From: Phaeobacter sp. J2-8
GTDB taxonomy: Bacteria; Pseudomonadota; Alphaproteobacteria; Rhodobacterales; Rhodobacteraceae
Assembly: GCF_022867865.1 (NCBI RefSeq)
Contig: NZ_JALIEC010000002.1
Span: 124,001-188,000 of the forward strand
Reading direction: 5' to 3'
Length of the DNA: 64,000 nucleotides
The number at the start of each line of letters is the position of its first letter. Within the stretch, counting starts at the first letter, position 1. The notes under the pieces were generated by a model that saw only the letters and a list, made by a program, of their open reading frames with translations, searched no databases and was not told the origin of the DNA. Position numbers and translations under genes: made by a program. This document shows, piece after piece, positions 1-64,000 of the stretch.

Positions 1-2333
1 CGCTATCGGTCGGGATTGGCGGTCAGGTGATCAACCTGTCGGATTTCGCGGATGTCTATCGGGCGCGCGAAACCACACCGGACCAGATCATTCGCCACAA
101 CGGCATGGATGCCTTCACCCTTGGGGTGGCGGGCATTGGCACCGAAAACATTGTCGAGGTCGGCAATGCGGTTGAGGCCAAACTAGCCGAATTGCAGGAT
201 TCCATCCCGCTTGGGGTCGATGTTGCCCCGGTCTATCAGCAGCATCGCGTTGTGGATGAGGCCTCGAACGCGTTTCTGGTGAACCTGGCCATGTCGGTCA
301 GCATCGTGATCGTCGTTCTGGCGGTGTTCATGGGCTGGCGCGCGGCGGTGGTCGTTGGTGTGACCCTGTTGCTTACGGTGGTGGGCACGGTGTTTTTCAT
401 GGCGATCTGGTCGATCGAGATGGAGCGGATTTCACTGGGCGCGCTGATCATTGCGATGGGGATGTTGGTTGACAACGCCATTGTGGTTGCCGAAGGCATG
501 CAGATCGCAATGCGCGGCGGTCAATCCTCTCGTGATGCGGCAAAAGACGTGGCCAGCAAGACCCAGGTGCCGCTTCTGGGGGCTACGGTGATTGGCATCA
601 TGGCCTTTGCCGGCATCGGGTTGAGCCCGGATGCGACCGGCGAATTCCTGTTTTCCCTTTTCGCCGTGATCGGAATTTCGTTGATCCTGTCCTGGGTTCT
701 GGCAATCACGGTCACGCCGTTGCTTGGGCATTATTTCTTTAGCCGGGGCACCGGGGATGCCGGCGATGGCTATGACGGATTGATGTTCCGGGCCTATGCC
801 GGGGTTCTGCACCTTGGCCTGCGCATGCGTTGGCTGGTGGTGGCTTTGCTGATCGGCAGTACCGTTGTGTGTTTCGCGCTGTTTGGTCAGGTGAAGCAAC
901 AGTTCTTCCCCGACAGCAACACGCCGCTGTACTTCGTGCATTACAAGCTGCCCCAGGGCACGGCGATCCACCAGACCTCGGCAGATTTGCAGGTGATGGA
1001 GGAATGGCTCGTCGCGCGCGAAGAGGTCGAGACCGTGACTTCGTATTCCGGTCAGGGGGCATCGCGTTTCATGCTGACCTATGAAAGCGAAGATCCCAAT
1101 CCGGCTTATGGTCATTTGATTGTGCGCGTTACCTCGCTCGACGTGATCGAAGAGGAAATGAATGCGCTGGAGGATTTTGCCCTTCAGGCCGTGCCGCAGG
1201 GTGAGTTCCGGGTCAAACGTCTGGCCTTTGGTCCCGGCGGCGGTGCCCCGATCGAGGTGCGGTTCTCTGGCCGTGATCCAGAAGTGCTGCGTGATCTGGC
1301 CGATGAAGCCCGCGCGCGGCTGGTGGCGGCATCGGACAACATTGTGACCCCCCGCGTGGATTGGCGCGAAAAGGAAATGGTGTTGCGTCCGATCTATGCC
1401 GGCGACCGTGCACAAGAGGCCGGTGTCAGCCGGTCCGACATCACCACAACCCTGCAATTTGCCACCGAAGGCATGGCATCGGGGGCCTTCCGCGAAGGGG
1501 ACCGCCAGATCCCGATTGTCATCCGCGCACGTCAGGATGGCAGCATGTCTCTCATAGATTACGTGATCTATTCGGACAGCGCCGGTGGGTTTGTGCCGAT
1601 GGCACAGGTGACCGATGGCTTTGTGTTCGAAGCGCAGGACACGCTTTTGCACCGCCGCGACCGGGCCAATGTGATCACCGTTGGGGCCGATGTGCCGCGC
1701 GGTGTGACCGCGGCCGAGGTGCAGACCGCCGTGACGGCCACCATCGAAGAGATGGTGATCCCGGATGGCTACAAGATGGAATGGGGCGGCGAATTGGAAA
1801 GCTCGAGCGACGCGCAGGCGTCACTTGGCAAACAATTGCCGCTGAGCCTGCTCATCATGGTGTTGATTTCGGTGCTGTTGTTCAACGCATTGCGCCAGCC
1901 AATCATCATCTGGCTGCTGGTGCCGATGTCGGTGAACGGCGTCAGCCTGGCGCTGCTTGGCACGGGCTTGCCGTTCACATTTACCGCGCTGCTGGGGCTT
2001 TTGTCGCTGTCGGGGATGTTGATCAAAAACGGCATCGTGCTGGTGGAAGAGATCGACCTGACACGCGAGGCAAACCCGGATATGCCTTTGGAAGAGGCGA
2101 TTGTGACGGCCTCAACCTCGCGTTTGCGACCGGTCTTCCTGGCGGCGGCGACGACAATCCTGGGCATGATCCCCTTGCTGTCGGATGCGTTTTTCCAATC
2201 CATGGCGGCGACCATCATGGGCGGGTTGGCCTTTGCTTCGGTCCTGACATTGATCGCGGCGCCGGTGCTTTACTACATCTTCTTCAAACGCGGCGTGCAA
2301 AAGGCATTGGCGGCCAAAACCGCCGCTGCCTGA
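1..2333 (+). CDS. RND efflux transporter permease, 5' end missing
   Basis: This is the inner-membrane, proton-driven permease of a tripartite efflux pump (ACR_tran family). The frame is open from base 3, so the gene begins outside the window; about 770 of the usual roughly 1,030 residues are present. Visible are the hydrophobic helices of the first membrane half (from base 280 on), the GMLVDNAIVV helix that carries the proton-relay aspartate (the usual second Asp is Asn here), a large periplasmic porter region, and a second helix block ending in a basic tail. The membrane-fusion partner is presumably upstream and not seen. The substrate cannot be inferred. The nhaA fusion gene follows 36 bases later on the same strand. 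Confidence 0.93.
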   Translation, partial: LSVGIGGQVINLSDFADVYRARETTPDQIIRHNGMDAFTLGVAGIGTENIVEVGNAVEAKLAELQDSIPLGVDVAPVYQQHRVVDEASNAFLVNLAMSVSIVIVVLAVFMGWRAAVVVGVTLLLTVVGTVFFMAIWSIEMERISLGALIIAMGMLVDNAIVVAEGMQIAMRGGQSSRDAAKDVASKTQVPLLGATVIGIMAFAGIGLSPDATGEFLFSLFAVIGISLILSWVLAITVTPLLGHYFFSRGTGDAGDGYDGLMFRAYAGVLHLGLRMRWLVVALLIGSTVVCFALFGQVKQQFFPDSNTPLYFVHYKLPQGTAIHQTSADLQVMEEWLVAREEVETVTSYSGQGASRFMLTYESEDPNPAYGHLIVRVTSLDVIEEEMNALEDFALQAVPQGEFRVKRLAFGPGGGAPIEVRFSGRDPEVLRDLADEARARLVAASDNIVTPRVDWREKEMVLRPIYAGDRAQEAGVSRSDITTTLQFATEGMASGAFREGDRQIPIVIRARQDGSMSLIDYVIYSDSAGGFVPMAQVTDGFVFEAQDTLLHRRDRANVITVGADVPRGVTAAEVQTAVTATIEEMVIPDGYKMEWGGELESSSDAQASLGKQLPLSLLIMVLISVLLFNALRQPIIIWLLVPMSVNGVSLALLGTGLPFTFTALLGLLSLSGMLIKNGIVLVEEIDLTREANPDMPLEEAIVTASTSRLRPVFLAAATTILGMIPLLSDAFFQSMAATIMGGLAFASVLTLIAAPVLYYIFFKRGVQKALAAKTAAA

Positions 2334-2369
2334 GGCCGAAGCAACCACAACCAAAAGGGGGCGTCGCGC

Positions 2370-4175
2370 ATGTCCGGTACGTTACATCTGGCGCTCGATC
2401 CCGAGCAGGATATCATTCTGGCCAACTCCGGTGGTCGGGTTCAGATCGTGCAATTCGTCGATTACGCCAATCGACGGGCACGGCGGGTCCGCGATATTCT
2501 GCTCCGGGCATCTGACCTTCTTGGGGCGCAGAAAACCTGTCTGGCCTTGCGGTTCTGTCCGCCGGAAAAGGCCGGCAACAGCACCGATGTCGCCGCCCGT
2601 GCGGCGATTTCGGCCTTTTGGCAGGACCAGCTTGCCGAGATGCATGAGGCGCTGTTCTGTGCGCCCGAGGATGACATCACGGTGGAACGGGTCACGGCAC
2701 TGGCCAGGACGATGGGGCTTGATCCCGACGCCTTTGCCGCCGATCTGATGTCTGAGCGTACCGAAGCGGTGCTGGCCCGCAGTCAGCAGTCCTTTGAGGG
2801 GTCCGGCGTGGTGCAAACGCCGGCGATTTTCATCGACGGGCGGGCCTATGAGGGCGCCTGGGACGAAACCAGCATCTTTGAGGCTGTGTCCAAGCCGCTG
2901 GGGCTGCGGATGCATCTGGCCAGTCAGGATTTCTTTCACTGGGCGGCATCTGCCGGGCTTGTGTTGGTGCTGGCGACAGTGGCGGCACTTGTTGTCGTCA
3001 ACGTCGGCTTTGGCGCGTGGTACGAACATCTGCTTCATACCGAATTCGGTCTGATTTTTGGCGATTGGAACCTGACTCTGGGGCTGGCGCATTGGATCAA
3101 TGACGGGCTGATGGCGTTGTTTTTTCTGCTTGTCGGGATCGAGATCAAACGCGAAATCGTCAATGGCGAGCTGAGTTCCCGGGACAAGGCGATCCTGCCG
3201 GTTCTGGGCGCCCTGGGTGGTATGATGGTGCCGGCCTTGCTCTATGTCGGTCTGAACTGGGGCAACCCCGAAACCGCGCATGGCTGGGGCATTCCGATGG
3301 CGACGGATATCGCCTTTACCCTGGGGATTCTGGCGCTTCTGGGCAGCCGGGTGCCAACATCGCTGAAGGTATTTGTGTCGGCGCTGGCGATTGCCGACGA
3401 TCTTGGGGCGATTGTGGTGATTGCGCTGTTTTATGGCCATGGGTTTCATTTTGACGCCCTGTTGTTTGCGCTGGGCATTTTGGCGGTGATGGCGGTGCTG
3501 AACCTGTCGCGTGTCTATGCGCGACTGCCCTATGTACTGCTTGGGGTGCTGTTGTGGTATTTCATCCTGCAAAGCGGTCTGCACGCCACATTGGCCGGGG
3601 TTTTGACCGCCGCGCTGATCCCGTCGCGGCCCAGTGCCAATATCGAAGGCGTGGCCCTTCATGCGGGCGATGTGATTGCCCGCGAGCTGGACAAAGGCGA
3701 GATTGGTGCGCCGGCGATGGCCCGGCTGGCCAATGCGGTCGACCGGTTGCGCGAACCGGGATTTCACCTGCAACATCGGCTGGAGGGCTGGTCGAACTTC
3801 CTGATCTTGCCGCTGTTTGCCTTTTTCAACACCGGGATTGCATTGGCGGCCGGATTGTCCTTTGTCGCCCCAGAAGTTTTGGGGGTGATTGTTGGGCTGT
3901 TCATTGGCAAACCGCTGGGGATCTGTCTGTTTGTCTGGATCGGGGTCAAGACCGGCATTGCGCGGCTGTCGTCGGATGTCAGTTGGCGGCAATTGTTCGG
4001 GGCGGCATCGCTGTGCGGCGTCGGGTTCACCATGTCGATTTTCATTGCCTCTGCGGCCTTTGTCGAGCCGGCCTTGGGCGGGGTGAAACTGGCCATTTTG
4101 ATTGCGTCACTACTGTCTGCCGTGACCGGGTCTTTGATCCTGTTGTCGGCACCACGCCCCCAGGGAAACGGGTGA
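2370..4175 (+). CDS. nhaA: Na+/H+ antiporter NhaA with N-terminal thioredoxin-like domain
   Basis: The protein has 601 residues against about 390 for plain NhaA. Residues 1-175 look like a DsbA/Thioredoxin_4 domain: FVDY at 29-32, FWQDQLAEMHEALF at 83-96, and the cis-proline loop QTPAIFIDG at 149-157. The CxxC site is gone, with Asn34 and Ala37 where the two cysteines belong. Residues about 185-600 are a complete NhaA with the key membrane residues: Asp313 in ATDIAF (E. coli D133), Asp343-Asp344 in IADDLGA (D163/D164) and Lys514 in GKPLG (K300). NhaA exchanges two protons for one sodium ion across the inner membrane. Thioredoxin-NhaA fusions exist elsewhere; what the domain does here without its cysteines is unknown. 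Confidence 0.94.
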   Translation: MSGTLHLALDPEQDIILANSGGRVQIVQFVDYANRRARRVRDILLRASDLLGAQKTCLALRFCPPEKAGNSTDVAARAAISAFWQDQLAEMHEALFCAPEDDITVERVTALARTMGLDPDAFAADLMSERTEAVLARSQQSFEGSGVVQTPAIFIDGRAYEGAWDETSIFEAVSKPLGLRMHLASQDFFHWAASAGLVLVLATVAALVVVNVGFGAWYEHLLHTEFGLIFGDWNLTLGLAHWINDGLMALFFLLVGIEIKREIVNGELSSRDKAILPVLGALGGMMVPALLYVGLNWGNPETAHGWGIPMATDIAFTLGILALLGSRVPTSLKVFVSALAIADDLGAIVVIALFYGHGFHFDALLFALGILAVMAVLNLSRVYARLPYVLLGVLLWYFILQSGLHATLAGVLTAALIPSRPSANIEGVALHAGDVIARELDKGEIGAPAMARLANAVDRLREPGFHLQHRLEGWSNFLILPLFAFFNTGIALAAGLSFVAPEVLGVIVGLFIGKPLGICLFVWIGVKTGIARLSSDVSWRQLFGAASLCGVGFTMSIFIASAAFVEPALGGVKLAILIASLLSAVTGSLILLSAPRPQGNG

Positions 4176-4367
4176 TCCACAAGGTGGTGTGAACCTGTGC
4201 CGAGGGTGTCGTCAGGCCTGCGCCTGTCGACAGGAGGGGGCCAGCCCCCATCGCCATGAATGGCGATTCCCCCGGGATATTTTTGAACAGAAGAAGCAGC
4301 GGGTGCGGGGGGGATTGCCCCCCGTGCTCTTAGGTGTCTGGACTCCGAGGTGTCAGGGCCCTAGGTA
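4176..4367. other. Intergenic region between convergent nhaA and soeC
   Basis: This 192-base gap between convergent genes holds no open gene that I can support. It contains one copy of the palindromic element listed separately (4236-4296) and a G-run/C-run inverted repeat at about 4304-4324 that could fold into a hairpin and end transcription. Confidence 0.6.
4236..4296 (+). repeat. Interspersed palindromic element, copy 1
   Basis: GGGGGCCAGCCCCC (4236-4249) is a near-palindrome. It is followed about 20 bases later by CCCCCGGGATATTTTTG (4269-4285) and ACAGAAGAAG. The same two blocks in the same order occur at 49667-49714, where the spacer is shorter. I recall this pattern as common between genes in Rhodobacterales, but no search was done. 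Confidence 0.7.
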
Positions 4368-5303
4368 TCAGGCGCTTTTCTGGCCGTAGTACAGCATGGA
4401 GACATGCCGGGCCTCGGCGAAGAACAGCCAGCGTTCGACCACCAGACCCACCCCGACAGCCAGCACGGCAATCGGCATGAGCACAGGCGCAAGCCCGCCG
4501 GTCAGTGCCACGAAAGCCAGGATCAGACCGGGCACGGCAAAGGCCCAGATCAGGACCATTCTGCGAAGGTCATTCGCGTGTTTTCGCGCCACCTGAAATC
4601 CCATTTCGCGCATCACGAAGTTGGGTTTGGTATGTGGCGGGTCCAGCTGGCGTTTCACGCCTTTGATCCCCAGCGCCATATCGGCCGTATAGCTGTCCGG
4701 TGTCGCATCAATTTTCTGCCAGTACCGGGTTTTGAGCGCCGCGCTGAGGCCGAGGCCGAGTGTTGCGATTGTACAGGACATGCCGGTCGCGCCGCCGGAA
4801 AACGCGAGGATCATGGCAAGAAGCACCGCGCCGGAGGTGGCGGCGAGGACCAGATAGATCACCGGCACCAGTGGCAGATGCCATTGCGGAATGGTGCGCA
4901 GAGAGGCGTAGATCATACCCGTGCACCAAACCGTTGCCGTCGCGCCCAGCGCCGCCAACAGTGCCAACGGCAAGGACAGCCAGCTTTGCACCCCAAAGAG
5001 CGACAGCAGCGCCAACAGCCCGGCGGGGCCATAGGTGGCAATGGCTGCCACACCTTCGCGCGAGAGCCAGGAGCTGCGCCATTGGGACAGGGCGCGCCAG
5101 GCCCGTTCCGGGCGGCCAAGGTGGAAGGTGGAACTGAGCAGGCCGACGGTGATCAACGCCAGCGCCAGGGCCATGGCCGCAAAGAAATCCCAGCCGGACA
5201 GGGGAAACCGCCCGGTGACATGCGCCAGTGAAAGCCAGAACAACAGCCCGTATCCCGCGCCAGAGGCGGTGGTGAACAGGATGACCGAATAAGCAGGATG
5301 CAT
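4368..5303 (-). CDS. soeC: Sulfite dehydrogenase membrane anchor SoeC (DmsC family)
   Basis: The 311-residue protein is almost entirely hydrophobic, with about eight membrane helices. It opens with the DmsC-type N-terminus MHPAYSVILFTTASG, and EGVAAIATYGPAG is another family signature. In SoeABC and DMSO reductases the anchor holds the two cytoplasmic catalytic subunits on the inner membrane and passes electrons to quinone. It lies 10 bases after soeB on the same strand and is the last gene of the soeABC operon. The Soe assignment rests on the large subunit lacking a Tat signal; a DmsC anchor of another molybdoenzyme is the alternative. Confidence 0.82.
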   Translation of the reverse strand: MHPAYSVILFTTASGAGYGLLFWLSLAHVTGRFPLSGWDFFAAMALALALITVGLLSSTFHLGRPERAWRALSQWRSSWLSREGVAAIATYGPAGLLALLSLFGVQSWLSLPLALLAALGATATVWCTGMIYASLRTIPQWHLPLVPVIYLVLAATSGAVLLAMILAFSGGATGMSCTIATLGLGLSAALKTRYWQKIDATPDSYTADMALGIKGVKRQLDPPHTKPNFVMREMGFQVARKHANDLRRMVLIWAFAVPGLILAFVALTGGLAPVLMPIAVLAVGVGLVVERWLFFAEARHVSMLYYGQKSA

Positions 5304-5313
5304 GTGCGGCCCC

Positions 5314-6054
5314 CTAGCGGCTTAGCGCCCGGTCAGCCCAGGCAAAGAGTTTCTCGATGGGTGATCCGGTCGAAGGTGCCTCTGGTTCCGCGGCAATTTT
5401 CGGCGCGTGATCGCTGGCCTTGCGCGGTGGCAGGTATTTGTTCACCGGCTTGTAGCCGAATTCGTCCAGAAGGTTGAAACCGTCCCGCGCCGCCACGTTT
5501 TGCGACACTGCGCTTTCGGGATCGCCAAGGTCGCCAAAGGCGCGTGCGCCGGTCGGGCAGGCCTTGACGCAGGCCGGAACGCGGTCTTCTTCGTCGATGG
5601 TTTCGTTGTAGATCCGGTCAACGCAAAGCGTGCATTTCTTCATCACCCCGTCGTCATGATCATATTCCCGCGCGCCATAGGGGCAGGCCCAGGAACAGAG
5701 TTTACAGCCGATGCAGGTGTCGGGATTGACCAGAACGATACCGTCTTCTTCGCGCTTGTAACTGGCGCCGGTGGGGCAGACCGTGACGCAGGCCGGTTCT
5801 TCGCAATGCAGGCAGGAGCGCGGGAAATGCACCGTGCCCTTGTAGTGGTCATTGTCGATTTCATAGCTGTGCACGCGGTTCAGAAAGGCACCAGAGGGAT
5901 CGGCGCCGTATGGATCATGGTCGGACAGCGGTGCGGAATAGCCGCCGGTGTTCCATTCCTTGCACGACGTCACACAGGCCTGACAGCCGACACAGATGTC
6001 GAGGTCGATGACAAGGCCAAGTTTCTTTTGCGTCTGTTCGGGCAGGCAGGTCAT
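5314..6054 (-). CDS. soeB: Sulfite dehydrogenase iron-sulfur subunit SoeB
   Basis: This is an electron-transfer subunit with sixteen cysteines arranged for four [4Fe-4S] clusters: CVGCQACVTSC, CLHCEEPACVTVC, CIGCKLCSWAC, and CTLC with ACVKAC. It passes electrons from the molybdenum subunit to the membrane anchor. I start it at 6054 (MTCLPEQTQ) because that ATG overlaps the soeA stop codon as ATGA, a sign of translational coupling; an in-frame ATG at 6072 is possible but lies inside soeA. The length of 246 residues fits DmsB/SoeB proteins. No Tat signal is present, so it should act in the cytoplasm. Confidence 0.87.
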   Translation of the reverse strand: MTCLPEQTQKKLGLVIDLDICVGCQACVTSCKEWNTGGYSAPLSDHDPYGADPSGAFLNRVHSYEIDNDHYKGTVHFPRSCLHCEEPACVTVCPTGASYKREEDGIVLVNPDTCIGCKLCSWACPYGAREYDHDDGVMKKCTLCVDRIYNETIDEEDRVPACVKACPTGARAFGDLGDPESAVSQNVAARDGFNLLDEFGYKPVNKYLPPRKASDHAPKIAAEPEAPSTGSPIEKLFAWADRALSR

Positions 6055-8911
6055 TTCGCTGGTTCCTTCCATTCGGCCCCAAAGGCGATCTTGTCCGGCG
6101 AAGCAGGCTGGCTGGCATGGCCCAGCGGTTCGAACAATGGTTCGGTGCCCGCAGTATCGGCCTTTTCTATTGCCACCCGCAGGTCAAACCAGGCGGCCTG
6201 ACCGGTCAGCGGGTCGGAGTTGGAATAGCGATATCCGCCGCCGCCCTTGGGCAACAGTTCGGAAATCAGGTGGTTGAGCAGGAATCCTTCGTTGCTTTCG
6301 GGGGCATCATCCGACAATCCCCATGCGCCGCGCCGTTTGCCAATGGCGTTCCAGGTCCAGACCGTGTGCGGGTTCACCCCGTCCATCAGCCTGACCTGGC
6401 ATTTCACCCGGCCCAGATGCGAGGCCAGCCAGACCCAATCGTCGTCCTGTACGCCGATTTTTTCCCCGACCGAGGTATGCACATACAGCCGGTTCGCCGC
6501 TGTGATCTGGCGCAACCAGGCGTTTTGCGAGCCCCAGGAATGATACATATGCATCGGGCGTTGAGTGATCGCATGCAGCGGGAAACCCTTGACCAATTGC
6601 TCTTCCAGCGGTGGATACCAGAAGGGCAGCGGGTCAAAGTGATCTTCGATCCTTTGTTTGGCCCGCTCTGGCGGTTGCCGATCGCCGTGTCCGCGCGCCG
6701 CAAGACGGAATTTCTGCATCGGTTCGGAATAGAGCTGAAAGATCGTCGGATCGGGCGACATGCGGATGCCCTTTTCGATGCCCCAATCAAGGTATCCGCG
6801 ATTGGCATGGCGGAAATAGGCATGGCTGGGATCCATGTGTTCGCCAAAGAATGCGCCATTGTCGATGTATTTTTGCAGCTGGTCCGGGTTCGGCGCGCCG
6901 ACACAGGATTGATCGCCATTCTCGCCACGCCATCCCGCAAGCGGCCCGATGCCGGGCTTGCGTTCATGGTTTACGATATAATCGGGATAGCCGCCGGGAA
7001 ATTTCGGCGTGCCGTCGTCGTTGACAAATCCGGGCAGGTTCAATCGCGCGCCGAGGTCGATCATCACCTCTTGAAAACCACGCACATTTCGATCGGGCGG
7101 CACCACCGGTTGGCGAATGCCATCGGCGACCAGTTCCGGTTCCGAAATCGGTCGATCCAGCAGCGAAATACAATCCCAACGTTCCAGATAGGTCGTGTCG
7201 GGCAGGATCAGATCGGCGAATGGCACGGTTTCGGAATAATAGGCGTCGGAATAGATGATCTTCGGGATCACATAGTCGCCATTGTCGTCCGTCGCGGTCA
7301 AGGCATCCAGCGTGCCGCCGACATTCATCGACGAATTCCACGCCATATTGGCCATATACATGAACAGCACGTCGATGCCGTAGGGGTCTTTCTTTGCGGC
7401 GTTGTTGATCACCATATGCATCAGACCATGGGCGGATATGGGCGCGTCCCAGCTAAACCCCTTGTCCAGACGGCTGGGGTTGCCCTCGCCATCCAGCAAC
7501 AGATGTTCCGGCCCGTGGGGAAACCCCAGATGCGGACCGCCCAACGGCAGTTCCGGTTTGATGTCGCCGGTCGCGCCATGCGGCAGGAGGTTCGGCGGCG
7601 TCTGTTTCGGGTAGGGCGGTTTGTAGCGGAATCCCCGGGGCTATCGATTGAGCCCAAGAGGATTTGCAGGATGTGGATCATGCGGCAGGTCTGAAACCCG
7701 TTGGAATGGGCCGAAATGCCGCGCATGGCGTGCATCGACACCGGGCGGCCGATCATCTTGTCATGTTTGCGCCCGGCCCAGTCGGTCCAGGGCTGATCGA
7801 GCACGATTTCCTCTTTAAACGCCACATGCGCCAGCTCTGCCGCGATCTGGCGGATCTGATCGGCGGGCACGCCGGTACGCTCGGCCACCGCATCGGGGGT
7901 ATAGTCACCCCCCAGATAGCGTTCGGCCATCAGTTCGAACACCGGCCGCGCGGTGCGGCCATCGGGCAGGGTGCGCGTGCCGGTCAGCGCCGGTTGGATA
8001 TCGGCGGCCTTGCCATTGCCAAATGCGTCTGTCGCCTTGTCCCAGATCATCGGATTGCCGTCACCGTCGCGGGCAAACAGCCCGTCATCGGCAGCGCCGG
8101 GGGCCTGAATGACCAACCAGGGGGAATTTGTGTAGCGCACGAGGTAGTCGAGGTCGATTTGTTGCGTGCGGAACAGCTCGTGGATCAACGCGCCCACAAA
8201 CAACCCATCAGTGCCGGGGCGGATGCCGACCCATTCGTCGGCCACCGCGTTATAGCCGGTGCGCACCGGGTTGATCGACACCACCTTGGCGCCGCGTTTC
8301 TTCAGCTTGCCGATGCCGATCTTGATCGGGTTCGATGCATGGTCTTCGGCCACGCCAAACAACATGAAGTATTTCGTGTAATCCCAGTCAGGATCACCAA
8401 ATTCCCAGAACGCCCCGCCAAAGGTATATAGCCCGCCAGCGGCCATGTTGACCGAGCAGAACCCGCCGTGGGCGGCAAAATTGGGCGTGCCATATTTCAT
8501 CGCCCAGAACCCGGTCAGGCTCTGGCTTTGGTCACGCCCGGTGAAAAAAGCCAGCTTTTTCGGGTCAGTCTTGCGCACGGTGCCCAGCCAATCGGTGGCG
8601 ATATCCAGCGCCTCATCCCAGCTTATTTCCTCAAACTGGCCAGATCCGCGCGGGCCGACGCGTTTCATCGGCGCGCGCAGGCGGGCGGGGGAATAATGCT
8701 GCATGATCCCGGCGCTGCCCTTGCCGCAAAGCACGCCCTTGTTCACCGGATGGTCGCGGTTGCCCTCAATATAACGCACCTTCTGTTTGCCATCTGCATC
8801 GGTTTTCAGATGCACATTGATGCCGCAGCGGCAGGCACACATATAGCAGGTGGTTTGCTTCATGCTGTCGCCAACCGGCGTGTTGGTGTCAATCTCGGGG
8901 CTTTGCGCCAT
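6051..8911 (-). CDS. soeA: Sulfite dehydrogenase molybdopterin subunit SoeA, frameshifted
   Basis: This is a DMSO-reductase family molybdoenzyme whose best match from memory is SoeA, the cytoplasmic sulfite-oxidizing subunit; roseobacters use it for sulfite released from organosulfur compounds. The N-terminus has the [4Fe-4S] pattern CYMCACRC with a fourth Cys in VLCGKG, and it has no twin-arginine signal. The start at 8911 (MAQSPEID) has a GGGAGA ribosome site; an upstream ATG at 8959 does not. The gene is split: the frame ending near 7421 and the frame starting near 7544 join at SIDSPG, where the run at about 7633-7640 needs one more G. Repaired, it encodes about 953 residues, the normal length. 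A single-base assembly error is likely. Confidence 0.8.
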
Positions 8912-9095
8912 CCTGTTCTCCCTGTTGAACGACATGCGCTTTGTTGCCAAACACGCCATCGATTCTCAGGGTAGTTTACATAAATCGCCCGCAGCAGAAA
9001 GATTTCCCACGAAGTTCGGGCAATCTGGAACTATTGTTCATGATTTCTGGCACTACCGCGAACAAAATCCCTTTGCTCAGCCACCCCGCGCGTGG

Positions 9096-10100
9096 TCATG
9101 CGGCGGCAGAATGGGCCAGAAGTTCGGCCATATGCGACGCACAGCCAAGCAGCGCCGCGTCGTCGTTTTCGATCAGATAGACCGGGAATTTGGCCATGAA
9201 CTCTGAAAACCGCCCCTTGTCGCAAAAAGCGTCGCCAAACCCCATCTGATCGAAATGCGGTGCCAGAGACCGGCTGACCCCGCCAATGAAATAGATGCCG
9301 CCAAAGGGCAATTGCGCAAGGGCCAGATCGCCCGCGACCCGGCCGGCAAAGGTGACATGATATTGCGCGGCTTCGATGGCCGCCTGATCGCTGCCGTCGG
9401 CCACGCCGGCCATGATCTCGCCCGGGGGTTTGCTGCCGGGCGTGCCGCCCTCATGCCGACGCCAGCGGTAAAGCGCCTCAAGCCCGCGCCCCGAAAGCGC
9501 CTCTTCCACCGATGGGAACCCACCCTCGGACAGCAGAAATTCCGCCAGCGTCTGTTCCTGCGGGTTGCGCAGGGCCAGGCTCATATGGCCGGCCTCGGAC
9601 GGTGGCACCAACGTCAGACCGCCGCTTTGAAATACCATGGCGATGTTCACTCCGGTGCCCAGACCAATCACCAGCCGGGTGGTTTGCTGTGCGTTGCCCG
9701 TTGCGGCGTCGCTGTGCAACAGTGGGCGCAGATCGCCCTTGCCCAAATGACCCAGCGCATGCCCCTGTGCCTGCAAATCGTTCAACACCGCCACCTGTGT
9801 CGCGCCGGATGCATCGCGCACGCAATCGTCATCAATTACCCAGGACAGGTTGGTCATTTTCAACACCCCATCCATCACCGGACCCGCGCCCGCAACACAG
9901 GCCGCCACCGGCACCGCCCCGGTTTCGGCCCGATAGGCGGCGATCACCTCGCTCAGACCATCGCGGCCCTGATTGCGATAGCGCCGAACAGAGCCTTCCA
10001 ACAACGAGATGCCGTGATCTGCGGTCGTGGTGGCCAGGGCAACACGGGTATTTGTGCCGCCAATATCAGCAACAAGCGTGGTTTCTGCGGGCAGAGTCAT
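9096..10100 (-). CDS. glk: Glucokinase
   Basis: This is a bacterial-type ATP-dependent glucokinase (PF02685) that phosphorylates glucose to glucose-6-phosphate in the cytoplasm. The phosphate-binding motif DIGGTNTR lies at residues 12-19. The GLGTGVNIA motif and the conserved SEAGHMSLA and SEGGFPSVE segments follow, and the length of about 334 residues is usual. The start at 10100 (MTLPAETT) is preceded by GGAGAT six bases away; an upstream ATG at 10121 lacks this. It sits directly downstream of the LacI-type regulator gene and next to the aglEFGAK operon, so it very likely handles glucose freed by the alpha-glucosidase. Confidence 0.93.
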   Translation of the reverse strand: MTLPAETTLVADIGGTNTRVALATTTADHGISLLEGSVRRYRNQGRDGLSEVIAAYRAETGAVPVAACVAGAGPVMDGVLKMTNLSWVIDDDCVRDASGATQVAVLNDLQAQGHALGHLGKGDLRPLLHSDAATGNAQQTTRLVIGLGTGVNIAMVFQSGGLTLVPPSEAGHMSLALRNPQEQTLAEFLLSEGGFPSVEEALSGRGLEALYRWRRHEGGTPGSKPPGEIMAGVADGSDQAAIEAAQYHVTFAGRVAGDLALAQLPFGGIYFIGGVSRSLAPHFDQMGFGDAFCDKGRFSEFMAKFPVYLIENDDAALLGCASHMAELLAHSAAA

Positions 10101-10139
10101 CAAGGTATCTCCGTCAAACAATGGGATGGGCGCGCGGGC

Positions 10140-11186
10140 TCATGCCTCGGCGGCAATCTGGGCGGGGGCCGGTCCGGTGGTGGCCCCGGTCAAAAAACGA
10201 TAGGGCATCATTTCGGTGCCCGGCGGTGCCAGCGGATCGGAAATCCGCGACATCAGGATTGCCGCGACACGGCGGCCGGCCTCGCGCACCGAACTGCGGG
10301 CGGCGGTAAAAACCGGCTCGGCCTCGGTGCCGTTGCGCAGGTATGACAGATCATCGTCAAACGTCACCACCGACACATCACGCCCCAAAACCAAACCCGC
10401 AGATTCAATTGCCCGGCGCACGCCAAGCGCGGTGATCATCGAGGCCACCACAAAGGCCGTCGGCGGCGTGTCGCGCGCAAGCATGGCCGAGGCAGCATCG
10501 TAGCCGAAGGTTTCGGTCATGTCGGCGGACACCATCAGCTCTGGATCGGGGGGGATATCTGCTTCGGCCAGCGCCTTGAGGAAACCAGCCCGGCGACGAA
10601 AGGCAAAATCCAGTTGTTCCAACCCGTTGATCAGACCAATTCGCCGGTGCCCCAGCGCGGTCAGATGGGTTGTGGCCTCTTGCATCGCGGTGACATTGGC
10701 CACATCGACCCAGGAAAACGGCGTCTTGACGTCGCTGGCGCGGCCATGGACCACAAACGGCAATTCCAACTGGATCAGCAAGGGAATGCGCGGGTCGTTC
10801 ATCCGGGGTCCATGGACCACGATCCCGTCCACGTTGCCCTTGATTTTCAAATCGCGGTAAAATGCCTCTTCTTCGGAATCCGGCACCAGCGACAGCAACA
10901 TGTCGTAGCCATGCCGGGAATAGACCTCGCCGGCGCTGGCGACGAAATCGCCAAAAACCGGGTTCACCATTTCATGTTGCGTCGACACCGGGATGACATG
11001 GCCGATGGTCATCGCCCGCCCGGTGGCCAGCGACCGCGCCCGCGTGTTGGGTTTGTAATTGGCGGCCCGCGCCGCATCATGCACCTTTTTCCGGGTCTTT
11101 TCGCTGACCTCTGGATAGCCGTTCAAGGCCCGGCTGACCGTGGTTTGCGACAATCCCAATCGTTCGGATAGTTGCTTTAAGTTCAT
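10140..11186 (-). CDS. aglR: LacI-family regulator of the alpha-glucoside locus (AglR-like)
   Basis: The N-terminal LacI helix-turn-helix (MNLKQLSERLGLSQTTVSRA) is followed by a hinge and a periplasmic-binding-protein-like sensor domain, about 348 residues in all. I start it at 11186 because the helix-turn-helix begins right there; the frame extends 33 codons upstream without family similarity. It is divergent from aglE and 39 bases upstream of glk. By position it should repress aglEFGAK, and perhaps glk, in the absence of alpha-glucosides. A perfect 14-base palindrome of the LacI type lies in the divergent gap at 11359-11372. The inducer is inferred, not shown. Confidence 0.88.
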   Translation of the reverse strand: MNLKQLSERLGLSQTTVSRALNGYPEVSEKTRKKVHDAARAANYKPNTRARSLATGRAMTIGHVIPVSTQHEMVNPVFGDFVASAGEVYSRHGYDMLLSLVPDSEEEAFYRDLKIKGNVDGIVVHGPRMNDPRIPLLIQLELPFVVHGRASDVKTPFSWVDVANVTAMQEATTHLTALGHRRIGLINGLEQLDFAFRRRAGFLKALAEADIPPDPELMVSADMTETFGYDAASAMLARDTPPTAFVVASMITALGVRRAIESAGLVLGRDVSVVTFDDDLSYLRNGTEAEPVFTAARSSVREAGRRVAAILMSRISDPLAPPGTEMMPYRFLTGATTGPAPAQIAAEA

Positions 11187-11358
11187 TGTGCCGATGACCC
11201 CCAGAATTGACCCGAACGGGAAGTGTTCTACCTTGATTGTTGCGGAACGCAAATTGCCTTTCTTTTCACAGCTGACTTTCTGCACCGCAGAGAAAACATT
11301 GATTTCGTTAGACTAATCGATGTTGACTTTTCAACGCAACTTCCTCACATTAAAACTA

Positions 11359-11372
11359 CCAAAGCGCTTTGG
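11359..11372. promoter_or_regulatory. LacI-type operator in front of aglE
   Basis: CCAAAGCGCTTTGG is a perfect 14-base palindrome with the central CG typical of LacI-family operators. It lies 80 bases before the aglE start in the gap between aglR and aglE. The same core AAAGCGCTTT recurs at 20126-20135 and 54639-54648. Confidence 0.75.
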
Positions 11373-11452
11373 AAAGCGAGTGTCAAGACTTGTATCAAAG
11401 CGTCGATAGGTGTTCGATGGAACGTGCGTTTACCGCACAGGGAGGAAAATCA

Positions 11453-12808
11453 ATGAGAGTTTCGCTTTATGCGAGTGTTGCGACGCTGGCGCTGTCCGCT
11501 TCTTTGGCCCAGGCCGCAGGTCATCTGCCATTCACGCCGGGAGAGGGCGATTTCAACTGGGACAGCCTGACCGCCTTTGCCGAGGCCAATGACCTGAACG
11601 GCGAAGAAATCAGCGTTTTCGGACCCTGGCGCGGGGATGATCAGGCCCTGGTCGAAAGCATTCTTGGCTATTTCACCGAAGCGACGGGCGCGACCATCAA
11701 ATACGCCTCTTCCGAAACCTATGAACAGCAGATCGTGATCGACACCGAAGCCGGATCGCCGCCCAATGTCGCGGTGCTGCCGCAGCCCGGCCTGATCCAG
11801 GATCTGGTATCCAAAGGGTTTGTAGAACCTTTGGGTGAAGACACCGAAAACTGGCTGCGGGCCAATTACGCCGCAGGTGACAGCTGGGTCAGCCTTGGCA
11901 CCTATACCGGGCCGGACGGCGAAGACCGGCTTTATGCCTTTCCCTATAAAATCGACCTGAAATCTCTGGTCTGGTACAGCCCGGAGAATTTCGAAGATGC
12001 CGGGTATGAAGTTCCGGAAACCATGGAGGATCTGAAGGCGCTGACGCAGCAGATCGTTGATGATGGCGGCACACCCTGGTGCATTGGTCTGGGGTCCGGT
12101 GGCGCGACCGGCTGGCCCGCGACCGATTGGGTCGAAGACATGATGCTGCGCACGCAATCCCCCGAAACCTATGACCAGTGGATCAAGAACGAAATTCCGT
12201 TTACCGATCCGGCGGTTGTTGGCGCGATCGAAGAATTCGGCTTTTTTGCCCGCAATGACGATTATGTGGCTGGTGGGGCCGGGGCTGTGGCCTCGACCGA
12301 TTTCCGCGACAGCCCGGACGGCATGTTCTCTTCGCCGCCGCAATGCTACATGCACCGCCAGGCCTCGTTCATTCCGACCTTCTTCCCCGAAGGCACCGAA
12401 GTGGGGCTGGACGCTGATTTCTTCTATTTCCCGGCTTATGCGGGCAAGGAACTGGGCAAGCCGGTTCTGGGGGCGGGCACCTTGGCCTTCATCACCAATG
12501 ACAGCCCCGGCGCACGCGCGTTGCTGGCGTTTCTGCAAACCCCGATTGCCCATGAACTCTGGATGGCGCAATCCGGTTTCCTGACACCGCACACCGGGGT
12601 CAACACCGACCTTTACGGTTCGGATGCGTTGAAGAAACAGGGCGAGATCCTGCTGAACGCAACGACCTTCCGCTTTGACGGTTCGGACCTGATGCCGACG
12701 GGCGTGGGGGCTGGATCCTTCTGGACCGGCATGGTGGATTATGCCGGCGGCAAAGATGCCGCCGCCGTGGCCAGCCAGATCCAGGAAAGCTGGGACGCGC
12801 TGAAGTAA
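11453..12808 (+). CDS. aglE: Alpha-glucoside ABC transporter, periplasmic binding protein
   Basis: This is an extracellular solute-binding protein of the family 1 (sugar) type, 451 residues from the start at 11453, which has a strong GGAGG site eight bases upstream. Residues 1-21 form a signal peptide ending in AQA. It should capture maltose, sucrose, trehalose or related alpha-glucosides in the periplasm for the AglF/AglG/AglK transporter. The frame runs 28 codons further upstream, but that part overlaps the operator region and is not expected to be translated. It is the first gene of the aglEFGAK operon, divergent from aglR. Confidence 0.92.
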   Translation: MRVSLYASVATLALSASLAQAAGHLPFTPGEGDFNWDSLTAFAEANDLNGEEISVFGPWRGDDQALVESILGYFTEATGATIKYASSETYEQQIVIDTEAGSPPNVAVLPQPGLIQDLVSKGFVEPLGEDTENWLRANYAAGDSWVSLGTYTGPDGEDRLYAFPYKIDLKSLVWYSPENFEDAGYEVPETMEDLKALTQQIVDDGGTPWCIGLGSGGATGWPATDWVEDMMLRTQSPETYDQWIKNEIPFTDPAVVGAIEEFGFFARNDDYVAGGAGAVASTDFRDSPDGMFSSPPQCYMHRQASFIPTFFPEGTEVGLDADFFYFPAYAGKELGKPVLGAGTLAFITNDSPGARALLAFLQTPIAHELWMAQSGFLTPHTGVNTDLYGSDALKKQGEILLNATTFRFDGSDLMPTGVGAGSFWTGMVDYAGGKDAAAVASQIQESWDALK

Positions 12809-12907
12809 GCGGGCCCAAAGCGATGCCCGGCGCGATCACGCAGCACGGGCATCGCATTTTTACGACAGCATTACATCACGAAATCGGCGTTGCAGGAGGG
12901 GGCGGAT

Positions 12908-13904
12908 ATGCATCCAGCCATCATGGGACTATTGACGATTGTGATCGGGGGGGGGGTGTGTTGGCTATTTTTACTTCTCGAACATCATCCTGGACACGGT
13001 ATTTTATCCACCGCGCGGGCCAAATGCCGGGCGCAACATCAACCGCGCCAACCTGATCCGGCCCTGGCTGTTCCTGTTTCCTGCGCTTTTTGCGCTGGGG
13101 CTTTACCTGGCCTATCCGGTGTTTGCCACGCTCTGGCTGTCGCTGACCGACCGGGATCAGGGCGGGGCCTTTGTCGGGCTGGCCAATTACAGGACGATGA
13201 TGGCCGATGCCAAGTTCTGGGAGGCGATGCGCAACAACATGTTGTGGCTGGTCGTCGTGCCGGCCATGTCCACCGGATTTGGCCTGTTGGCGGCCCAGCT
13301 GACCGACCGCATTTCCTGGGGTAATTTCGCCAAGTCGCTGATTTTCATGCCGATGGCAATTTCCTTTGTTGGCGCATCGGTGATCTGGAAATTGATCTAT
13401 GACACCCGCCCCGAAGGCACCGATCAGATCGGCATTCTGAATGCGCTTTGGGTCAATATGGGGGGCGAGCCGCAGCAATGGCTGACCTTGATCCCCTGGA
13501 ACAATTTCCTGTTGATGGTGGTGTTGATCTGGATTCAGACCGGTTTTGCCATGGTGATCCTGTCGGCAGCGCTGCGCGGTATTCCCGAAGAAACGATTGA
13601 GGCCGCGATCATCGACGGCGCGTCACCATTGCAGATTTTCTTCAAGATCAAGGTGCCGCAGATCATGTCGACGATTGTGGTGGTCTGGACGACGATTACG
13701 CTGGTGGTGTTGAAAATTTTCGACATCGTCTTGGCGATGACCAACGGCCAGTGGGAAACCCAGGTTCTGGCCAATTACATGTACGACAAATTGTTCCGCG
13801 CCTTTGACTGGGGCGTCGGATCGGCCTCGGCGATGGTGATCATGCTGTTGGTGACGCCGATCCTGGTCTGGAATGTGCGTAACGCGCGCAAAGAAATGCG
13901 CTGA
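12908..13904 (+). CDS. aglF: Alpha-glucoside ABC transporter permease AglF, frameshifted
   Basis: This is a MalF-type inner-membrane permease, about 331 residues if repaired. The start at 12908 (MHPAIMGLLT) follows GGAGGGGG. The frame breaks at a run of ten G (12947-12956): with nine G the reading continues as CVGYFYFSN and then NINRANLIRPWLFLF into the main permease frame, which is otherwise open from 13119 or earlier. The coupling loop EAAIIDGASPLQIFFKIKVP is intact. Either the run was miscounted or the tract is variable in length in the cell. The gene lies in operon order between aglE and aglG, with only 8 bases to the aglG TTG codon. Confidence 0.85.
12947..12956 (+). repeat. G10 homopolymer inside aglF
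   Basis: Ten consecutive G lie 13 codons into aglF. Nine would keep the gene in frame. It is the longest homopolymer that I noticed in the window and sits at the position expected for a slipped-strand switch. Confidence 0.85.
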
Positions 13905-13918
13905 GCGGGGGATTGGAC

Positions 13919-15058
13919 ATGGACAATATCGCAGGTCAAAAATCCACGCTGACATGGGCGGTGCATATCGCGGTGCTGGTACTGGTGCTGGCATGGGTGT
14001 TCCCGACGTTGGGATTGCTTGTCAGTTCGTTTCGCACATCGGACCAGATTTCGACCTCTGGCTGGTGGGCGGCGCTCACGACGCAAGAGGGCCAATTGCC
14101 CGCCATCCGCATCAACGGCCAAGAGGTGCAGGAGGCCGATCTCTATGTCATCGAAGGCGGGTTGTTTCCCGACAGTGACACCACGGTCACCGCATGGGGC
14201 ACGTCGTCACGCGCGCCCGAGGCCCATGCCGCCGGCGACACAGCCGAGCTGAAGGATGGCGCCCGTCTGACTGTGGCGGGGGACGGTGCATTCCGTCTGA
14301 CAGGTGGCCAAAGCTGGGAGGGCCAGCGCCTGCCACGGGTGTTTACCACCGCCGCGACACCGCCGGAATTCACCCTGAGCAATTACACCAATGTGCTGAC
14401 CTCGGACACCGCCGGGGCAGGGATCGCCAATGCGTTCATCAATACGCTGACCGTGGCCATACCATCGACCATCATCCCGATCCTGGTGGCGGCCTTTGCG
14501 GCCTATGCGCTGGCCTGGATGGATTTCCCAGGCCGGTCGCTGTTGATCGCCGCCGTGGTCGGATTGTTGGTGGTGCCCTTGCAGCTGGCGCTGATCCCGC
14601 TTTTGCAACTGCACAACGCGATTGGCATCGGCAAGGGGTATCTGGGTGTTTGGCTGGCGCATACCGGGTTTGGTCTGCCACTGGCGATCTATCTTTTGCG
14701 CAATTACATGGTCGGACTGCCGCGTGACATCATCGAAAACGCCCGGGTGGACGGCGCGACAGAGTTCCAGATCTTCATCAAGATCATTCTGCCGCTCAGC
14801 TTTCCGGCGCTGGCCTCTTTTGCGATCTTTCAATTCCTGTGGACCTGGAACGATCTGCTGATCGCCTTGGTGTTCCTGGGCACCGACGATTCCACCCTGG
14901 TTCTGACCGGGCGGCTGGTCAATCTGATGGGGTCGCGCGGCGGACAATGGGAGATCCTGGCAACCTCGGCCTTTGTGTCGATTGTTGTGCCGCTGGCCGT
15001 GTTCTTTGCCATGCAGAAATATCTGGTGCGCGGTCTTTTGGCCGGCTCCGTCAAATAG
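13919..15058 (+). CDS. aglG: Alpha-glucoside ABC transporter permease AglG
   Basis: This is a MalG-type permease of 379 residues and forms the channel with AglF. It is longer than MalG because about 100 residues of periplasmic sequence (roughly 55-155, rich in Thr, Ala and Gly) lie between the first and second membrane helices; I recall AglG proteins having this insertion. The coupling motif ENARVDGATEFQIFIKIILP is present. The ATG at 13919 is preferred over the TTG at 13913 because of the GGGG site eight to twelve bases upstream. It follows aglF closely and precedes aglA in the operon. Confidence 0.9.
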   Translation: MDNIAGQKSTLTWAVHIAVLVLVLAWVFPTLGLLVSSFRTSDQISTSGWWAALTTQEGQLPAIRINGQEVQEADLYVIEGGLFPDSDTTVTAWGTSSRAPEAHAAGDTAELKDGARLTVAGDGAFRLTGGQSWEGQRLPRVFTTAATPPEFTLSNYTNVLTSDTAGAGIANAFINTLTVAIPSTIIPILVAAFAAYALAWMDFPGRSLLIAAVVGLLVVPLQLALIPLLQLHNAIGIGKGYLGVWLAHTGFGLPLAIYLLRNYMVGLPRDIIENARVDGATEFQIFIKIILPLSFPALASFAIFQFLWTWNDLLIALVFLGTDDSTLVLTGRLVNLMGSRGGQWEILATSAFVSIVVPLAVFFAMQKYLVRGLLAGSVK

Positions 15059-15070
15059 GGCGCCCCCCCG

Positions 15071-16726
15071 ATGAACAAACATACGGACAACATCATGAAA
15101 CTTTCCCGTCAGGAAGATACCGATTGGTGGCGCGGCGCAGTGATCTATCAGATCTATCCGCGCTCCTATCAGGACAGCAACGGCGATGGCATTGGCGATC
15201 TGAACGGCATCACCAGCCGCCTGCCGCATATTGCCTCGCTTGGGGTGGATGCGATCTGGATTTCGCCGTTCTTCACCTCGCCGATGAAGGATTTCGGCTA
15301 TGATGTCAGCGATTATTGCGACGTCGATCCGATGTTCGGCACTTTGGCGGACTTTGATGTGCTGGTGGATACCGCGCATAAACTTGGCCTGAAGGTGATG
15401 ATTGATCAGGTGCTGTCGCATTCCTCGGATCAACACAAATGGTTCAAGGAAAGCCGCCAGAGCCGCGACAATGACAAGGCCGATTGGTACGTCTGGGCCG
15501 ATCCCAAAGAGGACGGCACGCCGCCAAACAACTGGCTGTCGATTTTTGGCGGATCGGGCTGGCAATGGGATGGTCGCCGCGAGCAATATTACCTGCATAA
15601 TTTCCTGACGTCGCAGCCGGACCTGAATTTCCATTGCCCGGACGTGCAACAAGCATTGTTGGACACTGTAGAGTTCTGGTTGGATCGCGGGGTGGATGGG
15701 TTCCGGTTGGACACCATTAATTTCTATATTCATGACCAAGAGTTGCGCGACAATCCTCCGCTGTCGAAAGAGCTTCGAAATGCGTCGATTGCGCCCTCGG
15801 TGAACCCCTATAACCATCAGGAGCACCTCTATTCCAAGAACCAGCCAGAGAACCTCGACTTTCTGCGTCGGTTCCGTGCCTTGTTGGATCAATATCCCGG
15901 GTCCACCTGTGTCGGCGAGGTGGGCGATGCCCAACGCGGGCTTGAAATCATGGGACAATACACATCTGGCGGCGACAAGGCGCATATGTGTTACGCTTTT
16001 GAATTCCTGTCCGGAAATTCGTTGAGCGCCAGCCGTGTAGCCGAAGTTTTGCATGCAGTGGACGAGGCCGCAGCGGACGGATGGGCGTGCTGGGCGTTTT
16101 CCAACCATGATGTGCCGCGCCATGTCACCCGCTGGGGGCTGGGGCTTCCTGCGCAAAAGACCTATGCGACATTGATCCATTGTCTGCGCGGGTCGGTCTG
16201 TCTTTATCAGGGCGAGGAGCTTGGCCTGCCAGAGGCGGATGTCGCATTCGAGGATCTGCAAGATCCCTATGGCATCGAATTCTGGCCTGAATTCAAGGGG
16301 CGGGACGGCTGCCGGACACCGATGGTTTGGGAACCTTCCAACCAAAGCGGCGGGTTTACCGCAGGCCAGCCATGGTTGCCGGTCAACCATGACCATATCA
16401 ACCGTTCGGTCGCCGCCCAGGAGGCCGATCCGGGTGCCTTGTTGCACCATTACCGCAATGTCATCGCCTTTCGCCACGCGCACCCCGCTTTGGTCAAAGG
16501 CGCGCACAGCGAAATATCCGCCGACGGCGATGTGCTGCGCTTCATCCGCAGTCATCAAGGCGAGGTGATTTTCTGTGCCTTCAATCTGAGTGAGGTGCCG
16601 GCCACGATTGACCTGCCTGCTGGCACATGGCTGCCGATCGGCTCTGAAATCGGGTCTGCCGCGGCGCAGGCGGATGGAAAACTTCACCTTGGGCCCTGGC
16701 AAACCGCCATGGCAACCCAGCGTTAA
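15071..16726 (+). CDS. aglA: Alpha-glucosidase, glycoside hydrolase family 13
   Basis: This 551-residue cytoplasmic enzyme hydrolyses terminal alpha-1,4 or alpha-1,6 glucosidic bonds of the imported sugar. The GH13 motifs are complete: DWWRGAVIYQIYPRS at the start of the barrel, the nucleophile Asp214 in GFRLDTIN, the acid/base Glu283 in CVGEVGD, and Asp347 in SNHDVPR. No signal peptide is present, which fits import before cleavage. The ATG at 15071 follows aglG by 12 bases with a weak ribosome site; a second ATG at 15095 is possible. The glucose product would feed the glucokinase in the same locus. Confidence 0.94.
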   Translation: MNKHTDNIMKLSRQEDTDWWRGAVIYQIYPRSYQDSNGDGIGDLNGITSRLPHIASLGVDAIWISPFFTSPMKDFGYDVSDYCDVDPMFGTLADFDVLVDTAHKLGLKVMIDQVLSHSSDQHKWFKESRQSRDNDKADWYVWADPKEDGTPPNNWLSIFGGSGWQWDGRREQYYLHNFLTSQPDLNFHCPDVQQALLDTVEFWLDRGVDGFRLDTINFYIHDQELRDNPPLSKELRNASIAPSVNPYNHQEHLYSKNQPENLDFLRRFRALLDQYPGSTCVGEVGDAQRGLEIMGQYTSGGDKAHMCYAFEFLSGNSLSASRVAEVLHAVDEAAADGWACWAFSNHDVPRHVTRWGLGLPAQKTYATLIHCLRGSVCLYQGEELGLPEADVAFEDLQDPYGIEFWPEFKGRDGCRTPMVWEPSNQSGGFTAGQPWLPVNHDHINRSVAAQEADPGALLHHYRNVIAFRHAHPALVKGAHSEISADGDVLRFIRSHQGEVIFCAFNLSEVPATIDLPAGTWLPIGSEIGSAAAQADGKLHLGPWQTAMATQR

Positions 16727-16747
16727 GCCGCAATAGGAGACAGTAAA

Positions 16748-17836
16748 ATGGCCAATCTGAAACTGACCGATGTCGAAAAAACCTATGGCGGCGCGGTGAA
16801 TGTGCTGAACCACATCGACCTTGATATCAAGACCGGCGAATTGATTGTGTTTGTCGGCCCGTCGGGCTGCGGGAAATCCACCTTGCTGCGCATGATTGCC
16901 GGGTTGGAAAAGATCACCAGCGGCACGTTGGAAATTGACGGGCAGGTGGTCAATGACGTGCCACCGTCACAACGCGGTATTGCGATGGTGTTCCAATCCT
17001 ATGCGCTCTACCCCCATATGACGGTGCGCGAAAACATGTCCTTTGCGCTCAAGATCGCCAAGAAGCCGCAGGATGAAATCGACGCGTCGGTCGAACGCGC
17101 GGCCAAGATGCTGCAATTGGACGAATACCTTGACCGTTTGCCAAAGGCGCTGTCGGGTGGCCAGCGTCAGCGGGTTGCGATTGGCCGGTCAATTGTGCGC
17201 GATCCAAAGGTGTATTTGTTCGATGAACCATTGTCGAACCTGGACGCCGCCCTGCGGGTTGCGACCCGGATCGAGATTGCGCAGCTGAAAGAGAAAATGC
17301 CCAACTCGACCATGATCTATGTGACCCATGATCAGGTCGAAGCGATGACCCTGGCGACCCGCATTGTCGTTCTGGCAAACAAGGGGATCGCACAGGTTGG
17401 CAGCCCGCTGGAGCTTTATGAACGCCCCAACAGTGAATTTGTCGCGCAATTCATTGGCTCGCCCGCGATGAACCTGTTGCCCGGCGAAGTTGTGGGTACA
17501 GGGCCGCAAACCACGGTGCGGATGCAAAGTGGCGGCACAGCGGTGTCGGATTATCCCACCAAAGACAGCGACATGGGCCTGAAGGTCAATGTCGGGGTCC
17601 GCCCCGAGGATATGGTGGAAACCACCGGCGATGCCATTTTCGAAGGCAAGGTTGATTTCATCGAAGCCCTTGGTGAGGTCACTTTGCTCTATTTCGAAAA
17701 ACAGGATAATCAGGCGGCGGTCATCGGCAAACTGGCCGGCATTCATACCGACGTGCGGGGCAAATCCGTGCGTTTGGCCGCCGCGCCCGCAAAGGTGCAT
17801 CTTTTTGCCAATGGGGTGTCGCTGCTTTATGGCTGA
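16748..17836 (+). CDS. aglK: Alpha-glucoside ABC transporter ATPase AglK
   Basis: This is a MalK/UgpC-type ATPase of 362 residues. Walker A is GPSGCGKST (37-45), the ABC signature LSGGQRQR begins at 135, Walker B is VYLFDEP (155-161), and a C-terminal regulatory/OB domain follows from about 240. It powers the AglEFG importer. An AGGAGA ribosome site precedes the start. It is the last gene of the operon: a hairpin follows within ten bases of the stop, and then comes the rpsB promoter. Confidence 0.93.
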   Translation: MANLKLTDVEKTYGGAVNVLNHIDLDIKTGELIVFVGPSGCGKSTLLRMIAGLEKITSGTLEIDGQVVNDVPPSQRGIAMVFQSYALYPHMTVRENMSFALKIAKKPQDEIDASVERAAKMLQLDEYLDRLPKALSGGQRQRVAIGRSIVRDPKVYLFDEPLSNLDAALRVATRIEIAQLKEKMPNSTMIYVTHDQVEAMTLATRIVVLANKGIAQVGSPLELYERPNSEFVAQFIGSPAMNLLPGEVVGTGPQTTVRMQSGGTAVSDYPTKDSDMGLKVNVGVRPEDMVETTGDAIFEGKVDFIEALGEVTLLYFEKQDNQAAVIGKLAGIHTDVRGKSVRLAAAPAKVHLFANGVSLLYG

Positions 17837-17844
17837 TCCCCAGG

Positions 17845-17870
17845 AGAGGCGGTTCATTTCAATCGCCTCT
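17845..17870 (+). terminator. Hairpin after aglK
   Basis: AGAGGCG (17845-17851) pairs with CGCCTCT (17864-17870). There is no real T-run after it. Its right arm ends at the first base of the predicted rpsB -35 box. Confidence 0.55.
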
Positions 17871-17898
17871 TGCGCCCACAAATCATTGCGTCTATACG
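17870..17898 (+). promoter_or_regulatory. Predicted sigma-70 promoter of rpsB-tsf
   Basis: TTGCGC (17870-17875), a 17-base spacer and TATACG (17893-17898) form a well-spaced housekeeping promoter. Transcription would start near 17905, giving a leader of about 110 bases. Confidence 0.6.
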
Positions 17899-17930
17899 CG
17901 CGCCATTAATCCGCAGGTGTGGGCGGGCCC

Positions 17931-17985
17931 TTGGGGGAGACATCCCCAAATGTCCACCGGTTGAAGCATTCGCTTCTCAACCCGC
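17931..17985 (+). promoter_or_regulatory. Structured leader of rpsB
   Basis: Two hairpins are visible in the rpsB leader: TTGGGG (17931-17936) with CCCCAA (17944-17949), and GGTTGA-AGC with GCT-TC-TCAACC (about 17961-17984, two-base bulge). Such a leader could bind S2 for autogenous control, as is known for rpsB in other bacteria; this is inference. Confidence 0.4.
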
Positions 17986-18016
17986 ACCGAGGCGTAAACC
18001 GGAAAGGAAAAGAAGC

Positions 18017-18808
18017 ATGGCTCTTCCCGAGTTCACCATGCGTCAGCTGCTTGAAGCTGGCGTTCACTTTGGCCACCAGACGCAACGCTGGAACCCCCGT
18101 ATGGGTCCGTTCATCTATGGCGCGCGCAATGGCATCCACATCATGGACCTGACGCAAACTGTTCCGATGCTGGACCAGGCGCTGACCGCTGTGCGTGACA
18201 CTGTGGCCAAAGGCGGCCGTGTGCTGTTCGTCGGCACCAAACGCCAGGCTGCCCAGCCTGTGGCCGATGCCGCAGAACGCTGCGCACAATACTACATGAA
18301 CCACCGTTGGTTGGGCGGCACGCTCACCAACTGGAAAACCGTTTCCCAATCCATCAACCGTCTGAAGCAGATTGACGAGCAGATGGAAGGTGGCTTTGAA
18401 GGCCTGACCAAGAAAGAGCGTCTTGGTATGGAACGTGACCAGCTGAAGCTGCAAGCGTCGCTGGGCGGTATCCGCGAAATGGGCGGCGTGCCTGATCTTC
18501 TGTTCGTCATCGACGTGAAAAAAGAAGCTCTGGCCGTGGCCGAAGCCAACAAACTGGGTATCCCGGTTGTGGCGATCGTCGACACCAACTGTTCGCCCGA
18601 TGGTGTGGATTACATCATCCCCGGAAACGACGACGCAGCCCGCGCCATCGCTCTTTACTGCGATCTGGCAAGCCGCGCCGCGCTTGACGGTATGTCGGCC
18701 CAGCTGGGCGCTGCAGGTGTCGATATCGGCGCCATGGAAGAAGCGCCGGAAGAAGAAGTTGTTGCTGAAGAAGCCGCAGCCCCGGCAGACGCGCCCGCAG
18801 CAAGCTGA
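18017..18808 (+). CDS. rpsB: 30S ribosomal protein S2
   Basis: Ribosomal protein S2 has 263 residues here, with the family start [20 protein letters not shown], the [12 protein letters not shown] motif and an acidic, Ala-rich C-terminal tail common in alphaproteobacteria. The start at 18017 has a GGAAAGG site; the frame extends upstream into the leader without similarity. It is followed by tsf 110 bases later, the conserved rpsB-tsf order. Two hairpins in the gap (18822-18839 and 18867-18890) may process the transcript or lower tsf expression. Confidence 0.98.
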
Positions 18809-18821
18809 AGCAAGTCTTTGC

Positions 18822-18890
18822 CAGGTCTTTTCTGACCTGTCGCAAAACCGACATGTATTCATGACAGGGGGCAGAGGTATCTTTGCCCCC
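18822..18890 (+). promoter_or_regulatory. Two hairpins between rpsB and tsf
   Basis: CAGGTC (18822-18827) pairs with GACCTG (18834-18839), and GGGGGCA (18867-18873) pairs with TGCCCCC (18884-18890). Neither is followed by a T-run, so processing or partial attenuation is more likely than full termination. Confidence 0.45.
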
Positions 18891-18918
18891 AATACCTTAT
18901 GAGATGAGGAGAGCCGAT

Positions 18919-19794
18919 ATGGCGATTTCTGCGAAGCAGGTGAAAGAACTGCGCGAGATGACCGGCGCCGGCATGATGGATGCCAAAAAAGCGCTGACCG
19001 AAGTTGACGGCGACATCGAAGCCGCAATCGACTGGCTGCGGACCAAGGGTCTGGCCAAAGCGGCCAAGAAATCCGGCCGTACCGCCGCCGAGGGTCTGGT
19101 GGCCGTCAATGTCGAAGCAGGCAAGGGCGTCGCGGTTGAAGTGAATTCGGAAACCGATTTCGTTGGCAAGAACGCTGAATTCCAGGAAATGGTGTCGGGC
19201 ATTGCCACCGCCGCGCTTGGTGTGTCGGATGTGGTTGCGCTGGCCGCGGCTGATCTGAACGGCAAAACCGTTGCTGACACCATCACCGACAAAATTGCCA
19301 AAATCGGCGAAAACATGTCGCTGCGCCGCATGTCGTCGCTCGAAGGTGCGTCGGTTGTGTCCTACGTCCACAACGCGGCTGCGCCTGGCATGGGCAAAAT
19401 CGGTGTTCTGGTCGCGCTGTCCGGCGAAAACGAAGCCTTTGGCAAACAGGTTGCAATGCACATTGCCGCCGCCAACCCGGCATCGCTGTCCGAAGCCGAC
19501 CTTGACCCGGCCGTCGTGGAAAAAGAGCGTTCGGTTCAAATCGACATCGCACGTGAATCGGGCAAGCCCGAAGCCGTGATCGAGAAGATGATCGTGGGCC
19601 GCATGAAGAAATTCATGAGCGAAGTCACACTGCTGAACCAGGCGTTTGTCATCGACCCCGACAATACCGTCGAAGCGGCCGCCAAAGCCGCTGGTGTGGA
19701 AATCACCGGGTACGTTCGTCTGGAAGTGGGCGAAGGCATCGAGAAAAAAGAAGAAGACTTTGCAGCAGAGGTTGCCAAGGCCGTTCAAGGCTAA
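18919..19794 (+). CDS. tsf: Translation elongation factor Ts
   Basis: EF-Ts, the nucleotide-exchange factor for EF-Tu, has 291 residues here. The N-terminal UBA-like domain ([18 protein letters not shown]) carries the family signature, and the core contains the signature region [12 protein letters not shown]. The start at 18919 is preceded by GAGGAG; an ATG 12 codons upstream is not supported by similarity. A strong intrinsic terminator follows at 19847. Confidence 0.98.
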
Positions 19795-19846
19795 GGCGGC
19801 ATTTGTTTGCTGGGTTCCCCGGGATTTCCGGGGGGCCAAAAAGATT

Positions 19847-19883
19847 GCGGAGCTGGCTGCGACGGCCAGCTCCGCTTTTGTTT
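19847..19883 (+). terminator. Intrinsic terminator of rpsB-tsf
   Basis: GCGGAGCTGGC (19847-19857) pairs perfectly with GCCAGCTCCGC (19865-19875), followed by TTTTGTTT. Confidence 0.9.
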
Positions 19884-20181
19884 GGGCCACCCCTGACTAT
19901 TGGGGATAAGACGAAGCGACCCAATTGGCCGGTCTGACGCTTAAAATACACACCAAACCGACCTCCGGTTTCCCGGGCAGAACCGAGGAGCCTTGAAATG
20001 ACAAGGGCACTGTCCTGACGTTCCCTGGCTAGAATTGCCACCACTCACGGAACATCTGTAATGTGCCTTATTTCCCTTGGGTAATGAAGTCCGGTTTTCC
20101 TTACCAAAGGCGGCAGATACCCGCCAAAGCGCTTTGACAAGGTGACAAATGCCGTAATGAAATCAGGTCAGTACCGCCGGA
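19884..20181. other. Gap between convergent tsf and luxR-type gene
   Basis: About 300 bases without a supportable gene. It contains the LacI-type palindrome listed at 20125-20136. No tRNA fold or T-run terminator for the luxR-type gene was seen. Confidence 0.5.
20125..20136. promoter_or_regulatory. Orphan LacI-type operator motif
   Basis: CAAAGCGCTTTG is a perfect palindrome identical to the inner 12 bases of the aglE operator, but it sits in the gap downstream of two convergent genes with no sugar gene beside it. Confidence 0.5.
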
Positions 20182-20943
20182 TCAAAGATCCAGCACGAAC
20201 ATCTGGTTCTGAAAGGCCGCTTTGAGCACGGCCTGGGCCGTGGTTTCGACGTTCAGCGCCTCGCGCGCGAGGCGGAGGTGTTTTTCCACCGTTGCAGCGG
20301 TCAAGCCCATCAGAAGCGCAATGTCCTGGGTTGTCTTGCCATCGCCGACCCATTCCAGCGCTTCACGTTGGCGCGGGGTCAAAGGTTTGCCCGCAACCGT
20401 AAAGGGCAGGGTGAGGATCTTGAGATGTGCGACATTGTTCATTGTCACGATGTCATCGCCATGTTCGGCCCAGACTTCATCGGCGTCTGATTGGCTCATC
20501 CCGTTTCGCGCCGTCAGGGCAATCGCCCCTTTGGAGCGGACCGAAACGGCCTTGAATGAAATCGTATATCCGACCGTCACGCCCATTTTCTGATTGAACT
20601 GAACGACCGCCATTTCCGGATCTGTCAGCGCACCCTGTCTTGCCAGGTCACCAACCATGGTCCAACTGGCCACACCTTCGTGGTCCATCGCCCAACGGGT
20701 CATCGGCGCGTTTTTATACAGCTCATTGCCGAGGAATTCGTCCGTATAGCTGGGGTCATGATTGGTCAGCATCAGAAAATCATTGGGATCGCCCAGTGAT
20801 TTTTCCGTGCGGTAATAGGTGAACCCATAGAGCAGGCGGTCAAAGCCGTATTCCGCCATCTTGCGGCTGTGCATGTCCCACAACGCTTCGATCGTTGGGG
20901 AATTCGTCAGATCCAGGAGATATTTGTTCCGGGACTTTGTCAT
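20182..20943 (-). CDS. LuxR-family transcriptional regulator, solo
   Basis: The 253-residue protein has an autoinducer-binding domain (about 15-165) and a C-terminal GerE helix-turn-helix (LTPRQREALEWVGDGKTTQD, then DNA-contacting TAATVEKHLR, about 188-240). No luxI-type synthase is in the window. In the ligand pocket Trp94 is kept, but the conserved Asp-Pro pair that holds the acyl-homoserine lactone amide reads Ala79-Pro80 (KNAP), so ligand choice may differ or be lost. Its promoter region (20944-21105) has a 33-base palindrome and a 9-base direct repeat. Target genes are unknown. Confidence 0.88.
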   Translation of the reverse strand: MTKSRNKYLLDLTNSPTIEALWDMHSRKMAEYGFDRLLYGFTYYRTEKSLGDPNDFLMLTNHDPSYTDEFLGNELYKNAPMTRWAMDHEGVASWTMVGDLARQGALTDPEMAVVQFNQKMGVTVGYTISFKAVSVRSKGAIALTARNGMSQSDADEVWAEHGDDIVTMNNVAHLKILTLPFTVAGKPLTPRQREALEWVGDGKTTQDIALLMGLTAATVEKHLRLAREALNVETTAQAVLKAAFQNQMFVLDL

Positions 20944-21005
20944 GCAGTCAGCTCCTGTCGCGCAGTCCCCGAATGCGGCGGGCTGGACCGGGACATGCGC
21001 AAAAT

Positions 21006-21038
21006 AGTGAAACGCCTAAGGGTATTAGACATTTCACT
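21006..21038 (-). terminator. 33-base palindrome between ilvD and the luxR-type gene
   Basis: AGTGAAA (21006-21012) and CTAA pair with TTAG and TTTCACT (21032-21038), with three-base internal loops on both sides. On the minus strand the stem is followed by ATTTT, so it may terminate ilvD; it also lies in the leader of the regulator and could be an operator. Confidence 0.5.
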
Positions 21039-21051
21039 GCTTTTCTGTCCA

Positions 21052-21072
21052 GACAATTGCGGTGACAATTGC
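21052..21072. repeat. 9-base direct repeat upstream of the luxR-type gene
   Basis: GACAATTGC occurs twice (21052-21060 and 21064-21072), separated by three bases. Each copy contains the palindrome CAATTG. It could be a tandem regulator-binding site. Confidence 0.4.
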
Positions 21073-21105
21073 CCCAGGGACAAGAAATCCTGCCCGATTG
21101 GGATA

Positions 21106-22941
21106 TTAATCCACCACCCGAACCGCGCCGCGCGCCGCCGAGGTGGTCAAAGCCGCATAAGCCTTGAGCGCGGTTGTGATCTTGCGTTTGCGGGGGCTGA
21201 CCGGTTTCCAACCTTCGGCGTCGCGTTTTTCACGCCGGGCCGCCAATTCGGCATCATCCACCGCCAGATGGATCGACCGGTTTGGAATGTCGATTTCAAT
21301 CTTGTCGCCATGTTCGACCAGCCCAATGGTGCCGCCTTCGGCCGCCTCTGGCGAGACATGGCCAATGGACAGCCCCGATGTGCCGCCCGAAAAACGACCA
21401 TCGGTCAAAAGCGCGCAATCCTTGCCCAGACCTTTGGATTTCAGATAGCTGGTCGGATAGAGCATTTCCTGCATGCCCGGACCGCCGCGCGGACCTTCGT
21501 AGCGGATGACCACCACGTCGCCGGCCTGGACCTTGCCGGTCAGAATGTCATTCACCGCCGCATCCTGGCTTTCGCAGACATAGGCCTTGCCGGTGAATTG
21601 CAGAATGCTGGCATCGACGCCCGCGGTTTTCACGATACAGCCTTCTTCGGCGATGTTGCCAAACAGAACGGCCAAACCGCCATCCTGGCTGAAGGCATGT
21701 TCCTTGGACCGGATCACCCCACCTTCGCGGTCGGTGTCGAGCTCCTTGTAGCGGTTTTCCGTGCTGAAGGCCTGGGTCGTGCGCACGCCGCCGGGGGCCG
21801 CTTTGAACAATTGTTCTGCATCCGGGTTGTTGGCAACCTTGATGTCCCAGCGCGCAATCGCCTCTGCCATGGTGGCGGAATGCACGGTCGTGGTGTCACC
21901 ATGCAAGAGGTTCGCCCGATAAAGCTCTCCAAGGATTGAGAAAATCCCGCCAGCGCGGTGCACATCTTCCATATGCACGTTTTCGATATTCGGCGCGACC
22001 TTGCACAGGCAGGGCACCTTGCGGCTGAGCCGGTCAATGTCCTGCATGGTGAAATCGACACCACCCTCATAGGCAATCGCCAACAGGTGCAATACCGTAT
22101 TGGTCGATCCGCCCATGGCAATATCCAGGCTCATCGCGTTTTCAAAGGCCGCCATGGTCGCGATCTCGCGCGGCAAAAAGCCCTTTTCTTCAGCGACATA
22201 GTGGCGTTTGGTGATCTCGACGATCTTGCGGCCGGCCTCAAGGAAAAGATGTTTGCGGTCTGCGTGGGTCGCCAATGTCGATCCATTGCCCGGCAGCGCA
22301 AGGCCCAAAGCCTCGGCCAGACAGTTCATGGAATTGGCGGTGAACATGCCCGAACAAGATCCGCAGGTCGGACAGGCGTTTTCTTCGATATGCTGCACCT
22401 GTTCATCGGTCAGCGTTTCGCTGGCCGCGGCCACCATGGCATCCACCAGGTCGATCTTTGTCATTTCCAGATCGGCAATGTCGATCTTACCGGCCTCCAT
22501 CGGGCCGCCGGATACGAAAATGGCCGGGATATTCAACCGCATAGCAGCCATAAGCATGCCCGGCGTGATCTTGTCGCAATTGGAGATACAGACCATTGCA
22601 TCCGCGCAATGCGCGTTGACCATATATTCAACGCTGTCGGCAATCACTTCGCGCGAGGGCAGGGAGTAGAGCATCCCGTCATGGCCCATCGCAATGCCAT
22701 CATCGACCGCGATCGTATTGAATTCCTTGGCCACACCGCCGGCGGCCTCAACCTCGCGCGCAACCATCTGACCGAGATCTTTCAAATGGACATGGCCCGG
22801 AACAAACTGGGTAAAGGAATTGACGATGGCGATAATCGGCTTGCCGAAATCGTCGTCCGTCATCCCCGTGGCACGCCAAAGCCCGCGGGCACCGGCCATA
22901 TTGCGGCCATGGGTCGAGGTTCTGGATTTATAATGTGCCAT
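21106..22941 (-). CDS. ilvD: Dihydroxy-acid dehydratase
   Basis: This iron-sulfur enzyme of branched-chain amino acid synthesis converts 2,3-dihydroxy-isovalerate (and the methylvalerate homologue) to the 2-keto acids. It has 611 residues with the family motifs [26 protein letters not shown] (cluster cysteines) and TDGRFSGG. The start at 22941 ([19 protein letters not shown]) has a GGAGG site; an ATG 15 codons upstream lacks support. It stands alone, with the luxR-type gene downstream on the same strand. Confidence 0.97.
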
Positions 22942-23107
22942 ATCTGGTCCTCCGGTGCCTGGGCTTGGCTTTGCGCTCAGGAACAATATTCAGGGGCCAA
23001 AGGCAAGGGGGCTGGGACAAATCCCGCGTCGGAATAGCGCGGTAAAGTCATCCGGATTGCTGTAGCATCGTGATTCATGGATCAGATTGAAATTTGGAGA
23101 CCCCTGG

Positions 23108-23587
23108 ATGAGCGGCGCACCCACACTTGAAATGACGGTATTGATGACACCGGACATGGCAAATTTCAGCGGCAAGGTCCACGGCGGCGCGTTGTTGAAC
23201 CTTTTGGACCGTGTGGCGTTCACCTGTTCATCGCGATACTCGGAACGCTATTGCGTGACGCTGTCGGTCGATCAAGTCATGTTCAAAGAGCCGATCAATG
23301 TCGGCGAGTTGGTGACCTTCAAGGCGCAAATCAACACCACCGGTCGCACATCCATGGAAGTTGGCATTCGGGTCGAAGCCGAGGATATCCGCACCGGATA
23401 CCACCGGCACACCAATTCCTGTTACTTCACTATGGTTGCGGTGGATGACGACGGTGGCGCCGTCGCAGTGCCGCCGATCAAGATCACCAGCGAAATTCAC
23501 GCAAGACGCCAAAGGGCCGCAAACCTGCGCCGAGAGCTGCGGCGAGAGTTTTCCAAGCGTATGAAGGATATTGCGGTCGGATCCTAG
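23108..23587 (+). CDS. Acyl-CoA thioesterase, hotdog fold
   Basis: The 159-residue protein resembles YciA/Acot-type thioesterases that hydrolyse acyl-CoA to free acid and CoA. The hotdog core shows KVHGGALLNLLDRVAF with the candidate catalytic Asp34, and NTTGRTSMEVGIRVEAED in the second half. The C-terminal 30 residues are basic and helical. The start at 23108 is seven codons inside the longest frame and has GGAG nine bases upstream. The substrate chain length cannot be told. It is monocistronic and divergent from ilvD. Confidence 0.88.
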   Translation: MSGAPTLEMTVLMTPDMANFSGKVHGGALLNLLDRVAFTCSSRYSERYCVTLSVDQVMFKEPINVGELVTFKAQINTTGRTSMEVGIRVEAEDIRTGYHRHTNSCYFTMVAVDDDGGAVAVPPIKITSEIHARRQRAANLRRELRREFSKRMKDIAVGS

Positions 23588-23729
23588 CGCTGTGGCGACG
23601 TCAAAATGCAGGATCGACCGCGAAGGCCGTGGTAAGACGGCTCTGGATTTGCCAAGGTCCGATGCATGACGGCGGCCGATGTTGGTGCGCCGCGGAACTG
23701 GTGAAGACGTCAGTGAATGTCGGGATGAA

Positions 23730-24824
23730 ATGATGCTGCTCTATAACAAGAATTCGGCTTTGCGGGTGCATATACCGCTGTTTCGGACTTTGGCCATTAT
23801 CATGGTCATCGCCGCAAATCCCGCGTCTGCCGCGCAGCTGGTTGTGAAAACCGACATGGAAATGGGGTGTTTTGCCGAGCTGAATGGCCCGATTACCAAG
23901 GGCGACGCGCAGGCCGTCAAAGAGGCCATAGATGCCTATCGCGAAGTCAATGCATTGATTGAGCCGGCCATAGAAGACCCAATGTTCGCCAGCAAAGAGG
24001 ATCGACTGTGCCTCGACAGCCCCGGAGGATCGCTAACCGAAGGGATCGCATTGGCCCGGGTCTTGACCAAAAATCGGGTCGGGGCGGCGGTTGCGCGCGG
24101 GAAATCCTGTTTATCTGCTTGCGCCGTCGCCTTCATGGGCGGTCGGGCATTTATCAGCGAGAAAATCAGCTCCAAGCCGGACCGGATCTTGCATCCCATG
24201 GCAAACCTTGGATTTCACTCCCCAAGTTTGGGGATCGACGCGGGCCGATATGATGAACAGGCGGTGAGCAAAGCCTATAGGATTGCGCTGCGAAGTGTTG
24301 GGGTCTTGCTCGAACATGCCCCGGAGATTGACTATCCAATATCATTGGTGACGACGATGTTGGCCACACCTCCGGATGAGATGTTCCTGCTCACAACCAT
24401 TGGCCAGGCGGCGCGTTGGCGCGTCACGGTTGCACCGATTGTGGAGCAATCGGAATTGACCGATGAAACGCTGAAACGGCTCTGTTTCTATGCTGAAAGC
24501 GGTGATTTGGATTATCTGGTGGACGGTCGCCAACGTCGGCTTTCTTACACTACGGTTGAGATCACCGAAGGTTCCAAGGCCACCTTGGATGCAAATGGAA
24601 ACGTGCTTTTTGGCTGGGACACACTGAAGGGCAAGGTAAACACCGGGTTCGGCGATACCTGGCGTGCAGCCTGCAATCTTTTCTACTATCCAATTCTGAA
24701 ACCGAACACATCGCGCAATTACCCATCCGGGATGGTCACCATTGGCGGTGTGCAAACACTTGTCTGGCCATATCATTTTTTGCCCCATGATATGCTGATT
24801 TCTTCAGTTTCGTATCAACGGTAA
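23730..24824 (+). CDS. Secreted protein with ClpP/SppA-like fold
   Basis: I do not recognise a named family with certainty, but the pattern is that of periplasmic ClpP/crotonase-fold proteins. Counting from 23730, residues 1-35 form a signal peptide ending in ASAA. LCLDSPGGSLTEGIALARVL (93-112) matches the Gly-rich oxyanion strand. GKSCLSACAVAFMGG (124-138) places Ser129 where the ClpP nucleophile lies, and NLGFHSPS (159-166) supplies His163 at the position of the catalytic histidine. The C-terminal half (about 190-364) has no motif known to me. The frame opens at 23679, but the ATG at 23730 places the signal peptide correctly. Neighbours give no clue to function. Confidence 0.7.
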   Translation: MMLLYNKNSALRVHIPLFRTLAIIMVIAANPASAAQLVVKTDMEMGCFAELNGPITKGDAQAVKEAIDAYREVNALIEPAIEDPMFASKEDRLCLDSPGGSLTEGIALARVLTKNRVGAAVARGKSCLSACAVAFMGGRAFISEKISSKPDRILHPMANLGFHSPSLGIDAGRYDEQAVSKAYRIALRSVGVLLEHAPEIDYPISLVTTMLATPPDEMFLLTTIGQAARWRVTVAPIVEQSELTDETLKRLCFYAESGDLDYLVDGRQRRLSYTTVEITEGSKATLDANGNVLFGWDTLKGKVNTGFGDTWRAACNLFYYPILKPNTSRNYPSGMVTIGGVQTLVWPYHFLPHDMLISSVSYQR

Positions 24825-24943
24825 CAAGTCAGACGTTACCGGATCAGCGCCAGGCGTAGGGTAAGGATCCGGTATACTCTCTGTTTCGGGTGTTCACTTT
24901 TTAACATAATACCGATTATGGGCTTTAGCGATGTACCCGCAAA

Positions 24944-24980
24944 GTTAAAGTGTCCCACATCTGCAAAGTAGAAGTGTCAC
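24944..24980 (+). repeat. Left inverted repeat of the IS
   Basis: It holds two boxes of the terminal motif, GTTAAAGTGTCCC and GCAAAGTAGAAGTGTCAC, in direct order. It matches the right end (26420-26457) read on the other strand. Confidence 0.82.
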
Positions 24981-25016
24981 ACTCTGCCCCGATGAGAACA
25001 GGCAGAGAGTGTGGGC

Positions 25017-26378
25017 ATGGGATGGGTTTTGATGAGCGAGCGCGAGCTGAACCGGGTCGAGGTGTTGAGCCAGGTGAGCCAAGGTCGGATGACGGCGACG
25101 ACTGCGGCGAACGTTTTGGGATTGAGCCGCAGACAGGTTCACCGGCTTCTCAGGAAGTTCCAATCTGACGGTCCGGCGTCAATCCGGCACAAAGCGCGTG
25201 GTCGGGTTTCGAACAATCGGATCGATCCGGCGGTTCGCGAGTTCGCGGTGACACTGGTGCGCGAGAACTACGTCGACTTCGGACCGACCTTTGCGGCTGA
25301 GAAGCTCGAGGAAGTTCACGGGCTGAAGGTGTCGCGCGAGACGCTGCGCAAGTGGATGCAGGACGCCGGGATTTGGCTTTCTCGCAAGCAACGCAGGACC
25401 TTTCACCAATCACGCCTGCGCCGGGAATGCTTTGGCGAGCTGATCCAGATCGACGGCTCGGACCATCACTGGTTTGAGGATCGCGGGCCGTCCTGCACCC
25501 TGCTTGTTTTCATCGACGATGCGACCAGTACGTTGATGCATCTGGAGTTCGTGAAGTCCGAGAGCACATTCAGCTACTTTGGCGCTCTGGAGGCCTACCT
25601 GCATGCACATGGACGACCTGTGGCGTTCTATTCGGACAAACACACGGTGTTCCGTGTTGCGAGCCAAGGTGCGGAGTCAGGTCACGGGATGACCCAGTTT
25701 GGCCGTGCTTTGAACGAGTTGAACATCGAGATTCTCTGCGCCAACAGCTCTCAGGCCAAGGGCCGCGTCGAACGCGCGAACCGGACGCTACAGGATCGAC
25801 TGGTGAAGGAACTGCGCCTGGCGAGCATCTCGGACATGACAGCGGCCAATGCGTTCCTTCCGGCTTTCATGAACCGCTACAACACGAAGTTCGCCAAGAC
25901 CCCACGCCGTCCGGATAACCTGCACCGGCCCCTCAATACCGAACCGGATCGGCTGGCGGATGTGCTGTGCTGGCGCGACGAGCGCTATGTCGGCAACCAA
26001 TTGGCCTTCTCCTACGACCGGCAGCGCATCATCCTGCAAGAGAACGAGATCACGCGCGGCCTGCCCGGCAAGTATGTCGACAGCTATGAGTACCCTGACG
26101 GCCGCTTGGAGTTCCGCTGGAAGGGCGTCTCGCTCCCCTACTCCATTTTTGACAAGGAGCAGCGCGTCACCCACGCCGCGATCACCGAGAATAAGCATCT
26201 AAGCGCGGTCCTTGAGCACATCAAGGCCGAGCAGGACAAGGCCCCGCCAAAGAAACGCCGCGCAGGCAAACAGCGCTCTCGCTACAAACCGAATGGACGG
26301 CGCAACGATGGCTGGAATTCAAAGCTGGCAAGAGCCGCGAAAGAGAAACACAAAGCCAGCCAGGGCTGCGATATCTGA
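25017..26378 (+). CDS. ISNCY-family DDE transposase
   Basis: The transposase has about 453 residues. An N-terminal helix-turn-helix (TATTAANVLGLSRRQVHRLLRKF) binds the ends, and the rve-type catalytic core carries the DDE triad: Asp in ELIQIDGSDHHWF, Asp in AFYSDKHTVF and Glu in KGRVERANRTLQ. The C-terminal end is basic (KKRRAGKQRSRYKPNGRR). The exact start is unclear: GTG at 25011, ATG at 25017 and ATG at 25032 are all in frame. The frame is intact, so the element may be active. Confidence 0.93.
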   Translation: MGWVLMSERELNRVEVLSQVSQGRMTATTAANVLGLSRRQVHRLLRKFQSDGPASIRHKARGRVSNNRIDPAVREFAVTLVRENYVDFGPTFAAEKLEEVHGLKVSRETLRKWMQDAGIWLSRKQRRTFHQSRLRRECFGELIQIDGSDHHWFEDRGPSCTLLVFIDDATSTLMHLEFVKSESTFSYFGALEAYLHAHGRPVAFYSDKHTVFRVASQGAESGHGMTQFGRALNELNIEILCANSSQAKGRVERANRTLQDRLVKELRLASISDMTAANAFLPAFMNRYNTKFAKTPRRPDNLHRPLNTEPDRLADVLCWRDERYVGNQLAFSYDRQRIILQENEITRGLPGKYVDSYEYPDGRLEFRWKGVSLPYSIFDKEQRVTHAAITENKHLSAVLEHIKAEQDKAPPKKRRAGKQRSRYKPNGRRNDGWNSKLARAAKEKHKASQGCDI

Positions 26379-26419
26379 GGTCTCCGCCCTGTCAGGCTTT
26401 GCTACCGTCAGCGCACTTG

Positions 26420-26457
26420 GTGACATTTCTACTTTGCGGAGCGAGGGACATTTCTAC
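26420..26457 (-). repeat. Right inverted repeat of the IS
   Basis: The inner box GTGACATTTCTACTTTGC and outer box GGGACATTTCTAC mirror the left end. Confidence 0.82.
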
Positions 26458-26469
26458 TTGGTTGCAACA

Positions 26470-26784
26470 AGTGAATGGCACGGGAGCGCGCTACCCTGAA
26501 GCGCAACTCCTATTAGAAAACATGCCCAACCCCAAAAGCCCGCATGCCAAAACCGCGGCTCCCCGGTGAACACCGGTCTCCTTCGCATAGTTCCCCCTCC
26601 AAAGCACAGGCCGCTGTCTCGTCCGCGCAGGACGCGGCCAACGGCGGTATAGAGATACGCCCTCAAAGAGCCGTTAACCGTACCTCTGCACAGACCCAGA
26701 ACACTTTTCGGCGTGGTTTCAATATTCCAGTGCTCAGCAAGATTTGCCCGAGCGCATGACTGAAAACGCTACTGGGAGAACGAC
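26470..26784. other. Gap between IS right end and RTX gene
   Basis: It spans 315 bases. A 71-codon frame at 26544-26759 has no recognisable composition and is not called. The last 30 bases contain GGGAGA, the ribosome site for the RTX gene. No tRNA fold, terminator or duplicated IS target was seen. Confidence 0.5.
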
Positions 26785-29061
26785 ATGCCGACGAGAACTT
26801 TCACGATTTCCGAAGGTCTAAGCCAAATTCACACCTTTGGGGATGGTCCGGAAAACACCCGTAACCATTGGGATAATCTGGACTTTGAGCCGATGTCAGT
26901 ATTTTCGCATGGCCATCATGCGCGGTCTGGTGGCGGCAACGATACCTTCAATTTCACCAACATTTCGAACGTGTCCGGTGTCGTTGTCGGGCGGATCGAA
27001 GACTTTGACATCACCCGCGACGAAATCCGGATCGAGGGTCGGTTGCTCGATCTTAACGATCTGCCAAACAACGTGCGTATCGTTGCCTTTAATGGCGGTC
27101 ATAACGACACAGGCGGCGAAGATCAGCCATGGTTGTTGATCGAAACGCCCACGGGTGGCCAGATCTTCTACACACTCGAAGGTGCGCGGGTCGACATGAA
27201 TGACGATGGTGGCTCGAATGGACATACACAAGAGCATCACTTCATTACAGAAGGGCTGTTGCCCGACTTCGACGCCCTGCCCGACATTCGCTACGTAGAT
27301 CCGCAAAACGTGGTTCCGATCGGGTTTGCACCTGATGGCGGTATCGTTATTCATGACATTGATCGCGACCACATGGACCTGCATCATGCCGTAGAAGGCA
27401 CCGTGGACGGCGATCTTATCGCGGCGGGTTTGAACGACGATATTGTCCGGGCGCTTGGTGGCAACGACGTCATTTGGGGCGGCAGTGGCAATGACACAGT
27501 ATCTGGCGGCACCGGTAATGACACGATTTTGGGTAACATCGGCCACGACAATCTGAATGGAGAGACGGGCCAGGATCGGCTCGACGGCGGCATGGGCAAC
27601 GATGCAATCCGCGGCGGCGGCGGCGACGACGCGGCGTTTGGTCGGTCAGGCAATGATACGATTTTCGGCGGCACCGGCCATGACCGTCTTCTTGGTCATT
27701 CAGGCCAGGATCTGCTTGACGGTGGTGTCGGCAATGACACGCTGCATGGCGGCAGCGGTCGCGATTTTCTGACCGGTGGTGCTGGTTCTGATGTATTGTA
27801 CGGCGGTTCTTCCGGTGATCGGCTTTTTGGCAACGAAGGCGCGGATCGTCTTGGCGGCAATTTGGGTGATGATTTTCTCGATGGTGGCCTGGGCAACGAC
27901 ACTTTGAACGGCGGCCCGGGCAACGACACGCTGAAAGGCGGCAGCGGCCTGGACCGATTGCATGGGGGCGCTGGCAACGACAGGCTGGACGGCGGCAATG
28001 ACAACGATTTTCTGAGCGGCGGTGATGGAGCTGATGTGTTGCTCGGGGGTGCCATGGACGATGAGCTTTGGGGCGGCAATGGCGCTGACCGTCTTCTTGG
28101 GCATTCAGGCCAGGATCGGCTTGACGGCGGTGCCGGCAATGACACGCTGCATGGCGGCAGCGGTCGCGATTTTCTGACCGGTGGTGCTGGTTCTGATGTA
28201 TTGTACGGCGGTGCTTCGGGTGATCGGCTTTTTGGCAACGAAGGTGCAGATCGTCTTGGCGGCAATTTGGGTGATGATCTACTCGATGGTGGCCTGGGCA
28301 ACGACACATTGAACGGCGGCCCGGGCAACGATACGTTGAGAGGCGGCAATGACCACGATTTTCTGACCGGCGGTGATGGAGCTGATGTGTTGTTCGGGGG
28401 TGCCATGGGCGATGAGCTCTGGGGCGGCAATGGCGACGACCGTCTCTTTGGCAACTCGGGCAATGACAAAATTTACGGCGGCACCGGCAACGACACGCTT
28501 TCCGGCGACAACGGGAACGACCGGCTCTTTGGTCATTCCGGCAATGACCGGCTTGACGGCGGCAATGGCAACGACCGGCTGAACGGCGGCGACGGGCGCG
28601 ATGTTGTGAACGGCGGTAATGGCTCTGACATATTGTACGGTGGTGCCATGGGCGACCGTCTCTCTGGTCATTCCGGCGATGACCGTCTTTTTGGCAATTC
28701 AGGCAACGACCAGCTCGATGGCGGTAATGGTGACGACACGCTTGATGGCGGCAACGGAAATGATGCGCTGCATATCCGTGGCGGCGACGACATTGCTACC
28801 GGCGGTCACGGTGCTGATACCTTTGTCTTTTTCGGCAACATGATCGAAGACGATGTCATCACCGATTATGATGTTGGCGTCGATGAATTGCACCTTGATG
28901 ATGCGCTTTGGGGTGGCGGACTTACCGAGGCGCAGGTGATCAACCGCTTTGCCACGGTGGAAAACGGCGATGTGGTGTTTGATTTCGGGGATGGAAATTC
29001 CATCACGCTGGATGGTGTCGACAGCACCGCTGGTCTGTCCTCTGACATCGAGATCTTTTGA
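26785..29061 (+). CDS. RTX (hemolysin-type calcium-binding repeat) secreted protein
   Basis: The 758-residue acidic protein has three parts. Residues 1-205 form a unique N-terminal domain with no known enzymatic motif. Residues about 209-675 are an uninterrupted run of RTX nonapeptides of the GGxGxDxLx type that bind calcium in a beta roll. The last 85 residues (ADTFVF, then ITDYDVGVDELHLDD, ending DIEIF) look like the C-terminal signal for type I secretion. There is no N-terminal signal peptide and no ABC/HlyD/TolC gene in the window, so the exporter must lie elsewhere. Two DNA blocks inside the repeat region are near-identical with a 405-base offset. The function (adhesin, S-layer or matrix protein) is open. 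Confidence 0.9.
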   Translation: MPTRTFTISEGLSQIHTFGDGPENTRNHWDNLDFEPMSVFSHGHHARSGGGNDTFNFTNISNVSGVVVGRIEDFDITRDEIRIEGRLLDLNDLPNNVRIVAFNGGHNDTGGEDQPWLLIETPTGGQIFYTLEGARVDMNDDGGSNGHTQEHHFITEGLLPDFDALPDIRYVDPQNVVPIGFAPDGGIVIHDIDRDHMDLHHAVEGTVDGDLIAAGLNDDIVRALGGNDVIWGGSGNDTVSGGTGNDTILGNIGHDNLNGETGQDRLDGGMGNDAIRGGGGDDAAFGRSGNDTIFGGTGHDRLLGHSGQDLLDGGVGNDTLHGGSGRDFLTGGAGSDVLYGGSSGDRLFGNEGADRLGGNLGDDFLDGGLGNDTLNGGPGNDTLKGGSGLDRLHGGAGNDRLDGGNDNDFLSGGDGADVLLGGAMDDELWGGNGADRLLGHSGQDRLDGGAGNDTLHGGSGRDFLTGGAGSDVLYGGASGDRLFGNEGADRLGGNLGDDLLDGGLGNDTLNGGPGNDTLRGGNDHDFLTGGDGADVLFGGAMGDELWGGNGDDRLFGNSGNDKIYGGTGNDTLSGDNGNDRLFGHSGNDRLDGGNGNDRLNGGDGRDVVNGGNGSDILYGGAMGDRLSGHSGDDRLFGNSGNDQLDGGNGDDTLDGGNGNDALHIRGGDDIATGGHGADTFVFFGNMIEDDVITDYDVGVDELHLDDALWGGGLTEAQVINRFATVENGDVVFDFGDGNSITLDGVDSTAGLSSDIEIF
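27682..28348 (+). repeat. Duplicated block in the RTX coding region
   Basis: The stretch 27682-27943 is repeated with few differences at 28087-28348. The offset of 405 bases equals 15 nonapeptides, so the frame and beta-roll register are kept. It points to a recent in-gene duplication. Confidence 0.85.
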
Positions 29062-29073
29062 TTTGGCGCGACA

Positions 29074-29117
29074 AACCTGAACAGTGACATTGCCAAACGG
29101 CAAACACTGTTCAGGTT
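29074..29117. terminator. Long perfect hairpin between RTX gene and fucU
   Basis: AACCTGAACAGTG (29074-29086) pairs with CACTGTTCAGGTT (29105-29117), and inside it TTGCC pairs with GGCAA around an AAAC loop. It sits between convergent genes and can stop transcription from both sides, though neither flank has a T-run. Confidence 0.7.
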
Positions 29118-29140
29118 CAACTGCGAAAACGACACTTAAC

Positions 29141-29599
29141 CTATTGAGTTAAAAGCGCCTTCATCTTCAGCTGCCAATCACGCCCTTTTTCAAAATGATA
29201 TTGCCATACAGCCGGGTTTCGCCGGTCTGCACAACGGCGAAAGAACTTACGTGCGTTGTCATAGAAATCAAATCGTTCCAGTCCCTTGATCTGTGCGGGC
29301 GCATCGGCCACGTCATTGATGATCTGTTGAAACTCTTTCACGACTTCCGGGATTGTATCAGGCGCGTCGACCACCTGCATCACATGGGCTGGCGCATCGA
29401 CATAAGTGTCCAGCGGCATCACGCTCATCACCGCGCGCAAAACATCCGTTGCGCTGATCCCATCCAGACGCACCACTTCGGGCCCGCTGCTTTCAGCCGG
29501 GAAATTGGCATCCGCGATGGTAATCGTGTCGCCATGGCCCATCGCGCGCAATGCATAGATCAGATCGGGGCTCAGTATTGGATCAAGTCCGCGCAGCAT
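29141..29599 (-). CDS. fucU: RbsD/FucU-family sugar mutarotase
   Basis: The 152-residue cytoplasmic protein interconverts anomers of a sugar such as L-fucose or D-ribose. The family start MLRGLDPILSPDLIYALRAMGHGD includes the catalytic His22, and the C-terminal KGLERFDFYDNARKFF region is typical of FucU. No fucose or ribose genes accompany it, so the true substrate is uncertain. It lies downstream of gcdH on the same strand with a 52-base gap. Confidence 0.86.
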   Translation of the reverse strand: MLRGLDPILSPDLIYALRAMGHGDTITIADANFPAESSGPEVVRLDGISATDVLRAVMSVMPLDTYVDAPAHVMQVVDAPDTIPEVVKEFQQIINDVADAPAQIKGLERFDFYDNARKFFRRCADRRNPAVWQYHFEKGRDWQLKMKALLTQ

Positions 29600-29651
29600 A
29601 GTATTGATTCCTTTAAGTTATATACGGTTGAAGGCTGGGGATCGCCCTGCC

Positions 29652-30878
29652 CTAGAAAAACGCCTGTAGCCCGGTTTGCGCCCGGCCAAGGATCAACGCA
29701 TGCACGTCATGTGTGCCTTCATAGGTGTTCACGGTTTCCAGATTGACCATGTGGCGGATCACCTGAAATTCACCGGAAATCCCGTTGCCGCCATGCATGT
29801 CCCGCGCCATCCGCGCCATATCCAGCGCCTTGCCACAGTTGTTGCGTTTGATCAGGCTGATCATTTCCGGCGCGGCGGCAGCATCATCCATCAGCCGCCC
29901 GACCCGCAACGCGGCCTGCAGGCCAAGGGCAATCTCGGTCTGCATATCTGCCAGCTTCTTCTGGAACAGCTGTGTCCCGGCCAGCGGTTTGTTGAATTGC
30001 TTGCGATCCAGACCATATTCGCGCGCCGCATGCCAACAGAATTCTGCGGCGCCCATCACCCCCCAGGCGATGCCATAGCGCGCCCGGTTAAGACAGCCAA
30101 ACGGCCCCTTAAGCCCCTGGATATTCGGCAAAAGCGCGTCTTCGCCGACCTCGACACCGTCCATCACGATCTCACCCGTGACCGAGGTGCGCAGGGACAA
30201 TTTCTTGCCGATCTTCGGCGCGCTCAGACCCTTGCAGCCCTTGTCCAGAACAAAACCGCGGATCTTGCCATCATGGGCGTCGGACTTGGCCCAGACCACA
30301 AACACATCCGCAATCGGCGCATTGGAAATCCACATCTTGCTGCCGGTCAGCCGATAGCCGCCGTCGATCTTTTCCGCGCGGGTTTTCATACCGCCGGGAT
30401 CGGACCCGGCATCCGGTTCGGTCAATCCGAAACAGCCGATCCATTCACCGGAGGCGAGTTTGGGCAGGTATTTCTGCCGCTGCGCTTCGCTGCCATAGGC
30501 ATAGATCGGATACATCACCAGGCTGGATTGCACCGACATCATGCTGCGATAGCCGCTGTCGACCCGCTCGATCTCGCGGGCGACAAGGCCATAGGTCACA
30601 TAGCCCGCGCCAATCCCGCCATATTCCTCTGGGATGGTGGTGCCCAACAATCCCATGTCGCCCATCTCGGCGAAGACACCTGGGTCGACGGTTTCGGCCT
30701 CAAAGGCATCAATCACCCGCGGTGCGAGTTTTTCACTGGCATAGGCGCGGGCGGCCTCGGCGACCATCCGCTCTTCTTCGGTCAATTGATCCACCAGACG
30801 CAGGGGATCGGCCCAATCCAGGCGTCCCAGATCGGGGGCATCTTTTGGTTTGAGCGGTGATGGGGCTGAAGAAGACAT
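29652..30878 (-). CDS. gcdH: Glutaryl-CoA dehydrogenase
   Basis: This flavin enzyme of the acyl-CoA dehydrogenase superfamily oxidises and decarboxylates glutaryl-CoA to crotonyl-CoA in lysine and tryptophan breakdown. It has 408 residues. The signatures [34 protein letters not shown] and the C-terminal [19 protein letters not shown], with the catalytic Glu in YEGTHD, are typical of GcdH rather than other family members. The start at 30878 ([10 protein letters not shown]) has GGAG ten bases upstream; the frame runs 37 codons further without similarity. Confidence 0.93.
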
Positions 30879-30994
30879 GAGGCGGCTCCAATATCTTTTG
30901 CGCTGGCGCCAACCTAACGCAGAGATATGGCCGAGGAAATCCGCATTTTGATCAAATTTCCAATCGAACAACCGCGATGACAGCCGCAAAGGCT

Positions 30995-31012
30995 GGAAGA
31001 GCGCCCTCTTCC
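30995..31012 (-). terminator. Hairpin after phoB
   Basis: GGAAGAG (30995-31001) pairs with CTCTTCC (31006-31012) 32 bases after the phoB stop. There is no T-run, so termination strength is uncertain. Confidence 0.4.
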
Positions 31013-31043
31013 GCCCTTGCAGGCGTCATCGGTTGTGTTCAGA

Positions 31044-31733
31044 TCAGCCCAGGGCATATCCCGCGCCGCGCACCGTGCGCAGCGGATCATTGCCGCCAAA
31101 CTGGCACAGCGCCTTGCGCAGACGCCCGATATGCACGTCAACGGTGCGGGTGTCGACATAGATGTCGCGCCCCCAGACCCGATCCAGAAGCTGCTCCCGT
31201 GTCCAGACCCGACCCGGCTTTTCCATGAAGGTGGTCAACAGGCGAAACTCGGTCGGGCCAAGTTTCAACTGGTTTTCCGATCGTGTCACCCGATGGGTTT
31301 CACTGTCCAGAATGATGTCTTCGTATTCCAGACGTTCACCGACACTAGCCGGCCGGGTGCGCCGCAATTGCGCCCGCACACGGGCCATCAATTCGACCAC
31401 CGAATAGGGTTTGACGACATAATCGTCCGCCCCGGTTTCAAGACCGCGAACCCGGTCCACCTCTTCCGAGCGCGCCGATAACATGATCACCGGCACGCCA
31501 CGGGTTTCTGCGCGGGATTTCAATCGGCGGCAGACCTCGATGCCCGAAACATTGGGCAACATCCAGTCCAGAACGATGATGTCCGGCGCATCTTCTTCGG
31601 CCAACAAAAGCGCCTGTTCGCCGTCTTCGGCCTTGCTCACCCGAAAGCCTTCGGCCTCCAGGTTGTAAGACAGGACTTCGCGTTGCGCCGGTTCATCTTC
31701 GACCACAAGGACAGTAGGTTGTTCCGCCGACAT
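31044..31733 (-). CDS. phoB: Phosphate regulon response regulator PhoB
   Basis: This OmpR-type response regulator has 229 residues. The receiver domain carries the acidic pocket (VVEDE), phospho-acceptor Asp56 in VLDWMLP and Lys108 in DDYVVKPYS. The winged-helix effector (about 130-227) ends VDVHIGRLRKAL and TVRGAGYAL. It activates genes with Pho boxes when PhoR phosphorylates it under phosphate limitation. It is the last gene of phoR-pstSCAB-phoU-phoB, three bases after phoU. Confidence 0.97.
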   Translation of the reverse strand: MSAEQPTVLVVEDEPAQREVLSYNLEAEGFRVSKAEDGEQALLLAEEDAPDIIVLDWMLPNVSGIEVCRRLKSRAETRGVPVIMLSARSEEVDRVRGLETGADDYVVKPYSVVELMARVRAQLRRTRPASVGERLEYEDIILDSETHRVTRSENQLKLGPTEFRLLTTFMEKPGRVWTREQLLDRVWGRDIYVDTRTVDVHIGRLRKALCQFGGNDPLRTVRGAGYALG

Positions 31734-31736
31734 TCA

Positions 31737-32456
31737 TTATTCTCCCGGCTGTGGCGACAGCGATTTGTCAGAAGATGTGTTGTCGCCTTTGACACGTTCT
31801 TCCGGCAATTCGCCCTCGACCAGAAAGATCACTTGCTCTGCAATCGATGTCACATGATCGCCCATGCGTTCGATGTTTTTCGCAATGAAATGCAGGTGCA
31901 TGCAGGATGTGATATTGCGCGGATCTTCCAGCATGAAGGTCAGGAATTCCCGGAAGGTCGCATTATACATCTGATCGACGTCACGGTCGCGCTGGATCAC
32001 ATCCGCGGCCAGGGCAGCGTCACGCTGAATATAGGCATCAAGCCCATCTTTCAGCATCAACTCGACCTCGCGCGCCATGCGGCGCAATGCGGCGGTGGCC
32101 CCGTCGATCTGTGTCAGCTGCATCAGAACCGAATTGCGTTTGGCCATGTTCTTGGCCAGATCGCCGATCCGCTCCAGATCCGCCGACATCTTCATCACCG
32201 ACAGGACAATCCGAAGGTCCACGGCGGTCGGCGCGCGCAGCGCGATGACCTGTGCGGCATCTTCGTGAATGGCCTCGTCCAGGGCGTCGATCGCCTTGTC
32301 ACCCAGACGGACCTTTTCGCCCAGCTCGTCATCACGGGTTTCCAGCGACAGCGCCGCGTTCAAAATCGCCTGTTCGACCAGACCGCCCATTTTCATGATC
32401 TGGGCCTGAATGCCTTCCAGATCCCGATCGAATGAGCTTACAATATGCTCTTGCAT
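31737..32456 (-). CDS. phoU: Phosphate signalling protein PhoU
   Basis: The 239-residue cytoplasmic protein is made of two similar three-helix bundles, each with metal-binding acidic motifs (DLERIGDLAKNMAKR and NIERMGDHVTSIAEQ). PhoU links the Pst transporter to PhoR and keeps the regulon off when phosphate is ample. It lies between pstB (10 bases upstream) and phoB. The C-terminal tail is hydrophilic and variable. Confidence 0.97.
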   Translation of the reverse strand: MQEHIVSSFDRDLEGIQAQIMKMGGLVEQAILNAALSLETRDDELGEKVRLGDKAIDALDEAIHEDAAQVIALRAPTAVDLRIVLSVMKMSADLERIGDLAKNMAKRNSVLMQLTQIDGATAALRRMAREVELMLKDGLDAYIQRDAALAADVIQRDRDVDQMYNATFREFLTFMLEDPRNITSCMHLHFIAKNIERMGDHVTSIAEQVIFLVEGELPEERVKGDNTSSDKSLSPQPGE

Positions 32457-32466
32457 CGTTCTCTCC

Positions 32467-33267
32467 TTAGCCGATCCGGCCAGTGATATAGCTTTCGGTG
32501 CGTGGATCTTCGGGGTTGGTGAAGATCTTCGGCGTGTCGTCGAATTCCACCAGATTTCCGAGGTGGAAGAACGCGGTTTTCTGGCTGACGCGTGCGGCCT
32601 GTTGCATCGAGTGGGTCACAATCACCACCGAATACTGCGAGCGCAGCTCGTCGATCAATTCCTCGACCTGTGCCGTGGCAATCGGGTCCAGCGCCGAACA
32701 GGGTTCATCCATCAACAGGACTTCCGGCTCTGTTGCGACAGCGCGGGCAATGCACAGACGCTGTTGCTGACCACCGGAAAGCCCGGTGCCCGGGGCGTGC
32801 AGACGGTCCTTGACCTCGTTCCAGATCGCGCCACGACGCAGCGATTTTTCCACGATTTCATCCAGATCTGCCTTGTTCTGGGCCAGACCGTGAATGCGCG
32901 GACCATAGGCCACGTTGTCATAGATCGACTTGGGGAATGGGTTCGGCTTCTGGAACACCATGCCGACCTTGGCGCGCAACTGCACCGGGTCGACCTTTTT
33001 GTCATAGATGTCTTCGCCGTCGATCAGGATATCGCCTTCGACGCGGCAAATGTCGATGGTGTCATTCATCCGGTTCAGACAGCGCAGGAAGGTCGACTTG
33101 CCGCAACCCGATGGGCCGATAAACGCGGTGACGGTCTTGTCTTCGATTTCGACATCCACATCCTTGATGGCATGGGTGTCGCCATAATAGACCTGAACCT
33201 TCTTTGCGGCGATTTTCGTCGTATTGGTGGCCACTTTACTCTCCGCGGTGCGAGGTGTGTCATACAT
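32467..33267 (-). CDS. pstB: Phosphate ABC transporter ATPase PstB
   Basis: The 266-residue ATPase of the high-affinity phosphate importer has Walker [10 protein letters not shown] (51-59), the Q-loop [15 protein letters not shown] typical of PstB, signature [14 protein letters not shown] and Walker [14 protein letters not shown]. It works with PstA and PstC and also forms part of the PhoU-PhoR signalling complex. It follows pstA by 24 bases. Confidence 0.98.
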
Positions 33268-33291
33268 GATGTTAATCCTTTCCCGGACCGG

Positions 33292-34631
33292 TTACCAACG
33301 ACGCTCGAAGCGGCGACGCAGGATGATGGCGATGATGTTCATTGTCAAAAGGAAGACCAGAAGGACAATAATCCCGCCCCAGGCCTTTTCATAGAAGCTT
33401 ACATCGGCGCGTGCCGCCCATGTATAGATCTGGGCAGGCATGGCCGAGTTCGGTTCGGTAAAGCGGCGGCGATGCCATCGGGATAGCCGCGCGCCACAAA
33501 ACCAACCATCCCGATCAGCAACAGCGGCGCGGTTTCACCCAATGCCTGGGCCAGACCGATGATGGTGCCCGTCAGAATACCCGGCATGGCCAAGGGCAGA
33601 ACATGGTGGAACACCGCCTGCATCTTGGACGCGCCAACACCCAGCGCCGCATCGCGGATCGACGGCGGCACCGCATTCAGCGAGGCACGGGTCGAAATGA
33701 TGATTGTCGGCAGGGTCATCAGTGTCAGCACCAGACCACCCACCAGCGGCGCCGATTGCGGCAGATGCATGAACTGGATGAACACAGCCAGACCCAGAAT
33801 ACCGAAAACGATCGACGGCACAGCCGCGAGGTTGGAGATATTCACCTCGATCAGATCGGTAAAACGGTTCCGCTTGGCAAATTCCTCAAGATAGATCGAG
33901 GCGGCAACGCCAATCGGCAAGGACAGGAACAAGACCACCAGCATCATGAAGAAAGAGCCGACAACCGAGGCACCGATCCCGGCACCACCGGGGTTGTCCA
34001 CACCGGAATCTGCGCCGGTGATGAAGGTCCAGTTGAAGGAGCCGCGAATGATCCCGGCGTCATGCAGGGCATCCACAAGGTCAAGATCGCTCAATTGCAG
34101 GAACCGGCTGTCTTGCAGGGCTTCGCGGGTCACACGGCCGTTGAAGTATCCGTCAACCCGGCTCGATGCCGCCAGCTCAAAGCTGACAGGTTTGCCGATG
34201 TCGCCGGGATTGGCCTTGTAATGTTCGCGAATGGTGGCGCCGGTCTTGCCGACAATACGCTCAATCGCACCGGCATCAAAGGCAACCTGCATGCCGCTGG
34301 CCTGCAATTGTTCTTCCAGCTTGGCAATGAACAATTGTTCATAGGCCTTGGTCTTGAACAATTCCTTCTCGGCACCGTCGACCTGTTCCTGGCTCAGGTT
34401 GAATTCCACATCCAGCACCGTCCGGCTGAAGGCCGGCGCGCCCGAGCGGATGATGGACACAGCCAGCACCACAAGAAAGAAGATGCCAATCAGGATCGCG
34501 CCCAGCCCATAGGCCTTGAAGCGGGCCTCGGATGCATTGCGGCGTTTGGTACGGTCGTCCAGAACAGCCAGCGAGGATTTCGGCTTTGCCGCTGGGCCAG
34601 CTCCAGGCGTGTTCAGGCTTGCGTCGGTCAT
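33292..34631 (-). CDS. pstA: Phosphate ABC transporter permease PstA, frameshifted
   Basis: The inner-membrane channel subunit has about 446 residues when repaired, against about 300 in E. coli. The extra part (roughly residues 65-200) is a periplasmic insertion of the DUF3333 type seen in alphaproteobacteria. The coupling motif region (RDAALGVGASKMQAVFHHVLP) is intact. The frame breaks at AAA 33460-33462: with a fourth A the protein continues from PDGIAAA into FTEPNSAMPAQIYTW and ends with a normal basic C-terminus at 33292. The start overlaps the pstC stop as ATGA. A homopolymer miscount is likely. Confidence 0.9.
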
Positions 34632-36100
34632 TCGTACTGCTCCCGGTATTTGCGCACGATATAAAGCGCGAAGATATTCAGCCCCAGTGTCAGGACAAAC
34701 AAGGTCATGCCCAGCGCAAAGGCGACCAGCGCCTCGGGCGAGGCAAAGTCGGCATCGCCGGTCAGCTGGCTGACGATTTTTGCGGTCACGGTGGTCATCG
34801 CTTCGAAGGGGTTCATAGACAGCCGTGCCGCGGCCCCTGCCCCCAGAACAACAATCATGGTCTCGCCAATGGCGCGCGATGCGGCCAAAAGGATGGCCCC
34901 CACAATGCCCGGCAGAGCGGCCGGAATGATCACCTGTTTGATGGTTTCGGATTTGGTCGCGCCCAGACCATAAGATCCGTCGCGCATGGATTGCGGCACC
35001 GAGTTGATGATGTCATCGCTGAGCGAGCTGACAAAGGGGATCAGCATGATGCCCATGACCAGACCCGCGGTCATCACCGCAGTCCCGGCCTGCATCCAGC
35101 CCAGACCATCGTCACCAAACACACTCAGCAGCAGCGGACCCACGGTCAAAAGCGCGAAGAGACCGTAAACGATGGTCGGAATACCAGCCAGAACCTCGAG
35201 CATGGGTTTGGCAATGGCCCGCACTTTTGGCGAGGCATATTCGCTGAGATAGATGGCGGCGAACAACCCGATGGGCACGGCCACGGCAAGCGCCACGATC
35301 GAAATATAGAATGTGCCCCAAAGCAGCGGCAGAACACCCAGCTCGGACGAGCCACCCCGACCAGAGAAACTTGGCGCCCATTCCAGCACGGTGAAGAATT
35401 CCCAGGCCGGATAAAGACGGAAGAATTCGATGGTGTTGAACACCAGCGACAGAACAATTCCCAAAGTGGTCAGAACGGCGATAGAGGCCGCCGCGACCAA
35501 AAGCGCGCGAATGCCGGCCTCGACCACATTGCGGGCGCGGAATGCGGCGGTTGTTTCGCGGAACCCCAGGAACATGCCAATCAATGCAATCGCCACAACC
35601 GCGATTGTCATGGCCGTTGTGCCCTGTTGCGAAAGAACACGATACCGCTGTGCGGCATGCATCACCGGTTGGGTGATCTGCGATGTCACGATCTGACCCG
35701 CATCTTTCAAACGCTGGGTGACATCGGTGATGTCAGCACGCGCGTTGCGAGCGAATTCCTCGGTCATCACGCCCTGGGCCACTGCGTTGTCCAGCCCGTT
35801 GGCGGCGCGGCGCACTTCGGCCATCACCAACCCGCGAGACGAGCTTTCGGGAATGGCGCTGTCGGGCAGCATCTTTGAAACTGTGGAATTGATGTAAAAA
35901 GGTTGGGCCAGAAGCCAGACAACCAGCACCACAAAGGCCGGAACCGCCGCTTTCAGCGCCACGTTCCAACCATAGTAGGACGGCAACGAATGCAGATCGC
36001 GGCTGTCACCACCTGCGCTGGTCATGGCGCGTGCGCGGCCGATCACAAAGCCGACAGCAGCGATCGCCAGTACGATCAGGAATAGCCAGAATAAAGGCAT
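34628..36100 (-). CDS. pstC: Phosphate ABC transporter permease PstC
   Basis: The 490-residue channel subunit pairs with PstA. As in other alphaproteobacteria it has an extended N-terminal half: two membrane helices and a periplasmic helical insertion (about 80-170) before the usual six-helix core. The coupling motif region is RDGSYGLGATKSETIKQVIIP. The start at 36100 (MPLFWLFL) follows a GGGGGG ribosome site; an ATG 12 codons upstream is weaker. It is co-transcribed with pstS upstream and pstA downstream. Confidence 0.95.
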   Translation of the reverse strand: MPLFWLFLIVLAIAAVGFVIGRARAMTSAGGDSRDLHSLPSYYGWNVALKAAVPAFVVLVVWLLAQPFYINSTVSKMLPDSAIPESSSRGLVMAEVRRAANGLDNAVAQGVMTEEFARNARADITDVTQRLKDAGQIVTSQITQPVMHAAQRYRVLSQQGTTAMTIAVVAIALIGMFLGFRETTAAFRARNVVEAGIRALLVAAASIAVLTTLGIVLSLVFNTIEFFRLYPAWEFFTVLEWAPSFSGRGGSSELGVLPLLWGTFYISIVALAVAVPIGLFAAIYLSEYASPKVRAIAKPMLEVLAGIPTIVYGLFALLTVGPLLLSVFGDDGLGWMQAGTAVMTAGLVMGIMLIPFVSSLSDDIINSVPQSMRDGSYGLGATKSETIKQVIIPAALPGIVGAILLAASRAIGETMIVVLGAGAAARLSMNPFEAMTTVTAKIVSQLTGDADFASPEALVAFALGMTLFVLTLGLNIFALYIVRKYREQYE

Positions 36101-36190
36101 GTGCCCCCCTTCGGTCTTGTTCGGATAAATGTCCAAAAAGGAATGGGGGCGGCAGAAACGCCGCCCCCGGCAATCAGGCCGAAGCCTTGA

Positions 36191-37230
36191 TTACATGTTG
36201 TCGCCCATGGTGACTTCGTTGGCGATGGCGTCTTGTGTTGCTGCCAGTTCAGGGTCAGCAACCAGGCCATAGTTGGCCAGAGGGCCGGAACCGCCAGCGA
36301 TTTCGTCAGCGACGAAGAACTGAGCGTATTCTTTCAGGCCGGGGATCACGCCGATGTGCGCTTTCTTCACGTAGAAGTACAGCGGACGCGACACAGGGTA
36401 TTCACCGGTCGAAATGGTTTCAGTCGACGGTGCAACGCCGCCATTGTCGCAACTTTCAGCTTGTCTGTGTTGTTCTCGTAGAACGCCAGACCAAAGATGC
36501 CAACGCCGTTCGGGTTGGAGTTGATGCGCGCCAGGGTCTCGGTGTAGTCGCCGTCGATGTCGACCGATTTGCCGTCCGAACGCACGTCAAGGCATGCATC
36601 TTCTGCATCGTCTTCCGACATGCCGCTGGCGATCATGGCTTCCATTGTGCCGGTGGCTTCGCAACCGATCAACAGAACTTTTTCTTCGAACACTTCACGT
36701 GTGCCGTGCTTGGTGCCGGGGATGAAACCCGCGATTTCAACGTCAGGCAGATCGGCGTTGAATTCGGCCCATGTGTTGTAGGGGTTTTCGACCAGCTCGC
36801 CGTCTTTCAGAACAGTGCCGCCCAGAGCGTTGAAGATGTCGGACTGGGTGAATTCGGTGAACGAAGGGCCGGTTTGCTGCGAGGCAAACACGATGCCGTC
36901 ATAGCCGATGCGCACTTCCATGATGTCGGTCACGCCAGCTTCGGCACAGGCTTTGATTTCTTTTTCACGGATTTTGCGCGATGCGTTTGCAACGTCGATG
37001 GTGTTTTCGCCAACGCCTTCGCAGAAGCGCTTGAGACCAGCGGACGATCCACCGGATTCAACAACGGGTGTCGGGAAGTCGGTGTTGTCGCCGAACAGCT
37101 CAGCCACGATCGAGGCATAAGGCAGAACTGTCGAGGAACCGGCGACTTGTACGTTGTCGCGCGCGGCTGCGGCAGTGGCGGAAACGGCAGCGATCGCCAG
37201 AGTGGAGGCGGTCAGTTTCACAAATTTCAT
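36191..37230 (-). CDS. pstS: Phosphate-binding protein PstS, frameshifted
   Basis: This periplasmic phosphate receptor has a signal peptide (residues 1-23, ending AAAA) and the phosphate-loop motifs VAGSSTVLPYA and ESGGSSAGLKRFCEG. The frame breaks at 36441-36442: one extra C in this CC run restores TMGGVAPSTETISTGEYPVSRPL and leads into the frame ending at 36191, for about 346 residues. It is the first pst gene after the Pho box (37321-37353) and should be the most strongly induced gene of the operon under phosphate limitation. A one-base assembly error is the simplest cause. Confidence 0.92.
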
Positions 37231-37624
37231 GGAAGAGCTCCTGTTGTCGCAAAACGGGACGCCGGGGTTAACAAAGCAGTGGCGTCCGCTGAGCGCACTG
37301 CTATTGGCGTTCAGCTATGCTTTTGTGACGGTTTTGTAACGGTTTTATGACACTGGCAGGCGCCGAGAAATTATTCTCGGACAAATTGGCTTCGAATTTC
37401 AATGTCGCCGCATAACACACTGAAAATAATATACTTTACATGATGTCCCGCGTGACATCTCACCGCAACAAACTGTCAAGAAAACTTCACAATCCACATG
37501 CGCGCACCCGTCATACGGCTGTGTGGCGCGGAATTCACGCGGGTTCCGGTCAAACATGTGTCACAAACGGGAAAGCATAGCGAAATTCTTGCGAATCAAA
37601 TGCTTGACTGCCCCTGGGTCAACT
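37231..37624. other. Regulatory gap between phoR and pstS
   Basis: This 394-base region holds the Pho box listed separately and the leader of pstS. The part next to phoR (about 37380-37600) is AT-richer than its surroundings and holds no supportable gene. Confidence 0.6.
37321..37353 (-). promoter_or_regulatory. Pho box with three 11-base repeats upstream of pstS
   Basis: Read on the minus strand, three head-to-tail units of 11 bases occur: GTGTCATAAAA, CCGTTACAAAA, CCGTCACAAAA. Spacing and sequence match the PhoB direct-repeat consensus (TGTCA followed by an A/T-rich four-base spacer). The box starts about 90 bases before the pstS ATG. Confidence 0.85.
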
Positions 37625-38672
37625 TCACACGGGCAACAAAACCCGAAAGGTTGACCCCTGCCCCAGAGCCGACTCAATCTGAATCCGCCCCCGGTGCCGG
37701 CCGACGATATGCTTGACGATGGCCAGCCCCAGACCGGTTCCGCCCATCTCGCGCGAGCGGTGGTTGTCGACCCGGTAGAACCGTTCCGTCAGCCGCGGGA
37801 TATGCACCGGATCAAACCCAGCCCCGTGATCGCGCACCACAAGTTCGACCGTGTCGCAACGCATGCGCGGATGAAAGGCCGGTGATGTCAGCGACACTTC
37901 GATGTGTTTGCCTTCCGCGCCGTATTTGATCGCGTTCTCAATCAGATTGTTCAGCACCTGCCGCAGTTGGTCTTCGTCTGCGGCGACAAAAACCGGGTCA
38001 TCAGGCAGATCCGTCACCACCTCCAGCCCGACATCATCCGCCATGCCCGCCAATCCGCCAAGGGCCGATTGAACCAGCGCCTTGAGGTCGATGCGCGTGG
38101 TTGGACGCATGCGTTCCGTTGCTTCGACGCGGTTCAAGGACAAAAGATCGCCCACCAACCGGTTCATCCGCTCGGCTTCGGATTCCATGATCGCCAGAAA
38201 CCGATCCCGCGCCACCGCATCATCATGCGCCGGGCCATGCAGAATGGTTTCGATGAACCCCAAAAGCGCGGTCAGCGGGGTCTTGAGCTCATGGCTGACA
38301 TTGGCGACAAAATCGCGGCGCATCTGGCCAGGCCACCGCCAGATGGGTCACATCCTCAAAGGACAGAAGAACCCCGAATTCAGGGCCAATCTGGATCGAG
38401 GCGCAGCGCACGTTATAGGTCACATCCTGCCCGTCTTCGCGGGTCAGGAACGAGGTCTCGCGCGTCTTGCGATCGCCCAATGTGGCCTCGATCGTATCCA
38501 GCAAAGCGGGCTGGCGCAGGGTGGTGATGAAATGTTTGCCCTCGGGGTTGAGCCCGACCAGTTTCAGCGCAGGTTCATTTGTATGGCGAATGCGTTCATC
38601 CGCACCAATCGCCACCAGAGCCTGGGGCAAGGCGTCGATCACCGATTGCAACATTTCCGCGCTGTATGGCAT
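37625..38672 (-). CDS. phoR: Phosphate regulon sensor histidine kinase PhoR, frameshifted
   Basis: The kinase has about 348 residues when repaired. An N-terminal PAS-like domain (about 1-110) is followed by the HisKA helix with the phospho-acceptor in NVSHELKTPLTALLGF and by the ATPase domain (NLIENAIKYG, DHGAGFDP, GGTGLGLAIVKHI). No membrane helix is seen before the PAS domain, so it may be soluble or recruited through the Pst complex. The frames overlap at 38289-38323; dropping one base near 38330 joins THLAVAGQ to MRRDFVANVSHE. It starts 3 bases after the PLP-lyase gene and lies 394 bases before pstS. Confidence 0.9.
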
Positions 38673-38675
38673 GGC

Positions 38676-39863
38676 TCAGACCGCCTGTGCTGCTGCGGTC
38701 GCCTGGGCGAATTCCGCGATCAGGGCCTCCGGGTCTTCCAGCCCGACCGAGACCCGAAAGAAGCCTTCGGTCATGCCCATCGCGGCGCGTGCCTCTGGCG
38801 TCAAGGCACGATGCGAGGACGAGGCCGGATGCGACAGGGTCGTGCCGACATCGCCAAGGGTCGGGGCAAAGGCAATGCCCCGCGCCGCTTCGGTCAGCGC
38901 ATTGGCCTGGGCGCGCCCACCTGCAATCTCGAACGACACCATGTTGCAGCCGCCGCGCAGGATCAGATTGGCCCGCGCGTTTTCCGGGTGATCCGCCCGC
39001 ATCGGATAGATCACCCGCCGCACCCCCGCCATATCCGCCAGCGCATCCGCCAGCGCCGCTGCGGTGCGCTGTGCACGATCAAACCGCAGGTCAAAGGTGA
39101 AAAGCCCACGTTCCGCCAGCCAGCAATCGAACGGCGATGCGGTCAGGCCGGTGGTGACGGCAAAGTCGTAGATCGCCTTTTGATGGTCCGGGTCGCGCGC
39201 CGCCGCCCAGCCCAGTGTCACATCGGCATGCCCCGCCAACAGCTTGGTAACCGAATGCAACACCACATCCGCGCCGTGATCAAACGGCAGAAACCCGCTG
39301 GGCGTGGTAAAGGTATTGTCGACCACCAGGATCGCGCCGGTCTCTTTGGCCAATGCCGCGATGCCAATCATATCGGCCACCCGCAACGTCGGGTTGGACA
39401 CCACTTCAATCAGGATCATCCGGGTGTTGGGCCGCACAGCCGCGCGAAAGGCCTCGATATCCGTCGCATCCGCCAGATCGGCAGCAATGCCAAACCGCGG
39501 CAGGTCTTCGCGCATCATGCGCAGCGACCGACCGTAGAGCTGATCACTGCCCAGCACATGATCACCCGCCTTGCAAAGCCCAAGCAGCACCGCTGTGACC
39601 GCCGCCATGCCCGACCCGACCACGATCCCCTGATCGACGCCCTCCATCGCTGCAATCCGGCGCGCCAGAACATCGGCGTTGGGATGACCTTCGCGGGCAT
39701 AGGTGAACCCCTCGGCCAGACCGGCATATTGGCTGTCCAGCATATCAGGCGTGTCAGAGGCATAAACAACCGAAGGCGAAAGCGGCGTGACCACCGGACG
39801 GCTGACACCGGTGGTGGGCAGATCGGGCCGCATCAGCGTGCCCTTGTCATTGCGCAGGCGCAT
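38676..39863 (-). CDS. PLP-dependent transsulfuration-family enzyme
   Basis: The 395-residue protein belongs to the Cys/Met metabolism PLP family (PF01053). Lys207 in HSVTKLLAGHAD is the cofactor lysine, Asp182 in VVDNTFTTP binds the pyridine nitrogen, and YGRSLRMM supplies the conserved Tyr110. Whether it is a cystathionine gamma-synthase, cystathionine or methionine lyase cannot be decided from motifs. It ends 3 bases before phoR, so the two may be co-transcribed although no functional link is evident. The longest start (39863) is given; MRPDLPTT at residue 11 is an alternative. Confidence 0.85.
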   Translation of the reverse strand: MRLRNDKGTLMRPDLPTTGVSRPVVTPLSPSVVYASDTPDMLDSQYAGLAEGFTYAREGHPNADVLARRIAAMEGVDQGIVVGSGMAAVTAVLLGLCKAGDHVLGSDQLYGRSLRMMREDLPRFGIAADLADATDIEAFRAAVRPNTRMILIEVVSNPTLRVADMIGIAALAKETGAILVVDNTFTTPSGFLPFDHGADVVLHSVTKLLAGHADVTLGWAAARDPDHQKAIYDFAVTTGLTASPFDCWLAERGLFTFDLRFDRAQRTAAALADALADMAGVRRVIYPMRADHPENARANLILRGGCNMVSFEIAGGRAQANALTEAARGIAFAPTLGDVGTTLSHPASSSHRALTPEARAAMGMTEGFFRVSVGLEDPEALIAEFAQATAAAQAV

Positions 39864-39918
39864 ATCAGGGGTCCTTCATATCAGTGGCAGATTGGTCTCG
39901 GATGATTTCCGCAGGCGG

Positions 39919-40440
39919 TCAAACAGGTTTCAGACCCGCGCGAAATCGGCGCATGTTGTTTTGATAGCCGATGGCGGACTTGCGCAAACCTTCGATTGCG
40001 GCCTCATCCAGCTGGCGCACGACTTTGCCGGGTGCCCCCATGACCAAACTGCCGTCCGGGATTTCCTTGCCTTCGGTGATCAGCGCGCTGGCGCCGATCA
40101 GACAATTCTTGCCGATCTTTGCGCCATTCAACACAATCGCCCCCATACCGATCAGGCTGTTGTCGCCAATACTGCACCCATGCAACATCACCTTGTGGCC
40201 AATGGTACAGCCCGCACCAATGGTCAGCGGATAACCGATATCCGTATGGCACACCGTGTTTTCCTGCACATTGCTGCCACGGCCTACGCGAATTTCCTCG
40301 TTGTCGCCGCGCAAGGTGCAGCCGAACCAGACCGATGCGCCTTCTTCAACCACGACACGGCCAATCAAATTGGCGTCCGGTGCGACCCAGCAATCCGCCG
40401 CCAATTCCGGCACCACATCATCCAACGCATACAAGGTCAT
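39919..40440 (-). CDS. Gamma-carbonic anhydrase-family protein
   Basis: The 173-residue left-handed beta-helix protein is built from hexapeptide repeats (YrdA/PaaY type). The three zinc histidines of gamma-class carbonic anhydrases are present at His65 (CHTD), His82 (GHKV) and His87 (LHGC). The C-terminal helix packs against the trimer. Carbonic anhydrase activity is possible but unproven in this subfamily. Its ATG overlaps the gmk stop codon by four bases, so it is translationally coupled to gmk. Confidence 0.88.
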
Positions 40441-41084
40441 GAAAGTTCTCCGAATTCTGCCTGAAGCTTGCGAACATGTTCGGTCAATTCCGGTTGCTGC
40501 GACCGGCGCAGGCGGGTGGCGTCAATGATGGTTTTCAGGTTGCGTTCCGTGGTGTCCAGATCATCGTTCACCAAGACAAAATCATAGCCGTCCCAATGGC
40601 TTATCTCGTCCCAGCTTTTCTGCATCCGCTTGGAAATCACCTCGTCGCTGTCCTGGGCCCGTTGTTCCAGACGGCGGCGCAGCTCCGGGATCGACGGTGG
40701 CAGCAAAAAGATCGACAGCGTATGCTGGCCCAAATCCGAATTGCGGATCTGCTGGGCACCCTGCCAGTCGATGTCAAACAACACATCCTTGCCGGCATTG
40801 ATGGCGTCCTGGACCGCACTTTTGGGCGAGCCGTAGAAATTGCCAAAGACATGCGCATGTTCCAACATGCCGCCTTCTGCCACATCGGTGCGGAAATTCT
40901 GTTCCGTTACAAAGTGATAGTCGACGCCGTCAATCTCACCGGGGCGCGGTGTCCGGGTGGTGGCCGAGACGGAAAACACAATGCTGCTGTCCCAGGCCCG
41001 CAACCGTTTGGCCAGGGTGGATTTGCCAGCGCCAGAGGGCGACGACAGGATGACAAGCAGGCCACGACGCTGGGTGTTGGACAT
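40437..41084 (-). CDS. gmk: Guanylate kinase
   Basis: This essential nucleotide kinase converts GMP and ATP to GDP and ADP. The 215-residue protein carries the P-loop [10 protein letters not shown] (14-23), the GMP-binding [16 protein letters not shown] segment and [12 protein letters not shown]. It lies directly after yicC (3 bases), the usual gene pair in bacteria. Confidence 0.97.
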
Positions 41085-41087
41085 TAT

Positions 41088-41978
41088 TCACTCCACGTTT
41101 TGAACTTGCTCACGCATTTGGTCTATCACGGCCTTAAGGTCCAGCCCTACCGACGTCAAATCGCTGTCGCCGGATTTCGAACACAGGGTATTTGCCTCTC
41201 GGTTGAACTCCTGCATCAGGAAATCCATCTTGCGCCCAACGCTTTCCTGTCGCGTCAGCAGCTCTCTTGCTGCATTCACATGCGCCTGTAACCGTTTGAT
41301 TTCTTCGGTAATATCCGACTTGATGGCCAAAAGCGCCAATTCCTGGGTCAGGCGGGCCTCGTCGACATCGGCGGCGGCATCCAGAACCTGTGCAAGCGCG
41401 GTTTTCAGGGTTTCGCGGGCTTTGGGCTTGCGGGCCTCGGCGGTGGTATCCGCCTGTGCCACCAAGGTTTCGATTTGATCCAGATGGCTGTTCAACACCG
41501 AAAAAAGCGCGCCGCCTTCACGTGATCTCATCTCGCAAAAGGATGCCATAACCGGTTGAAAATCTTCGATCAATATGGCCCTCAGCGCGGCGGAATCGGT
41601 TGGGGTTTCCTCTTGTTCCAAGATCCCGCGCAACGCGATGATCCCGGTCGAGGTCGACGGGCCAAGCGAAACGCCGCGCGCCATTGCCTGATGTTCGATT
41701 TCCGCCAGCGCGTCGAGCACCGTATCCAGATGCGCCGCATTCAATTTCTGGCCGCTGCCGCCCTCTGCACGGATCAGCCGAAGATTGATGGTCACATTGC
41801 CCCGCCGCAACTGGGCGGCGGCGATCTTGCGCAATTCGGCCTCCAGCCCCTCGATCCAGTCCGGCACGCGCAAGCGAAGATCCAGCCCCTTGGCATTCAC
41901 GCTGCGAATCTCCCAAACCCAGGAAAATCCGTCAGCCTCGCCCTGCCCCGAGGCGAATCCGGTCATTGATTGCAACAT
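41088..41978 (-). CDS. yicC: YicC-family endoribonuclease
   Basis: The 296-residue protein has the family start MLQSMTGFASG, the central EIRSVNAKGLDLRLRVPD region and the C-terminal signature GRKMDFLMQEFNREANTLCSKS. YicC proteins are known as stress-linked endoribonucleases. I start it at 41978 because GAGGG lies seven to twelve bases upstream; ATG codons at 41990 and 42026 are further out. It is the first gene of yicC-gmk-carbonic anhydrase. Confidence 0.93.
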   Translation of the reverse strand: MLQSMTGFASGQGEADGFSWVWEIRSVNAKGLDLRLRVPDWIEGLEAELRKIAAAQLRRGNVTINLRLIRAEGGSGQKLNAAHLDTVLDALAEIEHQAMARGVSLGPSTSTGIIALRGILEQEETPTDSAALRAILIEDFQPVMASFCEMRSREGGALFSVLNSHLDQIETLVAQADTTAEARKPKARETLKTALAQVLDAAADVDEARLTQELALLAIKSDITEEIKRLQAHVNAARELLTRQESVGRKMDFLMQEFNREANTLCSKSGDSDLTSVGLDLKAVIDQMREQVQNVE

Positions 41979-42316
41979 CACGTCCCTCATTACAAAATTG
42001 CGGCAACTCTGCGCTTCGCACCGCAATATATAGCGGTCACATACCGAAGTAACACTTCATTTGCACTTCGCAAAGGGTTTCCCCGGTCCCGGCACCGCGC
42101 GCCACGGCCCGGCCCAGACGCGATCCGGCAAATTGCGGTCGGGGCCTATGCCGTATCGAAGTTAACCAAACGTTCTGAAAATCCACAAAATTCGATGAAA
42201 TCATGCGATGTTAGGAATTGAGTAACCATTGTAACGCCAAATTAACTCTGGCCAAAGCCCCAGAACGCACTGAAATTTCGCACAAAACAATGGGACGGGC
42301 AATTGTTGAGGATTAA
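41979..42316. other. Divergent gap between yicC and the PAS_5 gene
   Basis: The 338 bases hold no supportable gene. On the plus strand GTAA, seven bases and TTAAC (42231-42246) resemble a CtrA box one mismatch from TTAA-N7-TTAAC, 70 bases before the PAS_5 start. A lone TTAACC half site lies at 42162-42167. Confidence 0.4.
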
Positions 42317-43087
42317 ATGATGTCGCCGCGTGATTATAAGGAAGAATTAAACAATGCTTTGCAACCTGCCGCCGCAACCGATGTTGTCCCGCTAAGTGAC
42401 AGGCTGCGGGCCAGTTGGACACGACCCCTCAGGACGGTCGAAACCTATTGGGAGGCGATGCGCAATGGCCGCAATGTGCCGCCCCGGTCGGAAATTGATC
42501 CGCGCGGCATCGAAAATGCGCTGGAAAACGCCTTTATCGCGGAACGTATCGCGCCCACCCACGCCCGTCTGCGCATTGGTGGCAGATTGTTGTGTGATCT
42601 GATGGGGATGGAAGTGCGCGGTATGCCGCTGTCGGCGATGACGGTTCCGGTATCGCGCGAGCGGCTGTCGCATGCGGTGCAAGCGGTGTTCGACACCCCG
42701 GCGCGCGTCGAAATCACGCTTCTGGCGGAAAAACGTCTGGGCAAGCCTGCATTGAACGGGCGCATGACGCTGCTGCCTTTGGCCGATGATTTCGGCGATG
42801 TCAGCCGCATTCTGGGCTGTTTTGTGACCGACGGCCCGGTTGGTCGTGCGCCGCGCCGGTTCGAAATCGTCCAGGTCGATGTGACCCCGATGGTGACTTC
42901 CGATGCGCGCATGGCCGCCGCGCCAAAACCTGCGCCACGCAAATTGGGATTTGGTGATCCGGCGCCGGGCTTTGCCCACATCGACGGCACGCGTCGAGAT
43001 CCGGCATCGCAGTCCCCCAGACAGGAACCGCAGTTCAAGGACGGACCGGTGCCCTATTTGCGGCTGGTTGCGAATAACGCAGACTGA
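42317..43087 (+). CDS. PAS_5 domain protein of unknown function
   Basis: The 256-residue cytoplasmic protein has a single PAS-like domain of the PAS_5 type, common in alphaproteobacteria (about 38-170: TVETYWEAMRNGRNVPPRSE, then RIGGRLLCDLMGMEVRGMPLS). The C-terminal 80 residues are Pro/Arg-rich and probably disordered. No output domain is attached. Ligand and partners are unknown. It is monocistronic, with a strong terminator after it and a possible CtrA site before it. Confidence 0.8.
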   Translation: MMSPRDYKEELNNALQPAAATDVVPLSDRLRASWTRPLRTVETYWEAMRNGRNVPPRSEIDPRGIENALENAFIAERIAPTHARLRIGGRLLCDLMGMEVRGMPLSAMTVPVSRERLSHAVQAVFDTPARVEITLLAEKRLGKPALNGRMTLLPLADDFGDVSRILGCFVTDGPVGRAPRRFEIVQVDVTPMVTSDARMAAAPKPAPRKLGFGDPAPGFAHIDGTRRDPASQSPRQEPQFKDGPVPYLRLVANNAD

Positions 43088-43135
43088 GGTCAAACAATAG
43101 CAACGTCATCCAAGTCGCTGTCAGGTCACATAAAT

Positions 43136-43165
43136 AAGCCCCGGCCGTTTAACCGGGGCTTTTTC
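43136..43165. terminator. Intrinsic terminator after the PAS_5 gene
   Basis: AAGCCCCGG (43136-43144) pairs with CCGGGGCTT (43153-43161), followed by TTTTC. It lies between convergent genes and may serve both. Confidence 0.9.
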
Positions 43166-43208
43166 TATGTCAGGCATCCGGCCAGCAAAAACCGGCCTTG
43201 CGGGGGTA

Positions 43209-44526
<1,318 letters not shown>

Positions 44527-44779
44527 CTGGACCCGGGGCTTGTTGCGCCAGTCAGATTTTTGCCACTCGCTAATCTCTTTATCTCCGGTGGTTAGCGGTA
44601 TCAGTCAAAGACTATGATCGGGGGCTTATACAAAGACCCGCCCTCAGTGGCCATACGCGATTTTGCTCTTGTCCGACCTTGTGCTTGACGCGGGCAATCA
44701 GCTGGGGCCAATTGGTGCGACGCGATTGATTTGCGACATGCCAGTCGAAAAGCGACATCCAGCCAAAGGGTCCGCGCCA

Positions 44780-45778
44780 ATGATTCCAGACGCCACAAAC
44801 AGTCAACCGGCCACTTCGGTCAAACCAAGGCGGTTTGTGTTTGTGTTGCTGGAAAATTTCTCGCTCCTGCCGTTTGCGGCAGCTCTTGAATGTCTGCGGA
44901 TTGCCAACCGGATGTCGGGGATGCAGCTCTATGATTGGTTCATCATTGGCGAAGGCGGCGGCATCCGCACCTGTTCGGCGGGATCGGATTTCCGCCTGCA
45001 GGGCGACCTCGAAGAATTGAAGCGTGACGATGTTATCATGATCTGTGGCGGCATGGAAATCCAGCATGCCACCACCAAACGGCTGTTGAACTGGTTGCGG
45101 CGCGAAATCCGCAAGGGGCTGAAAACCGGCGGGCTCTGCACCGGCAGTTACACTTTGGCGCGGGCGGGTCTTCTGGACGGGCGGCGCGCCACCATTCATT
45201 GGGAAAACCACGACAGTTTCACCGAGGAATTTGAAAACATCTCTCTGACCAAGGCCGTGTTCGCCATTGATGGCAATCGGATCACCACCGCCGGCGGCAC
45301 CAGTTCGATTGACATGATGCTCAAGGTTCTGGCCGATGACCACGGTTCGGAACTGGCCAATGCGGTGGCGGATCAGATGATCTATTCCGCGATCCGCACC
45401 GATCAGGACACCCAGCGGCTGTCGGTTCCGACCCGGATCGGGGTGCGCCATCCCAAGCTGAGCCAGGTGATCCAGAAGATGGAAGCCAATATCGAAGAGC
45501 CGATAAGCCCGTCGCTTCTGGCGCAAGAGGTGGCCATGTCGACCCGTCAATTGGAACGGCTGTTTCGCCGCTATCTTAACCGGTCGCCAAAGCGGTACTA
45601 TATGGAGCTGCGATTGGAAAAGGCCCGCAATCTGTTGATGCAGACCGATATGAGCGTGATCAATGTCGCCTTGGCCTGTGGGTTTGCCAGCCCGTCGCAT
45701 TTTTCCAAATGTTACCGCGCACATTATGACACAACCCCCTACCGCGAACGCGGCAGTCAGGGCATGCCGGGGGCCTAA
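44780..45778 (+). CDS. GlxA-family AraC-type transcriptional regulator
   Basis: The 332-residue regulator has an N-terminal DJ-1/PfpI-like domain (RRFVFVLLENFSLLPFAAALE, and the elbow GGLCTGSYTLARAGLL with a Cys) and a C-terminal AraC helix-turn-helix (EVAMSTRQLERLFRRYLNRSP, then VALACGFASPSHFSKCYR). Relatives control choline, glycine betaine or arginine catabolism, but no target genes lie nearby. The start is uncertain: 44780 (MIPDATNSQ) has AAGGG eleven bases upstream; 44738 is the alternative. A terminator follows. Confidence 0.86.
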   Translation: MIPDATNSQPATSVKPRRFVFVLLENFSLLPFAAALECLRIANRMSGMQLYDWFIIGEGGGIRTCSAGSDFRLQGDLEELKRDDVIMICGGMEIQHATTKRLLNWLRREIRKGLKTGGLCTGSYTLARAGLLDGRRATIHWENHDSFTEEFENISLTKAVFAIDGNRITTAGGTSSIDMMLKVLADDHGSELANAVADQMIYSAIRTDQDTQRLSVPTRIGVRHPKLSQVIQKMEANIEEPISPSLLAQEVAMSTRQLERLFRRYLNRSPKRYYMELRLEKARNLLMQTDMSVINVALACGFASPSHFSKCYRAHYDTTPYRERGSQGMPGA

Positions 45779-45786
45779 AGAGCGCG

Positions 45787-45813
45787 AGGCCGGGAAACCC
45801 CGGCCTTTGATTT
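45787..45813 (+). terminator. Terminator after the GlxA-type gene
   Basis: AGGCCGGG (45787-45794) pairs with CCCCGGCCT (about 45798-45806), followed by TTGATTT. The converging small gene ends just beyond it. Confidence 0.75.
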
Positions 45814-46231
45814 AGAACTTGCTGTTCAGATCGTCGAATTCCGTGTTGAAATTCATCACAACGGTCACAAGGCCATCGTCGCGCTGGTGTATCACCAGAT
45901 AGACATAAATATAGCTGACGCCGTCCCAATAGGCGATCAATTCCTGACGAAACCCGTGATCCATGTCTTGCCGCCGGATCAGGGCAACCTCTTGAAAATC
46001 GCGCGGAAAAATATTGCGGACCCGGCGTTCCAGATCTTCTAGCGCGCTCTCCTCCGAGGCATCTCCAAACGCGCGCATCACCTCTGCGATGTCGCGGTTT
46101 TTCATGAGGGGATCCAGCCGCGCCCGCAGTGCCAGATAGCTGTCAAAAAATGCTGTGCTCGATTTCGCCAGAACCGGAATTGGTGTCATTGCCAATAGAA
46201 TGCACACCAGAAATCGCCGCAAAAGACCCAT
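45812..46231 (-). CDS. Small secreted protein of unknown function
   Basis: The 139-residue protein has a clear signal peptide (MGLLRRFLVCILLAMTPIPVLA) and a mature part of about 117 residues with mixed charge and an aromatic-rich strand (ELIAYWDGVSYIYVYLVIHQR). I recognise no family. The C-terminal half looks like an alpha+beta domain. The region upstream (46232-46312) is short, and it is not coupled to a neighbour. Confidence 0.75.
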   Translation of the reverse strand: MGLLRRFLVCILLAMTPIPVLAKSSTAFFDSYLALRARLDPLMKNRDIAEVMRAFGDASEESALEDLERRVRNIFPRDFQEVALIRRQDMDHGFRQELIAYWDGVSYIYVYLVIHQRDDGLVTVVMNFNTEFDDLNSKF

Positions 46232-46312
46232 GATTGAAACTCCTTTTCTTTGGAGTTTGGCCTTAACAGTTCTTTAAATCCAGTGGCTTCATTGCGCACG
46301 ACGCCATACACA

Positions 46313-47404
46313 TCACTGCGCGGGCGCCATACGCATCACCGCACCCCGTCCAACGCTGAGAAACCAAATCGCGCCGTCGGGGCCTTCGCGGATGTCGCGC
46401 ACCCGTTGGGTGGCGTCGGATTGAATTTGTTCACGTTCGGCCAGTGGCGCGCCATCAAGCCGGGAAATATAGTCGAATTTCAAAGACCCGACAAAGATGT
46501 CGCCCCGCCATTCCGGCCAGAGCGCGCCGGAATAAAACACCATACCCGACGGCGCAATTGAGGGATCCCAATAATGCTCTGGCTGGGCCATGCCGGATTT
46601 TTCCGTGCCTTCCCCGATTTTTGCACCGGAATAATGCCGCCCATAGGCGATCACCGGCCAGCCGTAATTCACGCCTGGCCGGATTCGATTGACCTTATCG
46701 CCGCCGCGCGCACCATGTTCGTTAACCCAAAGATTGCCCGCCAGATCCAATGCCGCCCCTTGCGGGTTGCGATGACCATAGGACCAGATTTCCGGCAAGG
46801 CCCCGTCGCCCAGATCCGGGTTTCCCGCCGCTGGCGCGCCATCGCGGGTCAGGCGCAGCACCTTGCCGTTGTGCCGCGTCAGATCCTGCGCAAGCGGGCG
46901 TTCGCCCCGGTCGCCAATGGTCAGAAACAGCGTGCCATCCTTGGCCTCAACCAGACGCGAGCCGAAGTGCTGGCCAGCTTCGGACGGCGCGGTCATGGTG
47001 AAAATCCTGCGCACATCCGTCAGCTTTGCACGGTCCGGCGACAGGGTGGCGCGCATGATGGCGGTGCCGGCACCGTCGCCGTCAGGCTGGGCGTATGACA
47101 GAAAAACCTCGCCCTTTGTGGCGAAATCACGTGGCACCAACAGGTCCAGCAATCCGCCCTGCCCCACGGCCGCGACGTCGGGCAAACCGGCCACATCCGT
47201 CACCGCGCCACTTTGCGACACATGCAAGAGCCGCCCGGCGCGTTCGGTGATCAGCAAACCACCGCCGGGCAAAAACCCAAGCGACCAAGGCGCGTCCAAC
47301 CCTTGCACAACCGGGGTGATGACAACATCCCCAGCCGAGGTTTCCAACGCCATCGCCCGCATCGGCAACAGCGCACAGATCACACAAAACACCAGACGCA
47401 ACAT
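46313..47404 (-). CDS. PQQ-type aldose sugar dehydrogenase (YliI/Asd-like)
   Basis: This soluble periplasmic beta-propeller enzyme of the GSDH family (PF07995) has 363 residues with a signal peptide (MLRLVFCVICALLPMRAMA). Typical motifs are LDAPWSLGFLPGGGLLITER, TIGDRGERPLAQDL, IWSYGHRNPQGAALD, WVNEHGARGGDKVN and the final VRDIREGPDGAIWFLS. With PQQ such enzymes oxidise aldoses. The frame extends 200 codons upstream of 47404, but that part is antisense to the ABC binding-protein gene and is not real; 47404 has a GGAG site. Confidence 0.9.
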   Translation of the reverse strand: MLRLVFCVICALLPMRAMALETSAGDVVITPVVQGLDAPWSLGFLPGGGLLITERAGRLLHVSQSGAVTDVAGLPDVAAVGQGGLLDLLVPRDFATKGEVFLSYAQPDGDGAGTAIMRATLSPDRAKLTDVRRIFTMTAPSEAGQHFGSRLVEAKDGTLFLTIGDRGERPLAQDLTRHNGKVLRLTRDGAPAAGNPDLGDGALPEIWSYGHRNPQGAALDLAGNLWVNEHGARGGDKVNRIRPGVNYGWPVIAYGRHYSGAKIGEGTEKSGMAQPEHYWDPSIAPSGMVFYSGALWPEWRGDIFVGSLKFDYISRLDGAPLAEREQIQSDATQRVRDIREGPDGAIWFLSVGRGAVMRMAPAQ

Positions 47405-47576
47405 TCCAAATCTCCTATCCCCGCAGGTGAGGACGATAGTGCGCAAAACCGCCAGGTCCAGCCCGACATGGCGCATCCCCCCAGCTTCGCAACACGCAAC
47501 CGCAATCGGGCTTTTCTTTCCTTGAAACCGGGCATAGGCTTTGGTCAGGACAGAGGTCCAATCAGGGAGAGACGGA

Positions 47577-48772
47577 ATGAAAAAGTTTTTGATGGCAACG
47601 GCTTTGACAAGCCTCGCGGCGGTTTCAGCCCAAGCAGCAAGCCATGCCGAGACATTGAAAATCGGCGTGATTCTGGGCTTTACCGGCCCGCTGGAATCGC
47701 TGGCACCGCCAATGGCGGGCGGCGCGGAACTGGCGCTGAACGAGATCAACGCAGCCGGCGGCATTCTGGATGGCAAAATGCTTGAGGCGGTGCGCGGCGA
47801 CGGCACCTGTGCCGATTCTGCGGCGGCCACGGCGGCGGCGGAACGGCTTGTCACTTCGGATGGTGTGGTTGCGATCATGGGGGCGATGTGTTCCGGCGCG
47901 ACCGGCGCGGTGCTGACCAATGTCGCGCTGCCCAATGGCGTGTTGCAGATCTCGCCTTCGGCGACCTCGCCCGGCCTGTCGAGCATCGAAGACAATGGCC
48001 TTTTCTTCCGCATGGCACCGTCCGACGCCCGTCAGGGTCAGGTGATGGCCGAAATCCTGGGCGATCGCGGCATTTCCTCGGTCGCACTGACCTATACCAA
48101 CAACGACTATGGCTCGGGTCTTGCGTCGTCGTTCCAGGAAGCATTTGAAGCGGAGGCGGGTCGGTGACCCTGTCGGCGGCCCACGAAGACGGCAAGGCGG
48201 ATTATTCGGCTGAGGTCGGCTCGCTTGCCTCTGCGGGCGGCGATGCCCTGGTGGTGATCGGTTATGTGGATGAAGGGGGTTCCGGGGTGATCCAAGCTGC
48301 GCTTGATACCGGCGCATTTGACACCTTTGTCCTGCCTGACGGCATGATCGGCGCCGCGCTGGAAGAAAAATTCGGCAGCGACATCGACGGCTCGTTCGGA
48401 CAGAACCCCAGCGTCCAGAACGACCGTGGCGATGAATATATCGCCATGGCCGAAGCAGCCGGGTTCGACGGTACATCAGCCTATGCCAAGGAAGGATATG
48501 ATTCCATGGCGCTGATCCTTCTGTCGATGGCAGCGGCAGGATCGACCACGGGCGCGGATGCGGCGGCCAAGGTGATGGAACTGGCCAATGCGCCGGGCGA
48601 AAAGATCTATGCCGGCGAGCTGGCCAAGGCGCTGGAAATCATCGCCGGTGGCGGTGACATCGACTATGTCGGTGCGTCTTCGGTCGAATTGATCGCGCCC
48701 GGTGAAGCATCCGGCGGCTATGTCGAGGTCGAAATGAAAGATGGCAAACTGGAAGAAATCGGCTATCGCTGA
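47577..48772 (+). CDS. Branched-chain amino acid-type ABC binding protein, frameshifted
   Basis: This periplasmic receptor of the LivJ/BraC type has about 398 residues when repaired. A signal peptide ends in AQAASHA. The N-lobe motifs are KIGVILGFTGPLESLAPPMAGGAELALNEIN and MGAMCSGATGAV. The frame breaks at GGG 48158-48160: a fourth G lets AEAGSVTLSAAHEDGKADY read through. The start at 47577 has GGGAGA upstream. The ligand may be branched-chain amino acids, amides or urea. A strong hairpin follows, so the binding protein can be made in excess over the transport subunits downstream. Confidence 0.9.
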
Positions 48773-48797
48773 TTTTTCCGACATCTTGTAACATCAA

Positions 48798-48825
48798 CAG
48801 CCCGGCACAGCGCCGGGCTGTTTTT
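48798..48825 (+). terminator. Terminator/attenuator between binding protein and livG
   Basis: CAGCCCGGC (48798-48806) pairs with GCCGGGCTG (48812-48820), followed by TTTTT. It probably stops part of the transcripts, giving more binding protein than ATPase and permease. Confidence 0.88.
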
Positions 48826-48869
48826 ACAAAAGACGAGCGCCGCCAAGGGGCCGCCACAGGGACCGAGTT

Positions 48870-49646
48870 ATGATCCGAGTTGAAAATCTACACAAACATT
48901 TCGGCGGTTTTCACGCGGTGGACGGCGCGACATTAAGTATTGAAAAAGGCTCGATCACTGGGCTTGTCGGGCCGAATGGTGCCGGAAAAACCACGCTTTT
49001 CAATGTGATCGCCGGGGTTCTTCAACCGACGTCGGGCCGTGTCTTCATGGAAGACCGCGACATCACCGGATTGCCGCCCCACAAATTGTTTGCCCAAGGT
49101 TTGTTGCGGACGTTTCAGATCGCACATGAATTTTCCACAATGACCTGCCGCGAGAATTTGATGATGGTGCCGGGCGGACAATCGGGCGAGGTTCTGTGGA
49201 ACACCTGGTTTGGCCGCAAACGCATTGCCGAAGAGGAACGCGCATTACGTGCGCAGGCCGATGAGGTTCTGGATTTTCTGACCATTGGCCATCTGGCCGA
49301 TCATCCGGCCGGTGCGATATCCGGCGGGCAGAAGAAACTGTTGGAACTGGGCCGCACGATGATGGTCGATGCGCGTATCGTGTTTCTGGACGAGGTCGGC
49401 GCCGGGGTGAACCGCACGTTGTTGAACACCATCGGCGATGCGATCCTGCGCCTGAACAAGGAACGCGGCTATACCTTTTGTGTGATCGAGCATGATATGG
49501 ATTTCATTGCCCGTCTGTGTGATCCGGTGATTGTCATGGCCGAGGGGCGCAAATTGGCCCAGGGCACCATAGAAGACATCAAAGCCGATGAACATGTGAT
49601 TGAAGCCTATCTTGGCACCGGTTTGAAGAACAAGGAGCCAGCATGA
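48870..49646 (+). CDS. livG: Branched-chain amino acid ABC transporter ATPase LivG
   Basis: The 258-residue ATPase has Walker A GPNGAGKTT, signature ISGGQKKLLELGR, Walker B IVFLDEVGAGVN and the LivG-type C-terminus (LAQGTIEDIKADEHVIEAYLG). The D-loop reads VGAGVN instead of the usual PxAGLN, which is a mild oddity. With LivF it powers the LivHM channel. It lies between the attenuator and the palindromic element at 49667. Confidence 0.94.
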   Translation: MIRVENLHKHFGGFHAVDGATLSIEKGSITGLVGPNGAGKTTLFNVIAGVLQPTSGRVFMEDRDITGLPPHKLFAQGLLRTFQIAHEFSTMTCRENLMMVPGGQSGEVLWNTWFGRKRIAEEERALRAQADEVLDFLTIGHLADHPAGAISGGQKKLLELGRTMMVDARIVFLDEVGAGVNRTLLNTIGDAILRLNKERGYTFCVIEHDMDFIARLCDPVIVMAEGRKLAQGTIEDIKADEHVIEAYLGTGLKNKEPA

Positions 49647-49666
49647 TGGGTGATCTGTCGCGCAAT

Positions 49667-49714
49667 GGGGGGCCAGCCCCCCAGACCCCCCGGGATATTT
49701 TTGGTCAGATGAAG
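49667..49714 (+). repeat. Interspersed palindromic element, copy 2
   Basis: GGGGGGCCAGCCCCCC is followed at once by AGA and CCCCCCGGGATATTTTTG, then GTCAGATGAAG. It matches copy 1 at 4236-4296. It lies between livG and livF, and the bases right after it (GAAGGGG) supply the livF ribosome site. Confidence 0.8.
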
Positions 49715-49724
49715 GGGCGAGCGA

Positions 49725-50438
49725 TTGTCTGAACCGTTTTTGATTGGCGACACAATGACCGGTGGCTATGGCAAGGGGCCGGACATTCTTCATGATTGTA
49801 CCATTGCGGTGGACAAGGGTGAGATTGCGGTGATTGTCGGGCCGAATGGCGCGGGCAAATCCACCGCGATGAAGGCGGTATTCGGCATGTTGGATGTCCG
49901 CTCTGGCGCGGTGCGGCTGGATGGTCAGGACATCACGGCCCTGTCGCCCCAGGACCGGGTCGCGCGTGGCATGGGATTTGTGCCGCAGACCAATAATATC
50001 TTCACCTCGATGAGCGTGGAAGAGAACCTTGAAATGGGGGCTTTCATACGGCGCGATGATTTTGGCGACACCATCGAACAGGTTTATGAGTTGTTTCCGA
50101 TATTGAAGGACAAGCGGCGGCAGGCTGCGGGCGAATTGTCGGGCGGACAGCGCCAGCAGGTGGCTGTTGGCCGTGCCTTGATGACCCAGCCCCAGGTTCT
50201 GATGCTGGATGAGCCGACAGCGGGTGTCTCGCCGATTGTGATGGATGAATTGTTTGACCGTATCATCGAAGTGGCCCGCACCGGGATTTCCATCCTGATG
50301 GTGGAGCAGAACGCGCGTCAGGCATTGGCGATTGCCGACAAGGGATATGTTCTGGTGCAGGGCGCCAATGCCCATACCGGAACCGGCACGGACCTTTTGG
50401 GTGATCCTGAGGTTCGGCAAAGTTTTCTGGGGGGCTGA
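49725..50438 (+). CDS. livF: Branched-chain amino acid ABC transporter ATPase LivF
   Basis: The 237-residue second ATPase has Walker A GPNGAGKST, signature LSGGQRQQVAVGRAL and Walker B VLMLDEPTAGVSPIV. The start is a TTG at 49725, with GAAGGGG eight bases upstream provided by the end of the palindromic element; no ATG in a better place exists before the Walker A motif except 49755 (MTGGYGKG). It is followed by livH after 3 bases. Confidence 0.93.
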   Translation: MSEPFLIGDTMTGGYGKGPDILHDCTIAVDKGEIAVIVGPNGAGKSTAMKAVFGMLDVRSGAVRLDGQDITALSPQDRVARGMGFVPQTNNIFTSMSVEENLEMGAFIRRDDFGDTIEQVYELFPILKDKRRQAAGELSGGQRQQVAVGRALMTQPQVLMLDEPTAGVSPIVMDELFDRIIEVARTGISILMVEQNARQALAIADKGYVLVQGANAHTGTGTDLLGDPEVRQSFLGG

Positions 50439-50441
50439 GGT

Positions 50442-51452
50442 ATGGATCTGCTCAACGCATTTGTCGCGCTTGCGAATTTCGTTCTTATTCCTGCGATAGC
50501 CTATGGCGCGCAACTGGCGTTGGGCGCGCTGGGGGTGACGTTGATTTATGGCATTCTGCGGTTTTCGAACTTTGCCCATGGCGACACCATGGCCTTTGGC
50601 GCCATGGTCACCATCCTTGTGACCTGGCTGTTGCAGGGCTGGGGTGTCAGCCTGGGGCCGTTGCCCACCGCCCTGCTTGCGCTGCCCTTTGGTATTCTTG
50701 GTGCGATGGCGCTGGTTCTGATCACCGACCGCACGGTGTACCGTTTCTATCGCAAGCAGAGGGTCAAGCCGGTGATCCTGGTGATTGTGTCGATGGGGGT
50801 GATGTTCATCTATAACGGATTGGTGCGCTTCATCATCGGCCCGGACGATCAGCGGTTTGCAGATGGCGAAAGGTTCATCATTTCCGTGCGTGATTTCAAG
50901 GCTTTGACCGGCCTCGACGAAGGATTGGCGATCCGCACCACCCAAGGATTGACGCTGGTGACGGCGGTGATCACCGTTGCGGTGCTGTTCTGGTTCCTGA
51001 ACCGGACACGCACCGGCAAATCCATGCGCGCCTATTCCGACAACGAGGATTTGGCGCTGCTTTCCGGTATCAACCCCGAGCGGGTGGTGATGATCACCTG
51101 GCTGATTGTGGCGGCCTTGGCGACAATTGCCGGAACGCTTTACGGTCTCGACAAGACGTTCAAGCCCTTCACCTATTTCCAGCTGCTCTTGCCGGTTTTT
51201 GCCAGTGCGATTGTCGGCGGTTTGGGCAGCCCGATCGGTGCCATTGCCGGTGGTTTCCTGATTGCCTTTTCCGAGGTCGGGATCACCTATGCCTGGAAGA
51301 AGGTTGCGACCTATGCCCTGCCCGATGCGCTGGCGCCGAACAGTTTGTTGCAGCTTCTGGGGACCGATTACAAATTCGCCGTCAGTTTCGTGATCCTGGT
51401 GATTGTCCTGCTGGTCAGGCCGACGGGGTTGTTCAAGGGGAAATCAGTATGA
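50442..51452 (+). CDS. livH: Branched-chain amino acid ABC transporter permease LivH
   Basis: The 336-residue inner-membrane permease has about eight helices. Family signatures are LGALGVTLIYGILRFSNFAHGDTMAFGAM near the start and ASAIVGGLGSPIGAIAGGFL with the adjoining coupling region. It pairs with LivM. The end overlaps the livM start as ATGA, so the two are translated together. Confidence 0.94.
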   Translation: MDLLNAFVALANFVLIPAIAYGAQLALGALGVTLIYGILRFSNFAHGDTMAFGAMVTILVTWLLQGWGVSLGPLPTALLALPFGILGAMALVLITDRTVYRFYRKQRVKPVILVIVSMGVMFIYNGLVRFIIGPDDQRFADGERFIISVRDFKALTGLDEGLAIRTTQGLTLVTAVITVAVLFWFLNRTRTGKSMRAYSDNEDLALLSGINPERVVMITWLIVAALATIAGTLYGLDKTFKPFTYFQLLLPVFASAIVGGLGSPIGAIAGGFLIAFSEVGITYAWKKVATYALPDALAPNSLLQLLGTDYKFAVSFVILVIVLLVRPTGLFKGKSV

Positions 51453-52753
51453 GCCAGTCACTTCGAAGCACGGCGCTGTTTGTCTTTGTTGTCGCGTTGA
51501 TCCTTGGCACGGGGTTTGTGCAAAGCTGGAACTCGGCGCTGTTGATCCTCAACATGGGGTTGGTGTCGGCGTTGATGGCGTTGGGGGTCAACCTGCAATG
51601 GGGATTTGCCGGATTGTTCAACGTGGGGGTCATGGGGTTTGTGGCGCTTGGCGGGTTGGCGACGGTGATCATTTCGATGCCGCCGGTGCGCGCGGCATGG
51701 GCCGTGGGCGGCACCGGCGTTCTGGCGGCGCTGGCGGTGGGTGCGGCGACCATTGCGCTGGCCATCTGGCTGACACGCTCTATCCCCCGCGGCAAACTGC
51801 GCGCGGTGGCCATGCTGGCGGTCTTGATCGCCGGTTTCGTCCTGTATCGTCTGCTGTTTGATCCGGCGACAACCGCAATTGAAAAGATCGACCCGGCCGT
51901 GACCGGATACCTTGGCGGTCTGGGCCTGCCGATTGTGCTGGCCTGGCCGGTCGGCGGTCTGCTGGCCGCTGGTGCGGCCTGGGTCATTGGCAAAATTGCC
52001 CTGGGGCTGCGTTCGGATTATCTGGCGATTGCCACATTGGGCATTGCCGAAATCATCATTGCGGTCCTGAAAAACGAGGATTGGTTGGCGCGGGGCGTCA
52101 AGAATGTGATCGGCCTGCCCCGGCCGGTGCCCTATGAGATCGACTTGCAGAATGATCCGGCTTTTGTCGCACGCGCCACCGATCTTGGTCTGGATGTGAC
52201 GACGGCCTCGACCCTTTATGTCAAGGTCGGCTATGGGCTGATGTTTGCTGTTGTCTTGGTGGTGGTGCTGGTCCTGGCGCAATTGGCGCTGAAATCGCCC
52301 TGGGGCCGCATGATGCGCGCCATTCGCGACAATGAGGTTGCAGCGCGCGCCATGGGCAAGGATGTGACCCGGCGGCATTTGCAGATCTTTGTTCTCGGGT
52401 CGGCAATTTGCGGCATGGCGGGGGCGATGATGACCACGCTGGACGGCCAGTTGACCCCGGCGAGCTATCAGCCGTTGCGCTATACGTTCCTGATCTGGGT
52501 GATGGTGATTGTCGGCGGATCGGGCAATAATTTTGGCGCGGTGCTGGGGGGAATGTTGATCTGGTTCCTTTGGGTTCAGGTCGAACCGATTGGCGCTGCC
52601 GTCATGGATCTGGTGACGTCCGGCATGGCAGATGGATCAGATCTGAAAATCCATCTGTTGAATTCAGTGGCGCATATGCGGTTGTTGACCATGGGGGTGA
52701 TCCTGTTGGTTGTGCTGCGCTTTGCGCCACGTGGCTTGCTGCCTGAGCGCTAG
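51449..52753 (+). CDS. livM: Branched-chain amino acid ABC transporter permease LivM
   Basis: The 434-residue permease has about ten helices and the family motif LRSDYLAIATLGIAEIIIAVLKNEDWLARG, followed by the cytoplasmic loop GRMMRAIRDNEVAARAMGKD that contacts the ATPases. An insertion of about 70 residues near 75-150 makes it longer than the E. coli protein. It is the last gene of the transporter; two palindromes follow within 110 bases. Confidence 0.93.
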   Translation: MSQSLRSTALFVFVVALILGTGFVQSWNSALLILNMGLVSALMALGVNLQWGFAGLFNVGVMGFVALGGLATVIISMPPVRAAWAVGGTGVLAALAVGAATIALAIWLTRSIPRGKLRAVAMLAVLIAGFVLYRLLFDPATTAIEKIDPAVTGYLGGLGLPIVLAWPVGGLLAAGAAWVIGKIALGLRSDYLAIATLGIAEIIIAVLKNEDWLARGVKNVIGLPRPVPYEIDLQNDPAFVARATDLGLDVTTASTLYVKVGYGLMFAVVLVVVLVLAQLALKSPWGRMMRAIRDNEVAARAMGKDVTRRHLQIFVLGSAICGMAGAMMTTLDGQLTPASYQPLRYTFLIWVMVIVGGSGNNFGAVLGGMLIWFLWVQVEPIGAAVMDLVTSGMADGSDLKIHLLNSVAHMRLLTMGVILLVVLRFAPRGLLPER

Positions 52754-52776
52754 AAGCAGATAAGAAGGACCAGCGC

Positions 52777-52859
52777 GCTCCCGGACATGATCCGGGAGCT
52801 CCGCAATGTGCACCTCAGCGGCGATTTAACCCGGAGGTCCCGGAGCGGGGTCCGGGACC
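52777..52859. repeat. Two tandem palindromes downstream of livM
   Basis: GCTCCCGGA (52777-52785) pairs with TCCGGGAGC (52791-52799), and GGTCCCGGA (52836-52844) pairs with TCCGGGACC (52851-52859). Both share the core TCCCGGA and resemble the short palindromic repeats scattered in alphaproteobacterial genomes. They may act as a terminator between the convergent genes. Confidence 0.65.
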
Positions 52860-52887
52860 GGAATGCGCAAGGTTTGCGCCGCGTGCG

Positions 52888-54438
52888 TCACCGCCCCTTG
52901 AACAATCCCCCCAGGATGCCGCGCACGATGCGCCGTCCTGTGGTGCCCTTCAGCTCCTTGATCACCACTTTGGTCATCGCCTCGCCAAAGCTTTCTTCCC
53001 GGCGCGACCGGGTTCTGGGGCGGGATGTGGAACGGGACACGCGTTTGCCGGAATAACGTCGGGCGGATCGGTATTCCCGTTCTGCCACTTCCTCGGCCTC
53101 GTCCTCGGCACGCTCTGCGGCTTCTGCGGCCTGAGCGGCATCCTTGGCCCGTTGCGTCAGGATTTCATAGGCTGACACCCGATCCTGTGGCTGGTCATAT
53201 TTCCCGGACACAGGTGATTGCGCCATCACCGCGCGCCGCGCCTCGGCGCTCAATGGTCCCAGCTGGGACGACGGTGGACGGATCAGAGTGCGTTCCGCCA
53301 TCCCCGGCACGCCCTTTTTCTGCAACATCGAGGTCACAGCCTCGCCGACACCAACCTCGCGGATTGCCTGTTCGATGTCGAACCTGGGATTGTCACGATA
53401 GGTTTCCGCCGCCAGGCGCAGCGCCTTGCGATCGCGGGCGGTAAAGGCACGCAGCGCATGTTGCACCCGGTTGCCCAGCTGCCCCAGAATATCCTCTGGC
53501 ACGTCATCGGGGTTCTGGGTGATGAAATACACCCCGACCCCCTTGGACCGGATCAGGCGCGCCACCTGTTCCACCTTGTCGACCAGCGCATCCGGCGCGC
53601 CATCAAACAGCAAATGCGCCTCATCAAAGAAAAAAACCAGCTTTGGTTTGTCGGGGTCACCGACCTCCGGCAGGGTCTCGAACAATTCTGACAACAGCCA
53701 CAAAAGGAACGTCGCATAGAGCCGTGGCGACGCCATCAACGTATCCGCCGCCAGAATATTGATCCGCCCGCGCCCATCGGCATCGACCTGCATCAGATCA
53801 TCCAGCTCCAGTGCCGGCTCTCCGAACAGGCCAGCGCCGCCCTGATTTTCCAGCACCAACAACCGCCGTTGAATTGCCCCGATCGAAGCGGTGGAAATAT
53901 TGCCATAGCGCAGCGACAGCGCCTTGCGGCTCTCTCCGACCCAGACCAGCAGGGATTGCAGATCTTTCAGATCCAGCAGGGGCAGACCCTGTTCATCCGC
54001 CAGCCGAAAAGCGATGTTCAACACGCCTTCCTGCGCTTCGCTTAATTCCAGTAGACGGGCGATCAGCAAGGGCCCCATGTCAGACACTGTCGTGCGCACC
54101 GGGTGCCCCTGTTTGCCAAACAGATCCCAGAACGTGACCGGAAAAGCCGCATAAGTGTAGTCGTCAAAACCGATCTTGGCCGCGCGCTGGGCAAAGGCAT
54201 CGTGCAATTTGAAATCCGCCCGTCCCGCCGCCGCAAGCCCCGACAGGTCGCCTTTGACATCAGACAGAAACACCGGCACGCCGGCCTTGGAAAACCCCTC
54301 GGCGAGGATTTGCAGCGTCACGGTTTTCCCGGTGCCGGTGGCCCCGGCAATCAGCCCATGTCGATTGGCATATTTCAGCGACAGCTCCTGTGCCTCGCCA
54401 TACTCTGGCCCGCCGCCACCAATGAATATCCCCGCCAT
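52888..54438 (-). CDS. HerA-like ATPase, DUF853/YjgR family
   Basis: The 516-residue P-loop ATPase has Walker [13 protein letters not shown] (about 31-42), [14 protein letters not shown], Walker [13 protein letters not shown] and the arginine-containing [23 protein letters not shown] segment. The C-terminal 90 residues form a charged coiled-coil and Arg/Ser-rich tail ending in a conserved [15 protein letters not shown]. The family is widespread and its role is not established. The start at 54438 has GGAGGGG eight bases upstream; an ATG eight codons further up is less likely. It converges on livM. Confidence 0.9.
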
Positions 54439-54498
54439 GGGCCCCTCCGACTCTCTCATCATAGGCGATCGGGATACGTCCCGCGTCGCAATCTCGGC

Positions 54499-54526
54499 TT
54501 AACCTTTGTCTGTCATACCATGTAAT
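54499..54526 (+). promoter_or_regulatory. Candidate promoter of the small RNA
   Basis: TTAACC (54499-54504), a 16-base spacer and TGTAAT (54521-54526, one mismatch from TATAAT). Transcription would start near 54533. Confidence 0.4.
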
Positions 54527-54532
54527 GTCCAG

Positions 54533-54609
54533 CGTTCGGGCCTTGTCCGGGGCTGGATTGACTTCCTCCCTGTCAGACTGGCCGCGCCCCTCCCGGTGCG
54601 GCCTTTTTT
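54533..54609 (+). ncRNA. Predicted small RNA with two anti-Shine-Dalgarno loops
   Basis: A plus-strand intrinsic terminator (GGCCGC 54580-54585 with GCGGCC 54598-54603, then six T) has no gene in front of it. The preceding 50 bases fold into a hairpin whose ten-pair stem (54553-54562 with 54572-54581, one mismatch and G-U pairs) presents the loop TTCCTCCCT. The loop of the terminator stem contains CCCCTCCC. Two hairpins exposing CUCCC is the hallmark of alphaproteobacterial alpha-r14/cuckoo-type small RNAs, which bind ribosome sites or act as sponges. Length would be about 77 bases. The 5' end is inferred. Confidence 0.5.
54580..54609 (+). terminator. Intrinsic terminator of the predicted small RNA
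   Basis: GGCCGC and GCGGCC flank a 12-base loop and are followed by TTTTTT. No protein gene reads into it on this strand. Confidence 0.85.
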
Positions 54610-54638
54610 CAAATGATGGTTCCGGAGCCATGGAAACC

Positions 54639-54648
54639 AAAGCGCTTT
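54639..54648. promoter_or_regulatory. LacI-type operator core upstream of a second orphan unit
   Basis: CCAAAGCGCTTTCA contains the palindrome AAAGCGCTTT, the core of the aglE operator. It lies 20 bases before TATAAC (54669-54674). Confidence 0.5.
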
Positions 54649-54756
54649 CATCATTCCGGGTGAAAAATTATAACTTGGCTGTTGACCGGCGGCAAAAATG
54701 TTCGTAGCGTCCCGTCAATGACTAAGTCGGCCAGTCCGACGGGGAGCAAAAAAATA

Positions 54757-54789
54757 GGAAAAGGGGTCGATTACTCGGCCCCTTTTTCC
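54757..54789. terminator. Bidirectional intrinsic terminator, orphan
   Basis: GGAAAAGGGG (54757-54766) pairs with CCCCTTTTTCC (54779-54789). The plus strand has its T-run within the right arm; on the minus strand the stem is followed by TATTTTTTT. No gene is seen on either side close enough to explain it. Confidence 0.75.
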
Positions 54790-54969
54790 AATTGTGGCAA
54801 GGGTTTGCCGGTCAGCTTTGCCATGTCGTTGACAGTCCTTCACGGAAAAATGCACCATGGGAACGGCCCGCAATCGGACAATCCGCCTGACAGCGGCAAT
54901 CAACCATGTTAAGCGCAGCGGGCGAATGCGGCGCATGCATTCAGACAAGTGTTAACAAAGGGGGGTGTG

Positions 54970-55581
54970 ATGCCCAAATTTCTTTCTTTACTGCCTTTTA
55001 TTGCCCTGATGGCCCTGACCGCGCCGGCAGCCGCCCAGGACGCAGCTGCTGAAGAAACGCCCGCCGAAGGCGCTGCTGGCAGCTCGATCGAGGATCAGTT
55101 GGCCGTGGGCCAAGAGGCAACCGAACTTGGCAGCACCTATGTCAAACAGGAAAGCGGCGACTGGGAATTGCGCTGCATCCGGACCGAGACCCCGGAAAAC
55201 GACCCCTGCCAGCTGTATCAATTGCTGAAAGAAGAAAACGGCAATGCGCTGGCCGAAATTTCGATGTTCCGCCTGCCGGCCGAGAGCAAGCTGCCCGCCG
55301 GTGCGACCGTGATCGTGCCGCTGGAAACGCTGCTGACGGGTCAGTTGGGGATTTCTGTGGATGGGTCCAAGCCCAAAAGCTATCCGTTTTCCTTCTGCAA
55401 CCGCCAGGGATGTTACGCCCGCATCGGTTTGACCGCAGAAGACATTGCCGCCTTCAAACGTGGCGCCGAAGCCAAGGTGATGATCCGCCCCTTCGCGGCA
55501 CCGGATCAGATCGTGGCCTCGACCATGTCGCTGTCTGGCTTCACAGCCGGTTTCGAATTGGCCAGCGTGCTTCAGCAATAA
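54970..55581 (+). CDS. Invasion-associated locus B (IalB) family protein
   Basis: The 203-residue periplasmic protein has a signal peptide (MPKFLSLLPFIALMALTAPAAAQ) and an acidic Ala/Glu linker before the IalB core (GDWELRCIRTETPENDPCQLYQLL, SYPFSFCNRQGCYARIGL) with four conserved cysteines. The family is common in alphaproteobacteria, mostly free-living; the name does not imply virulence here. The start at 54970 has a GGGGGTG site. It is monocistronic, with a terminator 26 bases after the stop. Confidence 0.9.
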   Translation: MPKFLSLLPFIALMALTAPAAAQDAAAEETPAEGAAGSSIEDQLAVGQEATELGSTYVKQESGDWELRCIRTETPENDPCQLYQLLKEENGNALAEISMFRLPAESKLPAGATVIVPLETLLTGQLGISVDGSKPKSYPFSFCNRQGCYARIGLTAEDIAAFKRGAEAKVMIRPFAAPDQIVASTMSLSGFTAGFELASVLQQ

Positions 55582-55606
55582 GCTCTCACCGCCATGACGT
55601 ATTGGA

Positions 55607-55630
55607 ACGCCGCCCACTGGGCGGCGTTTT
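55607..55630 (+). terminator. Intrinsic terminator after the IalB gene
   Basis: AACGCCGCCC (55607-55616) pairs with GGGCGGCGTT (55619-55628), followed by TT. Confidence 0.9.
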
Positions 55631-55683
55631 CATGTCAGGTTGTTGAATGTCTAGGCCGGGACTAGGTCCGGGTTTGATCCGGC

Positions 55684-56835
55684 TCAGCCAAGTCCATCAA
55701 GCACGGCCCGCGCCGCGCGCCGCCCCGGGGGTTCCTGTCCGCGTCCCAACCGATCCATGGTCAGCGCCATCGCCGCCTTTTGCCCATCCGGGGCTTTGGC
55801 CAAATCCAGAACCGCACTGGAAATTGCATCCGGCTGACAGGCTTTGCCGATGAATTCTGGCACAACCCGCGTCTCGGACACCAGATTGACCAATGTGACC
55901 GTATCCACCCGCAACATGCGCCCGATGATCTGGCGCGACAGCCAATTCATGTCATAGGCGATCACCATCGGTGTGGCTGCCGCCGCAAGCTCCAGTGACA
56001 CGGTGCCCGACGCAGCCAGCGCCAGATCAGCGGCGCGAAAGGCCCGGCGTTTTTCGTCCTGCGCCCCGGCGGCTCTGCCATCCAGCACCACCGGCGCGCC
56101 CGGCCAATGCGAGGTCACCTCTTGCACCAGCGCGGCCACCGGCGCAGCGGCGGGCACGACAAATCGCATGTCGGGCCGTTGGGCATGAATGCGCGCCAGG
56201 GTGTCGCCAAAGATCCCGCCCAGCCGTCCAACTTCGCTGCGCCGCGATCCCGGCAGAACCAGCAAAGTCGGTGCCGCGTCCAGCCCATGGCGCGCGCGAA
56301 ACTCTGACACTTCGGCATCGGTTGGCACCGGCTCTGTCACCACCGGATGGCCGACAAAGTCACAGCGCATGCCCGCCGCCGTCATGTAAGGCGGTTCAAA
56401 CGGCAACAACGCCAGCACCTGATCAATATGGCGCGCCATGCGTTTGGCCCGCCCCGGACGCCAGGCCCAAACGGTGGGCGCAACATAATGCACGGTGCGG
56501 ATGTTGCTGCGGGATTTGACGATTTTCGCCACCCGCAGACAGAATTCCGGCAGGTCAATGGTGATCAGCACATCCGGCTTCTGTGCGATGACCGCCTCGG
56601 CAGCCTCGTTCACACGCGCTTTCAACGCGTTATATTGCGACAGGATTTCGCTGACGCCCATGACGCTGATGTCATCCATGGGAAAGAGGCTGGCAAGTCC
56701 GGCCTCTTCCATGCGGGGTCCACCGACACCATGAAAGGAAATCTCGGCATCTGGTAACAAATCGCGCAGCCCGGCCATCAATGCAGCGCCCAGCTTGTCG
56801 CCCGAAGGCTCACCCGCGATCAGAAAGACGCGCAT
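55684..56835 (-). CDS. lpxB: Lipid-A-disaccharide synthase
   Basis: This glycosyltransferase of lipid A synthesis joins UDP-2,3-diacylglucosamine and lipid X at the inner membrane. It has 383 residues with the start motif MRVFLIAGEPSGDKLGA, VHYVAPTVWAWRPGRAKRM, and LLVLPGSRRSEV in the nucleotide domain. The frame runs 17 codons upstream of 56835, but the family begins here. It starts one base after lpxI, in the order fabZ-lpxA-lpxI-lpxB. Confidence 0.97.
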   Translation of the reverse strand: MRVFLIAGEPSGDKLGAALMAGLRDLLPDAEISFHGVGGPRMEEAGLASLFPMDDISVMGVSEILSQYNALKARVNEAAEAVIAQKPDVLITIDLPEFCLRVAKIVKSRSNIRTVHYVAPTVWAWRPGRAKRMARHIDQVLALLPFEPPYMTAAGMRCDFVGHPVVTEPVPTDAEVSEFRARHGLDAAPTLLVLPGSRRSEVGRLGGIFGDTLARIHAQRPDMRFVVPAAAPVAALVQEVTSHWPGAPVVLDGRAAGAQDEKRRAFRAADLALAASGTVSLELAAAATPMVIAYDMNWLSRQIIGRMLRVDTVTLVNLVSETRVVPEFIGKACQPDAISSAVLDLAKAPDGQKAAMALTMDRLGRGQEPPGRRAARAVLDGLG

Positions 56836-56836
56836 T

Positions 56837-57640
56837 CTATCCTTCGTCGGCAAAGACAAAAATCCCCGCCTCCTGCGCCGCGGCAATCAGACCTGTCCGG
56901 TCGATCAACACCACCTGACGCGCGGCGATGACAATCCCGTCCAGACCGGCGGCGGCCGCAGCACGGACCGTGTCCGGGCCGATGGCCGGCATATCCACGC
57001 GCAGATCCTGTCCGGCTTTGGGACGTTTGACCAGAACGCCGCCCTTGCCCCGCAGGCTGGCGTCGGTTGCCGCGACAAAGCGCAACATCGCATCGGTGCC
57101 TTGCTGGGTTTCGATCCCAAGCGCCAGACCATTGGCCACCACCGCGCCCTGCCCGACGTCAAGCGGCGACAAGGCGCGCAGGATGTCATTGGCCCGGTCG
57201 CAATCGGCCCGGTTCTGCTGGCTCTGCTCCGCGCCCACCAGCGCCCCCGGCGCGGCGGTCAACTCTGGCAGAAGATCATGCGCACCGACCACGGCGATCC
57301 CGGCCCCCTCGAACACGTCGATCACCAATCGTGCGAGGGCATCATCGCCGCCCTGCAAGGCCGCCAGCAGACGCGGGGCAAGTTTCTGCATGAAGGGATC
57401 AAAGGTGGCCGGGTTAAGCGGCGGTCGGCCAATGCCCCCCGCCAGCACAACCCGGTCGACGCCACGCGCCGCCAGATCGTCCAGAAAGCCGCCAAAGGCC
57501 TCGAACCGATGGCGGGCATCCACCCGTGGCATCGGGGCGTCAACGCCGTCAAACACCACACAGACCGCATCTTCGTAAGCCATGGCAAGGGCCGCAGGCA
57601 GGTCGCCGCTGCCAGCCAGAATCGCCAGTTTGCCGGTCAT
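56837..57640 (-). CDS. lpxI: UDP-2,3-diacylglucosamine pyrophosphatase LpxI
   Basis: The 267-residue alphaproteobacterial replacement for LpxH makes lipid X from UDP-2,3-diacylglucosamine. The N-terminus LAILAGSGDLPAALA and the C-terminal half with DMPAIGPDTV and GIVIAARQVVLIDR match the DUF1009/LpxI family. Its place between lpxA and lpxB is the conserved arrangement. Confidence 0.95.
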   Translation of the reverse strand: MTGKLAILAGSGDLPAALAMAYEDAVCVVFDGVDAPMPRVDARHRFEAFGGFLDDLAARGVDRVVLAGGIGRPPLNPATFDPFMQKLAPRLLAALQGGDDALARLVIDVFEGAGIAVVGAHDLLPELTAAPGALVGAEQSQQNRADCDRANDILRALSPLDVGQGAVVANGLALGIETQQGTDAMLRFVAATDASLRGKGGVLVKRPKAGQDLRVDMPAIGPDTVRAAAAAGLDGIVIAARQVVLIDRTGLIAAAQEAGIFVFADEG

Positions 57641-57645
57641 TTGGA

Positions 57646-58437
57646 TCAGCTCCCGGGGGTCAGATAATTGCGGTCGGTCTCGCCCGCGACGAAATCGACA
57701 ATCTGACGGACATATTCATTATCGCTGTCATTGCCGAGCCGTTTTGCACGTTCAACAAAGGCGCCCTCGCCCTGTGCCAGCATCTGAAACGCAGCCCGCA
57801 ATGCGGTAATATCCGCCCGCGCCACGCCGCGCCGCTTCAACCCGACGAGGTTCAGCCCGTCCAGCTTGCCACGGGGGGCCTGTACCAGCCCATGCGGGAT
57901 CACGTCATTGGTCACCATGGTGACCGCGCCGATGATGGCACCGCGCCCGATGCGCACCCATTGATGCACGCCGGACAGCCCGCCGATGATCACCTCGTCT
58001 TCGATGACGCAATGACCGGCCAAAGCGGCGTTGTTGACCACGATCACCTTGTTTCCGACCTGGACGTCATGCGCCACATGGCATCCCGCCATGAACAGAC
58101 CGTCATCGCCCACACGGGTAATGCCGCCGCCACCCTCGGTGCCGGTGTTCATCGTCACATGTTCGCGGATCCGGTTGCGTTTGCCGACAATCAGCTGCGT
58201 CTCTTCGCCCGAGAATTTCAAATCCTGCGGAATCGCTCCGATCACCGCAAAGGGAAAAACCACGGTGTCTTCGCCGATTTCGGTCCGACCGGTCACCACC
58301 ACATGGCTCATCAGCTCGACACGGGGCCCCAGAACAACCTTGGGGCCGATATGGCAAAACGGCCCGATACGCACGCCTTCGCCGATCTGCGCGCCGTCTT
58401 CGATCACCGCGCTGGGGTGGATAAGACCATCAGTCAT
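57646..58437 (-). CDS. lpxA: UDP-N-acetylglucosamine acyltransferase
   Basis: This first enzyme of lipid A synthesis is a trimeric left-handed beta-helix. The 263-residue protein has hexapeptide repeats to about residue 190, the catalytic His in MAGCHVAHDVQVG and the C-terminal helical domain. The start at 58437 overlaps the fabZ stop (TGATG), so it is translationally coupled; an ATG ten codons upstream would lie inside fabZ. Confidence 0.97.
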   Translation of the reverse strand: MTDGLIHPSAVIEDGAQIGEGVRIGPFCHIGPKVVLGPRVELMSHVVVTGRTEIGEDTVVFPFAVIGAIPQDLKFSGEETQLIVGKRNRIREHVTMNTGTEGGGGITRVGDDGLFMAGCHVAHDVQVGNKVIVVNNAALAGHCVIEDEVIIGGLSGVHQWVRIGRGAIIGAVTMVTNDVIPHGLVQAPRGKLDGLNLVGLKRRGVARADITALRAAFQMLAQGEGAFVERAKRLGNDSDNEYVRQIVDFVAGETDRNYLTPGS

Positions 58438-58892
58438 CACAGATCCATCATTGCAGTGAATTCGCATTCCGCGGCCATTTCACCGTCCACAGTGGCAACA
58501 CCCGCGAATTTCCACACCCTGCCACCGGGTTTGCCGCGTACGGTTTTCACATTCATCTCCAGCACGTCCCCCGGAACCACCTTGCGGCGGAATTTGCATT
58601 TGTCGATCGCCATGAAATAGATCAACAGATCCTTGTCGGCCAGATCCATCGCAACACCGATCATCACACCAGAGGTCTGGGCCATCGCCTCGACGATCGT
58701 GACGCCGGGCATGATCGGGGTGTTCGGAAAATGCCCCTGAAAATGCGGTTCGTTCATGGTCACATTCTTGATCCCCTTGGCCGAGGCATAGCCGTCGATA
58801 TCGACGACCTTGTCCACCAAAAGAAACGGATAACGGTGCGGCAGGATCTGCTGGATCAACTGAATATCCGCGCTTTTCAATGTGTCGCTCAT
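58437..58892 (-). CDS. fabZ: 3-hydroxyacyl-ACP dehydratase FabZ
   Basis: The 151-residue hotdog-fold dehydratase of fatty acid elongation has the catalytic His in [13 protein letters not shown] and the catalytic Glu in [11 protein letters not shown]. The start at 58892 ([11 protein letters not shown]) is preceded by GGAAG; the frame extends 19 codons upstream into the gap after ompH. It is coupled to lpxA. Confidence 0.97.
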
Positions 58893-58973
58893 CTGTGGTC
58901 TTCCTTTATCCGTCTTGTGCGGACCTGTCCCTAGCAACCCTGTGGGCATCGGGCAAGTATTCGCCGGACCCTG

Positions 58974-59776
58974 TCAGTCCTGGTCGGCGGGCTCTGCGGT
59001 TATGCCATCAGGGGCATCTGATCCGCTTTCAATGCCGGTTTCCGGGGTGGATTCTGGCGTGGGTTCCGGGGTGGGCTCCGGCTGGGGGTTTGGCGTCGCT
59101 TCTGGGCCAGTGTCTGTACCCGTGTCTGTGCGGCGTCTGTGCCAGTATCCTGGGGCACGTCTGGGATGGTGCCCTCGACCGTGCCCGGTGTGGGACTGTC
59201 CAGCGCGTTTGCCTGCACGGTATCCAGCCGTTCAGCGGTGATTTCGGTTACGTCGATCCCGTCATTGAACACCAATACGCTGCGCTTTTCCATCACGATC
59301 AGCGCCCCGGTTTCCAACATCAGCTGGCCCAGGATCGGCACTGCGGCCTGACGGAACTGCAATTGTTCCTCTGCTTGTAACCGATTGATCGCCTGTGCTT
59401 TTTCATCCTGTTCCGCGCGAAGCTGTTGCACGCGCGCGTCAAAGTCATCCGCCAGGTTGCGAAAATCTTCGGCGGCCAGGGTGCCGCGTTGCGCCGTCAG
59501 CGCCTTTTCCTCGGCCGCCAATTCCCTGTCTATCCGGGCATTTTCCGCCGCCAAGGCGCGGCTTTTCTCATCCAGATCGGATTCAATGGCGCGGCCAAAT
59601 TCCGAATTTCGGAACAAAGCCTCAAAATCAATCACCAATATCGGACTGCGCAGGGCCGAGGGCGGCTCTTGTGCATGTGCCATACCGAACAGGCCCGACA
59701 TCCCGGACCAAAAGACGGCAAAGGCGACGACCCACGCCGCCGCCTTCTTCGTTGATCTGGCATCACTGGTGCGCAA
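58974..59776 (-). CDS. OmpH/Skp-family periplasmic chaperone, probable frameshift near its end
   Basis: The protein has a signal peptide (about 1-35, ending AHA) and a long coiled coil (about 50-150, rich in Glu, Ala, Arg) typical of Skp, which escorts unfolded outer-membrane proteins to BamA. In the unbroken frame it ends at 59000 with a basic tail. In the other frame from about 59120 the tail becomes an acidic Pro-rich run (TPEPTPESTPETGIES) ending at 58974, which is far more natural, so one missing base near 59123 is likely. The start is a TTG at 59776 after GGGGG. It sits between bamA (14 bases) and fabZ. Confidence 0.8.
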
Positions 59777-59790
59777 ACGTGCCCCCGCGA

Positions 59791-62151
59791 TCAGAATTGC
59801 GTCGCAATGGTGAATTCAAAGAGCCGATCTTTGTCGTACTCTTCTTTTTGCAGCGCCTTGGTAAAGTTGAACCGCAGCGGGCCAATGGCCGTTGTCCAGA
59901 AAATCGACGCACCGATCACATGACGCGCCGAGGCCTCGTCATAGAAAACGCTGTTTGACGTCGATGTGTTGTCCAACCCCCAGAGCGAGCCGACATCATA
60001 GAACACCCCGCCCGACAGCCCGTATTCCTCAGGCAATCCCAGCGGGAATTCCGCTTCAAAACGGGCGACGGCGAAATAATTGCCACCAAGCGAGTCATTG
60101 ACCCCACCCGCGCCGCGTTCACGCGGGCCGATCCCGCCGGGTTCAAAACCGCGCATCCGGCTGGAGCCGAGGCGGAACCGGTCGATAACACGGCTGCCAT
60201 CGCCGCCGGTCCACAGCGCCCCACCTTCGAACACCGCCCGCAGGGTGATTTCCTCGTTGCGGATCTTCTTTTCCGCCGTGGCCTTGGCCGTGGTGCGAAC
60301 AGAATTCACATTGCCGCCCAAGCCGTTGAAATCCTGACCGAATTCCAAACGGACACCGGAATTCGGGTCCAGCCCGCGGTTGATGGTGTCATAGACATAG
60401 GTATAGCCGATGCCGCTGGTGTATTTGCCAGCCTCGGCAACCTCCGCCGACAGAATTTCACCCAGCTCGTCACCGGGATTGCGCATTTCATTGTAACGCG
60501 CGGTATAGCGGGTCTGAAGCGTGCTGTATTCCGCCACCGGAAAGGCCAGGCTTGTGCTGAAATAGCCCAGCACAGTGTCATAGCTGTCGGTATATTGGTT
60601 GTCTGTCTCGGTGTAGCTGATCGAAAATCCGAACCGCAGATCGCGGTTCAAAAAGGCCGGCTCGGCAAAGCTGAAGGCATAGTTGGATGCCCCCGACGCG
60701 GTGGTGAATTCCAGCGACAATTGCTGACCCCGGCCCAGGAAGTTCTTCTCCGAGAAGGAAATATTCGCGCCAACACCGCCATCGGTGGAATAGGAGCCAC
60801 CAAAACCGATCGACCCGGTGGGTTGTTCGGCCACATCGACGTCGATCACCACCTGTTCGGCGCTTGATCCTTCGCGTGCATTGACGTCAGCAGAGCTGAA
60901 AAAGCCAAGGGCGCGAATGCGTTCTGCGGATTGCCGGATTTCACGCGGATTAAACGGATCACCCTCGACCACATCAAACTGACGGCGCACAACACGGTCC
61001 AGCGTGGTGGTATTGCCTTCGATGTCGATACGTTCGATGAAAACACGCGGTCCCCGGGTCAGGATGAATTCCACATCCAGTTCCAGCGTGCGGTCGTTGC
61101 GTGTGACGCGCGGTTCCACCCGAATGAAGTTCAGGCCCTTCTTGTTGGCCAGCCGCTCCAGTCGGGCGATTTCATTTTCGACCAACGACGGCGAATAGAC
61201 CACGCCCTGACGAATTTTCAGCACATCCTGAAAATCATCTGCATCGACTTCGGCCACATCGGAAACGGTGCTGATCGCGCCAAAGGTGAACTGCTGACCT
61301 TCCTGCACATTCAAGGTCATGAAATAGCCGTCGCGTTCCTCGGCGACCTCGGCATTGACCGAATTGATGCGGAAATCGACATAGCCGCGCGAGAAATAGA
61401 AATCGGTCAGGACCTGTTTGTCAAAGGCAACACGGTCTTCGATAAAGCTGTCGCGACGAATGATCGACCGGAACAGACCCGCCTGTTTGGTTTCCAGAAC
61501 CCGGCGCAGACGCCGATCCGAAAACTTCTGGTTGCCGACCACGGAAATCCGCTCGACCTCGATCACCCCGCCTTCGAGAATTTCAAAGGCAAGATCGACG
61601 CGGTTGTCAGAGCGGCGGATCAAACGCGGGGTCACACGGGCGCTGGCGCGGCCCTGTTCGGCATAGGCCTGTACAATCGTCTGGGCGTCGCGTTCGGCGG
61701 TCGATGCATTGAACACCCGACGCGAGGCCGAGGTGACCAAACCGCTCAGGTCCTCGTCCTTGATCCGGCGGTTGCCTTCAAACACAACGCGGTTGATCGT
61801 GGGGAATTCCACCACCCGGATCACCAGCTTGTTGCCGACCGGTATGATTTCGACCTCTTCGAACAGGCCAGAGGCCAAAATCCGTTGATAGGCATCATTC
61901 AACTCGGCGGCGGACACGCTCTGGCCACGGGCGATGCCAGCATAGCTCAGAATGGTGGCCGGTTCGATCCGCTGCGCACCTTCGATTGCAACCTGGTTGA
62001 AGCTATAGCTCTGTGCCACGGCGGTTGTCGGCACCATCGCTGCCTGAACCGCGATAGCGGCTGCACCCGCGAAGAGAACAGATTTTACTGATTGAAGACC
62101 GGTCTCAATTGCTGTGCGTTTGGTCGCACGCGCGCCTTGTCGAATATGCAT
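59791..62151 (-). CDS. bamA: Outer membrane protein assembly factor BamA
   Basis: The 786-residue core of the BAM complex inserts beta-barrel proteins into the outer membrane. A signal peptide (to about residue 46, AVAQ) is followed by five POTRA domains (about 48-430) and a 16-strand barrel ending in aromatic Phe (ATQF). The conserved barrel motif MRGFEPGGIGPRE is present. It follows rseP with a 443-base gap, and ompH is downstream. Confidence 0.98.
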   Translation of the reverse strand: MHIRQGARATKRTAIETGLQSVKSVLFAGAAAIAVQAAMVPTTAVAQSYSFNQVAIEGAQRIEPATILSYAGIARGQSVSAAELNDAYQRILASGLFEEVEIIPVGNKLVIRVVEFPTINRVVFEGNRRIKDEDLSGLVTSASRRVFNASTAERDAQTIVQAYAEQGRASARVTPRLIRRSDNRVDLAFEILEGGVIEVERISVVGNQKFSDRRLRRVLETKQAGLFRSIIRRDSFIEDRVAFDKQVLTDFYFSRGYVDFRINSVNAEVAEERDGYFMTLNVQEGQQFTFGAISTVSDVAEVDADDFQDVLKIRQGVVYSPSLVENEIARLERLANKKGLNFIRVEPRVTRNDRTLELDVEFILTRGPRVFIERIDIEGNTTTLDRVVRRQFDVVEGDPFNPREIRQSAERIRALGFFSSADVNAREGSSAEQVVIDVDVAEQPTGSIGFGGSYSTDGGVGANISFSEKNFLGRGQQLSLEFTTASGASNYAFSFAEPAFLNRDLRFGFSISYTETDNQYTDSYDTVLGYFSTSLAFPVAEYSTLQTRYTARYNEMRNPGDELGEILSAEVAEAGKYTSGIGYTYVYDTINRGLDPNSGVRLEFGQDFNGLGGNVNSVRTTAKATAEKKIRNEEITLRAVFEGGALWTGGDGSRVIDRFRLGSSRMRGFEPGGIGPRERGAGGVNDSLGGNYFAVARFEAEFPLGLPEEYGLSGGVFYDVGSLWGLDNTSTSNSVFYDEASARHVIGASIFWTTAIGPLRFNFTKALQKEEYDKDRLFEFTIATQF

Positions 62152-62594
62152 GTGCCAATCCGTTTAACATCCCACATTGGCTGAGTATCGGTATCGGCGG
62201 GTGTTGTCAAAACCAAGCGGCGGGGCGCAGACAGGAATCTTTGCGCCAAATACACAAAATATGGATGTTTTCAGACGACAGAGGCCAAATGGCAGGCCAA
62301 CATCAAGGCAAAGCCCAATGTGGCGATGAAAAAATCCGGTCAGCATTGATATGCGCAATAAGGCGCAATCCGCGATATCCATGGGTCAAAGTCTGCATTT
62401 TTCTCGCTCTTTCTCGGGCGTTGCAGGCCAGAGGTTAGGCGACAAATCGGGCAGCAATGGGGCAAACAGCAAATTCTGCCCCTTTGCGCCGTTGATGATT
62501 TCACTTTTGCAACCAAGGATCGGCAAACCCCCGCCCATCCGGGCATTGCCCGGGATAGCGGTCAAGGGGATCACCCGTGATCACAAGGGATCAA
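62152..62594. other. Gap between rseP and bamA
   Basis: The 443 bases hold no supportable gene on either strand. The part next to bamA (about 62160-62350) is AT-richer and probably contains its promoter. Short GC-rich inverted repeats near 62535-62560 could end rseP transcription. Confidence 0.5.
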
Positions 62595-63943
62595 TCAGGG
62601 GCAGAGGATCAAATCATTGCTGAGCGAGAAGACCATGACCGACAGCACCACCGCCAATCCCACCGCCATCAGAACGCTTAGCACGCGGTCATGTGGCGGG
62701 CGGCCAACCACGGCCTCATAGGCGTAAAACACCAGATGCCCACCGTCGAGAACCGGGATCGGGAACAGGTTCAAAAGCCCGACAGCCGCGGACAAGACCG
62801 CCACAAACCAGATGAAACTGGAAGTGCCCTGCGCCGCCATTTGGCCAGAGGTCTCGGCGATGCCAACCGGACCTGACAGGTTGCAGGTGGAAATCTGACC
62901 GGTGATGATATGCCACATGCCGGAAAGCGAGCTTTGGATGATCGCCCCGGTCTGCATCACGCCGCCGGTAATCGCCTCGCCGACGCTGGGGGCGGTTTTG
63001 GCGGGATCAAAGAACAAGCCGCCGACAATGCCAACGCGCCAATGGGTGACGAATCCACCGTCCGGGCCCGGCTCATCCACCCGGCGCGGGGCCAGGGCAA
63101 ATTCCAGAATCTCGCCATCGCGCCAGACATCCAGCAAAAGCGCCCTGCCCTCGGATGCCTCGACCTCGGTTTTGATCTGATCAAAGGTTGCGATGTCTTT
63201 GCCATCAACCCCGACAATCACATCCCCCTGTTGCAGCCCAATGTCATAAGCCGCCGAGCGCGGCACCAAGCGGGTGACATTCGGCGGATAGGGATAGGGG
63301 CCGCTCACGATGATTTCATCGCCATTGCGACGAATACGATAATCGAGGTCATTCTGCGGCGGCAGCGCAGCCACAAATGCGGCAAAGCGGCGGAATCATC
63401 AAAATTCGGCACGTCCTGACCGGCAATCGACAACAGGACATCGCCTTGCTGCAATTCCTGCACGCTGGGCGACGGGCGCAGCTCGCCAACGGTCAGCGGT
63501 TCCGACGTCACCCCACGCGTCAGGAACAACGCCGTGAAAATCACCATGGCCAGCACGAAATTGAAGGCCGGGCCTGCGGCAACCGTCAATGTCCGCGCCC
63601 AAAGCGGCGCGCCCGCCATGGTCGACCGGCGTTCTGCGGCGCTCATCGCGTTCAGGCTGTCCTGATCGGATTGCGCGCTTGCGGCATCGGCATCGCCGCG
63701 AAATTTCACATATCCGCCCAGGGGCAGCGCCGCGACCTGCCATTTTGTGCCGTGGCGATCCACCCGGGAAAACAAAACCGGCCCAAACCCAAGCGAGAAG
63801 ACATCCGCCTTGATCCCGCTCCAGCGTCCAACGATGTAATGGCCATATTCATGGATCGCGACGATGATCGACAGGGCCACGACAAAAGCCAGTAACGTGA
63901 ACAATGTGTTGCCAAACTGCGGAATCAGGGTTGCGATATCCAA
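62595..63943 (-). CDS. rseP: Site-2 protease RseP, frameshifted
   Basis: This inner-membrane zinc metalloprotease cleaves anti-sigma factors and leftover signal peptides. The zinc motif HEYGH (residues 31-35) and the third ligand in PIPVLDGGHLVF are present, with two PDZ domains between them. The reading frame breaks at AAA 63384-63386: a fourth A joins NFDDSAAF to AAFVAALPPQNDLDYRI. Repaired, it has about 449 residues. The start is a TTG at 63943 with AAGGTAGGG upstream. It follows dxr by 13 bases. It is essential in many bacteria, so the break is probably an assembly error. Confidence 0.93.
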
Positions 63944-63956
63944 ACTGCCCTACCTT

Positions 63957-64000
63957 TTATGTCTTTATTTTGCGGTCACGGATGACCTTATCGGCCTCTT
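63957..64000 (-). CDS. dxr: 3' end of probable 1-deoxy-D-xylulose-5-phosphate reductoisomerase
   Basis: Only the last 14 codons are in the window, read on the minus strand as EADKVIRDRKIKT and a TAA stop. The sequence is too short for proof; the call rests on its resemblance to Dxr C-termini as remembered and on the conserved order dxr-rseP-bamA in alphaproteobacteria. Confidence 0.55.
   Translation of the reverse strand, partial: EADKVIRDRKIKT

Follow-up and report, generated by a model that had tools for sequence, protein, structure and literature searches.

The window, i.e., the whole 64-kb stretch of DNA analyzed, carries in the gap between a HerA-like gene (minus strand) and an ialB gene (plus strand) the gene of a predicted small RNA, sRNA1 (about 54527-54609, plus strand). 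It is accompanied by a second conserved sRNA gene, sRNA2 (54717-54787), which was overlooked in the earlier note on this DNA. The features of the locus are as follows:

52888..54462, minus strand: HerA-like ATPase gene, the divergent upstream neighbor (PF05872 HerA_C, 741 bits)
54499..54519, plus strand: sRNA1 upstream block TTAACCTTT...TGTCATACC, extended -10-like with embedded TTAACC (conservation)
54527..54609, plus strand: sRNA1, predicted SorX/SorY-like small RNA gene with 5' hairpin, core and terminator (folding, conservation)
54562..54585, plus strand: sRNA1 core CTTCCTCCCTGTCAGACTGGCCGC (alignment; CCTCCCTGT invariant in 30 sequences, from loci chosen by a pattern containing CTCCCTGT)
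54580..54609, plus strand: sRNA1 intrinsic terminator, its loop CUCCC unconserved (terminator scan, compensatory changes)
54682..54710, plus strand: sRNA2 promoter-like element TTGACC-N17-TAGCGT (TTGAC-N16..19-TnnnnT in 120/123 loci)
about 54717..54787, plus strand: sRNA2, conserved predicted small RNA gene (model R1: 81.7 bits)
54726..54740, plus strand: sRNA2 5' stem-loop GUCGG-CCAGU-CCGAC (comparison of relatives)
54733..54746, plus strand: sRNA2 pairing core AGTCCGACGGGGAG with Shine-Dalgarno-like GGGGAG at its 3' end (complementarity)
54758..54787, plus strand: sRNA2 intrinsic-terminator-like hairpin, U-run paired with A-run (comparison of relatives)
54970..55581 (ORF 54949-55581), plus strand: ialB-like gene, 3' of sRNA2 (PF06776 IalB, 121 bits)

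The longest ORF of the ialB-like gene begins from GTG at 54949, and its likely start is ATG at 54970. Among 30 loci with about 1.5-kb flanks, own locus counted, the HerA-like gene is found 5' of sRNA2 in 29 and ialB 3' of it in all 30. A promoter-like element, YTGACA-N15..18-TR, is present 5' of ialB (window 54850-54970) and in 37 of the 48 loci with enough sequence; it is probably the promoter of ialB.

Anatomy and conservation of sRNA1 and sRNA2

The strong plus-strand terminator that the earlier note had described at a place where no protein gene ends was confirmed (stem 54580-54603 with 9 pairs, loop CCUCCC, T6). The RNA of about 77 bases from 54533 that it had proposed has to be extended: the 5' hairpin begins at about 54527 and would be cut by a start at 54533, so sRNA1 is probably about 83 nt long. 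The fold of 54520-54615 has a z score of -4.2, with 0/200 shuffles equally stable, and that of 54533-54610 a z score of -2.2, with 4/200. We infer the start of sRNA1 from the conservation of the upstream block, the consensus of which is about A-ATACA-CTTAACC-TTT-TG-CCA-T; the window itself has a C in place of the final T of the -10-like hexamer. TTAA occurs 40-110 nt 5' of the sRNA1 core in 90/94 loci and TTAACC in 64/94 (background rate of TTAACC, 0.049 per 70 nt, about 5%), and the frequencies at the TG..A....T positions of the block are G 0.93, A 0.94 and T 0.87 (n=90). We read the block as an extended -10 element that has TTAACC embedded in it and would act as a promoter; a simple consensus scan for promoters did not list one on the plus strand at sRNA1. 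In the window, an alternative start near 54533 is possible from TTAACC-N16-TGTAAT (54499-54526). The TTAACC at 54499-54504 lies inside the presumed sRNA1 promoter, and CtrA would be a candidate for its regulator.

The sRNA1 stretch was matched by blastn in 25/61 genomes, own genome counted. The alignment of 23 relatives with the window comprises the promoter-like block, a variable 5' region, the core CTTCCTCCCTGTCAGACTGGCC and the terminator, and both the CUUCCUCCCUGUCAGACUGGCC core and the terminator recur in the relatives. Among 123 chosen sRNA2 loci, sRNA1 was found by a strict pattern, which itself demands CTCCCTGT, in 94, in a diverged form in 13, and not at all in 16. The loci with no sRNA1 core in the 450 nt upstream of sRNA2 are L109, L110, L127, L128, L130, L146, L150, L157, L160, L161, L189, L192, L196, L199, L201 and L208; sRNA1 seems to have been lost there or never to have been present. 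The 5' hairpin has a mean z score of -2.75, with 89% of values below -1 (N=94). The RNAalifold structure of 30 sRNA1 sequences consists of the terminator only, the 5' part being too variable in position to yield a consensus structure. At 5/9 stem pairs of the terminator, both bases have changed in a compensatory way in one or more of these sequences.

The earlier proposal of an orphan gene for an sRNA whose core resembles an anti-Shine-Dalgarno sequence is thus backed by conservation. The proposed architecture, with CUCCC exposed in two hairpin loops, was not upheld in the same way. CUCCC in the terminator loop was found in 1/94 loci, namely in the window only, and is therefore probably incidental. 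The sequence of the other loop, TTCCTCCCT, held good as part of the core recurring in the 23 aligned relatives, but the weak GAC/GTC stem that would close it forms its full set of three pairs in no more than 47/94 loci. We regard the core rather as a linker that joins two hairpins. Given both counts, the two-loop picture differs from the conserved anatomy. Within the 64-kb window, copies of the complement of the sRNA1 core are not enriched (9, one of them sRNA1's own, vs 14.7 expected).

The elements of sRNA2 are arranged in the order of a TTGAC element, the GUCGG-CCAGU-CCGAC stem-loop, RGGGAG, an A-rich spacer and the terminator-like hairpin. In the first comparison, each of the 24 loci, that of the window among them, has this block on the same strand as sRNA1, about 140 nt 3' of its core (98-348 nt, with a median of 137). 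A covariance model, R1, built from 23 sequences, with 7/15 pairs in which one or more sequences have both bases changed, detected sRNA2 in 262/295 family genomes, mostly in a single copy. In a class-wide sample there were matches in 10/289 genomes, 4 inside the family and 6 outside; the six, at 26.9-30.1 bits, were rejected, the core being absent on both strands. Simple consensus scans listed neither the promoter nor the terminator of sRNA2. The patAB (54748-54797, minus strand; 24.2 bits, cut-off 92) and sraA (54720-54794, plus strand; 18.2 bits, cut-off 56) matches, which are weak and rest on its terminator hairpin, were rejected as identities of sRNA2. A minus-strand sRNA in its place was rejected as well: the terminator scan listed no minus-strand terminator nearby, and the plus-strand promoter-like element is conserved.

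A pair of sRNA1 (core CUUCCUCCCUGAACUGGACUGGCC) and sRNA2, located through the sRNA2 match, is present between catalase and IalB genes in R. sphaeroides (genome G078, taken as strain 2.4.1 because SorX and SorY fall at their published positions). On chromosome 1 of that strain, the pair would map to around 1,426,530-1,426,780, minus strand. At this locus (L136, G078:C4), the catalase gene and a divergent LysR-family gene stand upstream in place of a HerA-like gene, and ialB is kept downstream; a search of this genome for a HerA-like protein found nothing. We take the catalase to be RSP_2779 and the divergent LysR-family gene to be that of OxyR, and the published sRNA UdsE would therefore probably be sRNA2, possibly sRNA1, or else neither of them. 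By its name and neighbors, i.e., a place between catalase and ialB with a LysR-family gene divergent to catalase, UdsE/RSs2778 probably lies in the same intergenic region as the pair. As far as the source describes it, RSs2778, renamed UdsE, is a 5'-UTR-derived RNA with a predicted TSS at its 5' end that was validated by Northern blotting and responds to both RNase E and PNPase; it is ascribed no function there (PMC8625941). The intergenic sRNA 134 of Paracoccus, as outlined in its source, may be a counterpart of sRNA1 or sRNA2 (PMC5107571). In the accessible passages of a Ruegeria sRNA paper, IalB is absent, and the two passages on 'invasion' are about ibeA (PMC4809877).

Relationship of sRNA1 to SorX and SorY

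No Rfam family matched at gathering scores in the whole 64 kb. The best family on sRNA1 was SorX (RF02784), with 29.6 bits (E 4e-5) and a cut-off of 46.6. According to the earlier note, alpha-r14/cuckoo RNAs expose CUCCC in two hairpin loops, and sRNA1 could belong to them as a diverged member; in the covariance-model search, alpha-r14 (RF02344) gave 14.9 bits (E 2.2, cut-off 58.8), and SorX outscored it by 14.7 bits on the same stretch. The further suggestion of CcsR found no echo in the search, as no CcsR family was among the 12 Rfam matches up to E 5. SorY (RF02651) gave 15.0 bits, and mmgR/suhB alpha-R8 (RF00519) 16.7 bits vs a gathering score of 41 (27.4 in L118). With such weak scores, alpha-r14, SorY and mmgR were rejected as the family of sRNA1. 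In place of the alpha-R8/MmgR 10-mer UUUCCUCCCU, sRNA1 carries CUUCCUCCCU, which is identical to it at 9/10 positions.

Like SorX, sRNA1 has a CUCCCUGU core followed by GGAC/AGAC, a 5' hairpin and a GGCC-rich terminator, so the traits of the sibling group (5' hairpin, CUCCCUGU core, terminator) are all found in it. The core reads CUCCCUGUCAGAC in sRNA1 vs CUCCCUGUUGGAC in SorX, and has GUUGGAC or GUCGGAC in some relatives. In contrast to sRNA1, SorX is described as a product of the 3' UTR of an ompR-type mRNA, released by processing with RNase E, and in R. sphaeroides it follows ompR-1 (PMC6238624, PMC8625941). sRNA1 is an orphan gene that stays below the SorX cut-off in a genome where a true SorX is also present; being flanked by HerA-like and ialB genes, it lacks the SorX trait of a 3'-UTR-derived RNA behind an ompR-type gene. 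SorY, reported to be transcribed from its own promoter (PMC6238624), differs from sRNA1 in that its model gives only the above 15.0 bits there, and a separate SorY-like copy exists in the genome.

The SorX model matches 283/295 family genomes at E <=0.01, 232 of them above the cut-off, often in several places. The true SorX of the window's own genome (C15:84784-84855, 77.7 bits) follows, at a distance of about 60 nt, an ORF of the OmpR type with Response_reg and Trans_reg_C domains. The SorY-like copy (G000:C10:18686-18751, L087, minus strand) scores 50.7 bits with SorY (cut-off 111) and 44.6 with SorX; the two Rfam families, to which Rfam gives no clan, overlap there on one RNA with a common core. 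SorY has CUCCCUGUUGGA in common with SorX, as seen in R. sphaeroides, where both are at their published positions. On account of this shared sequence and of the model matches, we call SorX, SorY and sRNA1 siblings, and since a true SorX and a SorY-like copy are present elsewhere in the genome, the best-supported class for sRNA1, at the level of sequence, is that of a third sibling beside them.

Complementarity of sRNA2 to SorX, SorY and sRNA1

The sRNA2 core, AGUCCGACRGGGAG, complements CUCCCUGUYGGACU. With G-U pairs allowed, it pairs with CUCCCUGUUGGAC(U), i.e., CTCCCTGTTGGAC(T), in both SorX and SorY; its complementarity to sRNA1 includes one mismatch. A contiguous complement of 13-20 nt to the sRNA2 consensus was found in 53 of 56 SorX-model loci, which are the best matches of the model, and the core is already a part of that model; the exceptions are L084 and L085, which are sRNA1-type loci (9 nt), and L073, the core of which was unread. 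In the window's own genome, the longest unbroken complement to sRNA2 was 15 nt in SorX and 14 nt in SorY, lengths reached by 0/4000 and 4/4000 dinucleotide shuffles of both partners, respectively. For sRNA1, a run of 16 with one mismatch allowed was reached by 9/4000 shuffles, and its unbroken run of 9 was no better than chance (947/4000). The negative control, a weak SorX-model match without the core (G000:C10:43389-43460, 26.3 bits), had a longest run of 8, reached by 1020/4000 shuffles.

The gain in energy upon co-folding with sRNA2 was -14.9 kcal/mol for sRNA1, -18.7 for SorX, -17.4 for SorY and -6.9 for the control. When loops were allowed in energy-based shuffles, the observed values were reached by 181 (sRNA1), 86 (SorX) and 40 (SorY) of 3000, so the pairing signal by energy in this single genome is weak; this test is the weaker one because GC-rich RNAs make strong looped duplexes by chance. 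A shuffle of full-length duplexes was set aside, as it was dominated by terminator GC. Cognate sRNA1/sRNA2 pairs scored slightly better than permuted ones (mean -36.11 vs -35.92, p 0.001; 94 pairs, phylogeny uncontrolled). Their longest unbroken run is 9-10 in 82/94, and the interruption is mostly due to an A standing opposite C. Compensated double changes were found in L202 (CUGACC with GGUCAG), in L118 (CUUGCC with GGCAAG) and, with a one-base bulge, in L103 (CUUGCC with GGCAAAG); in the second half of the helix, 13/94 pairs changed without compensation vs these 3 compensated.

In the seed of sRNA2, the Gs facing C are invariant at 4/5 positions (123/123 each), and the As facing U drift to G. 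Of 106 departures from the consensus, 99 preserve pairing; most are transitions, which preserve pairs automatically, and the pattern is therefore support rather than proof. sRNA2 is present in 260/283 genomes with a SorX-model match vs 2/12 without one (Fisher 4e-9, phylogeny uncontrolled). In the remaining 23/283, sRNA2 was undetected by the model; G004 was counted as lacking it, yet its core is present there by pattern, so model misses exist. Extended complementarity to the partner seed, a trait of RNA sponges, is thus found in sRNA2, more weakly when judged by energy.

A possible sponge and its alternatives

The adjoining genes of sRNA1 and sRNA2 may form one module. sRNA1 would join the Hfq-type stress sRNAs SorX/SorY as their third sibling, with its 5' hairpin, a CUUCCUCCCUGUCAGACU core able to pair with Shine-Dalgarno regions, and its terminator, and would presumably repress mRNA translation. 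sRNA2 would be a sponge with its own transcription, apart from sRNA1, in which the GGGGAG toehold and the 5' stem-loop mimic the type of sequence bound by the siblings. As a copy of their kind of target, it would pair with their common core, through 13-20 contiguous nt in the case of SorX/SorY and through 16 pairs with one mismatch in the case of sRNA1, and could either pull the siblings off their mRNAs or trigger their decay. Because the sRNA2 core complements SorX, SorY and sRNA1, sRNA2 probably mops them up, and its function as a sponge for these siblings is the reading to which we give somewhat better than an even chance. At the sequence level, it is supported by the conservation of both genes, by the signals resembling promoters and terminators at each of them, and by a complementarity that is itself conserved. 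As sRNA1 is absent in 16/123 sRNA2 loci, sRNA2 is not bound to sRNA1 alone, and its survival there without detected sRNA1 is what one would expect if it served the whole group as a sponge and not sRNA1 only.

Reported targets are potA for SorX, which inhibits its translation (PMC9438474), and takP for SorY, which affects its mRNA (PMC6238624), as far as these sources describe. A broader proposal, which we hold tentatively and rate at a little under even, is that one sponge mimicking a ribosome-binding site, family-wide and encoded next to a client of its own, determines how much of SorX, SorY and sRNA1 is free. If so, it would tie the control of polyamine and metabolite transport together in oxidative stress. 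SorX and SorY would then be siblings under one sponge and not separate regulators, the sponge would be conserved in most sampled genomes of Rhodobacteraceae, UdsE/RSs2778 of R. sphaeroides would acquire a testable role, and the control of anti-Shine-Dalgarno sRNAs would become a directly testable question.

The main rival to the sponge is that sRNA2 is the prematurely terminated leader of ialB, with the siblings binding GGGGAG and the stem-loop and altering termination or RNase E cleavage, so that ialB would be the regulated gene. We consider this unlikely, though far from negligible. It would agree with the position of ialB 3' of sRNA2 in 30/30 loci and in R. sphaeroides, and with UdsE/RSs2778, probably the same locus, being 5'-UTR-derived in a study that describes RT-PCR for sRNA-mRNA co-transcripts (PMC8625941). 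However, a terminator-like hairpin separates sRNA2 from ialB in the window and in relatives, the promoter-like YTGACA-N15..18-TR precedes ialB in 37/48 loci, and the complementarity fits the whole sibling group, as a sponge requires. The roles could also be reversed, with sRNA2 regulating mRNAs and sRNA1 as its decoy. The 16/123 loci that keep sRNA2 without detected sRNA1 speak for such a reversal, which is nonetheless improbable, since the sources cited above describe SorX and SorY, whose core is the same, as regulators of mRNAs, and the sRNA2 core looks like a ribosome-binding site, not like an anti-Shine-Dalgarno seed.

Two other explanations concern sRNA1 itself. The proposal of the earlier note, by which it would be an alpha-r14 (cuckoo) RNA that has diverged, is in our view very improbable: its CCUCCC-containing core between hairpins and a weak ar14 alignment recall that family, but the score (14.9 bits vs 58.8, E 2.2) is surpassed by that of SorX by 14.7 bits, and the second CUCCC loop is unconserved. 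It is hardly credible that there is no functional RNA and that a terminator merely coincides with chance C-rich loops. The plus-strand promoter is indeed absent from the list of the consensus scan, but the promoter-like block, core, 5' hairpin and terminator are kept in 94 genomes of about 90 genera.

Among the open-access papers listed in our literature searches, none describes a sponge of SorX/SorY or the sRNA1/sRNA2 pair in its title or at the beginning of its abstract. StsR/UpsM of R. sphaeroides, set beside sRNA2 by its description only, is likewise a case of an sRNA targeting another sRNA, but with another partner and with no adjacent gene pair in the accessible descriptions (PMC8307010, PMC11354728). 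Another likeness, again by description, is that of Caulobacter CrfA, reported to sponge the four alpha-R8 (MmgR) sRNAs SisA-D via their UUUCCUCCCU core (PMC12559287). In both cases there are sibling sRNAs with a single-stranded core and a terminator, which one RNA with a G/A-rich stem-loop antagonizes in Caulobacter, as far as that source describes it (PMC12559287), and would antagonize here. Unlike CrfA, sRNA2 adjoins one of the siblings, and its pairing runs 3' into CUGUYGGACU. By this analogy, sRNA2 most likely acts as CrfA does on SisA-D, and it would then be a counterpart of the CrfA/SisA-D system beyond Caulobacterales.
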